Positions 1 through 64,000 of a stretch of 64,000 nt of DNA are shown piece by piece. The notes beneath the pieces were generated by a model. It was not told the DNA's origin, ran no database searches, and was given only the letters and a program-made list of their open reading frames with translations. Position numbers and translations under genes: made by a program. Source of the DNA: Staphylococcus sp. Marseille-Q5304 (GTDB taxonomy: Bacteria; Bacillota; Bacilli; Staphylococcales; Staphylococcaceae); contig NZ_CALSFP010000001.1 of assembly GCF_943737015.1 (NCBI RefSeq), positions 930,001-994,000 on the forward strand, written 5' to 3'. Each line of letters starts with the position of its first letter. The first letter of the stretch is position 1.

Positions 1-1
1 A

Positions 2-454
2 CTCGCAGGTATTTTACATGACTATTGTAAATACGATGACTTAGGTTCAATGTATCAAATCGTCAGACAACATGAACTTAATAGTGATTTACTGAGCTAT
101 GGTTCAGAAATTTTACACGGGCCGGTTTGTGCTGTAATTATGAAAGAACAGTATGGTGTCAGCGATGAAGAAGTCTTATTAGCTATTGAAAATCACACGA
201 CTGGCCGTGCACAAATGACTAAAACAGAAAAGCTTGTGTTTATTGCAGATTATATAGAACCCGGTCGTCAGACCCCAGGAATTGAAGAAATTCGAGATTT
301 AGCATACAATCAAGGTAGCTTAGATAATACAATTTATGAAATATCTAAGCGAACTGTCTTGCACTTAATCAGTAAGGATATCAATGTTTTTGACGCGACC
401 ATTGGATGCTTGAATTATTACAATTATAGTGACCAAAGAGTAAAGGATGATTAA
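2..454 (+). CDS. yqeK: YqeK family HD-domain phosphohydrolase, 5' end cut off by window
   Basis: The reading frame is open from the first bases, so only the C-terminal 150 residues are present. An His-Asp pair sits at visible residues 6-7 (AGILHDYCK), followed by conserved HD-family pieces (EILHGP near residue 36, ENHTTGR near 63, FIADYIEPGR near 80). Family members hydrolyse symmetric dinucleoside polyphosphates such as Ap4A. An internal ATG at position 50 is not the start, because the HD motif lies upstream of it. The stop abuts the rsfS start, as in the conserved yqeK-rsfS-yqeM cluster. Family assignment is firm; substrate is inferred from the family. Confidence 0.9.
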   Translation, partial: LAGILHDYCKYDDLGSMYQIVRQHELNSDLLSYGSEILHGPVCAVIMKEQYGVSDEEVLLAIENHTTGRAQMTKTEKLVFIADYIEPGRQTPGIEEIRDLAYNQGSLDNTIYEISKRTVLHLISKDINVFDATIGCLNYYNYSDQRVKDD

Positions 455-808
455 ATGAATTCAGATCAATTATTAAACATGGCTGTCGAAGCGACAGAGA
501 GTAAAAGAGCAGAAGATATTATTTCTTTAAACATGAACGGTATTAGCGATATGACAGATTACTTTATCGTTTGCCACGGCAACAATGAAAGACAAGTACA
601 AGCGATTGCACGTTCAGTAAAAGATGCTGCACACGAAGCGGGCATTGATGTAAAACGTATGGAAGGATTTAACGAAGCAAGATGGATACTTATCGATTTA
701 GCTGACGTGGTTGTCCATATTTATCATAAAGACGAACGTGGTTATTACAATATCGAGAAATTATATCAAGATGTTCCTCTGGAAACCTATAGACAGGCAG
801 TTTATTAA
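455..808 (+). CDS. rsfS: Ribosomal silencing factor RsfS
   Basis: This 117-residue protein has the usual length and fold signature of the RsfS/YbeB/Iojap family (SDMTDYFIVCHGNNERQVQA in the middle, GFNEARWILIDLADVVVHIY later, YYNIEKLY near the end). Family members bind ribosomal protein L14 on the 50S subunit and block joining with the 30S subunit when nutrients are scarce. The ATG follows the yqeK stop directly and has an AAAGGATG Shine-Dalgarno just upstream, so translation is probably coupled. Identity is confident; the role comes from the family. Confidence 0.95.
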   Translation: MNSDQLLNMAVEATESKRAEDIISLNMNGISDMTDYFIVCHGNNERQVQAIARSVKDAAHEAGIDVKRMEGFNEARWILIDLADVVVHIYHKDERGYYNIEKLYQDVPLETYRQAVY

Positions 809-810
809 TT

Positions 811-1530
811 ATGGTTCAATATGAAGAAATGAGTTTATTTTATGATCAATTAACATTTGATCAACCATATGAATCATGGTTGGACATCGTAAACCATTTT
901 TCATTGAAAAAGTCATCAATATTAGATTTAGGTTGTGGAACCGGTAGTTTTACAACATTGTTAGAAAGCTTTGATGAGGTAACCGGTATGGATTTAAGCA
1001 TTGATATGTTATCCGTGGCAACTCAAAAATCTAATAACGTTAACTGGATAGAAGGTGACATGACTGAATTCAATCTCGACAAACAATTTGATGTAATTAC
1101 GATATTTTGTGATTCATTAAATTATTTGCCAAATGAAGATGATGTCATAGCAACATTCTATAATGTCTTCAAACATTTAGACCAAGAAGGTACATTTATG
1201 TTTGATGTACATACAGTTCATAAGATGAATACATTATTTAATAATCAAAGCTATATTGATGAGTCAGAAGATGTATTCTTAGCATGGGAAGCTGTTAGAG
1301 GTGAAGAACCTCTAAGTGTGTGGCATGACATGACGTTTTTTATTAACCAAAGTGAGCATAACTATAAACGTTTTGATGAATCGCATTACCAACGTACATT
1401 TACTGAAGCAAAATATAAAGAAATGCTTACTCGAGTAGGCTTTTCTAAAATAGATACATTTGTAGACTTTGAAATAGAACATCATGATGATAATGCAGCT
1501 GAGCGCTTATTTTTCATAGTTAGAAAATAA
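811..1530 (+). CDS. Class I SAM-dependent methyltransferase, YqeM type
   Basis: The 239-residue product has a Rossmann methyltransferase core. Motif I is ILDLGCGTGSF near residue 37, an acidic residue ends beta-2 (GMDLSIDML), and DVITIFCDSLNYL forms the motif IV region. It follows rsfS by two bases and has only a weak ribosome-binding site, which suggests translational coupling. It occupies the place of Bacillus yqeM, whose substrate is not established. I do not assign a substrate. It is the last gene before the hairpin that precedes comEA. Confidence 0.88.
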   Translation: MVQYEEMSLFYDQLTFDQPYESWLDIVNHFSLKKSSILDLGCGTGSFTTLLESFDEVTGMDLSIDMLSVATQKSNNVNWIEGDMTEFNLDKQFDVITIFCDSLNYLPNEDDVIATFYNVFKHLDQEGTFMFDVHTVHKMNTLFNNQSYIDESEDVFLAWEAVRGEEPLSVWHDMTFFINQSEHNYKRFDESHYQRTFTEAKYKEMLTRVGFSKIDTFVDFEIEHHDDNAAERLFFIVRK

Positions 1531-1541
1531 ATAAAGTAAAA

Positions 1542-1582
1542 GCACTTCTTTATACGTGTAATGTATAAAGGAGTGTTTTTTT
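1542..1582 (+). promoter_or_regulatory. Terminator-like hairpin enclosing the comEA ribosome-binding site
   Basis: Bases 1542-1555 pair with 1563-1576 (14 pairs, two of them G-T), leaving a 7-base loop. Seven T residues (1576-1582) follow and run straight into the comEA ATG at 1583. The 3' arm contains the only good Shine-Dalgarno for comEA (AAAGGAG, 1567-1573). The shape is that of an intrinsic terminator for the upstream yqeM group, and it would also hide the comEA ribosome-binding site in read-through RNA. The comGA leader at 46351-46387 is built the same way and shares TACGTGTA at the start of the loop. Pairing is seen; the regulatory role is inferred. Confidence 0.75.
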
Positions 1583-2305
1583 ATGCAACGATATTGGGAG
1601 AAGATTAAACCGTTTATTTTAAAGTATAAATTGATTATAGCTTTGAGTCTCACCTTAGTAATGATGTGTGCTTTATTAATATCTAGTTTGTTTAACTCTA
1701 ATCATGCTAGCTCTGAACCTCTAAAAACGGATGAATTTAATTTGAATCAAACCCCGTCTTTAGCATCATCGACGAACGAATTGTCTGCACAACAAAATAA
1801 ACATACGCCAAAACAGCCTCAAACTGAATCGCAAAGTACAAATGATTTTATTTATGTTGATATAAAAGGGGCAGTAAAAAAACCAGACGTCTATAAAATG
1901 AAAGCAACGGACCGAATTAAACAACTTTTAGCGAAAGCCCAAGCCAAAAGTAATGCTGATTTAAGTCAAGTGAATCTTGCTGAAAAACTTATGGATCAAA
2001 AACTCGTCTATATTCCTAAGAAAGGAGAACAAAGTAATCAAATAAGTGGAAATATTGATGGTCATCAAGAAGATGTGGCTGCTACTAGTAATGTTTCTAA
2101 ATCTGAAAACAGTGAAACAATAAACTTAAATAATGCAACAGAATCTGATTTAATGAAAGTTCCTGGTATCGGACCAGTAAAAGCACAAGCGATAATAGAA
2201 TATAGAGACAACGAAGGCAGTTTTAATTCTGTAGATCAACTAACTGAAATAAGAGGTATTGGTGAGAAGACATTAGAAAAATTACGAGACTATTTCACAG
2301 TTTAG
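1583..2305 (+). CDS. comEA: Competence DNA receptor ComEA
   Basis: This 240-residue protein has one N-terminal membrane anchor (about residues 17-37, LIIALSLTLVMMCALLI), then a polar Ser/Gln-rich linker. A SLBB-like beta domain follows (YVDIKGAVKKPDVYKM near 91). Two helix-hairpin-helix DNA-binding motifs lie at the C-terminus (INLNNATESDLMKVPGIGP and LTEIRGIGEKTLEKL). ComEA binds incoming double-stranded DNA outside the membrane and passes it to ComEC. It heads the comE operon, and its ribosome-binding site lies inside the hairpin just upstream. Confidence 0.95.
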   Translation: MQRYWEKIKPFILKYKLIIALSLTLVMMCALLISSLFNSNHASSEPLKTDEFNLNQTPSLASSTNELSAQQNKHTPKQPQTESQSTNDFIYVDIKGAVKKPDVYKMKATDRIKQLLAKAQAKSNADLSQVNLAEKLMDQKLVYIPKKGEQSNQISGNIDGHQEDVAATSNVSKSENSETINLNNATESDLMKVPGIGPVKAQAIIEYRDNEGSFNSVDQLTEIRGIGEKTLEKLRDYFTV

Positions 2306-2368
2306 TTATTGAAAAATGATTTAAATATATTTAATCTATGAGTATATGAAATTTTTGGAGGTAACATC

Positions 2369-2830
2369 ATGAAACGAATAAAATGGGATGAATACTTTAT
2401 GGCTCAAAGTCACTTATTGGCATTACGTTCTACATGTCAGCGTTTGTCAGTAGGTGCGACCATTGTTAAAGATAATAGAATTATTGCTGGCGGATATAAT
2501 GGTTCAGTTTCCGGCGAAGTACATTGTATTGATGAAGGTTGTTTAATTGAGGATGGCCATTGTATAAGAACGATTCATGCAGAGATGAACGCGTTATTAC
2601 AATGTGCCAAGCAAGGGGTATCCACTGAAGGAGCAACGATATATGTAACTCATTTTCCTTGTCTCAATTGTACGAAGTCAATTATTCAAGCGGGTATTAC
2701 AACAATTTATTACGCTGAAGATTATCATAATCATGAGTATGCAATAAGATTATTAGATCAATCTAATATTGAGTATAAAAAAATACCTTTCGACCAGCAT
2801 CACGTAGCCCAATATTTATTAAATAAATAA
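2369..2830 (+). CDS. comEB: ComE operon protein 2, dCMP deaminase family
   Basis: The 153-residue zinc deaminase carries HAEMNAL (His ligand and catalytic Glu, near residue 71) and PCLNCTK (two Cys ligands, near 98). The CIDEGC region is also present, as in deoxycytidylate deaminases, which convert dCMP to dUMP. It lies 63 bases after comEA with a strong TTTTGGAGGT ribosome-binding site. In Bacillus the equivalent gene is in the comE operon but is not needed for uptake. Biochemical assignment is from motifs; a competence role is only positional. Confidence 0.93.
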   Translation: MKRIKWDEYFMAQSHLLALRSTCQRLSVGATIVKDNRIIAGGYNGSVSGEVHCIDEGCLIEDGHCIRTIHAEMNALLQCAKQGVSTEGATIYVTHFPCLNCTKSIIQAGITTIYYAEDYHNHEYAIRLLDQSNIEYKKIPFDQHHVAQYLLNK

Positions 2831-2832
2831 TA

Positions 2833-5046
2833 ATGATCTACTACGCTATCGCATTATTAGTAGGTATCTTATGGGTGCACGTTAAATTATTAGCTATATG
2901 TGTTTTTATATTATTAATCTTTGTTGCCATTAGGAAACATTTTAAATGGCAACAATATTTACTGCTTTTAACTATTCCAATAGTAAGTTATTTTTATTTT
3001 CAACACCATTATAATTTAGCAATTTCAAAGCAAACATACATAAAGACACACGAAGATTTTAATGGAAGTGTTCAATTTTTAAACCAAGCCTTTATAAAAG
3101 ATAATAAATTACAAGGCACAGTCAAAGTAAATGATGATTTATATAAATATTACTATTTTCTAGATAATCAAGATTTAAGTAAAGTGCAAATGTTTCTACA
3201 ACATCGCAGTTGTAACGTTAAGGGTAAGATAAAGCAGAATAATAAAGATCCAAATAGTAAACCTTTTTTATTTATTAATGATGTGGACTTCAAGAGTTGT
3301 AAAGCAACAGATAACGCAGGTTTGTTAAATCTTTTAAATCATCATAAGCAATATATTTATGAGAAGTTGAAAGGGACACAACTCAATAAACCTGAAAGAA
3401 TTATTGCTCACATTAGTGGTGACACGTTGAAAATGGACGAAGACATTATTGATAAATTTAAAGAAATAGGAATATATCATTTATTAGCAGTGAGTGGCAC
3501 ACATATAGGCATTATAGTGGGATTATTGTATTTCATCTTAAATAAACTTAAGATACCGTTAATATTGATTAACACCATTATTGTTATGATATTGCCAATT
3601 TATGCGATTTATACTGATTTTGCTCCGAGTGCGGTACGTGCAATATGTGGGGCTATTTGTATCGTATTGTTTAAAGACCTTATCTTTAAAAATTCAATGA
3701 ATATTTTAGGTTGTAGTTTTATATTTTTGAGTTTGTTGAACCCCTCGTTAATATATAATATTGGTTTCCAGTTCTCCTATTTAATCACTTTTTGTATATT
3801 ATTTTCTTCACCAATTTTCACTAATACGACTCCTATTTTTGCGCTCATACATATGACGGTCATTGCCCAATTAGGGTCATTTATTATCAGTGCAATCTAT
3901 TTTAATCAAATTCAATGGATAGGAATTTTTGCAAATCTATTCTTCGTCCCTTTTTATAGTTTATTATTTTTCCCGATAATTATTTTATATTTTATAACAG
4001 TTCATTTTCCTTTTGAAATAAACATTCTCACTTATTTCGTTAATATATTATTTAATTTTCATGATTTTATGATTGAGTTATTTTATTTATTAAGTCGTTT
4101 TAAATGGTTTATTCCAAAACTTAGTGAATTGTACGTAGTGATTGCAGTTTTATTGATTTTATTTATGTTGATTATTTATACTTATAAACGCTATTTGTTA
4201 TTTATTATGATGAATGTTGCGCTTTATGTATTGGTTACTATTCTACCTATCCCCCATGAATATAGATTAACTATGTTAGATGTTGGCCAAGGCGATGCTT
4301 TACTATTTGAAACCGCGCATCATCATAGTATTTTAATAGATACCGGTGGAAAGGCGATGCGTCAGAAAGGACATAATAGCCATAATATAGCAAAATACCA
4401 TATACTATCTACTTTAAAAAAGCATGGTCTAAATCAAATCAATTACCTCGTTTTAACACATCCACATGAAGATCACATCGGTGAACTCTTTTATTTAATT
4501 GACCATTTCTCTATTGAACATATTATTATAAATCCAGCTAGTTATAACAGTATACAATTACAACATTTAAAGCACGTCTGCGATCAAAAGCACATCAAAT
4601 TAATAGACTATGTATCATTATCTTCCTTTAAATTTGATGATGCACAAATTACATTTTGTAAAACAACAATGAATCAATCGCAGGATCTTAATGAACATAG
4701 TATTACTACGTATATCCAGTATAAACACTATAAGATTTTATTAATGGGAGATGCGACTACGAATAATGAACAACAATTTTTGCAAAGATATAATATTTCT
4801 CATATTGATATTTTGAAAGTTGGACACCACGGTAGTAAAACAAGTTCAAGTGAACAATTTATAAATCAGGTAGAACCTAAAGTTAGTTTAATATCGGTAG
4901 GTAAAAACAATATATATTACTTACCAAACAATGAAGTTTTAGAACGACTTCAGCGTTTACATTCAAAAATTTTTATGACCTCAACTGAAGGTGAGACAAC
5001 TGTGACTTTATCTGAGGAATTACAAGTTGAGACCGAAGCATCATAA
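2833..5046 (+). CDS. comEC: DNA internalization channel ComEC/Rec2
   Basis: The 737-residue membrane protein has N-terminal hydrophobic segments, then a soluble loop (about residues 40-190). The competence domain comes next, with the HLLAVSGTHIGII motif near 211 followed by many membrane spans to about 475. The C-terminus is a metallo-beta-lactamase-like domain (MLDVGQGDALLF, ILIDTGG, LTHPHEDHIGE, KVGHHGSKTSSS). It forms the inner-membrane channel for single-stranded DNA; the C-terminal domain is proposed to degrade the other strand. It begins two bases after comEB. Full length, no frameshift seen. Confidence 0.95.
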   Translation: MIYYAIALLVGILWVHVKLLAICVFILLIFVAIRKHFKWQQYLLLLTIPIVSYFYFQHHYNLAISKQTYIKTHEDFNGSVQFLNQAFIKDNKLQGTVKVNDDLYKYYYFLDNQDLSKVQMFLQHRSCNVKGKIKQNNKDPNSKPFLFINDVDFKSCKATDNAGLLNLLNHHKQYIYEKLKGTQLNKPERIIAHISGDTLKMDEDIIDKFKEIGIYHLLAVSGTHIGIIVGLLYFILNKLKIPLILINTIIVMILPIYAIYTDFAPSAVRAICGAICIVLFKDLIFKNSMNILGCSFIFLSLLNPSLIYNIGFQFSYLITFCILFSSPIFTNTTPIFALIHMTVIAQLGSFIISAIYFNQIQWIGIFANLFFVPFYSLLFFPIIILYFITVHFPFEINILTYFVNILFNFHDFMIELFYLLSRFKWFIPKLSELYVVIAVLLILFMLIIYTYKRYLLFIMMNVALYVLVTILPIPHEYRLTMLDVGQGDALLFETAHHHSILIDTGGKAMRQKGHNSHNIAKYHILSTLKKHGLNQINYLVLTHPHEDHIGELFYLIDHFSIEHIIINPASYNSIQLQHLKHVCDQKHIKLIDYVSLSSFKFDDAQITFCKTTMNQSQDLNEHSITTYIQYKHYKILLMGDATTNNEQQFLQRYNISHIDILKVGHHGSKTSSSEQFINQVEPKVSLISVGKNNIYYLPNNEVLERLQRLHSKIFMTSTEGETTVTLSEELQVETEAS

Positions 5047-5076
5047 TGATTTTATCTAGTTAGAAATTATTACACA

Positions 5077-5085
5077 TGATATAAT
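5077..5085 (+). promoter_or_regulatory. Candidate extended -10 promoter for holA
   Basis: TGATATAAT is a perfect -10 hexamer with the TG extension, 36 bases before the preferred holA start. No good -35 hexamer is visible 17 bases upstream, as is common for extended -10 promoters. It would uncouple holA from the comE operon. Confidence 0.5.
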
Positions 5086-5121
5086 GACGAAGTATGTATT
5101 AGCGATGAAAGGGTGCCACTT

Positions 5122-6096
5122 ATGAGTGAAAATATAATCGTTTTATATGGGGAAGTACCTGAATTAATCGAGAAGAAGTCGGAAGAGTTGATTGACCAAT
5201 ATTTAGATGAACCGAAAGATGATTTCAACTTTGTTAAATTTAATTTGTATGAAACAGAAATCTCACAAATTATTGAAGAGGCCTTAACAATGCCGTTGTT
5301 CTCAACCCAAAAAGCATTACTCATTCAAAATGCTTTTGTCTTTACTGGAGAAAAGCCACCTAAAGATATTAATCATAATCTTGAAGCATTAAAGGAATTT
5401 ATTGAAAAATACGATGGTGAAAGTTTAATTATTTTTGAAGTTTATAATACAAAGCTAGATGAAAGAAAAAAGCTTGTTAAAACATTAAAGAAAAATGCCC
5501 AATTAAAAAAGATTGAACAAATGTCAGAAGAAGAAATAAAAAAATGGATTCTTAATCAATTACATAATAATTATAAAGACATTAAAAGAGACGGATTAGA
5601 CTTATTTATTGAGTTAACAGGCGTAAACTATAATATAGTGAAACAAGAGTTAGAAAAATTAATGCTTTTTTTAGGGGATCGTCCAACGATAAACAAACAG
5701 GATGTTAACCAAATTGTTAATAGAAGTCTTGAACAGAATGTGTTCCTTCTTACTGATTACATTCAGAAAAATAAAAAAGATAAAGCAATTCAACTTGTAA
5801 AAGATTTAATTGCGATGAAAGAAGAACCAATAAAATTACTAGCACTGATTACGAGCAATTATCGTTTGTTTTATCAAAGTAAGATTTTAAGTCAAAAGGG
5901 CTATAGTGGGCAACAAATTGCGAAAACGATTAGCGTGCATCCATATCGAGTTAAATTGGCTTTGAATCAAGCTAGATATTATCAATTAGAGGATTTGTTA
6001 AATATAATAGATAGCTGTGCAGAAACTGATTATAAATTAAAATCATCCTATATGGATAAGCATTTAATCCTTGAATTGTTCATACTTTCACTTTAA
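5122..6096 (+). CDS. holA: DNA polymerase III delta subunit
   Basis: This 324-residue protein matches the delta subunit of the clamp loader, which opens the sliding clamp during replication. Recognisable pieces are IIVLYGEVPELIEKK at the N-terminus, LPLFSTQKALLI-like sequence near residue 61, and the C-terminal helical collar (VHPYRVKLALNQAR, LKSSYMDKHLILELFIL). A GTG at 5113 is also in frame, but AAAGGG (5108-5113) sits at ideal distance from the ATG at 5122. A bidirectional terminator separates it from rpsT. Confidence 0.93.
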   Translation: MSENIIVLYGEVPELIEKKSEELIDQYLDEPKDDFNFVKFNLYETEISQIIEEALTMPLFSTQKALLIQNAFVFTGEKPPKDINHNLEALKEFIEKYDGESLIIFEVYNTKLDERKKLVKTLKKNAQLKKIEQMSEEEIKKWILNQLHNNYKDIKRDGLDLFIELTGVNYNIVKQELEKLMLFLGDRPTINKQDVNQIVNRSLEQNVFLLTDYIQKNKKDKAIQLVKDLIAMKEEPIKLLALITSNYRLFYQSKILSQKGYSGQQIAKTISVHPYRVKLALNQARYYQLEDLLNIIDSCAETDYKLKSSYMDKHLILELFILSL

Positions 6097-6104
6097 ATCA
6101 AATA

Positions 6105-6136
6105 AAAAAAGTTCAAGCTAAGGCTTGAACTTTTTT
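6105..6136. terminator. Bidirectional terminator between holA and rpsT
   Basis: Bases 6105-6118 and 6123-6136 form a perfect 14-bp inverted repeat around a 4-base loop, with an A run on the left arm and a T run on the right. It therefore works as an intrinsic terminator on both strands. It lies between the convergent stops of holA and rpsT. Confidence 0.92.
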
Positions 6137-6137
6137 A

Positions 6138-6389
6138 TTATTTACTACCAGTCATCAATGATGATTTGATGCGAGCAGCTTTATTTTTGTGGATTAAGTT
6201 GCGTTGAGATGCTTTGTCAACTTTTTTCAAAGCAAAGCTTACTAATTCATCTTTGTTATCAGCGTTTGTGTTGATAGCTGAATGTGCTCTTTTAATAGCA
6301 GTACGCATTTCACTTTTTTGTGAGATATTACGTTCCTCAGCAGTGTGAGTTGTTTTAACACGTTTAATTGCAGATTTAATGTTTGGCAT
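6138..6389 (-). CDS. rpsT: 30S ribosomal protein S20
   Basis: The 83-residue basic protein starts [21 protein letters not shown] and ends with [11 protein letters not shown], diagnostic of S20, which binds 16S rRNA early in 30S assembly. Its start is preceded on the minus strand by a perfect AGGAGGTGA ribosome-binding site. It is transcribed alone, opposite to its neighbours, from the promoter at 6451-6479. Confidence 0.97.
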
Positions 6390-6450
6390 CTATGTCACCT
6401 CCTAAAAGTGATCTTTTCTATCAAATAGAAATTTGATTACAACAAGAAAT

Positions 6451-6479
6451 ATTTTATCAAAAGGAGCCTTTTTCTGCAA
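6451..6479 (-). promoter_or_regulatory. SigA-type promoter of rpsT
   Basis: On the minus strand TTGCAG (6479-6474) and TAAAAT (6456-6451) are separated by exactly 17 bases, close to the housekeeping consensus. Transcription would begin about 55 bases before the rpsT start. Confidence 0.75.
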
Positions 6480-6520
6480 TCATTATTTTACTAAAGCACG
6501 ATTTAATAAATAATATGAGG

Positions 6521-6538
6521 TTATGCCATTTGGCATAA
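6521..6538. repeat. 18-bp palindrome between rpsT and lepA
   Basis: TTATGCCA (6521-6528) and TGGCATAA (6531-6538) form a perfect inverted repeat around TT. It has no T run, so it is not a terminator. It lies between the divergent rpsT and lepA promoters, so it could be an operator; I cannot name a regulator that fits. The rest of the 6390-6711 gap holds only the two promoters. Confidence 0.6.
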
Positions 6539-6622
6539 GCGACAATAACTACTATAATGTTAAGCGTATTAATAACGGAATTTAATAATACTTATATTAC
6601 TTTAATAGAGTTCTTGAGACGT

Positions 6623-6651
6623 TTGCAATTGTGTTGTAAAAGCGTTATTAT
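6623..6651 (+). promoter_or_regulatory. Candidate SigA-type promoter of lepA
   Basis: TTGCAA (6623-6628) and TATTAT (6646-6651) are 17 bases apart, 60 bases before the lepA start. Agreement with consensus is 4 of 6 and 5 of 6. Confidence 0.6.
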
Positions 6652-6711
6652 ATCGAAGAATGTTATACATAAGATAAGGTAATAATTTTGAAAGTGGGAA
6701 GGAAAAATTAC

Positions 6712-8535
6712 ATGGATAAACAAGAACGTTTTGATAGAAGGAAAAATATTAGAAATTTTTCTATAATCGCACATATAGATCATGGAAAATCTACATTAGC
6801 TGATAGAATTTTAGAAAATACTAAATCAGTTGAAATGAGAGACATGAAAGATCAATTACTAGATTCCATGGATTTAGAAAGAGAACGAGGCATTACAATA
6901 AAGTTAAATGCTGTTCGCTTAAAGTATGAAGCTAAAGATGGAGAGGTCTATACGTTCCATCTTATAGATACACCTGGACATGTCGATTTTACATATGAAG
7001 TTTCACGTTCATTAGCAGCTTGTGAAGGTGCTATTCTCGTAGTAGATGCTGCTCAAGGTATAGAAGCACAAACACTCGCAAATGTATATTTAGCTTTAGA
7101 TAACGAACTAGAGTTACTTCCTGTAGTTAATAAAATTGATTTACCAGCAGCTGAACCAGAACGCGTGAAACAAGAACTTGAGGACGTAATCGGTTTAGAT
7201 CAAGATGAAGTCGTTTTAGCAAGTGCTAAATCTAATATTGGAATTGAAGATATCCTAGAGCAAATCGTTGATACTGTACCACCACCAAGCGGTGATCCAG
7301 AAGCACCATTAAAAGCATTAATTTTCGATTCGGAATATGATCCTTATCGAGGTGTTATTTCATCAATTCGCGTTATCGAAGGTGTAGTTAAAGCTGGAGA
7401 TCGTATTAAAATGATGGCGACAGGTAAAGAGTTCGAAGTGACAGAAGTGGGTATCAACACGCCGAAACAATTAGCCATTGATGAATTAACAGTAGGTGAC
7501 GTTGGTTATATCATAGCTAATATTAAAAATGTTGATGATTCTCGTGTTGGTGATACAATCACACATGCAGCTAGACCAGCTGAAGAAGCATTAGAAGGTT
7601 ATAAGAAAATGAACCCGATGGTCTTTTGTGGTCTATTCCCAATAGATAATAAAGACTACAATGATTTACGTGAAGCGCTTGAAAAATTACAGTTAAATGA
7701 TGCCTCACTTGAATTCGAACCAGAATCATCTCAAGCATTAGGTTTTGGTTACCGTACTGGTTTCCTAGGCATGTTACATATGGAAATTATACAAGAACGT
7801 ATTGAACGTGAATTCGGAATTGAACTTATAGCGACAGCGCCTTCAGTAATTTACCAATGTATCATGAAAACAGGAGAAGAAATTTCAGTAGATAATCCAG
7901 CGCAAATGCCAGAAAGAGATCAAATAGAGGCGATTTATGAACCGTTTGTTAAAGCTACTATGATGGTTCCAAACGATTTCGTAGGTGCGGTAATGGAATT
8001 ATGTCAACGTAAGCGTGGGAATTTTGTAAATATGGAATATATCGATGATGTACGTGTAAACATTATTTATGAAATTCCATTATCTGAAGTTGTATTTGAT
8101 TTCTTCGATCAACTTAAATCAAATACGAAAGGTTATGCTTCATTTGATTACGAATTTATTGATAATAAAGAAAGTAATTTAGTGAAAATGGATATCCTCT
8201 TAAATAGTGAAAAAGTAGATGCACTTAGCTTTATCGTACATCGTGATTTTGCTTATGAAAGAGGTAAAGCATTAGTTGAAAAACTTAAAACACTCATACC
8301 AAGACAACAATTCGAAGTGCCTGTTCAAGCAGCTGTTGGGCAAAAGATAGTAGCCCGTACAAATATTAAATCTATGGGTAAAAACGTATTATCTAAGTGT
8401 TACGGTGGGGATATTAGCCGTAAGAGAAAATTATTAGAAAAACAAAAAGCAGGTAAGGCTAAAATGAAAGCAGTTGGTAATGTAGAAATACCTCAAGATG
8501 CTTTCTTAGCAGTTTTAAAAATGGATGATGAATAG
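6712..8535 (+). CDS. lepA: Elongation factor 4 (LepA), ribosome back-translocating GTPase
   Basis: The 607-residue translational GTPase has G1 AHIDHGKST near residue 19, switch [10 protein letters not shown] and NKIDLPAA (G4). EF-G-like domains follow, then the LepA-specific C-terminal domain ([27 protein letters not shown]). LepA acts on the 70S ribosome, affecting stalled elongation or initiation. An upstream TTG (6688) is in frame, but GGGAAGGA (6696-6703) points to the ATG at 6712. In Bacillus gpr and spoIIP lie between rpsT and lepA; here there is no such gene. Confidence 0.96.
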
Positions 8536-8548
8536 AAACCTTAATTTT

Positions 8549-8636
8549 GGAGGTCAGGACAAAGTGCTAATAAATGATTTACCTTTCATAGGTGATTAGC
8601 ACAACATTATAAAGTGTCCTAGCCTCCAGTTTTTTT
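8549..8636 (+). terminator. Long bipartite hairpin terminator after lepA
   Basis: The outer arms 8549-8561 and 8615-8627 pair with one G-T and one mismatch. The inner arms GTGCTAAT (8564-8571) and ATTAGCAC (8595-8602) pair perfectly, with a small ACCT/AGGT hairpin at the tip. Seven T residues follow at 8630-8636. The length (about 80 nt) exceeds a plain terminator, so a stable 3'-end RNA is possible. hemW starts 47 bases later. Confidence 0.75.
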
Positions 8637-8683
8637 GGAAAAATAGAAGTAAAGTAAGTATTATAAAGTCGGGTGAATTAATA

Positions 8684-9808
8684 ATGGAAGTAAAAAGTGC
8701 ATATATTCATATACCATTTTGCGTGCGAATATGTACATATTGTGATTTCAATAAATATTTTATACAAAATCAACCAGTCGACGAATACTTAGATTGTTTG
8801 ATAGAAGAAATGGAACGAAGTACTGTACGAACACTACAAACAGTATTTGTGGGAGGCGGGACGCCAACTGCATTAAATCTAGCACAATTAGAAAAGTTAT
8901 TACTTGCCATCACGAAAATCTTTAACATTAAAGGTGAATTTAGCTTTGAAGCAAACCCTGACGAATTAACTTTAGAAAAAGTAAAATTATTAAAAGCATA
9001 TGGCGTCAATCGCTTATCGATGGGTGTACAAACATTTAAGCCTGAATTATTAGAAATCTTGGGACGCACTCATAATATGCAAGACATATATCAATCCGTT
9101 GAAAACGCTCGTAAAGTAGGTATCCCATCAATTAGTTTAGATTTAATGTACCATTTACCTAGTCAAACAATGGAAGATTTTAAAGATAGTTTAGATAAAG
9201 CATTAGCTATGGATATTGATCATATTTCTAGCTACGGGCTTATTTTGGAACCTCAAACTCAATTTTATAATATGTATAGAAAAGGGAAACTGAAGTTGCC
9301 GAATGAAGACGTAGGTGAAGAAATGTATGATTATTTATTGCATCGCATGGAACGATCTTCTATGCATCAATACGAAATTTCAAACTTTGGTAAAGAAGGT
9401 CATGAATCTGAACATAATAAAGTTTATTGGAGAAATGAAGGTTATTATGGATTTGGTGCAGGTGCTAGTGGTTATGTTGACGGAGAGCGTTATACAAATG
9501 TAAACCCTGTGAATCACTATATTAAAAAAATAAAAAGTAATGAACGACCGTTACTACGTTCAGAATTTCCAACAAAAGTTGAACAAATGGAAGAAGAAAT
9601 GTTTTTAGGCCTACGCATGAACGAAGGCGTTAGTAAGCAGAGATTTTATGATAAATTTGGTCAAACAATAGAGGATGTATATGGTTCATCACTTACGCAG
9701 TTACTAGATCAACACTTGATTAAAGAAGAAAATAATCATCTCAAATTGACTGATAGAGGCAAGGTTGTAGGTAATCTTGTATTTGAATCATTTTTATTAA
9801 ACATTTAA
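8684..9808 (+). CDS. hemW: Radical SAM heme chaperone HemW-like protein
   Basis: The 374-residue protein has the radical-SAM cluster motif C13-x3-C17-x2-C20 (IPFCVRICTYCDF), then the family blocks VFVGGGTPTAL, FEANPDEL, RLSMGVQTF, DLMYHLPSQT and FGAGASGY. A C-terminal HemN-type domain follows. Proteins of this type were once called oxygen-independent coproporphyrinogen oxidases, but this branch lacks that activity and delivers heme. It sits between lepA and hrcA as in many Firmicutes. The ribosome-binding site is modest. Confidence 0.92.
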   Translation: MEVKSAYIHIPFCVRICTYCDFNKYFIQNQPVDEYLDCLIEEMERSTVRTLQTVFVGGGTPTALNLAQLEKLLLAITKIFNIKGEFSFEANPDELTLEKVKLLKAYGVNRLSMGVQTFKPELLEILGRTHNMQDIYQSVENARKVGIPSISLDLMYHLPSQTMEDFKDSLDKALAMDIDHISSYGLILEPQTQFYNMYRKGKLKLPNEDVGEEMYDYLLHRMERSSMHQYEISNFGKEGHESEHNKVYWRNEGYYGFGAGASGYVDGERYTNVNPVNHYIKKIKSNERPLLRSEFPTKVEQMEEEMFLGLRMNEGVSKQRFYDKFGQTIEDVYGSSLTQLLDQHLIKEENNHLKLTDRGKVVGNLVFESFLLNI

Positions 9809-9830
9809 TTTAAAATTTCGATGCTTTAAC

Positions 9831-9847
9831 ATTGACTTACTTTGACC
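9831..9847. promoter_or_regulatory. Candidate CtsR operator of the hrcA-dnaK operon
   Basis: Read on the minus strand, GGTCAAA and AGTCAAT are tandem heptads separated by three bases. They match the CtsR consensus (RGTCAAA, 3 bases, RGTCAAA) at all but the final base. The site lies just upstream of the -10 and the CIRCE element. In Staphylococcus aureus CtsR and HrcA are known to control dnaK together, which this arrangement fits. Confidence 0.75.
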
Positions 9848-9864
9848 AATTTGATAAATTATAA

Positions 9865-9891
9865 TTAGCACTTGAGAGAAAAGAGTGCTAA
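9865..9891. promoter_or_regulatory. CIRCE operator (HrcA binding site) of the hrcA operon
   Basis: TTAGCACTT (9865-9873), nine bases, then GAGTGCTAA (9883-9891) matches the CIRCE inverted repeat with one changed base in the left arm. A perfect TATAAT (9860-9865) overlaps its left edge and can serve as the -10. Bound HrcA would therefore block initiation. HrcA is encoded directly downstream, giving autoregulation relieved by heat or unfolded protein. Confidence 0.93.
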
Positions 9892-9903
9892 TGAGGTGAA
9901 AGC

Positions 9904-10884
9904 ATGATTAGTGATAGACAATTGAGCATACTTAATGCAATTGTTGAAGATTATGTTGAATTAGGCCAACCAATTGGTTCTAAGACGTTGATAGAACGTC
10001 ATAAGCTCAATGTAAGCCCAGCTACTATAAGAAATGATATGAAACACCTAGAAGAACTTGCATTGATTGAAAAATTGCATACGTCTTCAGGTCGTTCGCC
10101 TTCTGAGTTAGGCATTAGATATTATGTGAACCAATTATTAAAGCAAACATCTCATCAACAAGAGAAGAAGATACAACGGTTGAGAGCATTACTAATTGAA
10201 AATCAATACGATATATCATCAACTTTAAGTGAATTTGCTGATGAATTATCAGTAGCCTCTCAATATACAACGTTGGTCATGCATCCTAACCACAATAAAG
10301 ATATTATTAATAACATCCACTTGATTAGAGCCAATGCACATTTGGTTATCATGGTTGTGGTATTTTCATCAGGGCATGTTGAGCACTTACATCTAGCATC
10401 TGATGCGCCATTATCAAATGATGAGTTAATGAAAATATCGAATTTTGTTACCGATAAATATAACGAATGGAACAATTATCATTTCGAAGATGAATTAATG
10501 TCATTCGTTAATTCCAATATGGAGAAATCATTTATCGAGAACATGCTAAATACAATCGATGCTCATTTTGATAATCAAAGTAATGGCATTTACATGGGTG
10601 GAAAGGTTAAACTAATTGATGCATTAAATGAAAATAATGTTTCGTCGATCCAACCCATTTTGCAATATATAGAATCAAAGAAAATCACCCAATTACTTGA
10701 TGACATGTCTAATTCCGAGATAAATGTTAAGATTGGACATGAAATAGAATCAAGTTTGAGTGATATATCTATCGTTACAAGTGAATATCACATTGATGAT
10801 AGACTAAAAGGAAAGATAGCGGTAATCGGACCGACGGCTATGAATTATCAAAATGTTATCAAAATCTTAAATACGATTTGGTAA
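9904..10884 (+). CDS. hrcA: Heat-inducible transcription repressor HrcA
   Basis: The 326-residue repressor has an N-terminal winged helix ([59 protein letters not shown]). A GAF-like and dimerization region follows, ending in [20 protein letters not shown]. It binds CIRCE as a dimer, and GroEL keeps it active. It is the first gene of the operon and lies 12 bases after CIRCE, with a GAGGTGAAA ribosome-binding site at 9893-9901. Confidence 0.96.
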
Positions 10885-10910
10885 CGAGGAAATGTATTGG
10901 AGGGCAGACA

Positions 10911-11549
10911 ATGACAGAAAAAAATGAATCAGTAAACAACCAGTTTGATGATCAACAATCAGATGATCAATCAAATTCAGACAACCAAGGTCAGACATCT
11001 GAAGAAACGGTTAAAAATACTGAAGAAACGACGCAAGAGGAACAAGACAATCTGCATGAAGACAATACAGAATCAACTGACGCAGATTTAGACCCTAAAG
11101 ATGAAGAAATTCAACAATTGAAACAAGATGTTCAAGAAAATGAAGAAAAATATTTAAGATTATATGCTGAATTTGAAAACTACAAACGTCGAATTCAAAA
11201 AGAAAATCAAACGATGAAAGCTTATAAAGCACAAGATGTGTTGAATGATATTTTACCAACAATTGATAACATCGAACGTGCTTTACAAATAGATGGTGAA
11301 GATGAACAATTCAAATCACTTAAAAAAGGTGTAGAAATGGTTCATGAAAGCCTATTAAATGCCTTGAGTAAAAACGGATTAGAAAAAATCGACGCAGAAG
11401 GACAGCAATTTGATCCAAATGTACATCAGGCAGTAGTTCAAGATGAAAACCCTGATTATGAATCAGGACAAATCACCCAAGAACTACAAAGTGGTTATAA
11501 ATTGAAGGAACGTGTATTAAGACCTTCAATGGTTAAAGTAAACCAATAA
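10911..11549 (+). CDS. grpE: Nucleotide exchange factor GrpE
   Basis: The 212-residue co-chaperone has a long acidic Gln/Asp/Glu-rich N-terminal tail (about 65 residues). The coiled-coil dimer region follows ([24 protein letters not shown] near 75-98), then the beta domain ([23 protein letters not shown]). It releases ADP from DnaK. A longer frame is open from 10878, but GGAGGG (10899-10904) selects the ATG at 10911. It lies 26 bases after hrcA. Confidence 0.95.
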
Positions 11550-11583
11550 GAAAAAACATTAATAAAAACATAAATTTCAATAA

Positions 11584-13455
<1,872 letters not shown>

Positions 13456-13516
13456 GTTCAGTAATGACTAACAAATTGTTAATAATCAAATATAACACAA
13501 TTGCTTAGCCAAAATT

Positions 13517-13553
13517 AGTCAAAGTCAATTGAACATTGGCTTTGACTTTTTTC
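13517..13553 (+). terminator. Partial terminator between dnaK and dnaJ
   Basis: AGTCAAAG (13517-13524) pairs with CTTTGACT (13540-13547), with further CAAT/ATTG pairing inside, and six T residues follow (13547-13552). It lies inside the operon, so partial termination would make dnaK more abundant than dnaJ. Attenuation is an inference. Confidence 0.75.
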
Positions 13554-13647
13554 TTTATTTTGAATTGCAATGAGGTCACGTTATATAATTTTCTTAAATG
13601 AGTTTATATCTCAAACGACTATAAAATACAGTAAAGGAGAGATAACT

Positions 13648-14778
13648 GTGGCTAAAAGAGATTATTATGAAGTCTTAGGAGTAAGTAAAGATGCTTCGAA
13701 AGATGAAATAAAAAAAGCTTACCGTAAATTATCAAAAAAATATCATCCAGATATTAACCAAGAAGAAGGTGCCGACGAAAAGTTCAAAGAGCTTTCAGAA
13801 GCATATGAAGTATTAAGTGACGAAAATAAACGTGCAAATTATGATCAATTTGGTCATGATGGTCCACAAGGTGGTTTTGGTGGACAAGGTTTTGGCGGCC
13901 AAGACTTCAGTGGCTTCGGCGGCGGTTTCGAAGACATCTTCAGTTCATTCTTTGGTGGTGGAAGACAACGTGATCCAAACGCCCCACGAAAAGGTGATGA
14001 TTTACAATACACAATGACAGTAACATTCGACGAAGCAGTGTTTGGTACTGAAAAAGAAATTTCTATTCGAAAAGACGTTACTTGTCATACTTGTGATGGT
14101 GAAGGTGCAAAACCTGGCACGAAAAAGAAAACTTGTTCATACTGTAACGGTGCCGGTCACGTATCTGTTGAACAAAATACAATTCTTGGCCGAGTAAGAA
14201 CTGAAAAAGTTTGTCCATCATGTAATGGTACAGGACAAGAATTTGAAGAGCCATGCCCAACTTGTCATGGTAAAGGTACAGAAAATAAAACAGTTAAAAT
14301 CCGTGTAACTGTGCCTGAAGGTGTAGATAATGAACAACAAATCCGTTTAGCAGGAGAAGGTGGTCCAGGTGAAAACGGAGGACCACAAGGTGATTTATAT
14401 GTCGTATTTAGAGTAAAACCATCTGACACATTTGATAGAGATGGAGACGATATATTCCATTCGTTAAATATTAGTATTGCGCAAGCAAGCTTAGGTGACG
14501 AAATTAAAGTACCTACTCTAAATGGACAGGTAATGCTTACTATTCCAGCAGGTACACAAACAGGTAAACAATTCCGCCTAAAAGATAAAGGTATTAAAAA
14601 TGTACATGGATACGGATATGGTGACTTGTTTGTAAATGTTAAAGTTGTTACACCAACAAAAATGTCTGATCGACAAAAAGAATTATTACGTGAATTTGCA
14701 GAAATAGATGGAGAACAACTAGAAGAGCAACCGACAAATTTCAAAGATAAAGCTAAAAGATTCTTTAAAGGAGAATAG
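13648..14778 (+). CDS. dnaJ: Chaperone protein DnaJ (Hsp40)
   Basis: The 376-residue type I DnaJ has the J domain with HPD (KKYHPDI near residue 34), a Gly/Phe-rich linker (about 74-108), and four CxxCxGxG zinc repeats ([32 protein letters not shown]). C-terminal substrate domains follow. It delivers clients to DnaK and stimulates its ATPase. The frame is open from 13570, but AAAGGAGA (13633-13640) precedes the GTG at 13648, which gives the canonical [11 protein letters not shown] start. Confidence 0.96.
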
Positions 14779-14781
14779 CAA

Positions 14782-15723
14782 ATGAACTGGACCGAAGTAT
14801 CAATTACAGTAAATCATGACGTTGTCTACGTGGTCACGAATATTCTAGAAGAGTTAGGCTCCAATGGTGTCGTTATCGAAGATTCAAATGATCTTAAACA
14901 TGACTTTGCAGATAAACATGGTGAAATATTTGAATTAAATGAATCAGATTACCCGGACGAGGGTGTAAGAGTTAAAGCTTATTTCAATGAAATGAAATAT
15001 ACAGCACAACTTAAAAACGAAATTCAAACACAAATTAAGCAAATATCAAACCTCGATAATAATATATTTGAATTTGAAGAATCTACGATAAGAGATCAAG
15101 ACTGGGAAAATGAATGGAAAAATTATTTCCATCCTTTCCGTGCATCAGAGAAATTTACAATTGTTCCAAGTTGGGAATCATACCAAAAAGAAGACGCAAA
15201 TGAACTATGTATAGAATTAGATCCTGGAATGGCCTTCGGAACTGGTGATCACCCAACAACAAGCATGTGTTTAAAAGCAATAGAAACATATGTAAAACCT
15301 GATGATTCTGTAATTGATGTTGGTACTGGTTCTGGCATTTTAAGCATTGCTTCTCATCTATTGAATGTTCAACATATTAAAGCAATAGATGTTGATGAAC
15401 TTGCTGTGAGAGTAGCTAAGGAAAACTTCGAAAAAAATCAATGCGTAGATGCAATCGAAATTGTTGAAGGCAATTTATTAAAAGAAGAACAACAACAATA
15501 TAACGTCGTAATTGCGAATATTTTAGCTCACATTATTGATGAAATGATTGAAGATGCTTATAATACGTTAAAAGAAGATGGTTATTTTATCACATCTGGA
15601 ATTATTGAGGAAAAACACGAGGCCATCGTAGAACATATGAAGCGTATTGGGTTTAACATTATTTCAATTAATCACGATAACGGATGGGTCTGTATCGTTG
15701 GACAGAAAGTGAGCGAATCATAA
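14782..15723 (+). CDS. prmA: Ribosomal protein L11 methyltransferase
   Basis: The 313-residue protein carries the PrmA signature [14 protein letters not shown] near residue 148 and motif [12 protein letters not shown] near 178. [11 protein letters not shown] (NPPY-like position) comes later, and the N-terminal L11-binding region is rich in acidic residues. It trimethylates ribosomal protein L11. It begins three bases after dnaJ, so it belongs to the heat-shock operon, as in Bacillus. Confidence 0.95.
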
Positions 15724-16475
15724 TGCAAAGATATTTTTTAAACCAAAACGCTGATGATCATCAGCGTTTTTTTATTACAAATAAAGATGATATACATCAT
15801 ATTAAAAATGTGATGCGTCATCAAATAGACGATTATATTATTATTACTTTTGAAGATAAACAGGTTTATGAATGTAAAATCATTGATATGAATGACAACG
15901 GTGTTGAAATTATACTTGAGAATAAAATTGATATAGATACAGAATTGCCACAGGAGGTTACAATTTGTAGTGGTTTAATCAAAGCAGATAAATACGAGTG
16001 GTTGTTACAGAAAGCTACTGAATTAGGGGCAAGCCAATTTATAGCTACAGCGATGCAACGTTCTGTCGTGAAATTAAACAATAATAAAGTTGCGAAGAAA
16101 TTGGATCGTTGGGAAAAAATTATTAAAGAAGCTGCAGAACAAAGTTATCGACTTACGATTCCTAAAATAAACTATGCATCGAATTTAAAAGAAATTTATG
16201 GTAGTATTGAAGAATATGACTATGTTCTTATTGCATATGAAAATGCAGCTAAAGATGGAGAGAATATAAATTTTAAATCGATAATAAAGCAATTCTCTTA
16301 TGGTGATCGTATCCTTGTCATATTCGGGCCAGAAGGAGGGCTCACCGAAGAAGAGATTTCTTTATTTGATAATAAAGCCAATCAAATTGGTCTTGGTCCG
16401 AGAATATTAAGGGCAGAAACAGCACCGCTTTACGTATTGAGTGCTATAAGTTATGAAAAAGATTTATTGGAGTGA
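15723..16475 (+). CDS. rsmE: 16S rRNA (uracil(1498)-N(3))-methyltransferase
   Basis: The 250-residue SPOUT methyltransferase has an N-terminal PUA-like region (MQRYFLNQ start) and the trefoil-knot motifs LVIFGPEGGLTEEEI near residue 199 and LGPRILRAETAPLYVL near 222. It methylates U1498 of 16S rRNA in the 30S subunit. Its ATG overlaps the prmA stop by one base (TAATG), so translation is coupled. A longer frame starting within prmA is not needed. Confidence 0.94.
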   Translation: MQRYFLNQNADDHQRFFITNKDDIHHIKNVMRHQIDDYIIITFEDKQVYECKIIDMNDNGVEIILENKIDIDTELPQEVTICSGLIKADKYEWLLQKATELGASQFIATAMQRSVVKLNNNKVAKKLDRWEKIIKEAAEQSYRLTIPKINYASNLKEIYGSIEEYDYVLIAYENAAKDGENINFKSIIKQFSYGDRILVIFGPEGGLTEEEISLFDNKANQIGLGPRILRAETAPLYVLSAISYEKDLLE

Positions 16476-16480
16476 TATTT

Positions 16481-17827
16481 ATGTCAACTGTAGCCTTTCA
16501 CACATTAGGCTGTAAAGTAAACCATTACGAAACTGAAGCAATTTGGCAATTATTTAAAGATGCAAATTACGATCGCGTTGACTTTAATACAAACGCTGAT
16601 GTATTTGTAATCAATACATGTACTGTTACTAACACTGGTGATAAAAAAAGTAGACAGGTTATTAGAAGAGCCATTCGTCAAAATCCTGATGCTGTTGTAT
16701 GCGTAACAGGTTGTTATGCACAAACTTCACCAGCTGAAATTATGGATATTCCTGGAGTGGATATCGTTGTAGGTACTCAAGATAGAACGAAATTAATTGG
16801 TTATATTGAAGAATATAAAAAAGAAAGACAACCTATCAATGGTGTAGGTAATATTATGAAGAATCGTACTTATGAAGAATTAGAGGTACCGTACTTCACT
16901 GATAGAACACGTGCATCATTAAAAATTCAAGAAGGTTGTAATAACTTCTGTACATTCTGCATTATTCCATGGGCACGAGGCCTTATGCGCTCTAGAGATC
17001 CAGAAAAAGTAGTTGAACAAGCTACGCAATTAGTCGAATCAGGGTATAAAGAAATCGTACTTACAGGTATTCACACAGGTGGATATGGTCAAGATTTAAA
17101 AAACTATAATCTTGCTCAACTACTAAGAGATTTAGATACAGTAGATGGTTTAGAACGTATTCGTATTTCTTCTATTGAAGCAAGCCAACTGACGGATGAA
17201 GTAATTTCTGTTCTAGAACAATCCAATAAAGTTGTTAGACACTTACACATTCCATTACAATCAGGATCAGATTCGGTTCTAAAACGTATGAGAAGAAAGT
17301 ATTCTATGGCTCATTTTTCAGAGCGTTTGACTCGTTTGCATGAAGCATTACCTGATTTAGCAGTGACTAGTGATGTTATTGTAGGATTCCCTGGAGAGAC
17401 TGATGAGGAATTCCAAGAAACATATGATTTCATCGTTAATCATCAATTCTCAGAGTTACACGTATTCCCATATTCACCTAGAATTGGTACACCAGCTGCG
17501 AGAATGGACGATCAGATTGATGAAAATATTAAAAATGAACGCGTGCATACTTTAATTAACTTAAGTGATCAACTAGCTAAACAATATGCTTCAAAATTCG
17601 ATCAAGATGTATTAGAAGTAATACCTGAAGAAGTTGGTAGTGAAGAAGGTACTTTAGTTGGTTATGCAGATAACTATATGAAAGTGGAATTCCAAGGTGA
17701 CGAATCTTTAATTGGACAAATTGTTAAAGTGAAAATCACTAAACCAGATTATCCAATGAATGAAGGTCAATTATTAAGAATTGTAAACCATGCTTCTAAT
17801 AGCACTGATCAGTCTGTGTTAGTATAA
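16481..17827 (+). CDS. mtaB: tRNA (t6A37)-C2 methylthiotransferase MtaB
   Basis: The 448-residue radical SAM protein has the N-terminal cluster domain with three Cys (HTLGCKVNHYE, VINTCTVT, VTGCYAQ). The radical-SAM motif follows (EGCNNFCTFCIIPWARG near residue 143), then a C-terminal TRAM-like domain. It adds a methylthio group to t6A37 of tRNAs decoding ANN codons. A GTG at 16472 is also in frame, but GGAG (16469-16472) fits the ATG at 16481. No terminator is seen before the rpsU promoter. Confidence 0.95.
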   Translation: MSTVAFHTLGCKVNHYETEAIWQLFKDANYDRVDFNTNADVFVINTCTVTNTGDKKSRQVIRRAIRQNPDAVVCVTGCYAQTSPAEIMDIPGVDIVVGTQDRTKLIGYIEEYKKERQPINGVGNIMKNRTYEELEVPYFTDRTRASLKIQEGCNNFCTFCIIPWARGLMRSRDPEKVVEQATQLVESGYKEIVLTGIHTGGYGQDLKNYNLAQLLRDLDTVDGLERIRISSIEASQLTDEVISVLEQSNKVVRHLHIPLQSGSDSVLKRMRRKYSMAHFSERLTRLHEALPDLAVTSDVIVGFPGETDEEFQETYDFIVNHQFSELHVFPYSPRIGTPAARMDDQIDENIKNERVHTLINLSDQLAKQYASKFDQDVLEVIPEEVGSEEGTLVGYADNYMKVEFQGDESLIGQIVKVKITKPDYPMNEGQLLRIVNHASNSTDQSVLV

Positions 17828-17849
17828 TGTTAAAAATGTAAATTCATAA

Positions 17850-17878
17850 TTGACCCGACTAATAAGTTATATTATACT
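17850..17878 (+). promoter_or_regulatory. SigA-type promoter of rpsU
   Basis: TTGACC (17850-17855) and TATACT (17873-17878) are 17 bases apart, each one base from consensus. Transcription would start about 65 bases before the S21 ATG. This gives the ribosomal protein gene its own promoter downstream of the heat-shock cluster. Confidence 0.8.
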
Positions 17879-17949
17879 ATTCTATACATAGTTGAATACT
17901 ATGTGCTGACAATAAAGTTTCGTTGATATTTGGAGGGAGGGAAATACAC

Positions 17950-18126
17950 ATGTCTAAAACAGTAGTAAAAAATAACGAATCTCTTGAAGATGCGTTACGT
18001 CGATTCAAGCGATCAGTTTCTAAAAGCGGTACAATCCAAGAAGTTCGTAAACGTGAATATTACGAAAAACCAAGTGTTAGACGTAAAAAGAAATCTGAAG
18101 CTGCGCGTAAACGCAAATTCAAATAA
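17950..18126 (+). CDS. rpsU: 30S ribosomal protein S21
   Basis: The 58-residue very basic protein starts [20 protein letters not shown] and ends in [15 protein letters not shown], diagnostic of S21. S21 sits near the 3' end of 16S rRNA and aids initiation. A 9-codon upstream extension is open, but GGAGGGAGGGA immediately before selects the ATG at 17950. In Bacillus yqeY follows rpsU; no such gene is present here. Confidence 0.96.
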
Positions 18127-18172
18127 TTGTTTGTTTCGTTGACTCCCTCAATACCAACATTTAATTATAAAT

Positions 18173-18212
18173 AAAAAGCCTTAGTTGTTAATAACAACTA
18201 AGGCTTTTTTCT
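18173..18212. terminator. Terminator of rpsU
   Basis: A near-continuous inverted repeat pairs 18173-18190 with 18192-18209, with an A run on the left and six T residues on the right. It can act on both strands. The remaining sequence to 18525 is AT-rich. It contains TATAAT boxes at 18474-18479 and 18497-18502 that may serve the next gene, and nothing else I can name. Confidence 0.92.
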
Positions 18213-18525
18213 ATATTTTTAACAATAAAGTAGATTCAAGTTTGATTAAATGGTTTAGCGAAAATGTGTAAAAGTATCAATGGTCAAACTTTACAAAAAA
18301 TTATGTACTAATCGACTTAATTTGTCTTCGCATTATATGGATGCGGATCATTGTTTCTTTTATTCTAAGGGTAAATGTGCGATTTATTTCCCATTCATTA
18401 CTATAATATATTTTGTTTATTCCATTTGAGTAAAAGAATATTATGAAAATATAGAATTTTAAGATGTAAACGGTATAATCATTTATTAATTTCATGTATA
18501 ATTGAGTGGAGAGCGAGGTGATAGC

Positions 18526-19236
18526 GTGTTTTCTTCGAATAATTTACATAGAATCTTTGCAACTCAATTTGTAGAAAATGACACCTGGGTAAGCCATATT
18601 GCAAATTTCATTGTGAACCCCATTGTTTCACTTATTCTTACTTGTATTATCTTTACGGGGTTTTTATATCAATTATATTCCAAAAAAGTAAATATAATTG
18701 GTATCATTGCAACTCTTGCATTGATGACTTTCTTTTTAGGATTCTTTGTTAAGGGTGATGTTAATTTTTACTCAGTATTGTTATTTATTATTGGGGCAAT
18801 ATTAGTCATAATTGAGTTATTTGTCATAGGTGCAGTGATTGGTATTATTGGTTTAATACTCATTACTTTAAGCATAATTACATTAGGTGATAATTTAGTT
18901 TTGATGTTAGCCAATGTCGTTATAGCATTAATTTTATCATTAATTGAGTGGGTGGTACTTGTGAAAATATTTAAACGGACAATACCATTTTTAGATAAAG
19001 TAGTTCTAAAAGATTCTACAAACGCAGAAGCTGGTTACACTTCTCATGAAGATCGCTCTTATCTAGTTGGTCAAATTGCCAAAACGTCAACAGATTTACG
19101 ACCAGCTGGCATAATAACTGTTAACAATGAACGTATTGATGCTGTCTCAGATGGTTCTTTTATTTTAAGGAATAAAGAAGTCAAAATTCTAGAAGTTGAA
19201 GGTACACGTGTCGTTGTTAGAGAATTTGAATCGTAA
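18526..19236 (+). CDS. NfeD-like membrane protein (YqeZ family)
   Basis: The 236-residue protein has about four membrane segments between residues 28 and 155 (FIVNPIVSLILTCIIFTGF, IGIIATLALMTFFLGF, VLLFIIGAILVIIELFVIG, VVIALILSLIEWVV). A C-terminal OB-fold NfeD domain follows (YLVGQIAKTSTDLRPAGIITVNNERIDAVSDG). NfeD proteins partner with flotillin-like scaffold proteins, and floA follows 12 bases later. GAGG (18515-18518) points to the GTG at 18526 rather than the TTG at 18502. Confidence 0.88.
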   Translation: MFSSNNLHRIFATQFVENDTWVSHIANFIVNPIVSLILTCIIFTGFLYQLYSKKVNIIGIIATLALMTFFLGFFVKGDVNFYSVLLFIIGAILVIIELFVIGAVIGIIGLILITLSIITLGDNLVLMLANVVIALILSLIEWVVLVKIFKRTIPFLDKVVLKDSTNAEAGYTSHEDRSYLVGQIAKTSTDLRPAGIITVNNERIDAVSDGSFILRNKEVKILEVEGTRVVVREFES

Positions 19237-19248
19237 AGGAGAGTAAAT

Positions 19249-20235
19249 ATGATACCAATTATTATTATTATTGCAGTAGTAGTCGTTTTAGCACTACTAA
19301 TTCTACTTTCTTTTGTACCTGTTGGATTATGGATTTCAGCTATAGCAGCAGGTGTTAAAGTAAGTATTAGTACACTTGTAGGTATGAGATTAAGACGTGT
19401 TTCACCACGTAAAGTGATTTCACCTTTAATCAAAGCACATAAAGCTGGATTAAATTTATCGACAAATCAATTGGAATCACATTTCTTAGCTGGTGGTAAT
19501 GTGGATCGCGTAGTTGATGCAAATATTGCAGCTCAACGTGCAGACATTGATTTACCTTTTGAAAGAGGTGCAGCAATCGATCTAGCAGGTCGTGATGTAT
19601 TAGAAGCTGTTCAAATGTCAGTAAATCCAAAGGTTATTGAAACACCATTTATTGCCGGCGTAGCGATGAACGGTATTGAGGTTAAAGCTAAAGCAAGAAT
19701 TACTGTACGAGCAAATATCGCTCGTCTTGTCGGTGGTGCAGGTGAGGAAACGATTATCGCACGTGTAGGTGAAGGTATTGTTTCAACAATCGGTTCAAGT
19801 GAGCATCATACACAAGTGTTAGAAAATCCAGATAATATTTCAAAAACCGTGTTAAGTAAAGGATTAGATTCAGGTACTGCTTTTGAAATACTTTCAATTG
19901 ATATTGCAGATGTAGATATTAGTAAAAATATCGGTGCAGACCTTCAAACTGAACAAGCACTTGCTGATAAGAATATTGCTCAAGCGAAAGCGGAAGAACG
20001 TAGAGCAATGGCTGTAGCAAGTGAACAAGAAATGAAAGCACGCGTTCAAGAAATGAAAGCGAAAGTTGTTGAAGCAGAAGCCGAAGTTCCTAAAGCTATG
20101 TCTGAAGCATTACGTTCAGGAAATATTGGAGTAAAAGATTATTACAATCTAAAAAATATCGAAGCTGATACAGGCATGAGAGAATCAATTAATAAACGCA
20201 CTAACCCAGAAGATAACGAATCACCAGATAAATAA
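19249..20235 (+). CDS. floA: Flotillin-like protein FloA
   Basis: The 328-residue protein has an N-terminal membrane hairpin ([28 protein letters not shown]). An SPFH-type domain and a C-terminal Ala/Glu-rich coiled coil follow (about 225-285, [21 protein letters not shown]). FloA organises functional membrane microdomains and affects oligomerization of partner proteins. It is co-transcribed with the NfeD-like gene and has an AAAGGAG ribosome-binding site. Confidence 0.95.
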
Positions 20236-20251
20236 TTAGGGGTGATTATAT

Positions 20252-20908
20252 ATGAACATTGGTATTATAATTTTTGTAATATCTGTTGTAATTTCCATAA
20301 TAAGTGCAATTCGTGATGATAACCACAAGAAAAGGAATAAAACCCCTAAACAAACACAATCGTCAAAACCGAATGGTGAGCAGCCAAAATCTAAAGGGTT
20401 TTTAGAAGAAATAGAACGTACATTTAAAAAGCTTGAGCAAGAGTTTGATGATCCTTTTGGAGAATATACAGAACCTGAGAAAAAAACGACAGAGAAAAAA
20501 GAAACACCAAAACAAAAAGAAGCGCAACCAACTCAACCTCAGCTACAAACAGCAACACGTACTGAGAACAGAGAGGTAAAACCAGAAAAGGTTAAAAAAG
20601 TACAAGACGCTAAACCTGTTCAAACTACAAAACAACTTGAAGATGACTTGATGTCTGAACTCGAACAAGTTCGATCTGAAATAGATCGGGAACATGCTAA
20701 GCGAATTGAACGAACTGAACGAAAAGCACAAGAAATTATAAAAGATGAAAACTTAAGTGAGAGAACTAAAAGGTATCGCTTAAGACAGTTATTACAATCT
20801 AATCAAAACCATGAAGCACAGCCTAAAGAGAAATTACGTTTTGACCAAGATGAAATAGTAAATGGTATCATTTGGTCAGAGGTATTAGAACAACCTAAAC
20901 GTTTATAA
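20252..20908 (+). CDS. Unrecognised membrane-anchored charged protein
   Basis: The 218-residue product has one N-terminal membrane segment (about residues 3-18, IGIIIFVISVVISIIS). A long soluble region very rich in Lys, Glu, Gln and Pro follows, with heptad-like stretches (FLEEIERTFKKLEQEFDDPF near 55, SELEQVRSEIDREHAKRIERTE near 137). It follows floA by 16 bases with an AGGGGTGA ribosome-binding site, so it is probably in the same operon. Bacillus has yqfB-yqfC-yqfD around this place; I see no clear similarity. The function is unknown. Confidence 0.8.
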   Translation: MNIGIIIFVISVVISIISAIRDDNHKKRNKTPKQTQSSKPNGEQPKSKGFLEEIERTFKKLEQEFDDPFGEYTEPEKKTTEKKETPKQKEAQPTQPQLQTATRTENREVKPEKVKKVQDAKPVQTTKQLEDDLMSELEQVRSEIDREHAKRIERTERKAQEIIKDENLSERTKRYRLRQLLQSNQNHEAQPKEKLRFDQDEIVNGIIWSEVLEQPKRL

Positions 20909-20981
20909 ACACTTGAACGAAAACAAATAGTACGAAACATACTAATAAATATTTTTTACAGTTTGTCGCTGAATATGTTAT

Positions 20982-21015
20982 AAGACTGGACTTATTAAAG
21001 GTCCAGTCTTTTTTG
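20982..21015 (+). terminator. Terminator of the floA operon
   Basis: AAGACTGGAC (20982-20991) pairs perfectly with GTCCAGTCTT (21001-21010) around a 9-base loop, followed by a T run to 21014. Confidence 0.92.
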
Positions 21016-21088
21016 TTAACGTGATTTTTAAAAAATGAAATTTACCCATTGAATTTGGGTCGCTTACAAATAATATTTTTGAAATCCA

Positions 21089-21097
21089 TGATATAAT
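21089..21097 (+). promoter_or_regulatory. Candidate extended -10 promoter of phoH
   Basis: TGATATAAT is an ideal extended -10 with no convincing -35. Transcription from it would give a leader of about 215 bases before phoH. That leader contains GTAAGA/TCTTAC arms (21104-21109, 21150-21155) and the palindrome at 21198-21217. Confidence 0.5.
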
Positions 21098-21197
21098 GAC
21101 AGTGTAAGATTTAATTGACAATGACCATTGATAGCATTCTTTGTGTTCGTCTTACATGCATTCATAAATTTTAAAGTTATATTCACTATGTGTTTTC

Positions 21198-21217
21198 AAA
21201 TTTAAAATTTTAAATTT
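21198..21217. repeat. Perfect 20-bp AT palindrome in the phoH leader
   Basis: Bases 21198-21207 are the exact reverse complement of 21208-21217, all A and T. It has no T-run position that would make it a terminator. It could extrude as an RNA hairpin or bind a dimeric protein; chance is also possible in AT-rich DNA. The rest of the 20909-21318 gap holds only the terminator, the promoter and weak hairpins. Confidence 0.55.
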
Positions 21218-21318
21218 CGAGCGCTTCTATGCTTATATTTTAGTATTTATTTTTGTAACAGAAAATTTAATAAGATAAAATGATATTAAACTAATTTTTC
21301 AGGAAAAGGAGCACCTAT

Positions 21319-22266
21319 ATGCCAGGAATTATTCAAATTGATGACATCAATGAAGCTCAAGCTCTCATTGGAAATAATGATGAACATATCAAAGCCATTG
21401 AGGAAGGATTTGATGTCATTGTTCATGCTCGAGGACAAGAAGTTTCAGTTAAGGGAGAACGTATCGAGCATGTTGAAAAAGCAGAATCAGTACTCATTAA
21501 TCTATTAAAAGTTATACAACAAGACGTTACCATTACGCTTAAAGATGTTGAAGCCGCAATTAAAATGGCTCAAAATGGTAAGATCCAATATTTATTAGAT
21601 TTATATGATGATGAGATTACTAAAGATGCCTTTGGTAAGGTTATACGTGCTAAAACAATGGGACAACGCCTATACGTGAATGCGATGCATCATAATGATT
21701 TAGTATTTGGTGTAGGTCCTGCTGGTACAGGGAAGACATTTTTAGCTGTGGTTTATGCCGCTAAACAACTCCGAAAAGGGAATGTAAAGCGAATCGTGTT
21801 AACTAGACCTGCAGTAGAAGCAGGGGAATCATTAGGTTTCTTACCAGGAGATTTAAAAGAAAAAGTCGATCCATATTTACGTCCTTTATACGATGGTTTA
21901 AACACAGTTTTAGGTAGAGAACAAACTGAACGTTTTATTGATAGAGGAATCATCGAAATTGCACCACTTGCATATATGCGTGGTCGTACGTTAGATGATG
22001 CGTTTGTAATCTTAGACGAAGCACAAAATACAACACATGCTCAAATGAAAATGTTTTTAACACGTTTAGGATTTGGTTCTAAAATGATAGTAACAGGTGA
22101 CCACACACAAATAGATTTACCAAAAGGTGTTAAGAGCGGATTAAAAGAAGCGATAAAAAAACTTAAAGATGTTAAAGGATTAAGTATTCACCATTTAGAC
22201 CAAAGCGATGTCGTACGTCATCCATTAGTAAGTAAAATTATAGATCGGTATGAAGGAGAGAACTAA
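21319..22266 (+). CDS. PhoH-like ATPase
   Basis: The 315-residue protein has an N-terminal KH-like region and a PhoH ATPase domain. Walker A is GPAGTGKTFLAVV near residue 133, Walker B is AFVILDEAQN near 229, and GESLGFLPGDLKEK lies between them. Bacterial PhoH proteins of this type are linked to RNA metabolism and are often adjacent to the endoribonuclease YbeY, as here. The exact role is not settled. It has an AAAAGGAG ribosome-binding site. Confidence 0.92.
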   Translation: MPGIIQIDDINEAQALIGNNDEHIKAIEEGFDVIVHARGQEVSVKGERIEHVEKAESVLINLLKVIQQDVTITLKDVEAAIKMAQNGKIQYLLDLYDDEITKDAFGKVIRAKTMGQRLYVNAMHHNDLVFGVGPAGTGKTFLAVVYAAKQLRKGNVKRIVLTRPAVEAGESLGFLPGDLKEKVDPYLRPLYDGLNTVLGREQTERFIDRGIIEIAPLAYMRGRTLDDAFVILDEAQNTTHAQMKMFLTRLGFGSKMIVTGDHTQIDLPKGVKSGLKEAIKKLKDVKGLSIHHLDQSDVVRHPLVSKIIDRYEGEN

Positions 22267-22728
22267 ATGTTTACAATAGATTTTAGTGATCATACAAATA
22301 TAGTTGAAACGGAATGGATTGAACAAATCGAGAAATTATTGAATTTTGCAAAAGACCAAGAAGGTATAGAGAGTGATGCAGAATTATCCATTACATTTGT
22401 AGATAAAGAAGAAATTCAAAATATTAATAAAATGTATCGCGATAAAGATAAAGTAACAGATGTTATTTCGTTTGCATTAGAAGAAGATGAACCAGTTATA
22501 CATGATATTGACATGCCTCGTGTATTAGGCGATATTATTATCTGTACAGATGTTGCAGCTGAACAAGCCGAAACTTATGGCCATACCTTTGAAAGAGAAC
22601 TAGGTTTTCTAGTATTACATGGTTTCTTACATTTACTTGGATATGATCATATGAATGAAACTGATGAAAAGCAAATGTTTGGTCGACAAGATGAGATATT
22701 AAATGCCTATGGCTTAACAAGAGATTAG
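22267..22728 (+). CDS. ybeY: Endoribonuclease YbeY (rRNA maturation factor)
   Basis: The 153-residue zinc protein has the family signature with three His ([14 protein letters not shown], near residues 117-130), plus [12 protein letters not shown] and LGDIIIC. YbeY acts in 16S rRNA 3'-end maturation and 70S quality control. It starts directly after the phoH stop, so translation is coupled. Confidence 0.95.
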
Positions 22729-22737
22729 GGCATTATT

Positions 22738-23076
22738 ATGAAAAGATTTTCTTATGCATTTCAAGGTATGTGGGTCTTGTTGAAGAAAGATTATAAATTT
22801 TTGATGCATTTAATAACAGCATTCGTTGTCGTTTGTTTTGGTTTTTTCTTTAACATTTCACGCATAGAATGGCTCTTAATCATCGTTTCAATAGGTCTTG
22901 TTATCGCATTTGAAGTAATCAATACTGCTGTGGAGTATGTGGTGGATTTAGTAACTGAAGATTATCATCCTTTAGCTAAACATGCTAAAGATGTTGCCGC
23001 GTTTAGCGTGTTAATTGCTGCTATTGTGGCATTTATTGTTGGATTACTCATCTTTATACCTCACATTTTTAAGTAA
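22738..23076 (+). CDS. dgkA: Diacylglycerol/undecaprenol kinase family protein
   Basis: The 112-residue membrane protein has three hydrophobic segments and the family motif FEVINTAVEYVVDLV (near 59-73) with the catalytic and metal-binding Glu residues. Gram-positive members phosphorylate undecaprenol, recycling the wall lipid carrier, rather than diacylglycerol. It lies nine bases after ybeY in the conserved phoH-ybeY-dgkA-cdd-era order. Substrate is inferred. Confidence 0.9.
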   Translation: MKRFSYAFQGMWVLLKKDYKFLMHLITAFVVVCFGFFFNISRIEWLLIIVSIGLVIAFEVINTAVEYVVDLVTEDYHPLAKHAKDVAAFSVLIAAIVAFIVGLLIFIPHIFK

Positions 23077-23177
23077 GTTACTACAATTAAAACAAGGTAA
23101 GTAGAGAAAGTAATACAAAGGAACATCTCTTTTCTTTGAAACTTAGAATCTCTACTATTTATTTAGGAGTGATTTAT

Positions 23178-23585
23178 TTGGCATATCAACAACATTATTT
23201 TGAAGCAGTAAGAGAGGCACAATCTCGAGCGTATGCACCTTATAGTCAATTTAAAGTAGGCGCTTATTTAGTTACTAAACATGGCCAAACATATTCAGGT
23301 GCCAATGTAGAAAATGCAGCTTATCCTATGGCTATTTGTGCTGAGCGTTCAAGTTTAGTAGCAGCAATATCAGATGGCGTTCAACCTGGTGAATTTGAAT
23401 CAATTACGATTACTGTAGATGCAGAACAACCATCGTCACCGTGTGGCGCATGTCGCCAGTTCTTAAAGGAATTATGCGATGATGATATGCCAGTATATAT
23501 GACAAATCACAAAGGTGAAATAATCGAATCAACGGTGGGTGAGTTATTACCGTTAGGATTTTCTGGAAAGGATTTAACAAAATGA
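23178..23585 (+). CDS. cdd: Cytidine deaminase
   Basis: The 135-residue zinc deaminase has [13 protein letters not shown], the catalytic motif [10 protein letters not shown] (Cys ligand and Glu) and PCGACRQFL (two Cys ligands). It converts cytidine and deoxycytidine to uridine forms in pyrimidine salvage. The frame is open from 23136, but AGGAGTGA (23165-23172) precedes a TTG at 23178, which gives the expected MAYQQHYF start. It overlaps era by four bases. Confidence 0.94.
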
Positions 23586-24481
23586 CAGAACATAAATCAG
23601 GATTTATATCAATAATAGGTAGACCCAATGTAGGTAAGTCTACTTTTATGAACCACGTTTTAGGACATAAAATTGCAATTATGTCGGATAAAGCGCAAAC
23701 TACTAGAAATAAAATTCAAGGTGTTATGACACAAGATGATGCTCAAATCATCTTTTTAGATACACCAGGTATCCATAAACCTAAACATAAACTTGGAGAT
23801 TATATGATGAAAGTTGCCAAGAATACATTATCGGACACTGATGCGATTATGTTTATGGTTAACGTCACTGAAGAAATTGGTCGTGGTGATGAATTTATCA
23901 TGGAAATGCTAAAAGATGTTAAAACACCAGTCTTTTTAGTATTAAATAAAATTGATTTAGTGCATCCAGATGCGTTAATGCCTAGAATTGAACAATATAA
24001 AGAATATATGGAATTCACAGATGTGATTCCAATTTCAGCACTAGAAGGGTTAAATGTTGATCACTTTATTGAAGTGCTTAAATCATACTTACCAGAAGGA
24101 CCAAAATATTACCCTGATGACCAAATTTCTGACCATCCTGAACAATTTGTCGTAAGTGAATTAATACGTGAAAAGATTTTACATTTAACAAGTGAAGAGA
24201 TTCCTCATGCTATCGGGGTGAATGTAGACCGAATGATAAAAGAGTCAGAGGATAGAGTTAGAATTGAAGCCACGATTTTTGTCGAAAGAGATTCACAAAA
24301 GGGTATTATTATCGGAAAAGGTGGTAAAAAGTTAAAAGAAGTTGGAAAACGAGCAAGAATTGACATCGAAAGATTACTCGGTTCAAAAGTTTATTTAGAG
24401 CTTTGGGTTAAAGTACAGAAAGATTGGCGTAATAAAGTTAATTTCATACGTCAAATGGGATATTTAGAAGATCAAGATTAA
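23582..24481 (+). CDS. era: GTPase Era
   Basis: The 299-residue GTPase has G1 GRPNVGKST near residue 13, [16 protein letters not shown] (G4) and SALEG (G5). A C-terminal KH domain follows ([26 protein letters not shown]). Era binds the 3' end of 16S rRNA during 30S assembly. The ATGA overlap with cdd indicates coupled translation. Confidence 0.97.
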
Positions 24482-24502
24482 GTTGGAAGTCGGTGAGCTA
24501 TC

Positions 24503-25258
24503 ATGTTAATCAAACAAAAAGGAATTATTATTAAAACGGTTGATTATGGCGAATCCGATAAAATCATAACGATATTAAATGAATATGGTGCCAAAGTACC
24601 TCTAATGGTACGCAGGGCAAAAAAGAACAAACAAGGGTTGCAGGCAAATACGCAACTCTTTGTTTATGGTTTATTTATTTATTCAAAATGGAAGGGCATG
24701 GGATCTTTAAGTTCAGTTGATGTAATCGAGCAAAATTATCATTTGCGATTAGACATTTATGAAAGTAGTTATGCGAGTTTATGCACTGAAGCTATAGATC
24801 GTTCAATCGAATACGACGAGATTTCTCAATTTAGTTATGATTTATTGCATTTTATTCTTGAAAAGATTAAATCAGGTGTTTCAGCTCAGTTGATGTCAGT
24901 CGTTGTATTACTGAAATGTATGTCTCGTTTTGGATTCAGTGCAATTTTTGATCATTGCGTAGTCACAGGTAATACAGACCAATCTCAGCTTGTAGGTTAT
25001 AGCTTTAAATTCGATGGAGCTATTTCACAAAAGGTTATACATCAAGATCCATATGCTTTCAAAATATCTAATAAAACATTGTACTTATTAGATATATTAC
25101 TTAAATTACCAATTAATCAAATGAATAGTTTGAATATACATGGTGATGTCGTAGACGAAATGTCAGAATTAATTATATTACTATATAAAGAGTACGCAGG
25201 GACGTACTTCAAAAGTCAAAAATTAATCAATCAACTTAATCGATTAGAAGATATATAA
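24503..25258 (+). CDS. recO: DNA repair protein RecO
   Basis: The 251-residue protein has the N-terminal OB fold ([23 protein letters not shown]) and a helical C-terminal domain. It loads RecA on SSB-coated DNA with RecR. The zinc-finger Cys residues of many RecO proteins are not all visible; only HCVVTG remains near residue 152. It lies 21 bases after era, in the usual era-recO order. Confidence 0.93.
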
Positions 25259-25297
25259 AACCCGGAAAGTGATGAAATCTCACTCTCCGGGTTTGTT
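25259..25297. terminator. Terminator between recO and glyS
   Basis: CCCGGA (25261-25266) pairs with TCCGGG (25286-25291), and AGTGA (25268-25272) with TCACT (25280-25284), with one mismatch between the two helices. Flanking A and T tracts are short. It serves recO and possibly the convergent glyS. Confidence 0.8.
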
Positions 25298-25320
25298 GTT
25301 TATATAAGTGTGATTATGAA

Positions 25321-26712
25321 TTAAAAAGTAACTCTTTCAGCTAGGAATGATTCAAGCTCAGAAATTGGCATACGCACTTGTTCCATTGAATCGCGATCAC
25401 GTACTGTAACTTGTTGATCTTCTAATGAGTCGAAGTCGAATGTGATACAGTATGGTGTACCGATTTCGTCATGACGACGGTAACGTTTACCAATTGATTG
25501 TGATTCATCAAAGTCGATTGAGAATTTAGTACTTAGTTGTTCAAAGACTTTGATTGCTTCGCTTGATAATTTTTTACTTAATGGTAATACTGCTGCTTTA
25601 TATGGTGCTAAGGCAGGGTGGAAACGTAATACAGTTCTAGCATCTTTACTACCTTCAACGCCTTCTTCTTCATATGCATCACATAAGAATGCAAGTGTCA
25701 CACGATCTGCACCTAATGACGGTTCGATACAATATGGTAAATATTTTTCACCAGTTTCTTGATCATGATATCTGAAGTCTTCACCAGAATGTTCACTATG
25801 TTTCTTCAAGTCAAAGTCTGTACGACATGCGATACCCCATAGTTCACCCCAGCCGAATGGGAAGCGGTATTCAATATCAGTTGTGGCATTTGAATAGTGA
25901 GATAATTCATCTGCATCATGATCACGTAAACGTGTGTTGTCTTCGCTTAAGTTTAAGTCTTTAAGCCATTGACTTGCGAATGTTTTCCAGTAATTTTGCC
26001 ATTCAATTTCTTCGCCTGGTTTACAGAAGAATTCTAATTCCATTTGTTCGAATTCACGTGTTCTAAAGATGAAGTTACCAGGTGTAATTTCATTACGGAA
26101 TGATTTACCAATTTGACCAATTCCGAATGGTAACTTTTTACGCATTGTACGTTGAACATTTTTATAGTTCACGAAAATACCTTGAGCTGTTTCAGGGCGT
26201 AAGAAAAGTTCGTTAGTAGTATCTTCGGTAACACCTTGGAACGTTTTGAACATAAGGTTGAATTGACGAATGTCTGTCCAATTTGCTGTGCCACTTACTT
26301 CACAAACAATACCTTCTTCGTCAATAATGCGTTTCATTTCATCAAAGCTTAGACCGTCAGCTACGAAATCTTCATCGCCTTTTTCTTCAGCCATGTAGTT
26401 TTCAATTAATTTGTCAGCACGGTAACGAATCTTACTGTCTTTATTATCGATCATTGGATCATTAAAGTTACCTAAATGGCCAGATGCTTCCCAAGTTTTT
26501 AGGTTCATTAATATTGCAGCATCGATACCAACGTTATATGGGGATTGCGTGATGAACTTTTGCCACCAAGCTTTTTTAACGTTGTTCTTTAATTCAACAC
26601 CTAGTGGACCGTAATCCCATGTGTTTGATAAACCACCATAAATGTCACTTCCTGGAAATACAAAACCTCTATGTTTTGCTAATTGAACAATCGTTTCCAT
26701 ATCTTTTGCCAT
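25321..26712 (-). CDS. glyS: Glycyl-tRNA synthetase (dimeric, single-chain type)
   Basis: The 463-residue class II synthetase has [14 protein letters not shown] at the N-terminus, motif 2 [26 protein letters not shown] near 205, motif 3 [12 protein letters not shown] near 329, and the anticodon-binding C-terminus ([15 protein letters not shown]). It charges tRNA-Gly. It is the alpha2 type, unlike the two-chain GlyQS of Bacillus. On the minus strand an AAAGGAGTG ribosome-binding site precedes the ATG. A T-box leader controls it. Confidence 0.97.
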
Positions 26713-26742
26713 TAAAAAACACTCCTTTTTTTACATAAAAAC

Positions 26743-26955
26743 GCCCCAAGACCAAGAATAAGCCATAAAAGAGCTCACTCAAGGTCTTGGGACGAGTTAA
26801 TTTTAAAATTTCATTAATTAAATGTATAAATGAATTATTATTTCATAACCCGCGGTTCCACCCAAATTAGTGTGTACACTCGCTTTCAAAGTCATTAAAT
26901 TGTAGCCAAATATTTATGTTAAGCTCCCACCAACCTTAACTCGCTTTATATACTA
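26743..26955 (-). promoter_or_regulatory. T-box riboswitch (tRNA-Gly sensing) upstream of glyS
   Basis: On the minus strand the conserved T-box GGGTGGAACCGCGGG lies at 26863-26849. It is followed by a strong terminator (arms about 26793-26783 and 26753-26743, then T residues at 26740-26737). Upstream, GTTAAG and CTTAAC form a stem I hairpin. An AGTA and a GGC triplet (26907-26905) flank it where the specifier loop should be. Uncharged tRNA-Gly would stabilise the antiterminator and turn on glyS. The GGC specifier is a tentative reading. Confidence 0.93.
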
Positions 26956-26984
26956 ATTTTAATGTATTGCTTATTTATTCGCAA
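26956..26984 (-). promoter_or_regulatory. SigA-type promoter of glyS
   Basis: On the minus strand TTGCGA (26984-26979) and TAAAAT (26961-26956) are 17 bases apart, immediately upstream of the T-box leader. Confidence 0.72.
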
Positions 26985-26986
26985 GT

Positions 26987-27000
26987 AAATACATGTATTT
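26987..27000. repeat. 14-bp palindrome between the glyS and ccpN promoters
   Basis: AAATACATGTATTT is a perfect palindrome that covers the space between the divergent -35 boxes. Its last two bases fall in the ccpN -35. It is well placed as an operator for one or both promoters; the regulator is unknown, and CcpN itself is one candidate. Confidence 0.55.
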
Positions 27001-27027
27001 GTGGCAATTTTAATTTCAATGTATAAT
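26999..27027 (+). promoter_or_regulatory. SigA-type promoter of ccpN
   Basis: TTGTGG (26999-27004) and a perfect TATAAT (27022-27027) are 17 bases apart. The transcript would start about 25 bases before the proposed ccpN start. Confidence 0.68.
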
Positions 27028-27057
27028 TAATATGAACGAGTGAAAGGGTGAAGTCCT

Positions 27058-27681
27058 ATAGAACTTAATAAAAGACAACAACAAATTGTTGAAATTGTTA
27101 AAAGTAATGGCCCGATAACGGGTGAACGAATTGCAGACCGACTCGATTTAACACGCGCTACACTTAGACCTGATTTAGCTATTTTAACAATGTCTGGTAT
27201 TTTAGAAGCTCGTCCAAGAGTAGGTTATTATTATTCTGGTAAACCAAAGAATAAATTAATAACGGATGAGTTAAAGCAATATATTGTTAAAGATTATGCA
27301 TCTTTACCGGTTGTAGTTAAAGACGAAATGTCGATATACGATGCGATTTGTACGATTTTCCTAGAAGATGTCAGTACATTATTTGTCATTAATAAAAATG
27401 GAGATTTTTTCGGTGTATGTTCTCGAAAAGATTTATTAAGAGCGTCTATGATTGGAGAGGATATACATACGATGCCAGTGAATATAATAATGACACGCAT
27501 GCCTAATTTACATTATATTTTCGAAGATGAAAAGGTTGTTCATGCAGCAAAGTTAATGATTGATAAAGAAGTAGATTCTTTACCTATAGTTACAACTAAA
27601 GATAACGGTAAATTAGAAGTTAAAGGACGTATTTCTAAAACGACAATTAATAAAATCTTTGTATCATTATCTAATGAATAG
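27058..27681 (+). CDS. ccpN: Gluconeogenesis repressor CcpN, apparent AUA start
   Basis: The 207-residue regulator has an N-terminal winged helix (ELNKRQQQIVEIVKSNGPITGERIADRLDLTRATLRPDL) and two CBS domains (VVKDEMSIYDAICTIF, IMTRMPNLHYIFEDEKVVHAAKLMI). CcpN represses gluconeogenic genes such as gapB and pckA in the presence of sugar. An in-frame TGA at 27049-27051 bars any earlier start, and the first ATG (27190) would delete the helix-turn-helix. AAAGGGTG (27043-27050) stands seven bases before ATA at 27058, so I place the start there. The gene is co-transcribed with ppsR. Confidence 0.88.
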   Translation: MELNKRQQQIVEIVKSNGPITGERIADRLDLTRATLRPDLAILTMSGILEARPRVGYYYSGKPKNKLITDELKQYIVKDYASLPVVVKDEMSIYDAICTIFLEDVSTLFVINKNGDFFGVCSRKDLLRASMIGEDIHTMPVNIIMTRMPNLHYIFEDEKVVHAAKLMIDKEVDSLPIVTTKDNGKLEVKGRISKTTINKIFVSLSNE

Positions 27682-27694
27682 GTGGTTTATATAA

Positions 27695-28516
27695 ATGGAA
27701 AATATTAGAATTATTGTGGCCTCAGATTCTGTAGGAGAAACTGCTGAACTTGTCGCAAGAGCTTGTTTATCACAATTCAATCCTAAACAGTGTGAAAGAG
27801 AAGTAAGTAGATATCCATATATTGATGCACTTGAAAATGTAGACGAAGTTATTCAAGTAGCAATCGATGCAGATGCTATTGTTGTGTATACATTAGTAAA
27901 ACCTGAAATTCGTAAATATATGGAAGCTAAGGTACGTGAAAATAATATTCAAGCAGTTGATATTATGGGACCATTAATGAATATTTTATTAGAAAAGTTC
28001 GATGAAGAACCCTATTTTGAACCAGGGCTCGTACACCAACTGGATGAGGCGTATTTTAAAAAGATCGATGCTATTGAATTCGCAGTTAAATATGACGATG
28101 GTAAAGATCCGAAGGGATTATCAAAGGCCGATATTGTATTATTGGGTATTTCTAGAACTTCAAAAACACCACTTTCCCAATATTTAGCACATAAAAGCTA
28201 TAAAGTTATGAATATACCGATCGTGCCTGAAGTAACACCACCAGATCATTTATTCGAAATCGATCCTTCAAAATGTATTGCTTTGAAGATAAGTGAAGAA
28301 AAGCTGAATCGAATTCGCAAAGAACGATTAAAGCAACTAGGTTTAGGTGATCATGCAAGATATGCAACTGAACAACGAATAGAAGAAGAGTTGAATTATT
28401 TCCACGAACTTGTAGACAAAGTAGGTTGTCCGGTCATAGATGTATCTGATAAAGCAATTGAAGAAACTGCTAATGATATTATAAGCATCATTGAGCAAAA
28501 TCGTTTTACAAATTAA
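27695..28516 (+). CDS. PEP synthase/PPDK regulatory protein family (YqfL, DUF299)
   Basis: The 273-residue protein has the family start [20 protein letters not shown], a P-loop-like motif [17 protein letters not shown] near residue 149, and [19 protein letters not shown]. Family members are bifunctional kinase/phosphorylases that switch pyruvate-phosphate dikinase or PEP synthase. In Bacillus yqfL lies next to ccpN and modulates it, and the same order holds here 13 bases downstream. The exact target in this organism is unknown. Confidence 0.9.
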
Positions 28517-28561
28517 TACAATAGTATATAATAGTAACCCAACATTTGATAGGTGATAAAT

Positions 28562-30337
28562 TTGAAGATCGATCAAGAGACAATTAATACGATAAAAGCG
28601 CGAACAGACATATTAGATTTAGTGAGTGAATATGTCAAATTAGAAAAAAGAGGACGTAATTATATAGGACTATGTCCATTCCACGATGAAAAAACACCTT
28701 CATTTTCAGTATCAGAGGATAAGCAAATATGTCATTGTTTTGGTTGTAAAAAAGGTGGAAATGTCTTTCAATTCATACAAGAAATTAAAGGGATTTCCTT
28801 TACTGAAGCGGTGAAAGAACTCGGTGAACGTGTCGATGTTAAAGTAGACATAGGAGACAGTCACAACAATCCTTCTCACCAAGTTGCTTCAGAAGATTTA
28901 CAGATGATTGAAATGCATGAACTTATGCAAGCATATTATCATTATGCTTTAAAAAAGACAGTAGAAGGTGAACAAGCTTTAAATTATTTGAAACAACGTG
29001 GTTTTACTGATGAATTAATTGATAAACGTAAAATAGGTTATGCACCGAATAGTGCTAAATTTTGTCATGACTTTTTAGAGCAGAAAGGTTATGACATACA
29101 ACTCGCATATGAGTCTGGTTTGTTATCCCGTAACGAAGAGAATTTCAGTTACTATGATCGTTTTAGGGATCGGATTATGTTTCCTTTAAATAATGCACAA
29201 GGTCGTACAGTAGGATATTCAGGTAGAACATATACGAATCAAGAACCTAAATATTTAAATAGTCCTGAAACACCGATTTTCCAAAAACGAAGATTACTTT
29301 ATAATTTAGACTTTGCGAGAAGATCTGTGAGACAAAGTGACGAAATTATTTTATTAGAAGGATTTATGGATGTTATTAAGGCTGATCAAGCAGGCCTTAA
29401 ACAAGTTGTCGCTAGTATGGGAACAAGCCTTTCTCAAGAACATATGACTTTCATAAAAAAACTCACTTCCAATGTGACACTTATGTTTGATGGTGACCGT
29501 GCCGGTAGTGAAGCAACGCTAAAGACAGGTCAATTATTATTGCAACAAGGTTTGAATGTATTTGTTATCTCATTACCCAATGGTATGGATCCGGATGAAT
29601 ACATTGAAAAGCATGGTGCAGAAGCCTTCAATTACTTCGTGGAACATGAGAAAAAATCGTTTATCCTATATAAAGTTGCTTTACACAAAGATGAAATTGA
29701 AAATAATGATTTAGCTTATGAAAAATATTTAAAAGAAATTATCAATGATATTTCGTACATGAAATCTAATATTCTTCGCAAAAAGATATTGCAAGACGTG
29801 TCAGAATTGTTTAAAGTAAGCATTGATAGTCTAAATAAGGAAGTAGGATATAATCACACAGATTACAATTCATACAATCAAACACCTACTGTCCCGCAAT
29901 TTTCTAACTTATCTAAAGAGGAGAAAGCAGAACGAGCACTCTTGAAACACTTTATGAATGATAAAGATATATTTTTAAATAATCATAAATTAATTGAGTT
30001 AGAAGACTTTACAAATCAGTATTTTAAGCGTATATTTAATGTTTTATGTGATTTCTATTCTGAACATGATATGTTCAATTTAAGCGACGTGTTACCATAC
30101 ATCGATTCAAACGAAGTTAAAGAAGTAATGTTTTCATTAGATAATTATGTAATAAATAATGAACCATTTGAAAATGAAATCGATGATTATATCAACACTA
30201 TGACGATGAATAGAAATGAAGAAACGATTGAGACGCTTAACCACAAGCTACGGGAGGCAAATAGGTTAGGTGATTTTGAACTGCAGAAGTATTATTTAGA
30301 AAAGATAGTTAACTACAATAAAAACAATAAAAATTAA
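28562..30337 (+). CDS. dnaG: DNA primase
   Basis: The 591-residue primase has the CHC2 zinc finger (C38, H41, C59, C62) and a TOPRIM core ([31 protein letters not shown]). A C-terminal helicase-binding domain follows. It makes RNA primers for Okazaki fragments with DnaB-type helicase. A GTG at 28553 is in frame, but AGGTGAT lies just before the TTG at 28562, giving the MKIDQ start usual in staphylococci. It precedes sigA in the conserved macromolecular synthesis order. Confidence 0.96.
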
Positions 30338-30404
30338 ATTGATAATGAATATATGTGTATATAAATGCAATATACAACATGTTCAATGTAATATATTATG
30401 AAAA

Positions 30405-31572
<1,168 letters not shown>

Positions 31573-31578
31573 AATATA

Positions 31579-31614
31579 AGCTCTTTTGTACGATGATGTA
31601 CAAAAGAGCTTTTT
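31579..31614 (+). terminator. Terminator of sigA
   Basis: Bases 31579-31591 pair perfectly with 31598-31610 around a 6-base loop, followed by T residues to 31614. Confidence 0.92.
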
Positions 31615-31640
31615 ACATATATTAAAGAGGAGATACGAAA

Positions 31641-32318
31641 ATGATTTCTTTAAATCAAAGGTTAACGCATGTGAGTCGTTATATTATAGGTGATTTTCTT
31701 GTCGATATTGGCTCAGATCATGCATATTTGCCAATTTATGCAATTGAAAATCAAATGATTGAAAAAGCTATCGCTGGTGAAGTAATCACTGGCCCATATG
31801 AAGCTTCGCAGAAAAACGTGAAACACAATCAGATGACTAATGTAATAGATGTTCGTTTAGGTGATGGTCTCTCCGTTTTGAATGGTGATGAAAAGGTAAC
31901 ATCAATTACAATTTGTGGAATGGGTGGCCCATTAATTGCTAAAATCTTAAATGAAGGTGCCAAAAAATTAACGCATCAACCGCGTTTGATTTTACAAAGT
32001 AATATACAATCCAGCGCAATTCGAGAATTATTACCTGAAATCAACTACCAATTAGTAGCAGAAGAAATATTAGAAGAAAAAGGACATATTTATGAAATTC
32101 TAGTATGTGATCCAACTACCACGTCGCATAATCTTTCTGCATTAGAAATTAAATTTGGTCCTTATTTGCTTGAAAATAAAGATGCTTTATTTTATAAAAA
32201 ATGGCAACGTGAGCTTGATGCATTATTTAAAATAAAAGCTAATTTAAATCCACAACAACATGCCAACCGTTTAACAGAAATTAATAGAGAAATTGAAATG
32301 ATACAAGAGGTGATTTAA
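31641..32318 (+). CDS. trmK: tRNA (adenine(22)-N(1))-methyltransferase TrmK
   Basis: The 225-residue protein has the TrmK start LNQRLTHVSRYI, motif I VDIGSDHAYLPI near residue 21, and TICGMGGPLIAKIL (motif IV area), with a C-terminal coiled coil. It methylates A22 in the D-arm of tRNAs. It sits between sigA and the Nif3-like gene as in Bacillus (yqfN). Its ribosome-binding site is AAAGAGGAGA. Confidence 0.93.
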   Translation: MISLNQRLTHVSRYIIGDFLVDIGSDHAYLPIYAIENQMIEKAIAGEVITGPYEASQKNVKHNQMTNVIDVRLGDGLSVLNGDEKVTSITICGMGGPLIAKILNEGAKKLTHQPRLILQSNIQSSAIRELLPEINYQLVAEEILEEKGHIYEILVCDPTTTSHNLSALEIKFGPYLLENKDALFYKKWQRELDALFKIKANLNPQQHANRLTEINREIEMIQEVI

Positions 32319-33422
32319 GTGAAAATAAATCAATTATTAAATATTATAAATACTCATGTACCATTAAATACTGCTGAGTCTTGGGATAATGTAGGATTAC
32401 TCATTGGTGATAATGATTCAGAAATAACCGGAATTTTAACGGGTCTCGACTGTACTGAAGAGGTCGTGGATGAAGCGATTTCTAAAAAATGCAACACGAT
32501 TATATGTCACCATCCACTCATTTTTAAAGGCGTAAAACAAATTGTCGAACAAGACGGGTATGGTGCAATTATTCGTAAATTGATTGAACATCAAATCAAT
32601 TTAATTGCGCTACACACTAATCTAGATGTTTATCCAAGTGGCGTAAATGCCATGTTAGCCAACCATTTAAAACTACAACAACAACGAATTTTAAATCCAG
32701 AAACAATACATTACTATAAAGTGCATGTTTTTATCCCTCAAACACACCTTGAAACGTTTAAAAATAATCTTTCTCAGCATGGTTTAGCACAAGAAGGTGA
32801 ATACGAATATTGTTTCTTTGAAAGTTCTGGAACAGGTCAATTTAAGCCAGTTGGAAACGCTCAGCCGTATTTAGGAGACGTAGGAAAAATTGAACACGTT
32901 GAAGAATATAAAGTTGAATTTATGATTAACAAACATCAACGACAAACAGCTCAACAATTAGTTGAAAAATACCACCCGTACGAAACACCTGTTTATGATT
33001 TTATTAAAATGGAAAAAACAGCTGATTACGGTCTAGGTATGATAGGTGAGTTAGAAGAAAGTATGTCAGTACAAGAATTTGTTGATCATGCTAAAGATGC
33101 ATTAAAAATGCCTAGTGTAAGATTTGTTGGTGATAATAAGCAGCAAATTAAAAAAGTAGCTATTATTGGTGGTTCTGGCATTGGGTTCGAATATCAAGCT
33201 GCTCAGCAAGGTGCAGACATCTTTGTAACTGGTGATATTAAACATCATGATGCTTTAGATGCAAAAATAGCTGGTGTTAACTTGCTCGATATTAATCATT
33301 ACAGTGAATATGTAATGAAACAAGGACTCAAAGATTTATTGTATCTCTGGTTAGATGGCGAAGACAGTTCACTGAATATCATTGAATCAGAACTTAACAC
33401 AGATCCTTTTGAATATATGTAA
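32319..33422 (+). CDS. Nif3-like dinuclear metal center hexameric protein (YqfO type)
   Basis: The 367-residue protein has the Nif3 pieces NTAESWDNVGLLIGD, IICHHPLIFKG (metal His pair near residue 65), ALHTNLDV and late GDIKHHDALDA. A PII-like insert (VHVFIPQTHLETFKNNL) lies in the middle, as in the Gram-positive form. It forms a toroidal hexamer with two metals per subunit; the activity is not firmly known. The GTG start follows trmK with no gap and an AAGAGGTGAT site. Confidence 0.9.
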   Translation: MKINQLLNIINTHVPLNTAESWDNVGLLIGDNDSEITGILTGLDCTEEVVDEAISKKCNTIICHHPLIFKGVKQIVEQDGYGAIIRKLIEHQINLIALHTNLDVYPSGVNAMLANHLKLQQQRILNPETIHYYKVHVFIPQTHLETFKNNLSQHGLAQEGEYEYCFFESSGTGQFKPVGNAQPYLGDVGKIEHVEEYKVEFMINKHQRQTAQQLVEKYHPYETPVYDFIKMEKTADYGLGMIGELEESMSVQEFVDHAKDALKMPSVRFVGDNKQQIKKVAIIGGSGIGFEYQAAQQGADIFVTGDIKHHDALDAKIAGVNLLDINHYSEYVMKQGLKDLLYLWLDGEDSSLNIIESELNTDPFEYM

Positions 33423-33457
33423 GCATTCAAGTAATTATTAATAAATTGAAATTTAGT

Positions 33458-33485
33458 TCAAAATTAATTAGTAATCCATTATAAT
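33458..33485 (+). promoter_or_regulatory. Candidate promoter of cshB
   Basis: TTCAAA is followed about 16 bases later by a perfect TATAAT ending at 33485. The -10 lies inside a small CCATTATAATGG palindrome. Confidence 0.5.
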
Positions 33486-33516
33486 GGATAAGATGAAGTT
33501 TTAAGGAGGCTAAATC

Positions 33517-34848
33517 ATGGCGAATCACCCATTCGAAAGTTTTAATTTGGAACCAAGTCTGATTGAAGCTGTTAAAGATTTGAATTTTAATCAACCAACA
33601 GAAATTCAACAAAGAGTTATTCCAAAGATTATTAAAGAATTAAGCTTAATTGGACAATCTCAAACTGGTACAGGAAAATCACACGCGTTTTTACTACCAT
33701 TAATGCACATGATTGATCCAGATATTAAAGAACCACAAGCAGTAGTAGTAGCACCTACAAGAGAATTAGCTCAACAATTATTTGATGTCGCAAGTCACTT
33801 AGTTGAGTACAAAAAAGATGTTTCAGTCAAATTATTTATTGGTGGTACAGACATTGTAAGAGATCGACAACGTGTAAAAAACCAACCTCAACTCGTGATT
33901 GGTACGCCAACGCGTATTAATGATTTAGCGAAAAATGGTGATCTTCATGTTCATTTAGCATCTTATTTAGTTATTGACGAAGCCGATTTAATGATAGATT
34001 TAGGTCTTATTAATGAAGTGGATTTAATTGCAACAAGATTAGAAGATAGTGCCCATATTGCAGTATTTAGTGCTACGATTCCTAAATCATTACATCCATT
34101 TTTAAATAAATATTTAGAAAACCCTGAGTTCATTGAAATAGAGAATACAACCCAGAATAAAAAGAATATTGAATTTTATCTAATTCCTACTAAAGGTACG
34201 GTTAAAGTTGAGAAGACTTTAAAACTTATAGATATATTAAACCCTTATCTATGTATCATATTTTGTAATAGTAGAGATAATGCAGACGAATTAGCAAAGC
34301 AGTTAAATGAATCAGGGATAAAAGTAGGAATGATACATGGTGGTTTAACACCACGTGAACGTAAGCAACAAATGAAACGCATAAGGAATTTAGAGTTTCA
34401 GTTTGTTATTGCCAGTGATTTAGCTTCCAGAGGTATTGATATAGAAGGAGTCAGTCATGTAATAAACTTTGATGTTCCAAATGATATAGATTTCTTTACT
34501 CACCGTGTCGGCAGGACAGGTAGAGGTCAATATAAAGGTGTTGCCATAACATTATATAGTCCTGAAGAAGAAGAAAATGTATCATTAATTGAACAACGTG
34601 GATACAAATTTGAAAATGTCGATATTAAAAATGGTGAATTAAAAGCAATAAATGCACATAATAAACGCCAAACACGTAAGAAAAAAGATGACCACCTTAC
34701 AAATCAACTTAAACACAAAGTTAAACGAAATAATAAAAAGGTTAAGCCTGGTTATAAAAAGAAATTCAAGCGTAATTTAGAAGAATTAAAACAAAAAGAG
34801 CGTAAACAATACAGTAAGCAACAACGACGTAAAAATAGAAAAGGATAG
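33517..34848 (+). CDS. cshB: DEAD-box ATP-dependent RNA helicase CshB
   Basis: The 443-residue helicase has a Q motif, Walker A SQTGTGKS near residue 47, PTRELAQQ, VIDEADLM (DEAD), FSATIP (SAT), ASDLASRGIDI and HRVGRTGRG (motif VI). The C-terminal 75 residues are highly basic (Lys/Arg repeats) and likely hold RNA. CshB proteins act in cold tolerance and ribosome assembly or RNA turnover. It is preceded by AAGGAGG and followed closely by nfo. Confidence 0.94.
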   Translation: MANHPFESFNLEPSLIEAVKDLNFNQPTEIQQRVIPKIIKELSLIGQSQTGTGKSHAFLLPLMHMIDPDIKEPQAVVVAPTRELAQQLFDVASHLVEYKKDVSVKLFIGGTDIVRDRQRVKNQPQLVIGTPTRINDLAKNGDLHVHLASYLVIDEADLMIDLGLINEVDLIATRLEDSAHIAVFSATIPKSLHPFLNKYLENPEFIEIENTTQNKKNIEFYLIPTKGTVKVEKTLKLIDILNPYLCIIFCNSRDNADELAKQLNESGIKVGMIHGGLTPRERKQQMKRIRNLEFQFVIASDLASRGIDIEGVSHVINFDVPNDIDFFTHRVGRTGRGQYKGVAITLYSPEEEENVSLIEQRGYKFENVDIKNGELKAINAHNKRQTRKKKDDHLTNQLKHKVKRNNKKVKPGYKKKFKRNLEELKQKERKQYSKQQRRKNRKG

Positions 34849-34857
34849 GTGAACGAT

Positions 34858-35748
34858 ATGTTATTAGGATCTCACGTTTCTATGAATGGCAAAAAAATGT
34901 TACAAGGTTCTGCAGAAGAAGCTGCCCGTTTAGGTGAATCTACCTTTATGATTTATACCGGGGCTCCTCAAAATACGCGCCGTAAACCTATTGAAGAATT
35001 AAATATTGAAAAAGGTCAAGAAGTCATGAAAGAACAAGGTTTATCAAATATTGTTGTTCATGCGCCTTATATTATTAATATCGCAAATACTGTAAAACCA
35101 CATGTATTTGATTTAGGTGTGGAGTTTCTACAAAGTGAAATTGAAAGAACGCAAGCGATCGGCGCGAAAGACATCGTACTTCATCCTGGTTCCCACGTTG
35201 GCGAAGGTGCAGATAAAGGTATTGCAAAAATAATTGAAGGTTTGAATGAAGTATTAACTAAAGATAATGATGTTAGAATCGCGTTAGAAACTATGGCGGG
35301 TAAAGGATCAGAAGTCGGAAGATCATTTGAAGAAATCGCTAGAATTATCGATGGTGTAAATCATAATGAACGTTTATCAATATGCTTTGATACATGCCAT
35401 ACACATGATGCTGGATACAATGTAAAAGAAGATTTCGATGGTGTATTAAATGAATTTGATAAAATCATTGGAGTCGATCGAATTAAAGTTGTTCATGTGA
35501 ACGATAGTAAAAACGATATTGGTGCTCATAAAGATAGACACGAAAATATTGGCTTCGGTTATATCGGCTTCGATGCATTAAACTACGTAGTACATCACGA
35601 TACATTTAAAGATATTCCAAAAATATTAGAGACACCATTTGTTGGTGAAGATAAGAAAAGCAAAAAGCCACCATACAAACTAGAAATAGAAATGCTTAAA
35701 CAACAACAATTTGATTCAGAATTAAAAAACAAATTGTTGAATGAATAA
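34858..35748 (+). CDS. nfo: Endonuclease IV
   Basis: The 296-residue AP endonuclease has the TIM-barrel signatures [54 protein letters not shown] and [22 protein letters not shown], supplying the three-zinc site. It cuts abasic sites in base excision repair. GTG 34849 is in frame, but AGGTGA (34847-34852) and the known start MLLGSHVSM favour the ATG at 34858. It probably shares a transcript with cshB. Confidence 0.96.
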
Positions 35749-35796
35749 TTGACCTTACGTTTTTTCATTAATTAATTAAACTTTCATAAATAAAGT

Positions 35797-35850
35797 AAGA
35801 GTAGAATGTTAAATCTGTTTAAAAGCAGTTTTTGACGTTCTACTCTTTTT
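35797..35850 (+). terminator. Terminator of nfo
   Basis: AAGAGTAGAA (35797-35806) pairs with TTCTACTCTT (35838-35847) and continues into T residues. The loop is long (about 31 bases) and contains a further small hairpin. Confidence 0.82.
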
Positions 35851-35855
35851 ATAAT

Positions 35856-35870
35856 TCGTAAAGATTACTA
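35856..35870. promoter_or_regulatory. Candidate Zur box upstream of the zinc transport operon
   Basis: TCGTAA, two bases, ATTAC, then TA agrees with the Gram-positive Zur operator TCGTAAT-N-ATTACGA at all but two fixed bases. It abuts the -35 of the promoter at 35871-35899. The operon it precedes ends with the zur gene, so zinc-dependent autoregulation is expected. Confidence 0.72.
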
Positions 35871-35899
35871 TTTACATAATTGTATGACCCATGTATAGT
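35871..35899 (+). promoter_or_regulatory. SigA-type promoter of the zinc transport operon
   Basis: TTTACA (35871-35876) and TATAGT (35894-35899) are 17 bases apart, just upstream of the ABC ATPase gene. Confidence 0.72.
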
Positions 35900-35917
35900 A
35901 TAGTACGAGGTGAAAAC

Positions 35918-36691
35918 ATGACTACACCAGTTTTTGAATTAAAAAATATAAATTATCATTTTGATAACAAACGTGTGTTAGAGAACATCAATATTAAAAT
36001 AAATAGAGGTACCTTTCTTGCAATTGTAGGGCCGAACGGTGCCGGTAAATCTACGTTATTGAAACTTATACTGGGCTTACTACCTTTACAAAATGGAGAA
36101 ATATTAGTCGATGGCAATGACTATAACGGTAAACAGTCGTCTTTGAAAGTAAGTTACGTTTCTCAAAAAGCTCAAGCATTTAAAGCGGGATTCCCAGCTA
36201 GTGTTAAAGAAGTCGTAATAAGTGGCTTAACTAAACGTAAAAAGCTAGGTAAATGGTTCAATAAAAATGACGAACGTAAGGTTCAAACTGTACTTAAAAG
36301 ATTGAATATTGAACATTTAATTGATAAAAATATAGCCGAACTATCAGGAGGTCAACAACAACGTGTACTCGTTGCCAGAGCCTTGATAAGCGATCCAAGT
36401 GTGCTTGTACTAGATGAGCCTACAAACGGTATAGATGCAAAACATGTAAGTGAATTTTACGAAACGCTAGAAAGATTAAAGCATGAAGGTGTAACTATTA
36501 TTTTAGTTACACACGACATAGGTGTGGTGGCAGATACAGCTACAGAAGTGGCATGTTTAAATAAACATTTACATTTCCATGGGACTACAGAAGCCTTTAA
36601 ATCGTTGGATGAGGTTGAAATTTCGAAAATATATGGACATCCAATCCAATTTGTCGATCACCAACATGATAGGGAGTGTTGTACATCATGA
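35918..36691 (+). CDS. znuC: Zinc ABC transporter ATP-binding protein (ZnuC-like)
   Basis: The 257-residue ATPase has Walker A GPNGAGKST near residue 37, signature LSGGQQQRVLVARAL and Walker B VLVLDEPTNGID, followed by a His switch (LVTHDIG). The C-terminus is His- and Cys-rich ([17 protein letters not shown]), common in metal importers. Zinc is inferred from the downstream zur gene and the Zur box; manganese is the alternative. GAGGTGA sets the ATG at 35918. No substrate-binding lipoprotein gene is adjacent. Confidence 0.9.
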   Translation: MTTPVFELKNINYHFDNKRVLENINIKINRGTFLAIVGPNGAGKSTLLKLILGLLPLQNGEILVDGNDYNGKQSSLKVSYVSQKAQAFKAGFPASVKEVVISGLTKRKKLGKWFNKNDERKVQTVLKRLNIEHLIDKNIAELSGGQQQRVLVARALISDPSVLVLDEPTNGIDAKHVSEFYETLERLKHEGVTIILVTHDIGVVADTATEVACLNKHLHFHGTTEAFKSLDEVEISKIYGHPIQFVDHQHDRECCTS

Positions 36692-37551
36692 TTGAGGCAT
36701 TATTGAATTTCGACTTCATGAGGTATTCTTTATTAAGTGGGATGCTAATTGGTTTTCTAGCTCCGTTAATTGGAGCATTTATTGTGGTGCGTAGGTTATC
36801 ATTGATTGCTGATGCACTGAGCCACGTGACACTCGGTGGTATTTCTTTCGGAATGTTTGTTTTAACCATCTTTCCTGCTTTAACTTTCCTTAATCCAATG
36901 TGGTTCGGTATTTTATTTGCAATTGTCGGTGCACTGTTAATTGAAAACTTAAGAAGTATGTATAGTAATTATCAAGAAATAGCTATCCCCATCATTATGA
37001 GTGCTGGCATAGCTTTAAGTGCTATTTTTATATCTTTATCGGATGGTTTTAACCAAGAAATCGTCGGACTGTTATTCGGTTCGATTAGTGCAGTAACTCA
37101 AAGTGATTTGTTGACGATTATCGTGATTGTGATTATTGCAGTTGCATTTATTTTAATATTTTATAAAGAATTATTCATTTTATCTTTCGATGAGGAATAT
37201 AGTAAAGTTATAGGCATTCCTAAATGGATTCAATTCGTATTCATTATAATCGTAGCAATGGTAATTTCTGCATCAATGCGCGTTGTAGGTATTTTACTAG
37301 TAAGTGCTTTAATCACTCTACCTGTCGCAATTGCAATGCGATTTACAAAAGGATTTAAACAATTGATTATCACTAGTATTGTAATTGGAGAATGTTCTGT
37401 AGTAGGTGGTTTAATTTTATCTTTCTATATGAATATTTCTCCTGGTGGCGTTATCGTCGTACTACTAGTATTATTATTAGCAATAACGATGGTTTATCAA
37501 CGTTTAAAATTGAGATCAAATAAAGGAGCTGTTATTGATGGAAACAAATGA
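36688..37551 (+). CDS. znuB: Zinc ABC transporter permease (ZnuB-like)
   Basis: The 287-residue protein has eight to nine hydrophobic segments and the ABC-3 family motif ([25 protein letters not shown] near residue 30, [35 protein letters not shown] later, split here over two stretches). It forms the membrane channel with the ATPase. Its ATG overlaps the znuC stop (ATGA); a GTG at 36676 is a less likely start. It overlaps zur by 14 bases. Confidence 0.9.
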
Positions 37552-37951
37552 AGCAATTGATATTCTTAAACAAGAAGGGCATAAGTACACTGATAAAAGA
37601 CGTACAATATTAGACATTTTTGTTTCTGAAGATAAATACATCAATGCGAAACATGTTCAGCAAAAAATGGATAAACATTTTCCAGGTATTTCATTTGATA
37701 CAGTTTATCGTAATCTACATTTATTTAAAGATTTAGGTATTGTAGAAAGTACTGAATTTGATGGTGAAATGAAATTTAGAATTGCATGTACAAACCATCA
37801 TCATCATCACTTTATTTGTGAAACTTGTGGAGAAACTAAAGTTATTGATTTCTGTCCGTTAGAAGAAGTAAAATCTCAACTTCCAAAAGTAAGTATCAAT
37901 ACTCACAAATTAGAGGTTTATGGTGTTTGTGAACATTGCCAGACAGTATAA
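37538..37951 (+). CDS. zur: Zinc uptake regulator Zur (Fur family)
   Basis: The 137-residue Fur-family repressor has the winged helix ([39 protein letters not shown]), the His-rich metal motif [14 protein letters not shown], and a second CxxC near the C-terminus (YGVCEHC), together forming the structural zinc site. Operon context with a zinc-type transporter favours Zur over Fur or PerR. AAAGGAG (37522-37528) selects the ATG at 37538 over the TTG three bases earlier. Confidence 0.93.
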
Positions 37952-38077
37952 GTCGAACAAACGAAGTTAAAACATAGGCCATTAGTCTGAATTCTAATGA
38001 TCATGAGCCGTAAATGTTTAAAACATCGCTATTTGAGATATACTATAAATGTAGTTAAAGATGACACATAATTTTAA

Positions 38078-38108
38078 TTGACATGCATGATAGTTTGTTA
38101 AGCATATT
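38078..38108 (+). promoter_or_regulatory. Possible sodA promoter
   Basis: A perfect TTGACA (38078-38083) is present. The best -10 choices (AGCATA at 38101 or CATATT at 38103) are poor, so only the -35 is convincing. Confidence 0.4.
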
Positions 38109-38171
38109 GATTGTTGTCATTTATATTAGTTGTTATGCTTTATTTAACATTAATTAGGAGGATGATTAATT

Positions 38172-38771
38172 ATGGCTTTTGAATTACCAAACTTACCTTA
38201 TGGTTTCGACGCATTGGAACCACATATCGATAAAGAAACTATGGAAATTCACCATGACAAACACCATAACACTTATGTAACTAAATTAAATAGTGCAATC
38301 GAAGGTACTGACTTAGAATCTAAGTCAATCGAAGAAATCGTTGCTAACTTAGATAGTGTACCAGAAGATATTCAAACAGCTGTTCGTAATAATGGTGGCG
38401 GACACTTAAACCACTCATTATTCTGGGAATTATTAACTCCTAACTCTGAAGAAAAAGGTACTGTAGTTGATAAAATTAAAGAACAATGGGGTTCTTTAGA
38501 TGAATTCAAAAAAGAATTCGCAGACAAAGCTGCAGCTCGTTTCGGTTCAGGTTGGGCATGGTTAGTAGTTAACGATGGTAAATTAGAAATCGTTACAACT
38601 CCTAACCAAGACAATCCAATTACTGAAGGTAAAACACCTATCCTTGGCTTAGACGTTTGGGAACATGCTTATTACCTTAAATATCAAAACAAACGTCCTG
38701 ACTACATCAGTGCATTCTGGAATGTAGTTAATTGGGAAAAAGTTGACGAATTATATAACGCTGCAAAATAA
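38172..38771 (+). CDS. sodA: Superoxide dismutase (Mn/Fe family)
   Basis: The 199-residue enzyme has the metal ligands in [13 protein letters not shown] (His27 region), [12 protein letters not shown] (His81 region) and [18 protein letters not shown] (Asp161 and His165 region), with [10 protein letters not shown]. It converts superoxide to peroxide and oxygen. Manganese use is typical of staphylococcal SodA, but metal choice cannot be read reliably. AGGAGGATG precedes the start, and codon use is that of a highly expressed gene. Confidence 0.97.
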
Positions 38772-38789
38772 TTAAATAAAGCGTCAGTA

Positions 38790-38828
38790 AAGGCTGGGAC
38801 ATGATAATGCCCCAGCCTTCTCTTATTT
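38790..38828 (+). terminator. Terminator of sodA
   Basis: AAGGCTGGG (38790-38798) pairs with CCCAGCCTT (38811-38819), followed by a pyrimidine-rich tail. The GGCTGGGA core recurs in other staphylococcal terminators, including the one after efp. Confidence 0.85.
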
Positions 38829-38969
38829 ATATTATTATGTGTGAGATTTTGAAATCTACTATATCAGTAAGATTTCCAATCTACACACTTTTTTAATTAA
38901 AATAATAGAAATCTTTAGTGATTTAATATATCATTTGTATTGAGAACTTTTGAATAGAGGTATGTTAAT

Positions 38970-41162
38970 GTGTTAAAAAGACTAAAGGAAAAAACAAAAG
39001 AAGAAAAAGCTAGAAATACGATGAATAAAAGAATTGGTTTTTTATTTGGCGTCATCGTATTTATCTTTGCAGTAGTTGTTCTCAGGTTAGGGTATTTACA
39101 AATTGCTCAAGGTTCTCATTACAACCAACAAATAAAAAATAGTGAAAACATAACAATGAACGAAGCTGTACCGCGAGGACGCATTCTAGATAGAAATGGA
39201 AAAGTCCTAGTTGACAATGCTTCAAAGAAAGCAATTACATATACGAGAGGTAAGAAAACCTCACAAAAAGAAGTTTTAAAAACAGCAAGAGATTTATCAA
39301 AATTAATCAAAATGGATACTAAAAAAATTACACCACGAGATAAAGAGGACTATTGGATTCAAATACACCCTAAAAAAGCCAAAGCGCTAATGAAGGAAGA
39401 AGAGCAACTGCTCAATGATGGTAGTATTTCTCAAGAAGAATACGATAAGACGCTTTATAAAAAGATAACTGCAAAGCAAACTGACAAGTTATCAGATAAA
39501 GACTTACAAATACTTGCGATTTATCGACAAATGATGTCAGGATCTCCAATGGATCCACAAACGATTAAAAATGATGATGTGTCTGATGAAGAATACGCTA
39601 GAGTAGCACAAAAATTACCTGATTTACCAGGCGTGAATACGACTACTGATTGGGATAGAAAATATCCTTATAAAGATACTCTAAGAAGTATATTTGGTGA
39701 TGTATCAACTCCTGAAGAAGGTATACCGAAAGAACTCGTTGATAAGTATTTAGCTAAGGGTTATTCTCGTAATGATCGTGTAGGTAAGTCTTATTTAGAA
39801 TATCAATATAATGATGTTTTAAAAGGTAAAAAGAAAAAGATGAAATACACTACGGATAAATCAGGTAATGTGGTTGATTCTAAAGTGATTAGTAAAGGTT
39901 CACGAGGAGATGACCTTGTATTAAGCATTGATATTAATTTACAGAAAAAAACTGAAGACTATCTTGAAAAACAAATTAAAAAATTACGTAGTCAGGGTGC
40001 CAAAGATATGGATAATGCCATGATTGTGGTACAAAATCCTAATAACGGTGATATTTTAGCAATGGCAGGTAAGCAAATTGATAAGGACGGAGATATGAAA
40101 GATTATGATATCGGTACGTTTACTTCACAATTTGCAGTTGGATCATCAGTAAAAGGTGGTACTTTACTAGCTGGTTATCAAAACAATGCTATAGATGTCG
40201 GTGATGAAATGATCGATACTCCATTAAAATTTGCTGGTGGATTAACGAAACGTTCTTACTTTAACAAAAAAGGCAAAGTAAAGATTAACGATAAAGAAGC
40301 GTTAATGCACTCATCAAACGTTTACATGTTTAAAACAGCCTTGAAATTAGCAGGTAAACCATTCTCGCCAAATATGACATTACCACCAGATATTTCTGAT
40401 GCTGGTAAGAAATTACGTAAAGGTTTAAATCAAGTTGGTTTAGGTGTTAAGACAGGTATTGATCTACCAAATGAAACAGTTGGTCAAATAGAACCATTAA
40501 CGAACAACCCAGGTAATTACTTAGATTTAGCAATTGGTCAGTTTGACACATATACACCAATGCAACTTGCACAATATGTTTCAACTATCGGAAATAATGG
40601 TTACAGAATTCAACCACACATTGGTGAAGAAATTAGAAAAGCAAATAACAAAGATAGCCTTGGACCAGTAAAAAATAAAATCAAAGGTACCGTATTAAAT
40701 AAAGTCAATAATAAACCTTCGGAAATAAAACAAGTTCAAGAAGGGTTCAAGATGGCATTTAATGAAAAAGAAGGTACGGGTTATCAAAGCTTTAAAGATA
40801 CTGTCGTTCCATCTGCTGGTAAGACTGGTACTGCTGAGGTTTATCAAGATGGAGAATCACGTGTTAACCAAACTTATATAGGCTATGCACCACAGAAAAA
40901 TCCGAAACTTGCTTTCTCAATTGTTTATACAAACCAACCTGTTCCACCACCATGGTTAAACGGTGGCGATTTAGGTCGCGATGTAATCAATTATTATTTC
41001 AAACGAGATAAAGAAGAAAAAGAAAATAAGCAAGAAAATAAACAAGAAAATAAACAACCACAAAATAACGGCCGAAATGCCAACCAAGCCATTAACCAAA
41101 ATAATAGAAACGTACAAAACGGAGCGAACGCACAAAATAATCTAGTGAATAATAATAACTAA
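38970..41162 (+). CDS. pbp3: Penicillin-binding protein 3 (class B transpeptidase)
   Basis: The 730-residue protein has an N-terminal anchor (about residues 20-42, IGFLFGVIVFIFAVVVLRLGY), a dimerization domain (VPRGRILDRNGKVL near 66), and the transpeptidase motifs SSVK (FAVGSSVKGG, SxxK), SSN (MHSSNVYM) and KTGT (SAGKTGTAEV). It cross-links peptidoglycan stems. The C-terminal 50 residues are low-complexity Lys/Glu/Asn/Gln with KQEN repeats, beyond the catalytic domain. The GTG start has AGAGG nine bases upstream. The place between sodA and rpmG matches S. aureus pbp3. Confidence 0.92.
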   Translation: MLKRLKEKTKEEKARNTMNKRIGFLFGVIVFIFAVVVLRLGYLQIAQGSHYNQQIKNSENITMNEAVPRGRILDRNGKVLVDNASKKAITYTRGKKTSQKEVLKTARDLSKLIKMDTKKITPRDKEDYWIQIHPKKAKALMKEEEQLLNDGSISQEEYDKTLYKKITAKQTDKLSDKDLQILAIYRQMMSGSPMDPQTIKNDDVSDEEYARVAQKLPDLPGVNTTTDWDRKYPYKDTLRSIFGDVSTPEEGIPKELVDKYLAKGYSRNDRVGKSYLEYQYNDVLKGKKKKMKYTTDKSGNVVDSKVISKGSRGDDLVLSIDINLQKKTEDYLEKQIKKLRSQGAKDMDNAMIVVQNPNNGDILAMAGKQIDKDGDMKDYDIGTFTSQFAVGSSVKGGTLLAGYQNNAIDVGDEMIDTPLKFAGGLTKRSYFNKKGKVKINDKEALMHSSNVYMFKTALKLAGKPFSPNMTLPPDISDAGKKLRKGLNQVGLGVKTGIDLPNETVGQIEPLTNNPGNYLDLAIGQFDTYTPMQLAQYVSTIGNNGYRIQPHIGEEIRKANNKDSLGPVKNKIKGTVLNKVNNKPSEIKQVQEGFKMAFNEKEGTGYQSFKDTVVPSAGKTGTAEVYQDGESRVNQTYIGYAPQKNPKLAFSIVYTNQPVPPPWLNGGDLGRDVINYYFKRDKEEKENKQENKQENKQPQNNGRNANQAINQNNRNVQNGANAQNNLVNNNN

Positions 41163-41199
41163 TAAAGCTTGCAATCATACGATTTTAATCAAATAGTAC

Positions 41200-41228
41200 T
41201 TTTCATTTTTAATTGTAAATGGTATTAT
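41200..41228 (+). promoter_or_regulatory. Candidate promoter of rpmG
   Basis: TTTTCA (41200-41205) and TATTAT (41223-41228) are 17 bases apart, about 38 bases before the L33 start. The -35 is weak. Confidence 0.4.
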
Positions 41229-41265
41229 AAATAGGTCGTATTTTAAAAGGTAAGGAGGAAATAAC

Positions 41266-41415
41266 ATGCGCGTAAATGTTACATTAGCTTGCACAGAATG
41301 TGGAGAAAGAAATTACATTACTACAAAAAATAAACGTACAAATCCTGAACGTATCGAAATGAAAAAACACTGTGCTAGAGAAAATAAGCACACACTTCAC
41401 CGTGAAACGAAATAA
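41266..41415 (+). CDS. rpmG: 50S ribosomal protein L33
   Basis: Translation of 41266-41415 gives 49 residues starting [19 protein letters not shown] and ending HTLHRETK, which is L33. A TAAGGAGGAA ribosome-binding site precedes the ATG. The first zinc pair CTEC (residues 9 and 12) is present, but the second pair has only one Cys (HCAREN), so zinc binding may be lost or altered. Firmicutes often carry several L33 copies that differ in this way. Confidence 0.95.
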
Positions 41416-41485
41416 TAACCTTAACTTAAGGTAAATTTATTGCTCAATATCACATTTATTCGAGTATATAACTAATTAATAAAAA

Positions 41486-41652
41486 TGGGAGTGGAACAGA
41501 AATCGAATTTTCTAATAGAGTATTCGCTGTCCCTCCTCGGCAAGGATGACTAGAAATTGAAAAAGCTTGATAAAAGCGTATTTTCAATTCAGTTATATAT
41601 TGCCAAATTGATTAAGAGTCTGAGACATCTATTTTTGTCTCAGACTCATTTT
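41486..41652 (+). ncRNA. Three-hairpin intergenic element after rpmG, ending in a terminator
   Basis: Three inverted repeats follow one another. The first has arms near 41486-41498 (GGGAGTGGAACAG) and 41528-41538 (CTGTCCCTCC). The second has TAGAAATTGAAAA at 41551-41563 against ATTTTCAATTC. The third is a perfect 12-bp stem, 41616-41627 with 41636-41647, followed by T residues. The last helix is an intrinsic terminator. The opening GGGAGTGGAACAG resembles an intergenic repeat I remember from several staphylococci. It may be a small RNA or a decayed repeat. The rest of the 41416-41799 gap has a TATAAT at 41762-41767 that may serve the next gene. Confidence 0.5.
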
Positions 41653-41799
41653 TAATATGTATAACTTTTGAATTATTTTGTGTTAAGTTTTGTTTTGATA
41701 GTAAAAGTAATCATGAAAAATACATAAATCAAAGTTTGATGACATCAAAAACTTAAAACGTTATAATAAGATTAGTATGGAATGCAGGAAGGTGACGAC

Positions 41800-42342
41800 T
41801 TGGATAAGAAAAGTTTACGTAAATCAATGATTGATAAAATGAAAAAGTTTTCATATAACTCAAATAAGTCGGATATAGACGCTTATTTAGCTGACCTTTT
41901 ATTTGATACTGAGGAATACTTGAATGCTCATCGAATTGGAATTGTGCTTTCGATGTCTCACGAAGTAGATACATATTCAATTATTAAACAAATTTTAGAT
42001 GATGGAAAACAAGTATTTGTACCCAATACTAATTATCAAGAAAAAAGTATGACTTTTAAAAGATTACTCAACCTCCAACAAATTGATAAAGACGAAAAAG
42101 GTATATATCAAGTAATGGGAGAAACTGAATTATCCAATCAATTAGATTTAGTCGTCGTACCTGGCGTAGTTTTTAACCAAACTGGTTATAGAATCGGTTA
42201 TGGTGGCGGTTATTTTGATAAATTTTTACATCAATTTAACCCTACAACACTCAGTTTAATTTATGATTTTCAACTTAGTGATTTTGAACCAGAATCGCAT
42301 GATCAACCAGTGAGTAAATTGTTGGTCGCTACAACAAAATAA
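41800..42342 (+). CDS. 5-formyltetrahydrofolate cyclo-ligase
   Basis: The 180-residue protein has the family start KKSLRKSMIDKMK, an ATP-site region (QVFVPNTNYQEKSMTF) and the signature VVPGVVFNQTGYRIGYGGGYFDKFL near 122. It converts 5-formyl-THF to 5,10-methenyl-THF. A frame is open from ATG 41782, but AAGGTGA (41789-41795) sits inside it and precedes the TTG at 41800, so I use TTG. It corresponds to Bacillus yqgN and overlaps the next gene's upstream region. Confidence 0.92.
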   Translation: MDKKSLRKSMIDKMKKFSYNSNKSDIDAYLADLLFDTEEYLNAHRIGIVLSMSHEVDTYSIIKQILDDGKQVFVPNTNYQEKSMTFKRLLNLQQIDKDEKGIYQVMGETELSNQLDLVVVPGVVFNQTGYRIGYGGGYFDKFLHQFNPTTLSLIYDFQLSDFEPESHDQPVSKLLVATTK

Positions 42343-42353
42343 TGGAGGTAAAG

Positions 42354-43793
42354 ATGTATACTGAAAAACATTATTGGAAAACAATATACACATGGATAAA
42401 GTATCTTAATTATGAAGTTGTCCATAGAAATCAACAGGATGATGAAATATGGTTAGCAAATAAACGTAAACAAAGCGTCGTCGTTTTTAAAAATGGCGCC
42501 AATACAACACAAGAAGTAAGATTCTCTAAAGAACGTATTATTGATCATCAAGAAGATATTACTTCTTATTTAGATTTCGAACCGAAGCATTTTAATTTAT
42601 ATATATTTACAGAAAAAACCTTTGCCGATGAACATTTAGATGAAACTGACCCGATCAAATTAAAAGTTAAAGTAATAAGAGAAGAACACCAAATTGACCA
42701 GTTACTACCTAATTTCGCTATAAAACAGCTATATTCTAGACGTGAAAAGCAAACGCCAACTTTTTATAAAAATCGTGTATTACATAATGGTGAATTAGAA
42801 AAACATATGATTAAATTCGCGCCCGTTACATATAGTCTCATTGCGATTAATGTCATTATATGGCTGTTTATGATTGTTTATTTAAATCATTTTTCAGATA
42901 TTAAACTGCTAGATGTTGGAGGACTTGTACACTTTAATGTCGTACATGGTGAATGGTATCGATTAATTAGCTCAATCTTCTTACATTACAATTTTGAACA
43001 CATATTCATGAATATGTTGAGTTTATTTATTTTTGGTAAGATTGTTGAATCGATTATTGGTTCATGGCGAATGTTAGGCATCTTTATTATTTCTGGGATT
43101 TTTGCTAACTTTGCTTCACTTTCATTTAATACCGATACAGTGTCGGTTGGAGCAAGTGGTGCGATATTTGGTTTAATCGGTGCAATAATTGTATTTATGT
43201 ATTTGAGTCAAAAATACGATCGTAAATTGATTATCCAATTACTCGTTGTAATCGCAATTTTAATATTATTATCTTTATTAATGAGTAACGTGAATATCGT
43301 AGCGCATATTGGTGGTTTTATTGGTGGTGCATTAATTACTTTAATGGGGTATTACTTTCATAAAGATCGTAATCGATTTTGGATTGTAGTAATTATCATT
43401 TTATTACTTTTTATTGCTGCACAAATACGTTTGTTTACAATTAAGGAAGTAAATATTTATAATGCCATCATTACAAAAGAAATGAAAAAGGGTAACTATT
43501 CTAAAGCAGACAAAATGGTTGATCAAACTTTCAAGAAAAACTATGCAGATGCGCAAACGTATTATTTAAGTGGATTAATTACTTCAGAACGTTCATCTAA
43601 ATCAGAAGGCATGGCAAGTTGGAAACGAGGCTTAGATCATTATCCTGATTCAGGTTTACTCAATTATCAACTTGCAGTTGCGAATAGATCCTTAAACGAT
43701 AATGATAAAGCCAAAAAGTACATTAGAAAAGCAGTAAAAATTGATCCAAACAATTCAGACTATAAAGATTTACAAAAAGAGTTGAGCGATTAA
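42354..43793 (+). CDS. Rhomboid family intramembrane serine protease with TPR tail
   Basis: The 479-residue protein has a soluble N-terminal domain (to about residue 155) and six to seven membrane segments. The rhomboid catalytic pieces are HYNFEHIFMNMLS (His and Asn), VGASGAIFGLIG (GxSG Ser) and VAHIGGFIGGAL (His). A C-terminal TPR-like helical repeat follows (about 375-478). It resembles Bacillus YqgP (GluP), which cleaves membrane proteins. An ATG at 42342 precedes GGAGG (42344-42348), so the ATG at 42354 is the better start. Confidence 0.93.
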   Translation: MYTEKHYWKTIYTWIKYLNYEVVHRNQQDDEIWLANKRKQSVVVFKNGANTTQEVRFSKERIIDHQEDITSYLDFEPKHFNLYIFTEKTFADEHLDETDPIKLKVKVIREEHQIDQLLPNFAIKQLYSRREKQTPTFYKNRVLHNGELEKHMIKFAPVTYSLIAINVIIWLFMIVYLNHFSDIKLLDVGGLVHFNVVHGEWYRLISSIFLHYNFEHIFMNMLSLFIFGKIVESIIGSWRMLGIFIISGIFANFASLSFNTDTVSVGASGAIFGLIGAIIVFMYLSQKYDRKLIIQLLVVIAILILLSLLMSNVNIVAHIGGFIGGALITLMGYYFHKDRNRFWIVVIIILLLFIAAQIRLFTIKEVNIYNAIITKEMKKGNYSKADKMVDQTFKKNYADAQTYYLSGLITSERSSKSEGMASWKRGLDHYPDSGLLNYQLAVANRSLNDNDKAKKYIRKAVKIDPNNSDYKDLQKELSD

Positions 43794-43794
43794 T

Positions 43795-43998
43795 TTGAAG
43801 CAACAAAAGCTTGCAACATTTTATGATGTGCAACAATTATTGAAACAATTCGGCTTTATTATTTATTTCAAGGATAAAGATGATATGTATGAGATGATGA
43901 AACAAGAAATTAAATCACTTTACCAATATGATTTAATCTCAAAAAATGATTACTTACAATGTATATTAATTATTAATCAACGACAAAAAGAAAAATAA
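43795..43998 (+). CDS. YqgQ family small protein
   Basis: The 67-residue protein has the YqgQ family look (TFYDVQQLLKQFGFIIYFKDKDDMYEMM, then a short helical end). It starts at a TTG two bases after the rhomboid stop, so it depends on coupled translation. The order rhomboid-yqgQ-glk is kept in Bacillus. The function is unknown. Confidence 0.85.
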   Translation: MKQQKLATFYDVQQLLKQFGFIIYFKDKDDMYEMMKQEIKSLYQYDLISKNDYLQCILIINQRQKEK

Positions 43999-44008
43999 TG
44001 ATTCACTG

Positions 44009-44093
44009 AAGAGGTAGGAATCCAAGGTACCTGAGACATTAACCATTAAGTAAATGTTCAGAGCTTACTAAGGTAATTCCTTCCTCTTTTTTA
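44009..44093 (+). ncRNA. Structured element with terminator tail between yqgQ and glk
   Basis: AAGAGGTAGGAAT (44009-44021) pairs with AATTCCTTCCTCTT (44075-44088) as an outer helix with small bulges. Inside, ACCT (44029-44032) pairs with AGGT (44070-44073) and ACATT (44036-44040) with AATGT (44053-44057). Six or more T residues follow. A plain terminator would be shorter; the multi-helix form suggests a cis-regulatory element or stable 3' RNA. No known family is recognised. The AT-rich remainder of the gap to 44397 shows nothing clear. Confidence 0.5.
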
Positions 44094-44397
44094 TTTAATT
44101 ATGTGTATATGATTTATTAATATTCATGCGACTTATCGTAGTTAAACAAGTTGATTATAATTGCAATTGATAAAGTATTAATATTAAAATAGGTATAAAT
44201 ACAGATTCTATTGTAATTCTAATAGAAAAACCATATTCGATTTTTTCATTCAATTATAGAGCAATTTGTCTTTTTATTTAATAAGTAAAAATATTACATA
44301 TTGTTTCATTTAAATATTATTTGAAATGCTTTTTAACATGTATTATTGCAACTATAATTGTATGTTTGAATCTTAATTCAAGAAGGATGAGTAATTG

Positions 44398-45384
44398 ATG
44401 AAGAAAATTATTTTAGCAGCAGATATAGGTGGTACGACTTGTAAATTAGGTATCTTTGATGAAAATTTAGAAAGATTATCTAAGTGGTCCATAGATACAG
44501 ATACTTCAGATTCGACAGGTTATCAATTATTGAAAAATATACACGATTCACTCGTTGAACATGTGGAAAAATCTAACTATACGATGAGTGATGTTTTAGG
44601 TGTTGGTATTGGGGTGCCAGGTCCTGTCAATTTTGCAACAGGTGAAGTTTACGGTGCAGTAAATTTATACTGGAAAGAAGTAGTAAATGTGCGTAACATA
44701 TATGAACAATTTGTCGATTGTCCCGTTTTTGTAGACAATGATGCCAATGTAGCTGCGTTAGGTGAAAAACATAAAGGTGCTGGACAAGGTGCAGATGATG
44801 TTGTCGCAATAACTTTAGGAACAGGATTAGGTGGAGGCATTATTTCAAATGGTGAAATCGTCCACGGACATAATGGTTCTGGAGCTGAAATAGGCCACTT
44901 TAGAGTAGACCAAGATCAACGTTTTAAATGTAACTGCGGCAAATCAGGGTGTATAGAAACTGTTGCATCGGCTACCGGTGTTGTAAATTTAGTTAATTTC
45001 TACTATCCAAAATTAACGTTCAAATCATCTATACTACATTTAATCAAAGAAAATAAAGTTACAGCCAAAGCTGTTTTTGATGCTGCTAAAGCGGGCGATC
45101 AATTTTGTATTTTCATAACTGAGCGCGTGGCAAACTATATTGCATACTTATGTAGTATATTAAGCGTTACGAGTAACCCTAAATATATTGTGCTCGGTGG
45201 TGGAATGTCAACAGCAGGGTTAATTCTAATCGAAAATATTAAAACAGAATATAGAAATATCACATTTTCTCCAGCGCAAGAAGGAACGGAAATTGTTCAA
45301 GCCGAGCTAGGTAACGATGCCGGAATAACAGGTGCAGCAGGACTCATATATACTTATATATTAGAGAAGGACGGTGTTAAATAA
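44398..45384 (+). CDS. glk: Glucokinase (ROK family)
   Basis: The 328-residue sugar kinase has the phosphate motif [13 protein letters not shown], the catalytic [13 protein letters not shown] near 109, GTGLGGGII, and the ROK zinc motif ([23 protein letters not shown], Cys cluster near 175-185, given here as family signature). It phosphorylates glucose imported without the PTS. AAGGATG precedes the ATG at 44398; a TTG at 44395 is also in frame. The stop overlaps the next start by one base. Confidence 0.94.
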
Positions 45385-45710
45385 TGGCAATTGTAGACGT
45401 AGTTGTAATTCCAGTAGGTACTGAAGGTCCAAGTGTTAGTCAGTATATTGCAGAAATTCAAACAAAGTTAAAGGAATATAAAGCAGAAGGTAAAATTGAT
45501 TATCAACTTACACCTATGAACACGTTAATTGAAGGGGATTTAAAGGATTTATTCGAAGTGGTACAAGCAATTCATGAGTTACCATTCAATAAAGGACTTG
45601 ACCGTGTATGCACAAATATTAGAATTGATGATAGACGTGATAAATCTCGTAAAATGGATGATAAAATTCAAGCAGTAGAAAGTCATTTAAATAAAGGTGT
45701 AGATAAATAA
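45384..45710 (+). CDS. MTH1187 family thiamine-binding protein (YqgV type)
   Basis: The 108-residue protein has the family start AIVDVVVIPVGTEGPSVSQYIAEI and a single ferredoxin-like fold, with YQLTPMNTLIEGDL in the middle. Some family members bind thiamine. It overlaps glk by one base and the next gene by one base, so all three are translationally coupled. Ligand is inferred from the family. Confidence 0.85.
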   Translation: MAIVDVVVIPVGTEGPSVSQYIAEIQTKLKEYKAEGKIDYQLTPMNTLIEGDLKDLFEVVQAIHELPFNKGLDRVCTNIRIDDRRDKSRKMDDKIQAVESHLNKGVDK

Positions 45711-46333
45711 TGAGAATTTCAAAATTAACATTAGGTATTGCAGATACAAATACGTATTTTATAGAAAATGATCAAGATTTAATTATAGTTGATCCTGCGA
45801 GTGACAGCGATTTAATCATTAAAAAGGTCAATCAAATTAATAAACCGGTAAAAGCAATTTTATTAACACATGCACACTTCGACCACATCGGTGCACTGGA
45901 TGATATTGCTCAGCATTATGATGTGCCAGTTTATATGCATCGTGAGGAATTCGATTTCTTAACAGACCCAGAGAAAAATGGATCGGCTAAATTGGTTCCA
46001 CGTGGCTTTGAAAAAGTAACTAGCCAAGTTCAACCAAAGCCTTTAGATGAAGGGAATACTGAAATTGAAGGTTTCAAATTTAAAGTACTTCATACGCCAG
46101 GTCATTCACCAGGAAGTTTAACTTATGTATTTGACGATTTTGCAGTTGTCGGTGATACTTTATTTAAACAAGGTATTGGGCGTACAGACTTATACAAAAG
46201 TGATTACGAAACTTTAATTGATTCAATTAAAGATAAACTATTTGAACTTGAAGACGATTTGCCATTATTCCCAGGCCATGGTGAATATACTACAGCGGCA
46301 GAAGAAGAAAACAATCCTTTTATAAATGGATAA
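45710..46333 (+). CDS. Metallo-beta-lactamase fold hydrolase (YqgX type)
   Basis: The 207-residue protein has the metal motif LLTHAHFDHIGAL near residue 51, further His and Asp ligands in HTPGHSPGSL and VGDTLFKQGIGRTDL, and a final PGHGEYTT. It belongs to the glyoxalase II-like branch; hydrolysis of a glutathione or bacillithiol thioester is possible but unproven. It overlaps the thiamine-binding gene. The hairpin before comGA can act as its terminator. Confidence 0.9.
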   Translation: MRISKLTLGIADTNTYFIENDQDLIIVDPASDSDLIIKKVNQINKPVKAILLTHAHFDHIGALDDIAQHYDVPVYMHREEFDFLTDPEKNGSAKLVPRGFEKVTSQVQPKPLDEGNTEIEGFKFKVLHTPGHSPGSLTYVFDDFAVVGDTLFKQGIGRTDLYKSDYETLIDSIKDKLFELEDDLPLFPGHGEYTTAAEEENNPFING

Positions 46334-46350
46334 ATTAAAGTAAAACAACG

Positions 46351-46387
46351 ACCTCCTACGTGTATATATGTAGGAGGTGATTTTTTT
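46351..46387 (+). promoter_or_regulatory. Terminator-like hairpin enclosing the comGA ribosome-binding site
   Basis: ACCTCCTAC (46351-46359) pairs perfectly with GTAGGAGGT (46370-46378) around a 10-base loop. Seven T residues follow (46381-46387) and run into the TTG start at 46386. The 3' arm is the full Shine-Dalgarno of comGA. The element lies 18 bases after the preceding gene, so it can end that transcript and also close the comGA start in read-through RNA. It mirrors the comEA leader at 1542-1582, including TACGTGTA across the arm-loop junction. Confidence 0.8.
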
Positions 46388-47360
46388 GAAACAGTTGTTT
46401 CGTAATATAATTAATAAAGCCATTGAACAAGAAGCGAGTGATATTCATTTTATCCCGTCAGAACAAGAGGTCGCGCTCAAATTTCGTGTAAATGACCAGT
46501 TTATTGATGTAGAGACGATACAATTACAGCTTTATAAGAAATTATTAACCTTTATGAAATATCAAGCTGGTTTAGATGTTTCAAATCATAACAGTGCCCA
46601 AAGTGGTAGACACTTGTATAAATTAAAGCAATTGTATTTTTTACGTATATCAACGTTACCTTTGTCACTTGGAAATGAAAGTTGTGTTATCCGCATTATT
46701 CCCCAATATTTTCAAAAGCAAAGCCAAGTAAATAATATTGATAATTTATACCGGTTAATGAATAAGAAACAAGGATTGATATTATTTAGTGGGCCTACTG
46801 GATCAGGTAAGAGCACTTTAATGTATAACATGGTATTGTATGCGAAAGAACATTTAAATCTCAATATCATAACTGTAGAAGATCCTGTTGAAAGACTAGT
46901 GAAAGGCATAACTCAAATTTCAATAAATGAAAAGGCAGGGATTAATTATGCTTCTTCATTTAAAGCGATATTAAGGTGTGATCCCGATGTGATTTTAATT
47001 GGTGAAATAAGAGATGCTTCAATTGCTAAATATGTTATCCAAGCTAGTCTTAGCGGTCACCTCGTTTTATCTACCTTACATTCCAGTGATTGTAAAGGAG
47101 CATTGTTAAGATTATTAGAAATGGGAATCAGTAAACAAGAAATATGCCAATCTATTATAAGCATGCTTAGTCAACGTTTAGTAACAACATCTGATCAACA
47201 AAGAAAATTAATTTATGAGCATCTCACAAAGAATGATATTAAATACTTCTTCGATAATGGTTTATCATTACCTAATGATTTTCAAAACTTAACATATTAC
47301 CTAAAACAAATGTCGAAGGAGGGAGTGATTTGTGAATCAACGATTGAAAGATATTTATAA
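46386..47360 (+). CDS. comGA: Competence pseudopilus ATPase ComGA
   Basis: The 324-residue traffic ATPase has an N-terminal domain (EASDIHFIPSEQEVALKFRVND, SAQSGRHLY), Walker A GPTGSGKST near residue 135, an Asp box (IITVEDPVE), Walker B (CDPDVILIGEIRD) and a His box (GHLVLSTLHS). It powers assembly of the pseudopilus that brings DNA to ComEA. TAGGAGGTGA precedes a TTG at 46386; a GTG at 46377 lies inside the ribosome-binding site and is rejected. Confidence 0.94.
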   Translation: MKQLFRNIINKAIEQEASDIHFIPSEQEVALKFRVNDQFIDVETIQLQLYKKLLTFMKYQAGLDVSNHNSAQSGRHLYKLKQLYFLRISTLPLSLGNESCVIRIIPQYFQKQSQVNNIDNLYRLMNKKQGLILFSGPTGSGKSTLMYNMVLYAKEHLNLNIITVEDPVERLVKGITQISINEKAGINYASSFKAILRCDPDVILIGEIRDASIAKYVIQASLSGHLVLSTLHSSDCKGALLRLLEMGISKQEICQSIISMLSQRLVTTSDQQRKLIYEHLTKNDIKYFFDNGLSLPNDFQNLTYYLKQMSKEGVICESTIERYL

Positions 47361-48399
47361 TTTCTTTCGCTATCGTAAATTAAATGATTATGAAAAGATA
47401 GAGATACTACAAAGACTACGCAATTTAATAAGCCATGGTTTTACTCTATCGGAAGCATTTACGTTCTTATTATCTAATATTAAATTTTGTTCTCCCCGTT
47501 TGACTGAAAATATTTTAAATGAATTAAAGAACGGTGCGAATTGTTCTGACATTTTAAAGATATTAAATTACCCTAAGACAATTGTAATGCTCATATATTT
47601 TTCTGAAATGTTTAGTGAATTAACGATTAGTCTAGCACATGCTGAAGACTATATGTTAGCAAACTATAAAGCTAAGAAAGCACTATATAAGAATCTTCAA
47701 TATCCTCTCGTATTATTAGGGTTATTCCTCACAATGTTAGTTGTTTTAAATCAAACTATTATCCCTGAGTTTGAAAGTTTATATCAAAATATGGATGTAC
47801 AGGTGTCAAATTTACAACTATATTTATCACTTTTTATTATGACTTTACCTAGAAATTTATTTTTAACATTTATTCTCCTATTAATACTTTCTTTACTATT
47901 ACTCCTCATATTTCGCAAACTTTCAATCTATAATAAACATCGCTTTTTATTATTCATCCCAATCATTCGTCAATTTTTTAAATTATATAAAACTTATCGT
48001 CTTGCATCAGAATTTTCATTATTTTACAAGAATGGGATAAATTTACAAAAGATCGTAGATATTTATTCCAAGCAAAATGACGACCCTTACTTGTTATTTT
48101 TAGCAAATGAAATAAAGTTTGGTACTCACCAAGGGCAAAGTCTCAGTGAAATATTAATCAATATTTCTTGTTTTGATAAGGATTTAATTACCTTTATTGA
48201 AGAAGGTGAGAAAAAAGGAAAGGTTGATATTGAATTAAAACTATTTAGTGAAATGATCATGACAAGAATCGAACGAAAACTTCAAACGCTTATTAAATTC
48301 ATACAACCATGTGTATTTCTATTATTAGCATTTTTAATCGTATCTTTATATCTCGTTATCATGTTACCAATGTTCGATTTGATGCAGACAATAAAATAA
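47332..48399 (+). CDS. comGB: Competence pseudopilus membrane protein ComGB
   Basis: The 355-residue type II secretion F-family protein has two repeated cytoplasmic domains (LRNLISHGFTLSEAF near 28, ASEFSLFYKNGINLQKIV near 225) and three membrane segments, the last at the C-terminus (FIQPCVFLLLAFLIVSLYLVIML). It is the platform for pseudopilin assembly. Its GTG start lies inside the end of comGA (29-base overlap) behind AAGGAGGGA. Confidence 0.93.
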   Translation: MNQRLKDIYNFFRYRKLNDYEKIEILQRLRNLISHGFTLSEAFTFLLSNIKFCSPRLTENILNELKNGANCSDILKILNYPKTIVMLIYFSEMFSELTISLAHAEDYMLANYKAKKALYKNLQYPLVLLGLFLTMLVVLNQTIIPEFESLYQNMDVQVSNLQLYLSLFIMTLPRNLFLTFILLLILSLLLLLIFRKLSIYNKHRFLLFIPIIRQFFKLYKTYRLASEFSLFYKNGINLQKIVDIYSKQNDDPYLLFLANEIKFGTHQGQSLSEILINISCFDKDLITFIEEGEKKGKVDIELKLFSEMIMTRIERKLQTLIKFIQPCVFLLLAFLIVSLYLVIMLPMFDLMQTIK

Positions 48400-48416
48400 T
48401 TTTAGGAGGCAAAGTT

Positions 48417-48737
48417 ATGAAGAAAAATTTAAAAGTTATTAAAACTAAAGCATTTACTTTGATTGAAATGTTACTCGTGCTTTTAATTATAAGTTTGTTA
48501 CTTATTTTAATCATTCCAAATATAGCGAAACAATCTAAACATATTCAATCTACAGGGTGTGAGGCTCAAATAAAAATGGTTGAGAGTCAAATCGAAGCTT
48601 ACACATTGAAACATAATAAAAAGCCAGATTCGATCGAAATCCTCGTATCAGAAGGTTATATTAAGAGTAATCAAAAACAATGTAAAAATGGTTCAACTTT
48701 ATCTATAAATAATGGTGAAGTAGTTGCGAGTTCTTAA
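48417..48737 (+). CDS. comGC: Major pseudopilin ComGC
   Basis: The 106-residue prepilin has a short basic leader and the cleavage site KA/FTLIEM (residues 12-13), followed by the hydrophobic helix LLVLLIISLLLILIIPNI. Two Cys near residues 43 and 87 can form the disulfide known in ComGC. It is the main pilus subunit. A longer frame begins inside comGB, but TAGGAGGC just before sets the ATG at 48417. Confidence 0.94.
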   Translation: MKKNLKVIKTKAFTLIEMLLVLLIISLLLILIIPNIAKQSKHIQSTGCEAQIKMVESQIEAYTLKHNKKPDSIEILVSEGYIKSNQKQCKNGSTLSINNGEVVASS

Positions 48738-49164
48738 AGCCTTTACTTATTTAGAAATGATTTTTGTTTTAGGTATTATTAGTATTTTACTTTTTATACA
48801 AACGCAATTTTTACACGGCGACATCAACGAAAATCAAATGCATCAACATAAATTAAAAAACATTATTGCACATTTTACTTATCTTAAGTCTCAAGCTATA
48901 CGTAATCAACATTATGTATCAGTCATTTTCGATAAATATTCAAATAAAATCAAAATAATGGAACTGGAACACCGACATACACCAATTGAGCTAGGACAAG
49001 AAAGTTATATTCATCCTCGCACAAATTTAAATTATGTATCTTTTGATAAGCGAGGACATATTAATAAATTTGGTTCACTTTATATTTCAATTCAAAATAA
49101 ATTATATCGAATCATATTTCATATCGAAAAAGGGCGTATGCGTTTTGAAAAAGTTAAAATGTGA
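48724..49164 (+). CDS. comGD: Minor pseudopilin ComGD
   Basis: The 146-residue protein has a type IV prepilin N-terminus (LKAFTYLEMIFVLGIISILLFIQ) and a soluble C-terminal domain. It starts at a TTG overlapping the comGC end by 14 bases with a modest GGTGAAG site, so coupled translation is likely. It is expected to join the pseudopilus tip complex. Confidence 0.88.
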   Translation: MRVLKAFTYLEMIFVLGIISILLFIQTQFLHGDINENQMHQHKLKNIIAHFTYLKSQAIRNQHYVSVIFDKYSNKIKIMELEHRHTPIELGQESYIHPRTNLNYVSFDKRGHINKFGSLYISIQNKLYRIIFHIEKGRMRFEKVKM

Positions 49165-49441
49165 AGCTTCATTATGTTTAGACGCCTTACTTTCGTTTGC
49201 ACTAATAATGACAATATGCACTATTTTTATACCCATGTTAAAACAGCAAAATATGACTACACTAAATAAATTAAATGATATTGAAATGAAAAGGCGCCTA
49301 ATTACGATTATTCAAAACTCTTCGAAAAATCAATTAAAATCAGGTATTTCAACAGATGAATATAAAATAAAACTAGACGCCAAAAAATTATGTATTGCTA
49401 AAAAGGGAACAAAGGATGAAAAATGTTATACGAAGAATTAA
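49145..49441 (+). CDS. comGE: Minor pseudopilin ComGE
   Basis: The 98-residue protein starts at TTG (LKKLKCEASLCLDALLSFALIMTICTIFIPML), showing the prepilin-like Ala, acidic residue and hydrophobic helix, with two Cys near the C-terminus. An AAAGGGCG site lies upstream. It overlaps comGD by 20 bases and comGF by 26. The longer open frame from 49034 lacks a ribosome-binding site. The assignment rests on operon position and the helix. Confidence 0.82.
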   Translation: MKKLKCEASLCLDALLSFALIMTICTIFIPMLKQQNMTTLNKLNDIEMKRRLITIIQNSSKNQLKSGISTDEYKIKLDAKKLCIAKKGTKDEKCYTKN

Positions 49442-49853
49442 TGCTTTTACGTATATAGAAGCTATTTTTACACTTTTTATCACTGTATTAATATTATCAG
49501 TAGTACCTATATTAATAAAAACATCATCTACCATCCATCAGGTTTACAATAATCCAGCTTTTGTTGAATTAGAATTTTATGCATATGATATGACTAAAGA
49601 CTTGCAGTCAGCAAAAAATGCAGAATTTCATACAAACATTAGTAATGACACACTTATAATGAAAACTAAGCACAGAATAACACGTTATGAATTTAAAAAT
49701 TTTAAAATCGTCAAAACGATAAATGGTGGTGGAAATATTACTATGCTTAATAATGTATTGAATGTCAGATATGAAATTAAAAACAAAACAATCGTTGTAC
49801 ATCTTAAATTATTAGAAAGTGGACATAAATTTGAAAAAACTATTTATTTTTAA
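49416..49853 (+). CDS. comGF: Minor pseudopilin ComGF
   Basis: The 145-residue protein has the prepilin signature INAFTYIEAIFTLFITVLILSVVPILI and the ComGF-type C-terminus (MLNNVLNVRYEIKNKTIVVHLKLLESGHKFEKTIYF, cited only as two flanking pieces of the same stretch). AAAAGGG (49401-49407) sets the ATG at 49416. It overlaps both neighbours. Confidence 0.88.
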   Translation: MKNVIRRINAFTYIEAIFTLFITVLILSVVPILIKTSSTIHQVYNNPAFVELEFYAYDMTKDLQSAKNAEFHTNISNDTLIMKTKHRITRYEFKNFKIVKTINGGGNITMLNNVLNVRYEIKNKTIVVHLKLLESGHKFEKTIYF

Positions 49854-50028
49854 ATGTAAAGCCTACATGTATCCTTTTGTCACAGTTCTTTTTATGCTAT
49901 ATTTATCTTTAATTACATCGAATATTTATCAATTTTCAATGCAACAAAAAACATTAGATAATTTAGAAAAATCATATGAAAAACGACTTCATATATTAAT
50001 CAAAGAGGAAGATATATTTGGCAAATAA
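49819..50028 (+). CDS. Small membrane protein at the comGG position
   Basis: The 69-residue product has one hydrophobic segment (about residues 16-37, MYPFVTVLFMLYLSLITSNIY) and a charged helical tail. It overlaps comGF by 35 bases and aroK by 11. It stands where ComGG is in Bacillus but is only half its length and lacks a clear prepilin cleavage site. The start may be GTG 49819 or TTG 49831; neither has a strong ribosome-binding site. The function is inferred from position only. Confidence 0.6.
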   Translation: MDINLKKLFIFKCKAYMYPFVTVLFMLYLSLITSNIYQFSMQQKTLDNLEKSYEKRLHILIKEEDIFGK

Positions 50029-50533
50029 CAGTAGACATCCATTAATTTTCATCGGATTTATGGGAACTGGTAAATCCACTTTAGCAAAACATATTTCGAA
50101 CAATGAACAACTTTCATTTGTTGATTTAGATAGTTATATTGTAAAAAAAGAAAACAAATCGATACCTCAAATCTTTTCAGATAGTGGTGAAAGTGGTTTT
50201 AGAAAGCTCGAAACAAAGTATTTAGAAGAATGTATTAACAAATATGATGTGATAGCTACAGGTGGGGGTATTATTGAAAGCGCTACTGCTCTAAAATTAT
50301 TTGCATCACAGCAATATGTATTTTGGTTAGATTGCGATTTAAATATTATCTATGACAGGATTAAAAATGATTCTAATAGACCCAATGCTAACAATAAAAG
50401 TTATTCAGAATTAAATGACTTGTATTTGAAAAGGGTTTCAAGATATAATGAAATCGCATTCACGAAATTAGATAGTGCAAATCCAATTTCAATCTTATAT
50501 GAAGTTGTGATGAATCATATTAATAGCGATTGA
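50018..50533 (+). CDS. aroK: Shikimate kinase
   Basis: The 171-residue kinase has Walker A IGFMGTGKST near residue 12, the shikimate-site VDLDSYI and GESGFRKLE, and IATGGGII near 80. It phosphorylates shikimate for aromatic amino acid synthesis. The TTG start, with AAAGAGGAAGA upstream, lies inside the last comG gene, which puts a housekeeping enzyme at the end of a competence operon. Confidence 0.93.
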   Translation: MANNSRHPLIFIGFMGTGKSTLAKHISNNEQLSFVDLDSYIVKKENKSIPQIFSDSGESGFRKLETKYLEECINKYDVIATGGGIIESATALKLFASQQYVFWLDCDLNIIYDRIKNDSNRPNANNKSYSELNDLYLKRVSRYNEIAFTKLDSANPISILYEVVMNHINSD

Positions 50534-50534
50534 T

Positions 50535-50719
50535 CAGTATTAGAGAGAATGTGGTTGGGCAAAATATCCCTAAATTTTTTGTATTTTAGGTTTTATCATT
50601 TTGTTCAATACCCATCGCCGAAGGTGCAAGTTATACGAAACTCTCAGGCAAAAAGGATAATACTGTGACGCAAACCTGAAAATTATTAACAGGGTAGGCT
50701 TTGTCTACTCTGTTTTTTT
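50535..50719 (+). promoter_or_regulatory. Glycine riboswitch with terminator, controlling the gcv operon
   Basis: The aptamer core is diagnostic: GCCGAAGGTGCAAG (50617-50630) and AAACTCTCAGGCAAAAAGGA (50638-50657). CAGTATTA (50535-50542) pairs perfectly with TAATACTG (50658-50665) as P1, and GAGAG after it pairs with CTCTC. Only one core is visible; the usual tandem has two. The P2 side holds an extra CCTAAA/TTTAGG hairpin. A terminator follows (50688-50697 with 50705-50714, then T residues). Glycine is expected to turn on the cleavage system. The aptamer begins one base after the aroK stop. Confidence 0.94.
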
Positions 50720-50744
50720 AATATCAAATGTAGGAGGGGTATGA

Positions 50745-51836
50745 ATGTCTAGTGAATTAAAGAAAACACCTTTATATCAAAGTTTTGTTGATGCTGGTGC
50801 TAAAATTGTTGAATTTGGTGGTTGGGCAATGCCTGTTCAATTTTCAAGTATTAAAGAAGAACATAACGCAGTCAGAAACAGCATGGGTTTATTTGATGTA
50901 AGTCATATGGGTGAAGTACTCATTAAAGGTAAAGATGCATCAAAGTATGTTCAATATTTATTGACGAACGATACTGACAAAGTTACTACAAGCAAAGCTC
51001 AATATACTGCTTTATGTAATGATGAGGGCGGTATCATTGATGATTTAATCACATATAAATTAGATGAAAATGTTTATTTGTTAGTTGTGAATGCAGGCAA
51101 TACTGTAAAAGATTTTGAATGGATTCAACAACAATCAGAACAATTTGACGTTGAAGTACAGAATGTATCAGATAAATACGGTCAATTAGCCTTACAGGGT
51201 CCTGAGGCAAGAGCATTCGTAAAAGAGCATGTCGACACCGACATCGATGAAATGAAGCCGTTTGATTTCAAACAACATGTTTCATTTTTTGATAAAGAAG
51301 TGATTCTTTCCCAGTCTGGATATACTGGTGAAGATGGATTTGAAATTTATTGTAATTCTGAAGATTGTGAATTCTTATGGGAAAAATTATTATCATTTGA
51401 TATTCAACCATGTGGTTTAGGCGCAAGAGATACTTTAAGACTTGAAGCTGGGTTGCCATTGCACGGCCAAGATTTAACAGAAGAAGTTACACCATATGAA
51501 GCAGGAATAGCTTTTGCAGCTAAACCCTTAATTGAAGCTGAATTTATAGGAAAATCTGTGTTGAAAGATCAAAAAGAACATGGTTCAAAAGTGAGAGCAA
51601 TCGGTATTGAAATGATAGATAAGGGTATCCCAAGAACGGGATATATTATATTTGATAATGATGAAAATGAAATTGGTATAGTCACTTCAGGTACTCAGTC
51701 ACCTTCAAGTGGAAAATCAATTGGTTTAGCTCAAATTGACCGTGAAGCATTTGAAATGGGTAAAGAAATCATTATTCAAGTTAGAAAAAGAAAAGTAAAA
51801 GCAAAAATTGTAAAGAAAAATCATATAACTGAATAA
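50745..51836 (+). CDS. gcvT: Glycine cleavage system T protein (aminomethyltransferase)
   Basis: The 363-residue folate enzyme has the family blocks [65 protein letters not shown] and the late [13 protein letters not shown]. It transfers the methylene group from aminomethyl-lipoyl GcvH to tetrahydrofolate. TAGGAGGGG precedes the ATG. It is first in gcvT-gcvPA-gcvPB; gcvH and lpd are not in this window. Confidence 0.96.
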
Positions 51837-51853
51837 AACAAAGGGGTGTTATT

Positions 51854-53203
51854 GTGAGTCATCGTTATATACCACTTACAGAAGAAGATAAAAAAGAAAT
51901 GCTCAGTACCATTGGTGCGCAATCAATTGAAGATTTATTTGGTGATGTACCAGAAAATGTACGTCTGAATAGAGAATTAGCTATACCGGATGAAGAATCA
52001 GAAACTACTTTAACAAAAAGATTAAGTAGAGTCGCTCAAAAAAATGTTACGAAAGAAACACATACATCATTTTTAGGTGCAGGTGTTTATGATCATTATG
52101 CACCATCTGTTGTAGATGCTATGATTTCACGTTCAGAGTTTTATTCTGCATATACACCTTATCAACCTGAGATTTCGCAAGGTGAGCTTCAAGCTATTTT
52201 TGAATTTCAAACTTTAATTTGTGAATTAACTGATATGGATATTGCAAATTCTTCTATGTACGATGGGATTACGAGTTTTGCCGAAGCATGTATCTTAGCA
52301 TTTAATCAAACTAAGAAAAATAAAATAGTAGTTTCTAAGGGGATGCATTATCAAGCGTTACAAGTCCTTAAAACTTATATAAAAACACGTAAAGAATTTG
52401 AAATTGTAGAAGTGGATTTAGATGGTACGATTACAGACCTCACTAAATTAGAAAATGCAATTGATGATGATACAGCAGCAGTAGCGGTTCAATATCCGAA
52501 TTTCTATGGTTCAATTGAAGATTTAGAAAAAATACAATCATTCATTAAAGACAAAAAAGCATTATTTATTGTATATGCTAATCCATTAGCGCTCGGTTTA
52601 CTTACACCACCTGGAAGTTTCGGCGCAGATATTGTGGTAGGGGATACACAAACTATCGGTATTCCTACACAATTCGGTGGTCCACATTGTGGCTTTTTTG
52701 CTACTACAAAAAAGTTAATGCGTAAAATACCAGGTCGTCTAGTAGGCCAAACAGAAGATAAAGATGGTTACCGTGGATTTGTTTTAACACTTCAAGCACG
52801 TGAACAACATATTCGCCGTGATAAAGCCACATCAAATATTTGTTCAAACCAAGCATTAAATGCGCTTGCGTCATCTATATGTATGTCTGCTTTAGGTAAA
52901 CAAGGTGTTTATGAAATAGCAGAGCGCAACTTTGAAAATGCTAATTATGCAAAAACACAATTCAAACAAGCTGGTTTCGAAGTATCAGATGCAACATCAT
53001 TTAATGAATTCGTAGTTAAATTCGATTCACCAATTAAAGATATCAATGATGCTTTAATTCAAGAAGGTATCATCGGTGGTTTTGATTTAGGAGAAGCTGA
53101 TTCAAAGTTTAATAATCATATGCTCATTGCAGTTACTGAATTACGAACAAAAGATGAGATTGATACATTCGTTAAGAAAGCAGGTGAAATCAATGGTAAG
53201 TAA
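51854..53203 (+). CDS. gcvPA: Glycine dehydrogenase (decarboxylating) subunit 1
   Basis: The 449-residue protein is the N-terminal half of the P protein ([15 protein letters not shown] start, [48 protein letters not shown]). Together with GcvPB it decarboxylates glycine using pyridoxal phosphate. The GTG start lies 17 bases after gcvT behind AAGGGGTG. The split into two chains is usual in Firmicutes. Confidence 0.96.
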
Positions 53204-54665
53204 ATCTAGTCCACTTATATTTGAACGTTCAAAAAAAGATCGTTTTGCATATTCATTGCCAAAAAAAGAAATTGATAATAATGCAGTTGAAGACTTATTA
53301 GATGATAAATTTGTCAGAAAAAATAAAGCAGAATTACCTGAAGTTGCAGAATTAGACTTAGTACGCCATTACACAGAACTTTCTAATAAAAACTTTGGGG
53401 TTGATTCAGGTTTCTATCCACTCGGTTCATGTACGATGAAGTACAATCCTAAAGTCAATGAAAAAGTAGCACGTATTCCTGGCTTTGCAGAGTCTCATCC
53501 TCTTCAAGATGAATCTCAAATACAAGGCTCATTAGAAATTATTCACAGTTTACAAGAAGAGTTAAAAGAAATTACTGGTATGGATGAAGTCACTTTACAA
53601 CCTGCTGCTGGCGCCCACGGTGAGTGGACAGCACTCATGATTTTCAAAGCATATCATGAAAAAAACGGAGAAGGTCATCGTGACGAAGTGATTGTGCCAG
53701 ATTCAGCACACGGAACGAACCCAGCTTCTGCAGCATTCGCTGGTTTTAAATCTGTAACTGTTAAATCGAATGAACGAGGCGAAGTTGACATTGACGATTT
53801 AAAACGTGTGGTAAGTGGTAACACAGCCGCGATTATGTTAACTAACCCAAATACACTAGGTATTTTCGAAAAAAATATTATGGAAATACGTAATATTGTA
53901 CATGAAGTTGGCGGGCTATTGTATTATGATGGAGCAAACTTAAATGCAATTATGGATAAAGTTAGACCAGGAGATATGGGCTTCGATGCTGTTCATTTAA
54001 ACTTACACAAAACATTTACCGGTCCACATGGAGGCGGTGGCCCTGGTTCAGGTCCTGTTGGTGTAGTTAAAGAACTTGCAAGTTTCTTACCTAAACCAAT
54101 GGTCGTTAAAGACAACGATGTTTATAAATATGATAATGACATCAAAGATTCTATTGGACGTGTAAAACCATTTTACGGAAACTTTGGTATTTATCTGAGA
54201 GCATATACTTATATCCGTTCTATGGGGAATAAGGGCTTACAAGAAGTATCAGAAGCAGCAGTCCTCAACGCAAATTACATTAAAGCTCGCTTAAAAGATC
54301 ATTTTGAAGTGCCGTACGAACAATTTTGTAAGCATGAGTTTGTATTAAGTGGTTCTAAACAAAAAGCTGAAGGTGTGCGTACACTAGATATGGCAAAACG
54401 TTTACTAGATTTTGGTTTCCATCCACCAACAATCTATTTCCCACTTAATGTCGAAGAAGGTATGATGATTGAACCAACAGAAACTGAATCTAAAGAAACG
54501 TTAGATTTCTTCTGCGATACAATGATACAAATTGCAAATGAAGCTAAAGAAGATCCAGATAAAGTATTAGTAGCTCCGCATACAACAATTATTGATCGCT
54601 TAGATGAAACTCAAGCAGCACGTAAACCAGTATTAAAATTTGAAGGATTAAAAAGCGAAAAATAA
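53193..54665 (+). CDS. gcvPB: Glycine dehydrogenase (decarboxylating) subunit 2
   Basis: The 490-residue chain carries the PLP-binding lysine in [16 protein letters not shown] near residue 270. Further signatures are [24 protein letters not shown] and [11 protein letters not shown]. It completes the P protein with GcvPA. AGGTGA sets the ATG at 53193, overlapping gcvPA by 11 bases, so equal amounts of both subunits are expected. Confidence 0.96.
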
Positions 54666-54703
54666 ATAAACCTCAACTTTAAAAAATTGAACTAACAAAA
54701 ATA

Positions 54704-54756
54704 AAAATAAGCGCATGAATAACATCAATATAGATGTATTTCATGTGCTTATTTTG
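54704..54756 (+). terminator. Terminator of the gcv operon
   Basis: Bases 54704-54719 pair with 54740-54755 with one G-T pair, and ACATC/GATGT pair inside. A and T runs on the two sides would let it act in both directions. Confidence 0.88.
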
Positions 54757-54770
54757 TAGTGTCAGAAAAT

Positions 54771-54819
54771 AAAAAACAACTGTCGAGTGTGAGACGAATG
54801 TGCACAATCGAACAGTTGT
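54771..54819 (-). terminator. Terminator of the rhodanese gene
   Basis: On the minus strand ACAACTGT (54819-54812) pairs with ACAGTTGT (54783-54776), extended by a TCGA on each side, and a T run follows at 54775-54770. The loop contains a further hairpin. Confidence 0.78.
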
Positions 54820-54860
54820 GTAAAATGATTTATAGGTTTTGTAATTATTAAAGCTAGATT

Positions 54861-55247
54861 TTATTTTTTCGACTTAATTTTACCAGTCCATTTTTTATAT
54901 CCGCCTTTTAACATATAAACGTCAGTATAACCATTTTTCTTTAAAATTCTAGCAGCGCGATAGCTCGAAATACCATTACCATCACATAAATAGATAGGTT
55001 GATCTTTTCTCAATCCTTGGAAACGTTGCTTAAACATAGTGATTGGAATATTTCTTGCACCATTGATATGACCGTAATCATAGTCAACTTTTTCTCTCAC
55101 ATCTATGACTTGAGCTTTCCTTAATCCATTATGGAATTCATTTTGATTTAATTCCGTTACTGATCTTTTATTAACAAGATAATAATATAACATGTAAGCT
55201 ATAATGGCAATGAGAACAGCTAGCGCTATAAACCAAAGATTACTCAT
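54861..55247 (-). CDS. Membrane-anchored rhodanese-like protein (YqhL type)
   Basis: The 128-residue protein has an N-terminal membrane segment (LWFIALAVLIAIIAYMLYYYLV) and one rhodanese domain (AQVIDVREKVDYDYGHINGARNIPI, IYLCDGNGISSYRAARIL, MLKGGYKKW). The active-site loop begins with Cys in LCDGNGIS. Sulfur transfer is likely, but the acceptor is unknown. AGGGAGGATG precedes the minus-strand start. It is divergent from lipM. Confidence 0.9.
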   Translation of the reverse strand: MSNLWFIALAVLIAIIAYMLYYYLVNKRSVTELNQNEFHNGLRKAQVIDVREKVDYDYGHINGARNIPITMFKQRFQGLRKDQPIYLCDGNGISSYRAARILKKNGYTDVYMLKGGYKKWTGKIKSKK

Positions 55248-55414
55248 CTTGCATCCTCCCTAAAATACCGATATTATATATTATAAGACTGTTAAACATA
55301 TTTATCAAAAGTTTTTTACTATTAAATTGAAATAAATTACGCATAGTTACAATGAATTGTAAACGGTCTCATTGTAGATGTTTGTATTTATTAATTTTGT
55401 TAGGAGTTTTTCGC

Positions 55415-56245
55415 ATGACTGAAACATGGAATTTTATAAATACGGGTAGTCGAGACCCGTTTTATAATATGGCTTTAGACGAAGCATTACTCAATTTTGT
55501 ATCTCGTGGGGAAATTGACCCAGTGATACGTTTTTATACATGGGATCCCGCTACTTTATCTATTGGTTACTTCCAAAGATTAACGAAAGAAATAGATATA
55601 GATAAAGTAAACGAAAAGGGATATGGTTTAGTACGACGTCAAACTGGTGGGAGAGGCGTTTTACACGATAAAGAGTTAACATATAGCGTGATTGTACCGG
55701 AATCTCACCCAGAAATGCCTTCAACTATAACAGAAGCGTATAGAGTTATTTCTGAAGGCTTGCTTCAAGGATTTAAATCGCTCGGTTTTGATGCACATTT
55801 TGCGATACCTCGTACTAAAGAAGAAAAAGATAAGTTAAAACAGCCACGAAGTGCAGTTTGTTTTGACTCACCAAGTTGGTATGAACTCGTTGTTGAAGGC
55901 CGAAAGATTGCTGGAAGTGCACAAGTAAGACAAAAGGGCGTTATTTTACAACATGGTTCTCTGCTTCAAGATATAGATATAGAAGATTTGTTTGATATGT
56001 TTAAATTTAAAAATGACCGTCTTAAAGCAAAAATGAAAGAAGCATTTGTTGAAAAAGCGGTAGCTATTAATGATATTTCTGATCGACATATTACCATTGA
56101 TGAAATGGAAGAGGCTTTCGAGCAAGGTTTTAAGCAAGGCCTTAATATTGATTTCAAACCATTAACATTAACTGATGCACAGCAACAAGAAGTTAATGAG
56201 CTAATTGAAAAATATAAATCAGACGAGTGGAATTATCGTAAATAA
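55415..56245 (+). CDS. lipM: Octanoyltransferase LipM
   Basis: The 276-residue protein has the lipoate-protein ligase fold with [39 protein letters not shown] and the catalytic Cys in [15 protein letters not shown], followed by [19 protein letters not shown]. It moves octanoyl groups from acyl carrier protein to GcvH in lipoate synthesis, which fits its place next to the gcv operon. AGGAG (55402-55406) selects the ATG at 55415 over the open frame from 55352. Confidence 0.93.
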
Positions 56246-56248
56246 ATA

Positions 56249-56289
56249 AAAAAGCAGTCGTTACTTTTCAAAAGTAACGACTGCTTTTT
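56249..56289. terminator. Bidirectional terminator between lipM and the small membrane protein gene
   Basis: Bases 56249-56267 form a perfect 19-bp inverted repeat with 56271-56289 around a 3-base loop, with A and T runs at the two outer ends. It lies between convergent genes. Confidence 0.94.
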
Positions 56290-56300
56290 ATTATAATTAC

Positions 56301-56522
56301 TTATCTTCTACGATTTTGTCGTTTGTGTTTACGTAGGGCTCTTTTATATTTGCGCTGATCTTCTGTTAAGAAGAAGAAATAATAAATTAAATATATGATA
56401 CCTACGATAATTGCTAAATTAATTAACATAGAAACAAAGCTAAATAGAAAATGATTTATATTTAATATTAAACCGACCGCAGCAACGGCCAGAACAATAT
56501 AAAATAATATTTGTTTAAACAT
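56301..56522 (-). CDS. Small membrane protein, unknown function
   Basis: The 73-residue product has two hydrophobic segments (about residues 4-22 and 27-52, FVSMLINLAIIVGIIYLIYYF) and a very basic C-terminal tail (RALRKHKRQNRRR). GGGAGTG precedes the minus-strand start. It lies 23 bases after the lipoprotein gene on the same strand, so the two are probably co-transcribed. I recognise no family beyond similar staphylococcal small proteins. Confidence 0.75.
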   Translation of the reverse strand: MFKQILFYIVLAVAAVGLILNINHFLFSFVSMLINLAIIVGIIYLIYYFFFLTEDQRKYKRALRKHKRQNRRR

Positions 56523-56545
56523 GCTTTAACACTCCCAAAACAACG

Positions 56546-57133
56546 TCAACTTTGTAAGTTACTTAAACTAATTTCTGACAAGGCTTGTTGTCCTTTTTTT
56601 AATTTCTTCTTGTCTTTGCCGTTATATCCGTCTCGAATATCATTCATAGCATCACTTAGTTTTTTATTTAACTTACCAATTTTTTTCTTTTCATCTTTTG
56701 TATCATCACTCATTTTTTCATTGTCGATGTCGCTTTTATAATTGTTGTACGCGGATTCCATTTTATTAGATACATCAGTTAATTTATCTTGAATTTTGGA
56801 ATTCCCTTTATTTTTAGAGACATCGCCCTCTATTTTATTATATTGAGAAAGGGCTTTTGTGACTTCATTATAGTAAGCTGATGATGCTTTTAAATTAGTG
56901 TATTTCTTCTTATTAGATTTTGCTTGCTTTTCATTGTTTTTATCTTTTTCTAATGCACTAATTTTTTCTTTTTCACTATTAATGCTATGTTTTAAGTCTT
57001 GGATATTACTTTTTAATTTATGGTTTTCTTCTTGTAATTTAGTCGATTTATCTTCTAACGGCGTTAAATTTTGGCTCCCACACCCGGCTAAAAGACAAGA
57101 TGCACCTAAAAATGCTACAATTTTTTTCTTCAT
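56546..57133 (-). CDS. Lipoprotein with long coiled coil, unknown function
   Basis: The 195-residue protein has a lipoprotein signal peptide (KKKIVAFLGASCLLAGCGS, lipidation Cys at residue 18). A highly charged Lys/Glu/Asp/Asn-rich region with heptad repeats follows (about 28-75), then helical stretches to a C-terminus ending SEISLSNLQS. AGGAGAAAA precedes the start. It is likely anchored outside the membrane and may work with the small membrane protein encoded next. The function is unknown. Confidence 0.85.
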   Translation of the reverse strand: MKKKIVAFLGASCLLAGCGSQNLTPLEDKSTKLQEENHKLKSNIQDLKHSINSEKEKISALEKDKNNEKQAKSNKKKYTNLKASSAYYNEVTKALSQYNKIEGDVSKNKGNSKIQDKLTDVSNKMESAYNNYKSDIDNEKMSDDTKDEKKKIGKLNKKLSDAMNDIRDGYNGKDKKKLKKGQQALSEISLSNLQS

Positions 57134-57235
57134 TATTTTCTCCTAATTCAAAAACTGTAATTTTCTATATATATTATGCTATCATTTTATAGTATATAAA
57201 GAAAATGTACAAATTAATTGTATAGGGGGAGCGCA

Positions 57236-58294
57236 ATGTCAAGAATAGATAAATTAATTTCAGAATTAACTTCAAAAGAAATTGAAGGTGTTGTCATTTT
57301 ATCAGATTTTAATAGACGATACTTATCTGGATTTACTGGAACGAGCGGGGCATTAATTATTACTGAAAATGATAAGCGATTAATTACAGACTTTAGATAT
57401 ATTGATCAAGCAACGAGACAAGCTCCAGATTTTGAAATCGTTAACCAACAAGAAACACCAACAAATGAAATACTGAACCAATTCAAACAGTTAAATATTA
57501 AAAATATTGGTTTTGAAGGTAATTTACTAAGTTATGATATGTATGAAGCGCTCAATCAAAGTCAAACAAGATTAACAAGTGTCTCAGGCTTAGTTGAAAA
57601 AATTAGAGAAGTGAAAGACGCCTCTGAAATAGAAATTATACAAAAAGCTGCAGAAATCGTAGACGAAACATTTGAATATATATTAACTGTGGCTACAGCA
57701 GGTATGACAGAACAACAACTTAAAGCAAAATTAGAAAGTAAAATGCTTGAGTTAGGCGCAGAAGGAACATCATTTGATACGATTGTAGCTTCTGGTTATA
57801 GAGGCGCATTACCTCATGGCGTGGCGAGTGATAAAGTCATTGAAAAAGGTGACATGATTACTCTAGACTTTGGTGCATATTATAAAGGTTATGCTTCTGA
57901 CATCACTAGAACATTTGCAATTGGTGAACCTGATCCAAAAATGAAAGAAATTTATCAAATTGTACTTGACGCTAATGAAAAGGCTATTGAAGCAATAAAA
58001 CCAGGAATGACTGGTAAACAATTAGACGCTATTGCACGAGATTATATTGCTGAAAAAGGGTATGGAGAATTATTCGGACATTCATTAGGGCATGGTATAG
58101 GTTTAGATGTACACGAAGGTCCAATGCTTTCAAAAAGATTTGAGAATGAATTAACCATCAATAATTGTGTTACAATTGAACCTGGCATATATGTCGAAGG
58201 TTTAGGTGGCGTTCGAATCGAGGATGATGTACTAGTCACAGAAAATGGCTGTCAACGCTTTACTAAATCCTCAAAAAATCTTATTATTTTATAG
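57236..58294 (+). CDS. Xaa-Pro aminopeptidase family (M24B) protein
   Basis: The 352-residue creatinase-fold peptidase has the five metal ligands in LDFGAYYKGYASDITRTF (two Asp), GHSLGHGIG (His), TIEPGIYVEG (Glu) and VRIEDDVLV (Glu), after an N-terminal domain beginning SRIDKLISELTSKEIEG. It removes residues before proline. GGGGGAG (57224-57231) sets the ATG at 57236. It precedes efp, the usual pepP-efp pair of Firmicutes. Confidence 0.93.
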   Translation: MSRIDKLISELTSKEIEGVVILSDFNRRYLSGFTGTSGALIITENDKRLITDFRYIDQATRQAPDFEIVNQQETPTNEILNQFKQLNIKNIGFEGNLLSYDMYEALNQSQTRLTSVSGLVEKIREVKDASEIEIIQKAAEIVDETFEYILTVATAGMTEQQLKAKLESKMLELGAEGTSFDTIVASGYRGALPHGVASDKVIEKGDMITLDFGAYYKGYASDITRTFAIGEPDPKMKEIYQIVLDANEKAIEAIKPGMTGKQLDAIARDYIAEKGYGELFGHSLGHGIGLDVHEGPMLSKRFENELTINNCVTIEPGIYVEGLGGVRIEDDVLVTENGCQRFTKSSKNLIIL

Positions 58295-58322
58295 AAGACC
58301 TTACAATTTAGGAGGAAACTAA

Positions 58323-58880
58323 ATGATTTCGGTGAATGATTTTAAAACAGGATTAACAATTTCAGTAGACAATGGTATTTGGAAAGTTATTGATTTCCAA
58401 CATGTTAAACCAGGTAAAGGATCAGCATTTGTGCGTTCAAAATTACGTAACTTAAGAACAGGTGCGATTCAAGAAAAAACATTCAGAGCTGGTGAAAAAG
58501 TTGAACAAGCAATGATTGAAAATCGTCGTATGCAATACTTATATGCAGATGGTGAAATGCATGTGTTTATGGACAATCAAACGTTCGAACAAACAGAATT
58601 ACCAGAAGATTACCTTAAACATGAGTTGAAATTTTTAAAAGCAAATATGGAAGTTCAAATCCAAAGCTATGAAGGTGAAACAATTGGTATTGAATTACCA
58701 AAAACTGTTGAACTCGAAGTAACTGAAACGGAACCTGGTATTAAAGGTGATACAGCTACAGGAGCTACAAAATCTGCTACAGTTGAGACAGGTTATTCAC
58801 TTAATGTACCTTTATTCGTAAATGAAGGTGACGTACTTGTAGTAAATACAAGTGATGGTAGTTACATTTCAAGAGCGTAA
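58323..58880 (+). CDS. efp: Elongation factor P
   Basis: The 185-residue factor has a KOW-like N-terminal domain with the tip loop [17 protein letters not shown], where Lys near residue 32 is the modified position. Two OB domains follow, ending [19 protein letters not shown] and [13 protein letters not shown] rescues ribosomes stalled on polyproline. TAGGAGG precedes the start, 28 bases after the peptidase gene. Confidence 0.97.
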
Positions 58881-58910
58881 ACATATCGTGCAATTTACTT
58901 TGCAATTTTT

Positions 58911-58951
58911 AAATCAGCCTGGGACCCCAAATTGTCTCAGGCTGAATTTGT
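58911..58951 (+). terminator. Terminator of efp
   Basis: TCAGCCTG (58914-58921) pairs with CAGGCTGA (58938-58945) and the pairing continues inward with GAC/GTC. A T-rich tail follows. Confidence 0.85.
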
Positions 58952-59079
58952 TTTGACGGAGGTTATTCGACCATCAAAATTGTAATAATTCATTTTTAAG
59001 TAATTATATGCTTGAATTGAATATTTTGCTAAAGTAAAATACAATAGGTAAATGATTACAATCTAAAGGAGTCTGTAAT

Positions 59080-59556
59080 ATGAACTTTAAAGAAATAAAA
59101 GAATTGATTGAAATTCTAGATAAATCAAGTCTAACTGAGATTAATGTTGAGGATAAAGGAAATCATATTAAATTAAAAAAAGAAAAAGAAACTGAAATCA
59201 TCACTCCACAAATCGGACAACAACAACCTGTTCAACAAGTAGCTCCACAACAAAATGCAGCTTCTGCACCAGCAGATGCACCGGCTAATGAAGGTCAATC
59301 TAAGACTGAAGTTGATGATAATTTACAAACAATCAATGCACCAATGGTAGGTACATTCTATAAATCTCCTTCACCAGAAGAAAGTCCATATGTAGAAGTA
59401 GGCGATTCTGTTTCTAACGAGTCAACCGTATGTATATTAGAAGCAATGAAGTTATTCAATGAAATTCAAGCTGAAGTCTCAGGAGTTATCGCTGAAATCT
59501 TAGTAGAAGACGGTCAAATGGTAGAGTATGGCCAACCGTTATTTAAGGTGAAATAA
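59080..59556 (+). CDS. accB: Acetyl-CoA carboxylase biotin carboxyl carrier protein
   Basis: The 158-residue protein has an N-terminal helical region, an Ala/Pro/Gln-rich linker (about 45-80), and the biotinyl domain with [12 protein letters not shown], where the Lys near residue 128 carries biotin. It shuttles carboxyl groups between AccC and the carboxyltransferase in fatty acid synthesis. AAAGGAG precedes the ATG, and accC follows with a one-base overlap. Confidence 0.96.
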
Positions 59557-60905
59557 TGAAGAAAATATTAATTGCTAACCGAGGAGAAATTGCGGTAAGA
59601 ATTATCAGAGCGTGCCACGATTTAGGTTTACAAACCGTAGCGATATACTCAGAAGGAGATAAAGACGCATTACATACTCAAATTGCTGATGAAGCATATT
59701 GCGTCGGACCAACGCTTTCAAAAGATTCGTACCTTAATATCCCGAATATTTTATCTATTGCAACTTCAACAGGTTGTGATGGTATCCATCCAGGTTATGG
59801 ATTTTTAGCAGAGAATGGTGATTTCGCAGAATTATGTGAAGCCTGCCAACTTAAATTTATCGGACCAAGTCATGAGTCTATACAAAAAATGGGGATTAAA
59901 GACGTTGCAAAAGAAGAAATGAAACGTGCCGATGTGCCTGTTGTTCCAGGTAGTGAAGGTTTAGTTGAAGATATTAAAGCAGCGAAAACGTTAGCTAAAA
60001 AAATTGGCTACCCAATTATTATTAAAGCTACTGCAGGTGGTGGTGGAAAAGGAATTCGTGTTGCTCGTAACGAGAAAGAATTAGAAACTGGTTTCAAAAT
60101 GACGCAACAGGAAGCTGAAACTGCATTCGGTAACGGTGGACTTTATCTAGAAAAATTTATTGAAAACTTTAGACATATTGAAATCCAAATCGTTGGGGAC
60201 AGATTTGGTAATGTGATTCATCTAGGTGAACGTGATTGTACAATACAACGTAGAATGCAAAAACTAGTTGAAGAAGCCCCATCACCTATACTTTCTGAAG
60301 CTCAACGTCAGGAAATGGGAAATGCGGCTATCAGAGCTGCGAAAGCAGTAAATTATGAAAATGCAGGTACAATTGAATTTATTTATGATTTAAATAGTAA
60401 TGATTTCTACTTTATGGAAATGAATACACGTATTCAAGTTGAACATCCTGTTACCGAAATGGTTACAGGTATTGACCTAGTGAAACTACAATTGCAAATT
60501 GCAATGGGAGAAGCTTTACCTTATAAACAAGAAGATATTAATATACAAGGCCATGCAATAGAATTTCGTATTAATGCAGAGAACCCGTATAAAAACTTTA
60601 TGCCTTCACCAGGTAAAATATCTCAATACTTAGCACCAGGTGGATATGGAGTCAGAATTGAATCAGCATGTTATACTAATTATACAATCCCACCTTATTA
60701 TGATTCTATGGTCGCTAAGTTAATTATTCACGAGCCGACTAGGGACGAAGCTATTTTAGCAGGCTTACGTGCACTAGGTGAATTCCTAGTTTTAGGCATC
60801 GATACAACGATACCATTCCATATAAGACTGTTAAATAATGATATTTTCAGAAGTGGAGAATTTAACACAAACTTCTTAGAAACATACAATATTATGGAAG
60901 ATTAA
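59556..60905 (+). CDS. accC: Acetyl-CoA carboxylase biotin carboxylase
   Basis: The 449-residue ATP-grasp enzyme starts KKILIANRGEIAVRIIRAC and has IHPGYGFLAEN, the Gly-rich loop KATAGGGGKGIR near 159, HLGERDCTIQRR and MEMNTRIQVEHPVTE. It carboxylates biotin on AccB with ATP and bicarbonate. Its ATG overlaps the accB stop by one base. The accA and accD genes are not here. Confidence 0.97.
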   Translation: MKKILIANRGEIAVRIIRACHDLGLQTVAIYSEGDKDALHTQIADEAYCVGPTLSKDSYLNIPNILSIATSTGCDGIHPGYGFLAENGDFAELCEACQLKFIGPSHESIQKMGIKDVAKEEMKRADVPVVPGSEGLVEDIKAAKTLAKKIGYPIIIKATAGGGGKGIRVARNEKELETGFKMTQQEAETAFGNGGLYLEKFIENFRHIEIQIVGDRFGNVIHLGERDCTIQRRMQKLVEEAPSPILSEAQRQEMGNAAIRAAKAVNYENAGTIEFIYDLNSNDFYFMEMNTRIQVEHPVTEMVTGIDLVKLQLQIAMGEALPYKQEDINIQGHAIEFRINAENPYKNFMPSPGKISQYLAPGGYGVRIESACYTNYTIPPYYDSMVAKLIIHEPTRDEAILAGLRALGEFLVLGIDTTIPFHIRLLNNDIFRSGEFNTNFLETYNIMED

Positions 60906-60927
60906 TTTATTAGGAGGTATGTTGTCC

Positions 60928-61290
60928 ATGGTCAAAGTATCTGAAACTACTAATTCCAATTTAGGGAATATAGAAATTGCACCAGAAATTTTAATTGTCA
61001 TAGCAAGTATCGCAACATCAGAGGTAAAAGGGATACGAGGGCATTTTAAAGAAATTCAAAATAGCCGTATTGAAGAAATTAGTAAAAAGCAACTCAACAA
61101 AGGAGTTAAGATTGAAACTAAATCAGACGGTATTAAAATAGATATATATTGCCCTATCTCATATAATGTAAATATTTCAGAAACAGCTAGAGAAATACAA
61201 GAGACCGTATTTAATTCAATTGTTAATATGACTAAGATTCAGCCAAGTCAAATTAATGTGCACATTACAAATATAGAACATACTTCTTAA
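60928..61290 (+). CDS. Asp23/Gls24 family protein (YqhY type)
   Basis: The 120-residue protein has the family core NIEIAPEILIVIASIATSEVKGIRGH and a second conserved block IDIYCPISYNVNISETAREIQETV. Such proteins appear after accBC in Firmicutes and are tied to envelope or fatty acid homeostasis; the mechanism is unknown. AGGAGG (60912-60917) is ten bases before the ATG at 60928. Nearer ATG and TTG starts (60919, 60922) are too close. Confidence 0.88.
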   Translation: MVKVSETTNSNLGNIEIAPEILIVIASIATSEVKGIRGHFKEIQNSRIEEISKKQLNKGVKIETKSDGIKIDIYCPISYNVNISETAREIQETVFNSIVNMTKIQPSQINVHITNIEHTS

Positions 61291-61329
61291 TATTTATAAA
61301 TTAATAGTAATTTCAACTTTAAAGAAATA

Positions 61330-61385
61330 GAGAGTACACGTTGCCGATTGCATTGATATAAAATGCATCATTGACAACTGCTCTC
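61330..61385 (+). promoter_or_regulatory. Structured leader upstream of nusB
   Basis: Nested arms pair in order: GAGAG (61330-61334) with CTCTC (61381-61385), GTTG (61340-61343) with CAAC (61375-61378), and GATTGCATT (61346-61354) with AATGCATC (61362-61369) with a bulge. The hairpin spans 56 bases and is not followed by a T run. It ends 45 bases before the nusB start. A cis-acting RNA is possible; no family is recognised. Confidence 0.5.
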
Positions 61386-61429
61386 ACATCTTTATTGTTC
61401 AATAAAATAACCATTTGAAGGAGTATAAA

Positions 61430-61816
61430 ATGAGTCGAAAAGAATCAAGAATTCAAGCCTTTCAAACTCTATTTCAATTAGAAATGATTAATAGTGATTT
61501 AACAATCGAAGAAGCAATAAGCTTTATTAAGGATGATAATCCAGATTTAGAATTTGATTTTATACATTGGCTCGTAACTGGAGTGAAAGATCACGAAGCC
61601 GTATTAGATAAAAAAATAGAGCCACATTTAAAGGATTGGAAAATGGATCGATTATTGAAATCTGATCGTATTATTTTACGTATGTCTACATATGAATTAC
61701 AACATGGTTCTACACCTCATAAGGTCGTTATAAATGAAGCAGTTGAATTAACAAAGCAATTTAGCGATGAAGACCATTATAAATTTATTAACGGTGTTCT
61801 AAGCAATATTGATTAA
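61430..61816 (+). CDS. nusB: Transcription antitermination factor NusB
   Basis: The 128-residue all-helical protein starts [19 protein letters not shown] and has the conserved [18 protein letters not shown] near 78 and [29 protein letters not shown] near the end (split signature). It binds boxA RNA with S10 in rRNA antitermination. GAAGGAG (61417-61423) sets the ATG at 61430. It follows the hairpin at 61330-61385. Confidence 0.95.
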
Positions 61817-61829
61817 AAGAGTGAGATAA

Positions 61830-63170
61830 ATGACTGAATATTTAAGTGTTTCTGCAATTACAAAATATATAAAGTATAAGTTTGATCAGGATCCCCATTT
61901 GCAATCAGTGCTAATTAAAGGCGAATTATCAAACTTTAAACAACATAGTAGCGGACATCTATACTTTAATGTCAAAGATAAAAATAGTGTTATCCAAGCG
62001 ATGATGTTTAAAGGGAATGCTTCAAAACTTGATTTTTCACCAAAAGAAGGGGACGAAGTTTTAATAGAAGCACGTATTTCGGTTTATGAACGTCGAGGAA
62101 ATTATCAAATCTACGTTAATAAAATGCATATCGATGGTGTAGGTAACCTATACCAAAAGTTAGAACAACTTAAGAAGAAGCTTACTAAAGAAGGCTACTT
62201 TGATCAAAATATTAAAAAAACGATACCTCAATTCCCTAAAAAAATAGCTATATTAACTGCGGGGACTGGTGCAGCAATTCGTGATATACATAGTACTATA
62301 AATAGTAGATACCCGCTTGTGGAACAAATACAAATCAATACGCTCGTACAAGGCGAACAAGCAAAAGATAATATCGTGGAAAATATCAAACAGGCGGATC
62401 AGCTTGACGTCGATACGATTATTATTGGTAGAGGCGGTGGCTCGATTGAAGATTTGTGGAACTTTAATGAAGAAGCAGTCGTACAAGCAATTTACCAATG
62501 TCGTACACCCATCATTTCAGCAGTGGGACACGAAACTGATTTCACATTAAGTGATTTCGTTGCAGATGTAAGAGCTGCCACACCAACTCAAGCTGCTGTA
62601 ATTGCCACACCTGATCAATATGAAATTAGACAATATTTACAACAAACGCAATTGACATTGACACGTTTTATAAAACAATTCGTTATAAAGCAACGTAAAC
62701 AATTAGAACACTTAAGTAGTTATTATAAATTTAAAACACCGTCCTTATTATATGATCAACAAATTCAAAGAAGAGATGATCTCGAGAAGCAAATAAAGTT
62801 AAATATGGAACTGAAGTTGAAAAATCATAAACAACAACTCCAATTATTAAATAACCGTATTAATCTCAAAGATTTTCAGCATTTTATCAATCGAGAGCAA
62901 CGTTCTTTACAACAACAACATGTTTCTCTAACAAAAGTGATGACACAAAATATCGATCATTTAAAAAACCAACTTGCAAGAAAGCTGGAGAATTTAAATA
63001 ATTTAAGCCCAACGAATACGATGTTACGTGGATATACTATTGTGAATAAGGGTAATCAAGTGGTGACAAGCGCACATGATTTAAATCAAGATGATAATAT
63101 TGTGTTGACGATGAAAGATGGTTCAGTAGATGCACAAGTTAAGAAAGTTAGGTGTAATGATGACGAATGA
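61830..63170 (+). CDS. xseA: Exodeoxyribonuclease VII large subunit
   Basis: The 446-residue subunit has an N-terminal OB fold ([36 protein letters not shown]) and a catalytic core ([54 protein letters not shown]). A long coiled-coil arm follows (about 265-400). With XseB it degrades single-stranded DNA. It lies 13 bases after nusB. Confidence 0.95.
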
Positions 63171-63396
63171 AAATCAAAGTTTTGAAGATATGATGAAAGA
63201 GTTAGAAAATATTATCCAAAAGCTTGATAATGAGAATGTTTCATTAGAGGAATCACTCAACTTATATCAACGTGGCATGAAACTTTCAGCAAATTGTGAT
63301 GAAACGTTGAAAGAAGCAGAGCAAAAAGTTAATGAATTAATGACAGAAAACAATGAGGAGCAAACAAACAGTAATGATGAACCAAAAGATGCATAA
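63160..63396 (+). CDS. xseB: Exodeoxyribonuclease VII small subunit
   Basis: The 78-residue acidic helical protein has the family core [37 protein letters not shown] (given as family region, residues 8-44). Several small subunits coat each XseA arm. Two adjacent ATGs (63157, 63160) follow AGGTG; the second has better spacing. It overlaps xseA by 11 bases and ispA by 23. Confidence 0.94.
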
Positions 63397-64000
63397 TTTG
63401 ACTGAAGAAATGAACACTTTGCTAGCAAATTCTATACCCAATTCTAATTTAGGTACCGATTTAGAAGAAAGCATGTCTTACTCTTTAAATGCTGGTGGAA
63501 AACGTATCCGTCCTGTCTTACTACTACTAACTTTAGAAATGTTAGAAGGAGACAAATCTAAAGGGTTAGCAACAGCTACTGCCTTAGAAATGATTCATAC
63601 GTATTCTTTAATTCATGATGACTTACCAGCTATGGATGATGATGATTATCGTCGTGGTAAATTAACAAACCACAAGGTATATGGTGAGTGGAAAGCCATA
63701 TTAGCAGGAGATGCTTTATTAACGAAAGCATTTGATTTAATTGCTAATGATCAATCACTTAATTCAGATATAAAAGTGAGACTCCTGCAAAGATTATCAT
63801 TTGCCAGTGGACATCTTGGAATGGTCGGTGGACAAACATTAGATATGCAAAGTGAATCTCAACAAGTAAATTTAACAACATTAGAACAAATTCATCATGC
63901 AAAAACGGGCGCATTATTAAAGTTTGCTGTTATGGCTGCAGTCGATATCGCACAACCAAACGAAAATATTGCATCTTTACTAGAGACTTATAGTGAACAT
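63374..64000 (+). CDS. ispA: Farnesyl diphosphate synthase, 3' end beyond window
   Basis: The frame from 63374 stays open to the window end (209 codons). It reads [17 protein letters not shown] near 37, the first Asp-rich motif [18 protein letters not shown] near 83, and [10 protein letters not shown] later, which are trans-prenyltransferase signatures. It condenses isopentenyl with dimethylallyl and geranyl diphosphate. A second ATG follows at 63377, and GAGGAG upstream fits either loosely. It overlaps xseB, as in the usual xseA-xseB-ispA cluster. Confidence 0.94.

Follow-up and report, generated by a model that had tools for sequence, protein, structure and literature searches.

How the staphylococcal competence genes stay silent until the alternative sigma factor SigH has been made is a live question, and the window analysed here (the whole 64,000-nucleotide stretch from Staphylococcus sp. 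Marseille-Q5304) puts it in a concrete form: both late-competence operons, comE and comG, have another gene, read in the same direction, ending a few bases ahead of them, and the ribosome-binding site of each is enclosed in a hairpin that runs into a row of T residues. Which RNA carries such a hairpin, and what would it do there?

Results

In the window comGA (46386..47360, forward strand like all features given below; above the cut-off of NCBIfam model NF041000, ATPase_ComGA) lies downstream of a co-directional gene for a metallo-beta-lactamase-fold hydrolase (45710..46333), whose stop is 3 nt ahead of a SigH-type -35 half, the nonamer AAAGTAAAA (46337..46345). There follow the 5' or anti-Shine-Dalgarno arm of the hairpin, ACCTCCTAC (46351..46359), which sits in the promoter spacer and extends into a SigH-type -10 half, TACGTGT (46357..46363), at the arm-loop junction; the 3' arm, GTAGGAGGT (46370..46378); and a T7 run resembling a terminator tail (46381..46387), the final two letters of which already belong to the TTG start codon (46386-46388). 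An earlier reading of the same DNA, made from its letters (hereafter the sequence-only reading), had described a perfect 9-bp hairpin holding the whole comGA Shine-Dalgarno (SD) sequence and followed by seven T residues entering TTG. The perfect 9-bp pairing of the two arms, the T-run and the start codon are indeed there, but "whole" is slightly too strong: the SD, AGGAGGT, lies mostly within the stem, and the GA just 3' of it falls outside. The folding z-score of this hairpin is -4.4, with 0 of 200 shuffles equally stable, and a simple terminator scan flagged the site.

The comE leader is built alike. The comEA product (1583..2305) scored above the cut-off of NCBIfam TIGR00426, and matched the comE model TIGR01259 with E=3e-34, yet under the cut-off of that model. 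Its upstream neighbour, a co-directional methyltransferase gene (811..1530), stops 2 nt ahead of the comE -35 half, which is again AAAGTAAAA (1533..1541). The 5' arm (1543..1555) occupies the promoter spacer and extends into the -10 half TACGTGT (1553..1559), the 3' arm (1563..1575) contains the comEA SD AAAGGAG (1567-1573), and a T7 run (1576..1582) stands directly ahead of the ATG at 1583. The stem counts 13 bp, including one T.G pair, and has a folding z-score of -8.2 (0 of 200 shuffles equally stable); the simple terminator scan did not flag it in the window, perhaps because the stem is able to extend into the T-run.

The two leaders thus have the same design at a distance of 44.8 kb, which bears out the earlier claim of one design shared some 45 kb apart. 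Among the 53 window genes, defined as frames of at least 100 aa with an SD of at least 5 nt, comEA and comGA are the only ones to combine a minimum free energy of -12 or lower, an SD with 60% or more of its bases paired, and a T-run of at least 5; such a T-run before the start codon occurs in 4 of the 53, these two included. A search of Rfam with the 301-base stretches round each site returned nothing above gathering score, the single microRNA-family match of each lying far below it.

The octamer TACGTGTA, which the sequence-only reading had found common to both arm-loop junctions, is present there as described (46357-46364 for comG, 1553-1560 for comE). It has 5 copies in the window against 1.2 expected, and genome-wide it occurs 90 times against 92 for the reversed string, i.e. 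at chance frequency, which rules it out as a genome-wide signal by itself. It is, however, one half of a two-part motif, AAAGTAAAA-N11-TACGTGT, whose other half, an identical nonamer exactly 11 nt 5' of TACGTGT at both operons, was absent from the earlier account. The pattern AGTAAAAN{10,13}ACGTGTA has 2 matches in the 2.28 Mb genome, those of comG and comE, and its reversed control has none. Further members of the motif in the same genome were sought and rejected, a looser promoter pattern giving 5 matches (two of them the com sites) against 3 for its reversed form. The strict pattern has matches in 57 of 84 genomes; since its reversed controls are also matched in many genomes, this count was not used as evidence. 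As a separate observation, AGTAAAAAAGGTTATGTNCGTGTA recurs in several Staphylococcus genomes (e.g. G000:C1:1610393-1610416), where it is probably coding sequence and not a promoter.

Conservation of the two halves was examined in 83 comG and 83 comE leaders of Staphylococcus; genome G063 had no ComGA match, and the comE of G055 gave no start. When the spacing was free to vary from 9 to 13, N11 came out best in 83/83 comG and 82/83 comE leaders, and the sole exception, the comE leader of G039, stems from a miscalled start and also shows N11; in the comG leader of G014 the best-scoring register is not the evident one, both being N11. A motif score of at least 12 of 16 was reached by 164 of the 166 leaders as compared with 3.7% of 3320 shuffles, and one of at least 14 by 99 leaders as compared with 0.03%, the consensus having been derived from the window, whose own two sites necessarily reach the maximum. 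TACGTGT or TACGTTT is found in 95/166 leaders and near variants in the others, and the -10 ends 21-25 nt ahead of the start codon in 80/83 comG and 70/83 comE leaders.

These features recall known SigH promoters. In Listeria, those of comGA, comEA and four other genes consist of a 9-mer, 11 nt and a 7-mer, and lie 19 nt from comGA and 22 nt from comEA; the -35 of comGA reads AAAGGATTT and the -10 takes forms of GNNGAAT (PMC4754846). S. aureus comG and comE are transcribed by SigH (PMC3486894), with the aid of ComK (PMC9072672), and at comG ComK1 acts together with SigH (PMC10182052). On the other side, the GAAT core of the Listeria -10 is absent from TACGTGT, the two halves are not visible by eye in the conserved sequence printed for the int promoter of S. 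aureus prophages, which depends on SigH (PMC2869324), and a genome-wide S. aureus study was unable to assign any SigH sites, the sigH of the strain used being cryptic under standard conditions (PMC4818034). The two-part N11 motif, the Listeria geometry and the use of SigH at comG and comE in S. aureus make a SigH -10 element the most likely identity of the octamer, with the 5' arm of the hairpin lying in the promoter spacer; SigH would then be the acting factor in Marseille-Q5304. The earlier suggestion that the octamer could be part of a promoter overlapping the RNA structure was therefore probably right.

The hairpins are conserved along with the promoter. The sequence-only reading had named as refutation an octamer at chance frequency together with hairpins not conserved in other staphylococci; the first was found for the octamer alone, as seen above, whereas an SD-masking hairpin is kept in 83/83 comG and 82/83 comE leaders. 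When an immediate T-run is required as well, as for a terminator, the counts are 82/83 and 77/83, at least three of the six comE failures being due to a doubtful start (G011, G030, G039), and a T-run of at least 4 follows in 159/166 leaders; the species are related, so that these leader counts are not independent. The single comG leader without a T-run of 4 belongs to G002 (L157). This is one of six genomes (G002, G019, G022, G036, G051 and G068, four of them recognized by eye only) that possess a separate terminator-like hairpin upstream of comG and still retain the comG hairpin. Those separate hairpins sit between the hydrolase gene and comG (L149, L151, L153, L155, L157, L159); one upstream of comG in G007 falls within the upstream frame and was not counted.

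Pairing of the arms was assessed in alignments from which identical rows had been merged, leaving 76 distinct comG and 72 distinct comE leaders, with L193, L208, L143 and L207 (that of G039) left out. For comG 96.4% of the cells are paired, falling to 36-57% when the partners are slid, and two-sided cells number 49 against 17.5 in shuffles. The corresponding comE values are 81.2%, 40-52% and 101 against 37.4, the first being an underestimate, since MAFFT misplaces the 3' arm in some comE rows. Two other measures, how many pairs show a two-sided change at all and how many further pair types occur, did not exceed the shuffles for either leader. When the 84 genomes were searched at E <= 0.02 with a covariance model of the 72 distinct comE leaders, themselves taken from these genomes, 100 matches resulted, i.e. 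84 comE sites, 15 comG sites and one comE site on the reverse strand; the model recovered no third hairpin site in the genus, under strict filters that may lose weak sites (69 genomes were without a comG match).

Comparison with 24 genomes of four other genera of the family separates the two operons; comG leaders were obtained from 20 of them and upstream contexts from 20, with 17 genomes in both sets and G100 in neither. A hairpin with T-run precedes comE in 24/24 of these genomes at a loose threshold, the case of G103 not being clean, although stem and -10 are altered. In front of comG the combination is found in 0/20 leaders, the T-run itself in 0/20, and 19/20 have no such hairpin, the exception being G105 (L246), where the SD is masked (-10.8 kcal/mol) without a T-run; a similar element, in CGTTTA or CGAT forms in most, stands ahead of the SD. 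The genomic surroundings differ accordingly: going upstream from comG, the first long frame is met on the opposite strand in 20/20 related-genus genomes, with a terminator-like hairpin beyond, and on the same strand in 24/24 and 30/30 Staphylococcus loci of two sets. In 82/83 Staphylococcus comE leaders the stop of the preceding gene is positioned at -15 to +2 nt relative to the -35, which leaves little room for another comE promoter. Since comG lacks hairpin and T-run where the upstream frame opposes it and comE keeps both, the hairpin tracks oncoming transcription rather than SigH control as such, in a contrast between genera that, the genomes being related, amounts to one or two events and not dozens, the Fisher value ignoring kinship. 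Outside the family, 0/15 comGA leaders (50 nt before starts that were called automatically and are in part doubtful) fold at -12 kcal/mol or better. A further observation concerns the comE of G103 (L252), which has an opposite-strand frame just upstream; its usual 5' arm and -35 are gone, its 3' arm and T-run are kept, and the rearrangement looks like an insertion.

The layout bears on which RNA can contain the hairpin. With the -35 half ahead of the 5' arm and the -10 half where this arm meets the loop, promoter geometry would place the start of a SigH transcript at the 3' arm or slightly ahead of it, and the hairpin, if this start is right, would be confined to RNA arriving from upstream; at comG, the distance to the -10 would put the +1 at about 46370-46372. 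If +1 is assumed to be the 8th base 3' of the -10, or the SD where this is reached earlier, the SigH leader has a median length of 15 nt for comG and 16 nt for comE. Folding predicts that the unpaired probability of the SD would rise from 0.07 in read-through RNA to 0.51 in RNA from the assumed +1 for comG (up in 80/82 leaders), and from 0.06 to 0.55 for comE (up in 78/80); these counts omit L193 and L208 (comE), L143 (comG) and L207 (G039), whose start or register is doubtful. The idea of the sequence-only reading that the hairpin is the leader of the competence transcript finds no support here, the promoter halves flanking and entering the 5' arm.

Discussion

We consider it likely that each of the two operons opens with a compact element of about 50 bases, in which SigH promoter, intrinsic terminator and ribosome-binding site are overlaid. 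Polymerase arriving from the upstream gene would copy the entire inverted repeat, and the read-through RNA would fold into a hairpin followed by U residues and terminate there, while in any RNA passing the terminator the SD would be paired and hence masked. SigH polymerase, on the other hand, would bind AAAGTAAAA before the repeat and TACGTGT inside it, and initiate at the 3' arm or slightly ahead of it; the resulting RNA, with a leader of some 15 nt and no 5' arm, would form no hairpin and leave the SD open, so that competence proteins would be made only from SigH-initiated RNA. From the observed arrangement we infer the role of SigH in this species, the exact start, termination and the masking of translation. 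In its full extent the model describes a terminator-embedded promoter, where the initiating sigma factor decides whether the terminator is present in the RNA, giving a double lock on elongation and translation that guards the DNA uptake genes from leaky expression; such a device would be family-wide at comE and, at comG, a gain of Staphylococcus (or a loss in its relatives) that follows the co-directional upstream gene. We regard this wider proposal as somewhat more probable than not.

A narrower form of the same reading, which we regard as rather unlikely though worth serious attention, retains the masking of the SD in read-through RNA and dispenses with termination. It has a precedent in phage T4 gene e (PMC3014915), it has been proposed for the read-through RNA of B. 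subtilis sigG (PMC5942855), and the persistence of the comG hairpin in the six genomes with a separate upstream terminator-like hairpin fits it. The T-run, however, goes together with the hairpin, being at least 4 T long in nearly all Staphylococcus leaders (159/166) and present in all 24 comE leaders of the related genera, and missing from their 20 comG leaders; in addition, just 4 of the 53 window genes have at least 5 T at this place, and two of them are comEA and comGA.

The leaning of the sequence-only reading was towards a hairpin belonging to the SigH transcript itself, as a leader attenuator or as an SD switch opened by some factor or condition. An SD within a hairpin followed by a T-run is what such a leader would look like, and the 5' UTR of S. 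aureus sigH contains an SD-masking repeat that keeps its expression low (PMC3486894); we nevertheless judge this improbable: the 5' arm is flanked and entered by the conserved promoter halves, the comE upstream stop is close to the -35 (-15 to +2 nt) in 82/83 leaders, and comG of the related genera, with a similar element ahead of its SD, has no hairpin with T-run. Still less credit, to the point of being very improbable, is given to the inverted repeat as a DNA operator of a dimeric regulator such as ComK, with RNA pairing as a by-product: although ComK1 works with SigH on S. aureus comG (PMC10182052), the stem varies in its letters and yet remains paired, in part through G.U pairs, which destroy the palindrome in the DNA, the hairpin is linked to the T-run, and the comG hairpin is absent in 19/20 related-genus leaders. 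A chance likeness of two leaders in an AT-rich genome, with which the chance frequency of the octamer alone would agree, has practically no probability left, being already refuted by the genus-wide conservation, the covariation and the fixed spacing.

Coming back to the overlay of promoter, terminator and ribosome site, its parts have known counterparts. In T4, the long early RNA of gene e (lysozyme) and of I-TevI masks the SD in a hairpin, and the late-promoter RNA, lacking the 5' strand, is translated (PMC3014915); this is the same start-dependent masking of the SD as proposed for comG and comE, but it relies on late promoters, and a T-run terminator is not mentioned in the portion used, whereas comG and comE are chromosomal operons with a SigH-type promoter and a T-run. 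In B. subtilis a large hairpin is predicted to block translation of sigG from spoIIG read-through RNA and cannot form in RNA from PsigG (PMC5942855); sigG is a sporulation gene with a sigma F/G promoter, and neither a terminator nor a -10 in the loop, both features of comG and comE, is described in the portion used. The Listeria comGA and comEA promoters share the 9-mer/11 nt/7-mer geometry with the staphylococcal ones and differ in their letters (a -35 such as AAAGGATTT and a -10 GNNGAAT, versus AAAGTAAAA and TACGTGT; PMC4754846). What appears to be new is that SD masking is combined with a terminator tail and with a loop containing the -10 of an alternative sigma factor, in two competence operons of which one has kept the combination throughout the family; among open-licence papers we found no description of such a fused element.

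If this holds true, operons starting a few bases after another gene would be kept off without a repressor, and the element would constitute a compact natural part in which the same sequence is a terminator for some polymerases and a promoter for others. Reporter fusions that cut the 5' arm could then mislead, and so could models that assign the hairpin to the competence mRNA. For testing, we offer the genus-wide promoter pattern AAAGTAA[AT][AT]-N11-TACGT[GT]T.

Finally, the S. aureus sigH 5' UTR, with its SD-masking inverted repeat, belongs to the same regulatory circuit (PMC3486894), and the putative sigH of the window's genome (L228) likewise has an inverted repeat over its SD, with a bulge and with the ATG directly after. 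It is ruled out as a third member of the comE/comG type, lacking both the T-run and a SigH-type -10 in its loop. Because this gene has an SD-masking repeat of its own, masking hairpins in the competence circuit can act in regulation in addition to providing insulation.
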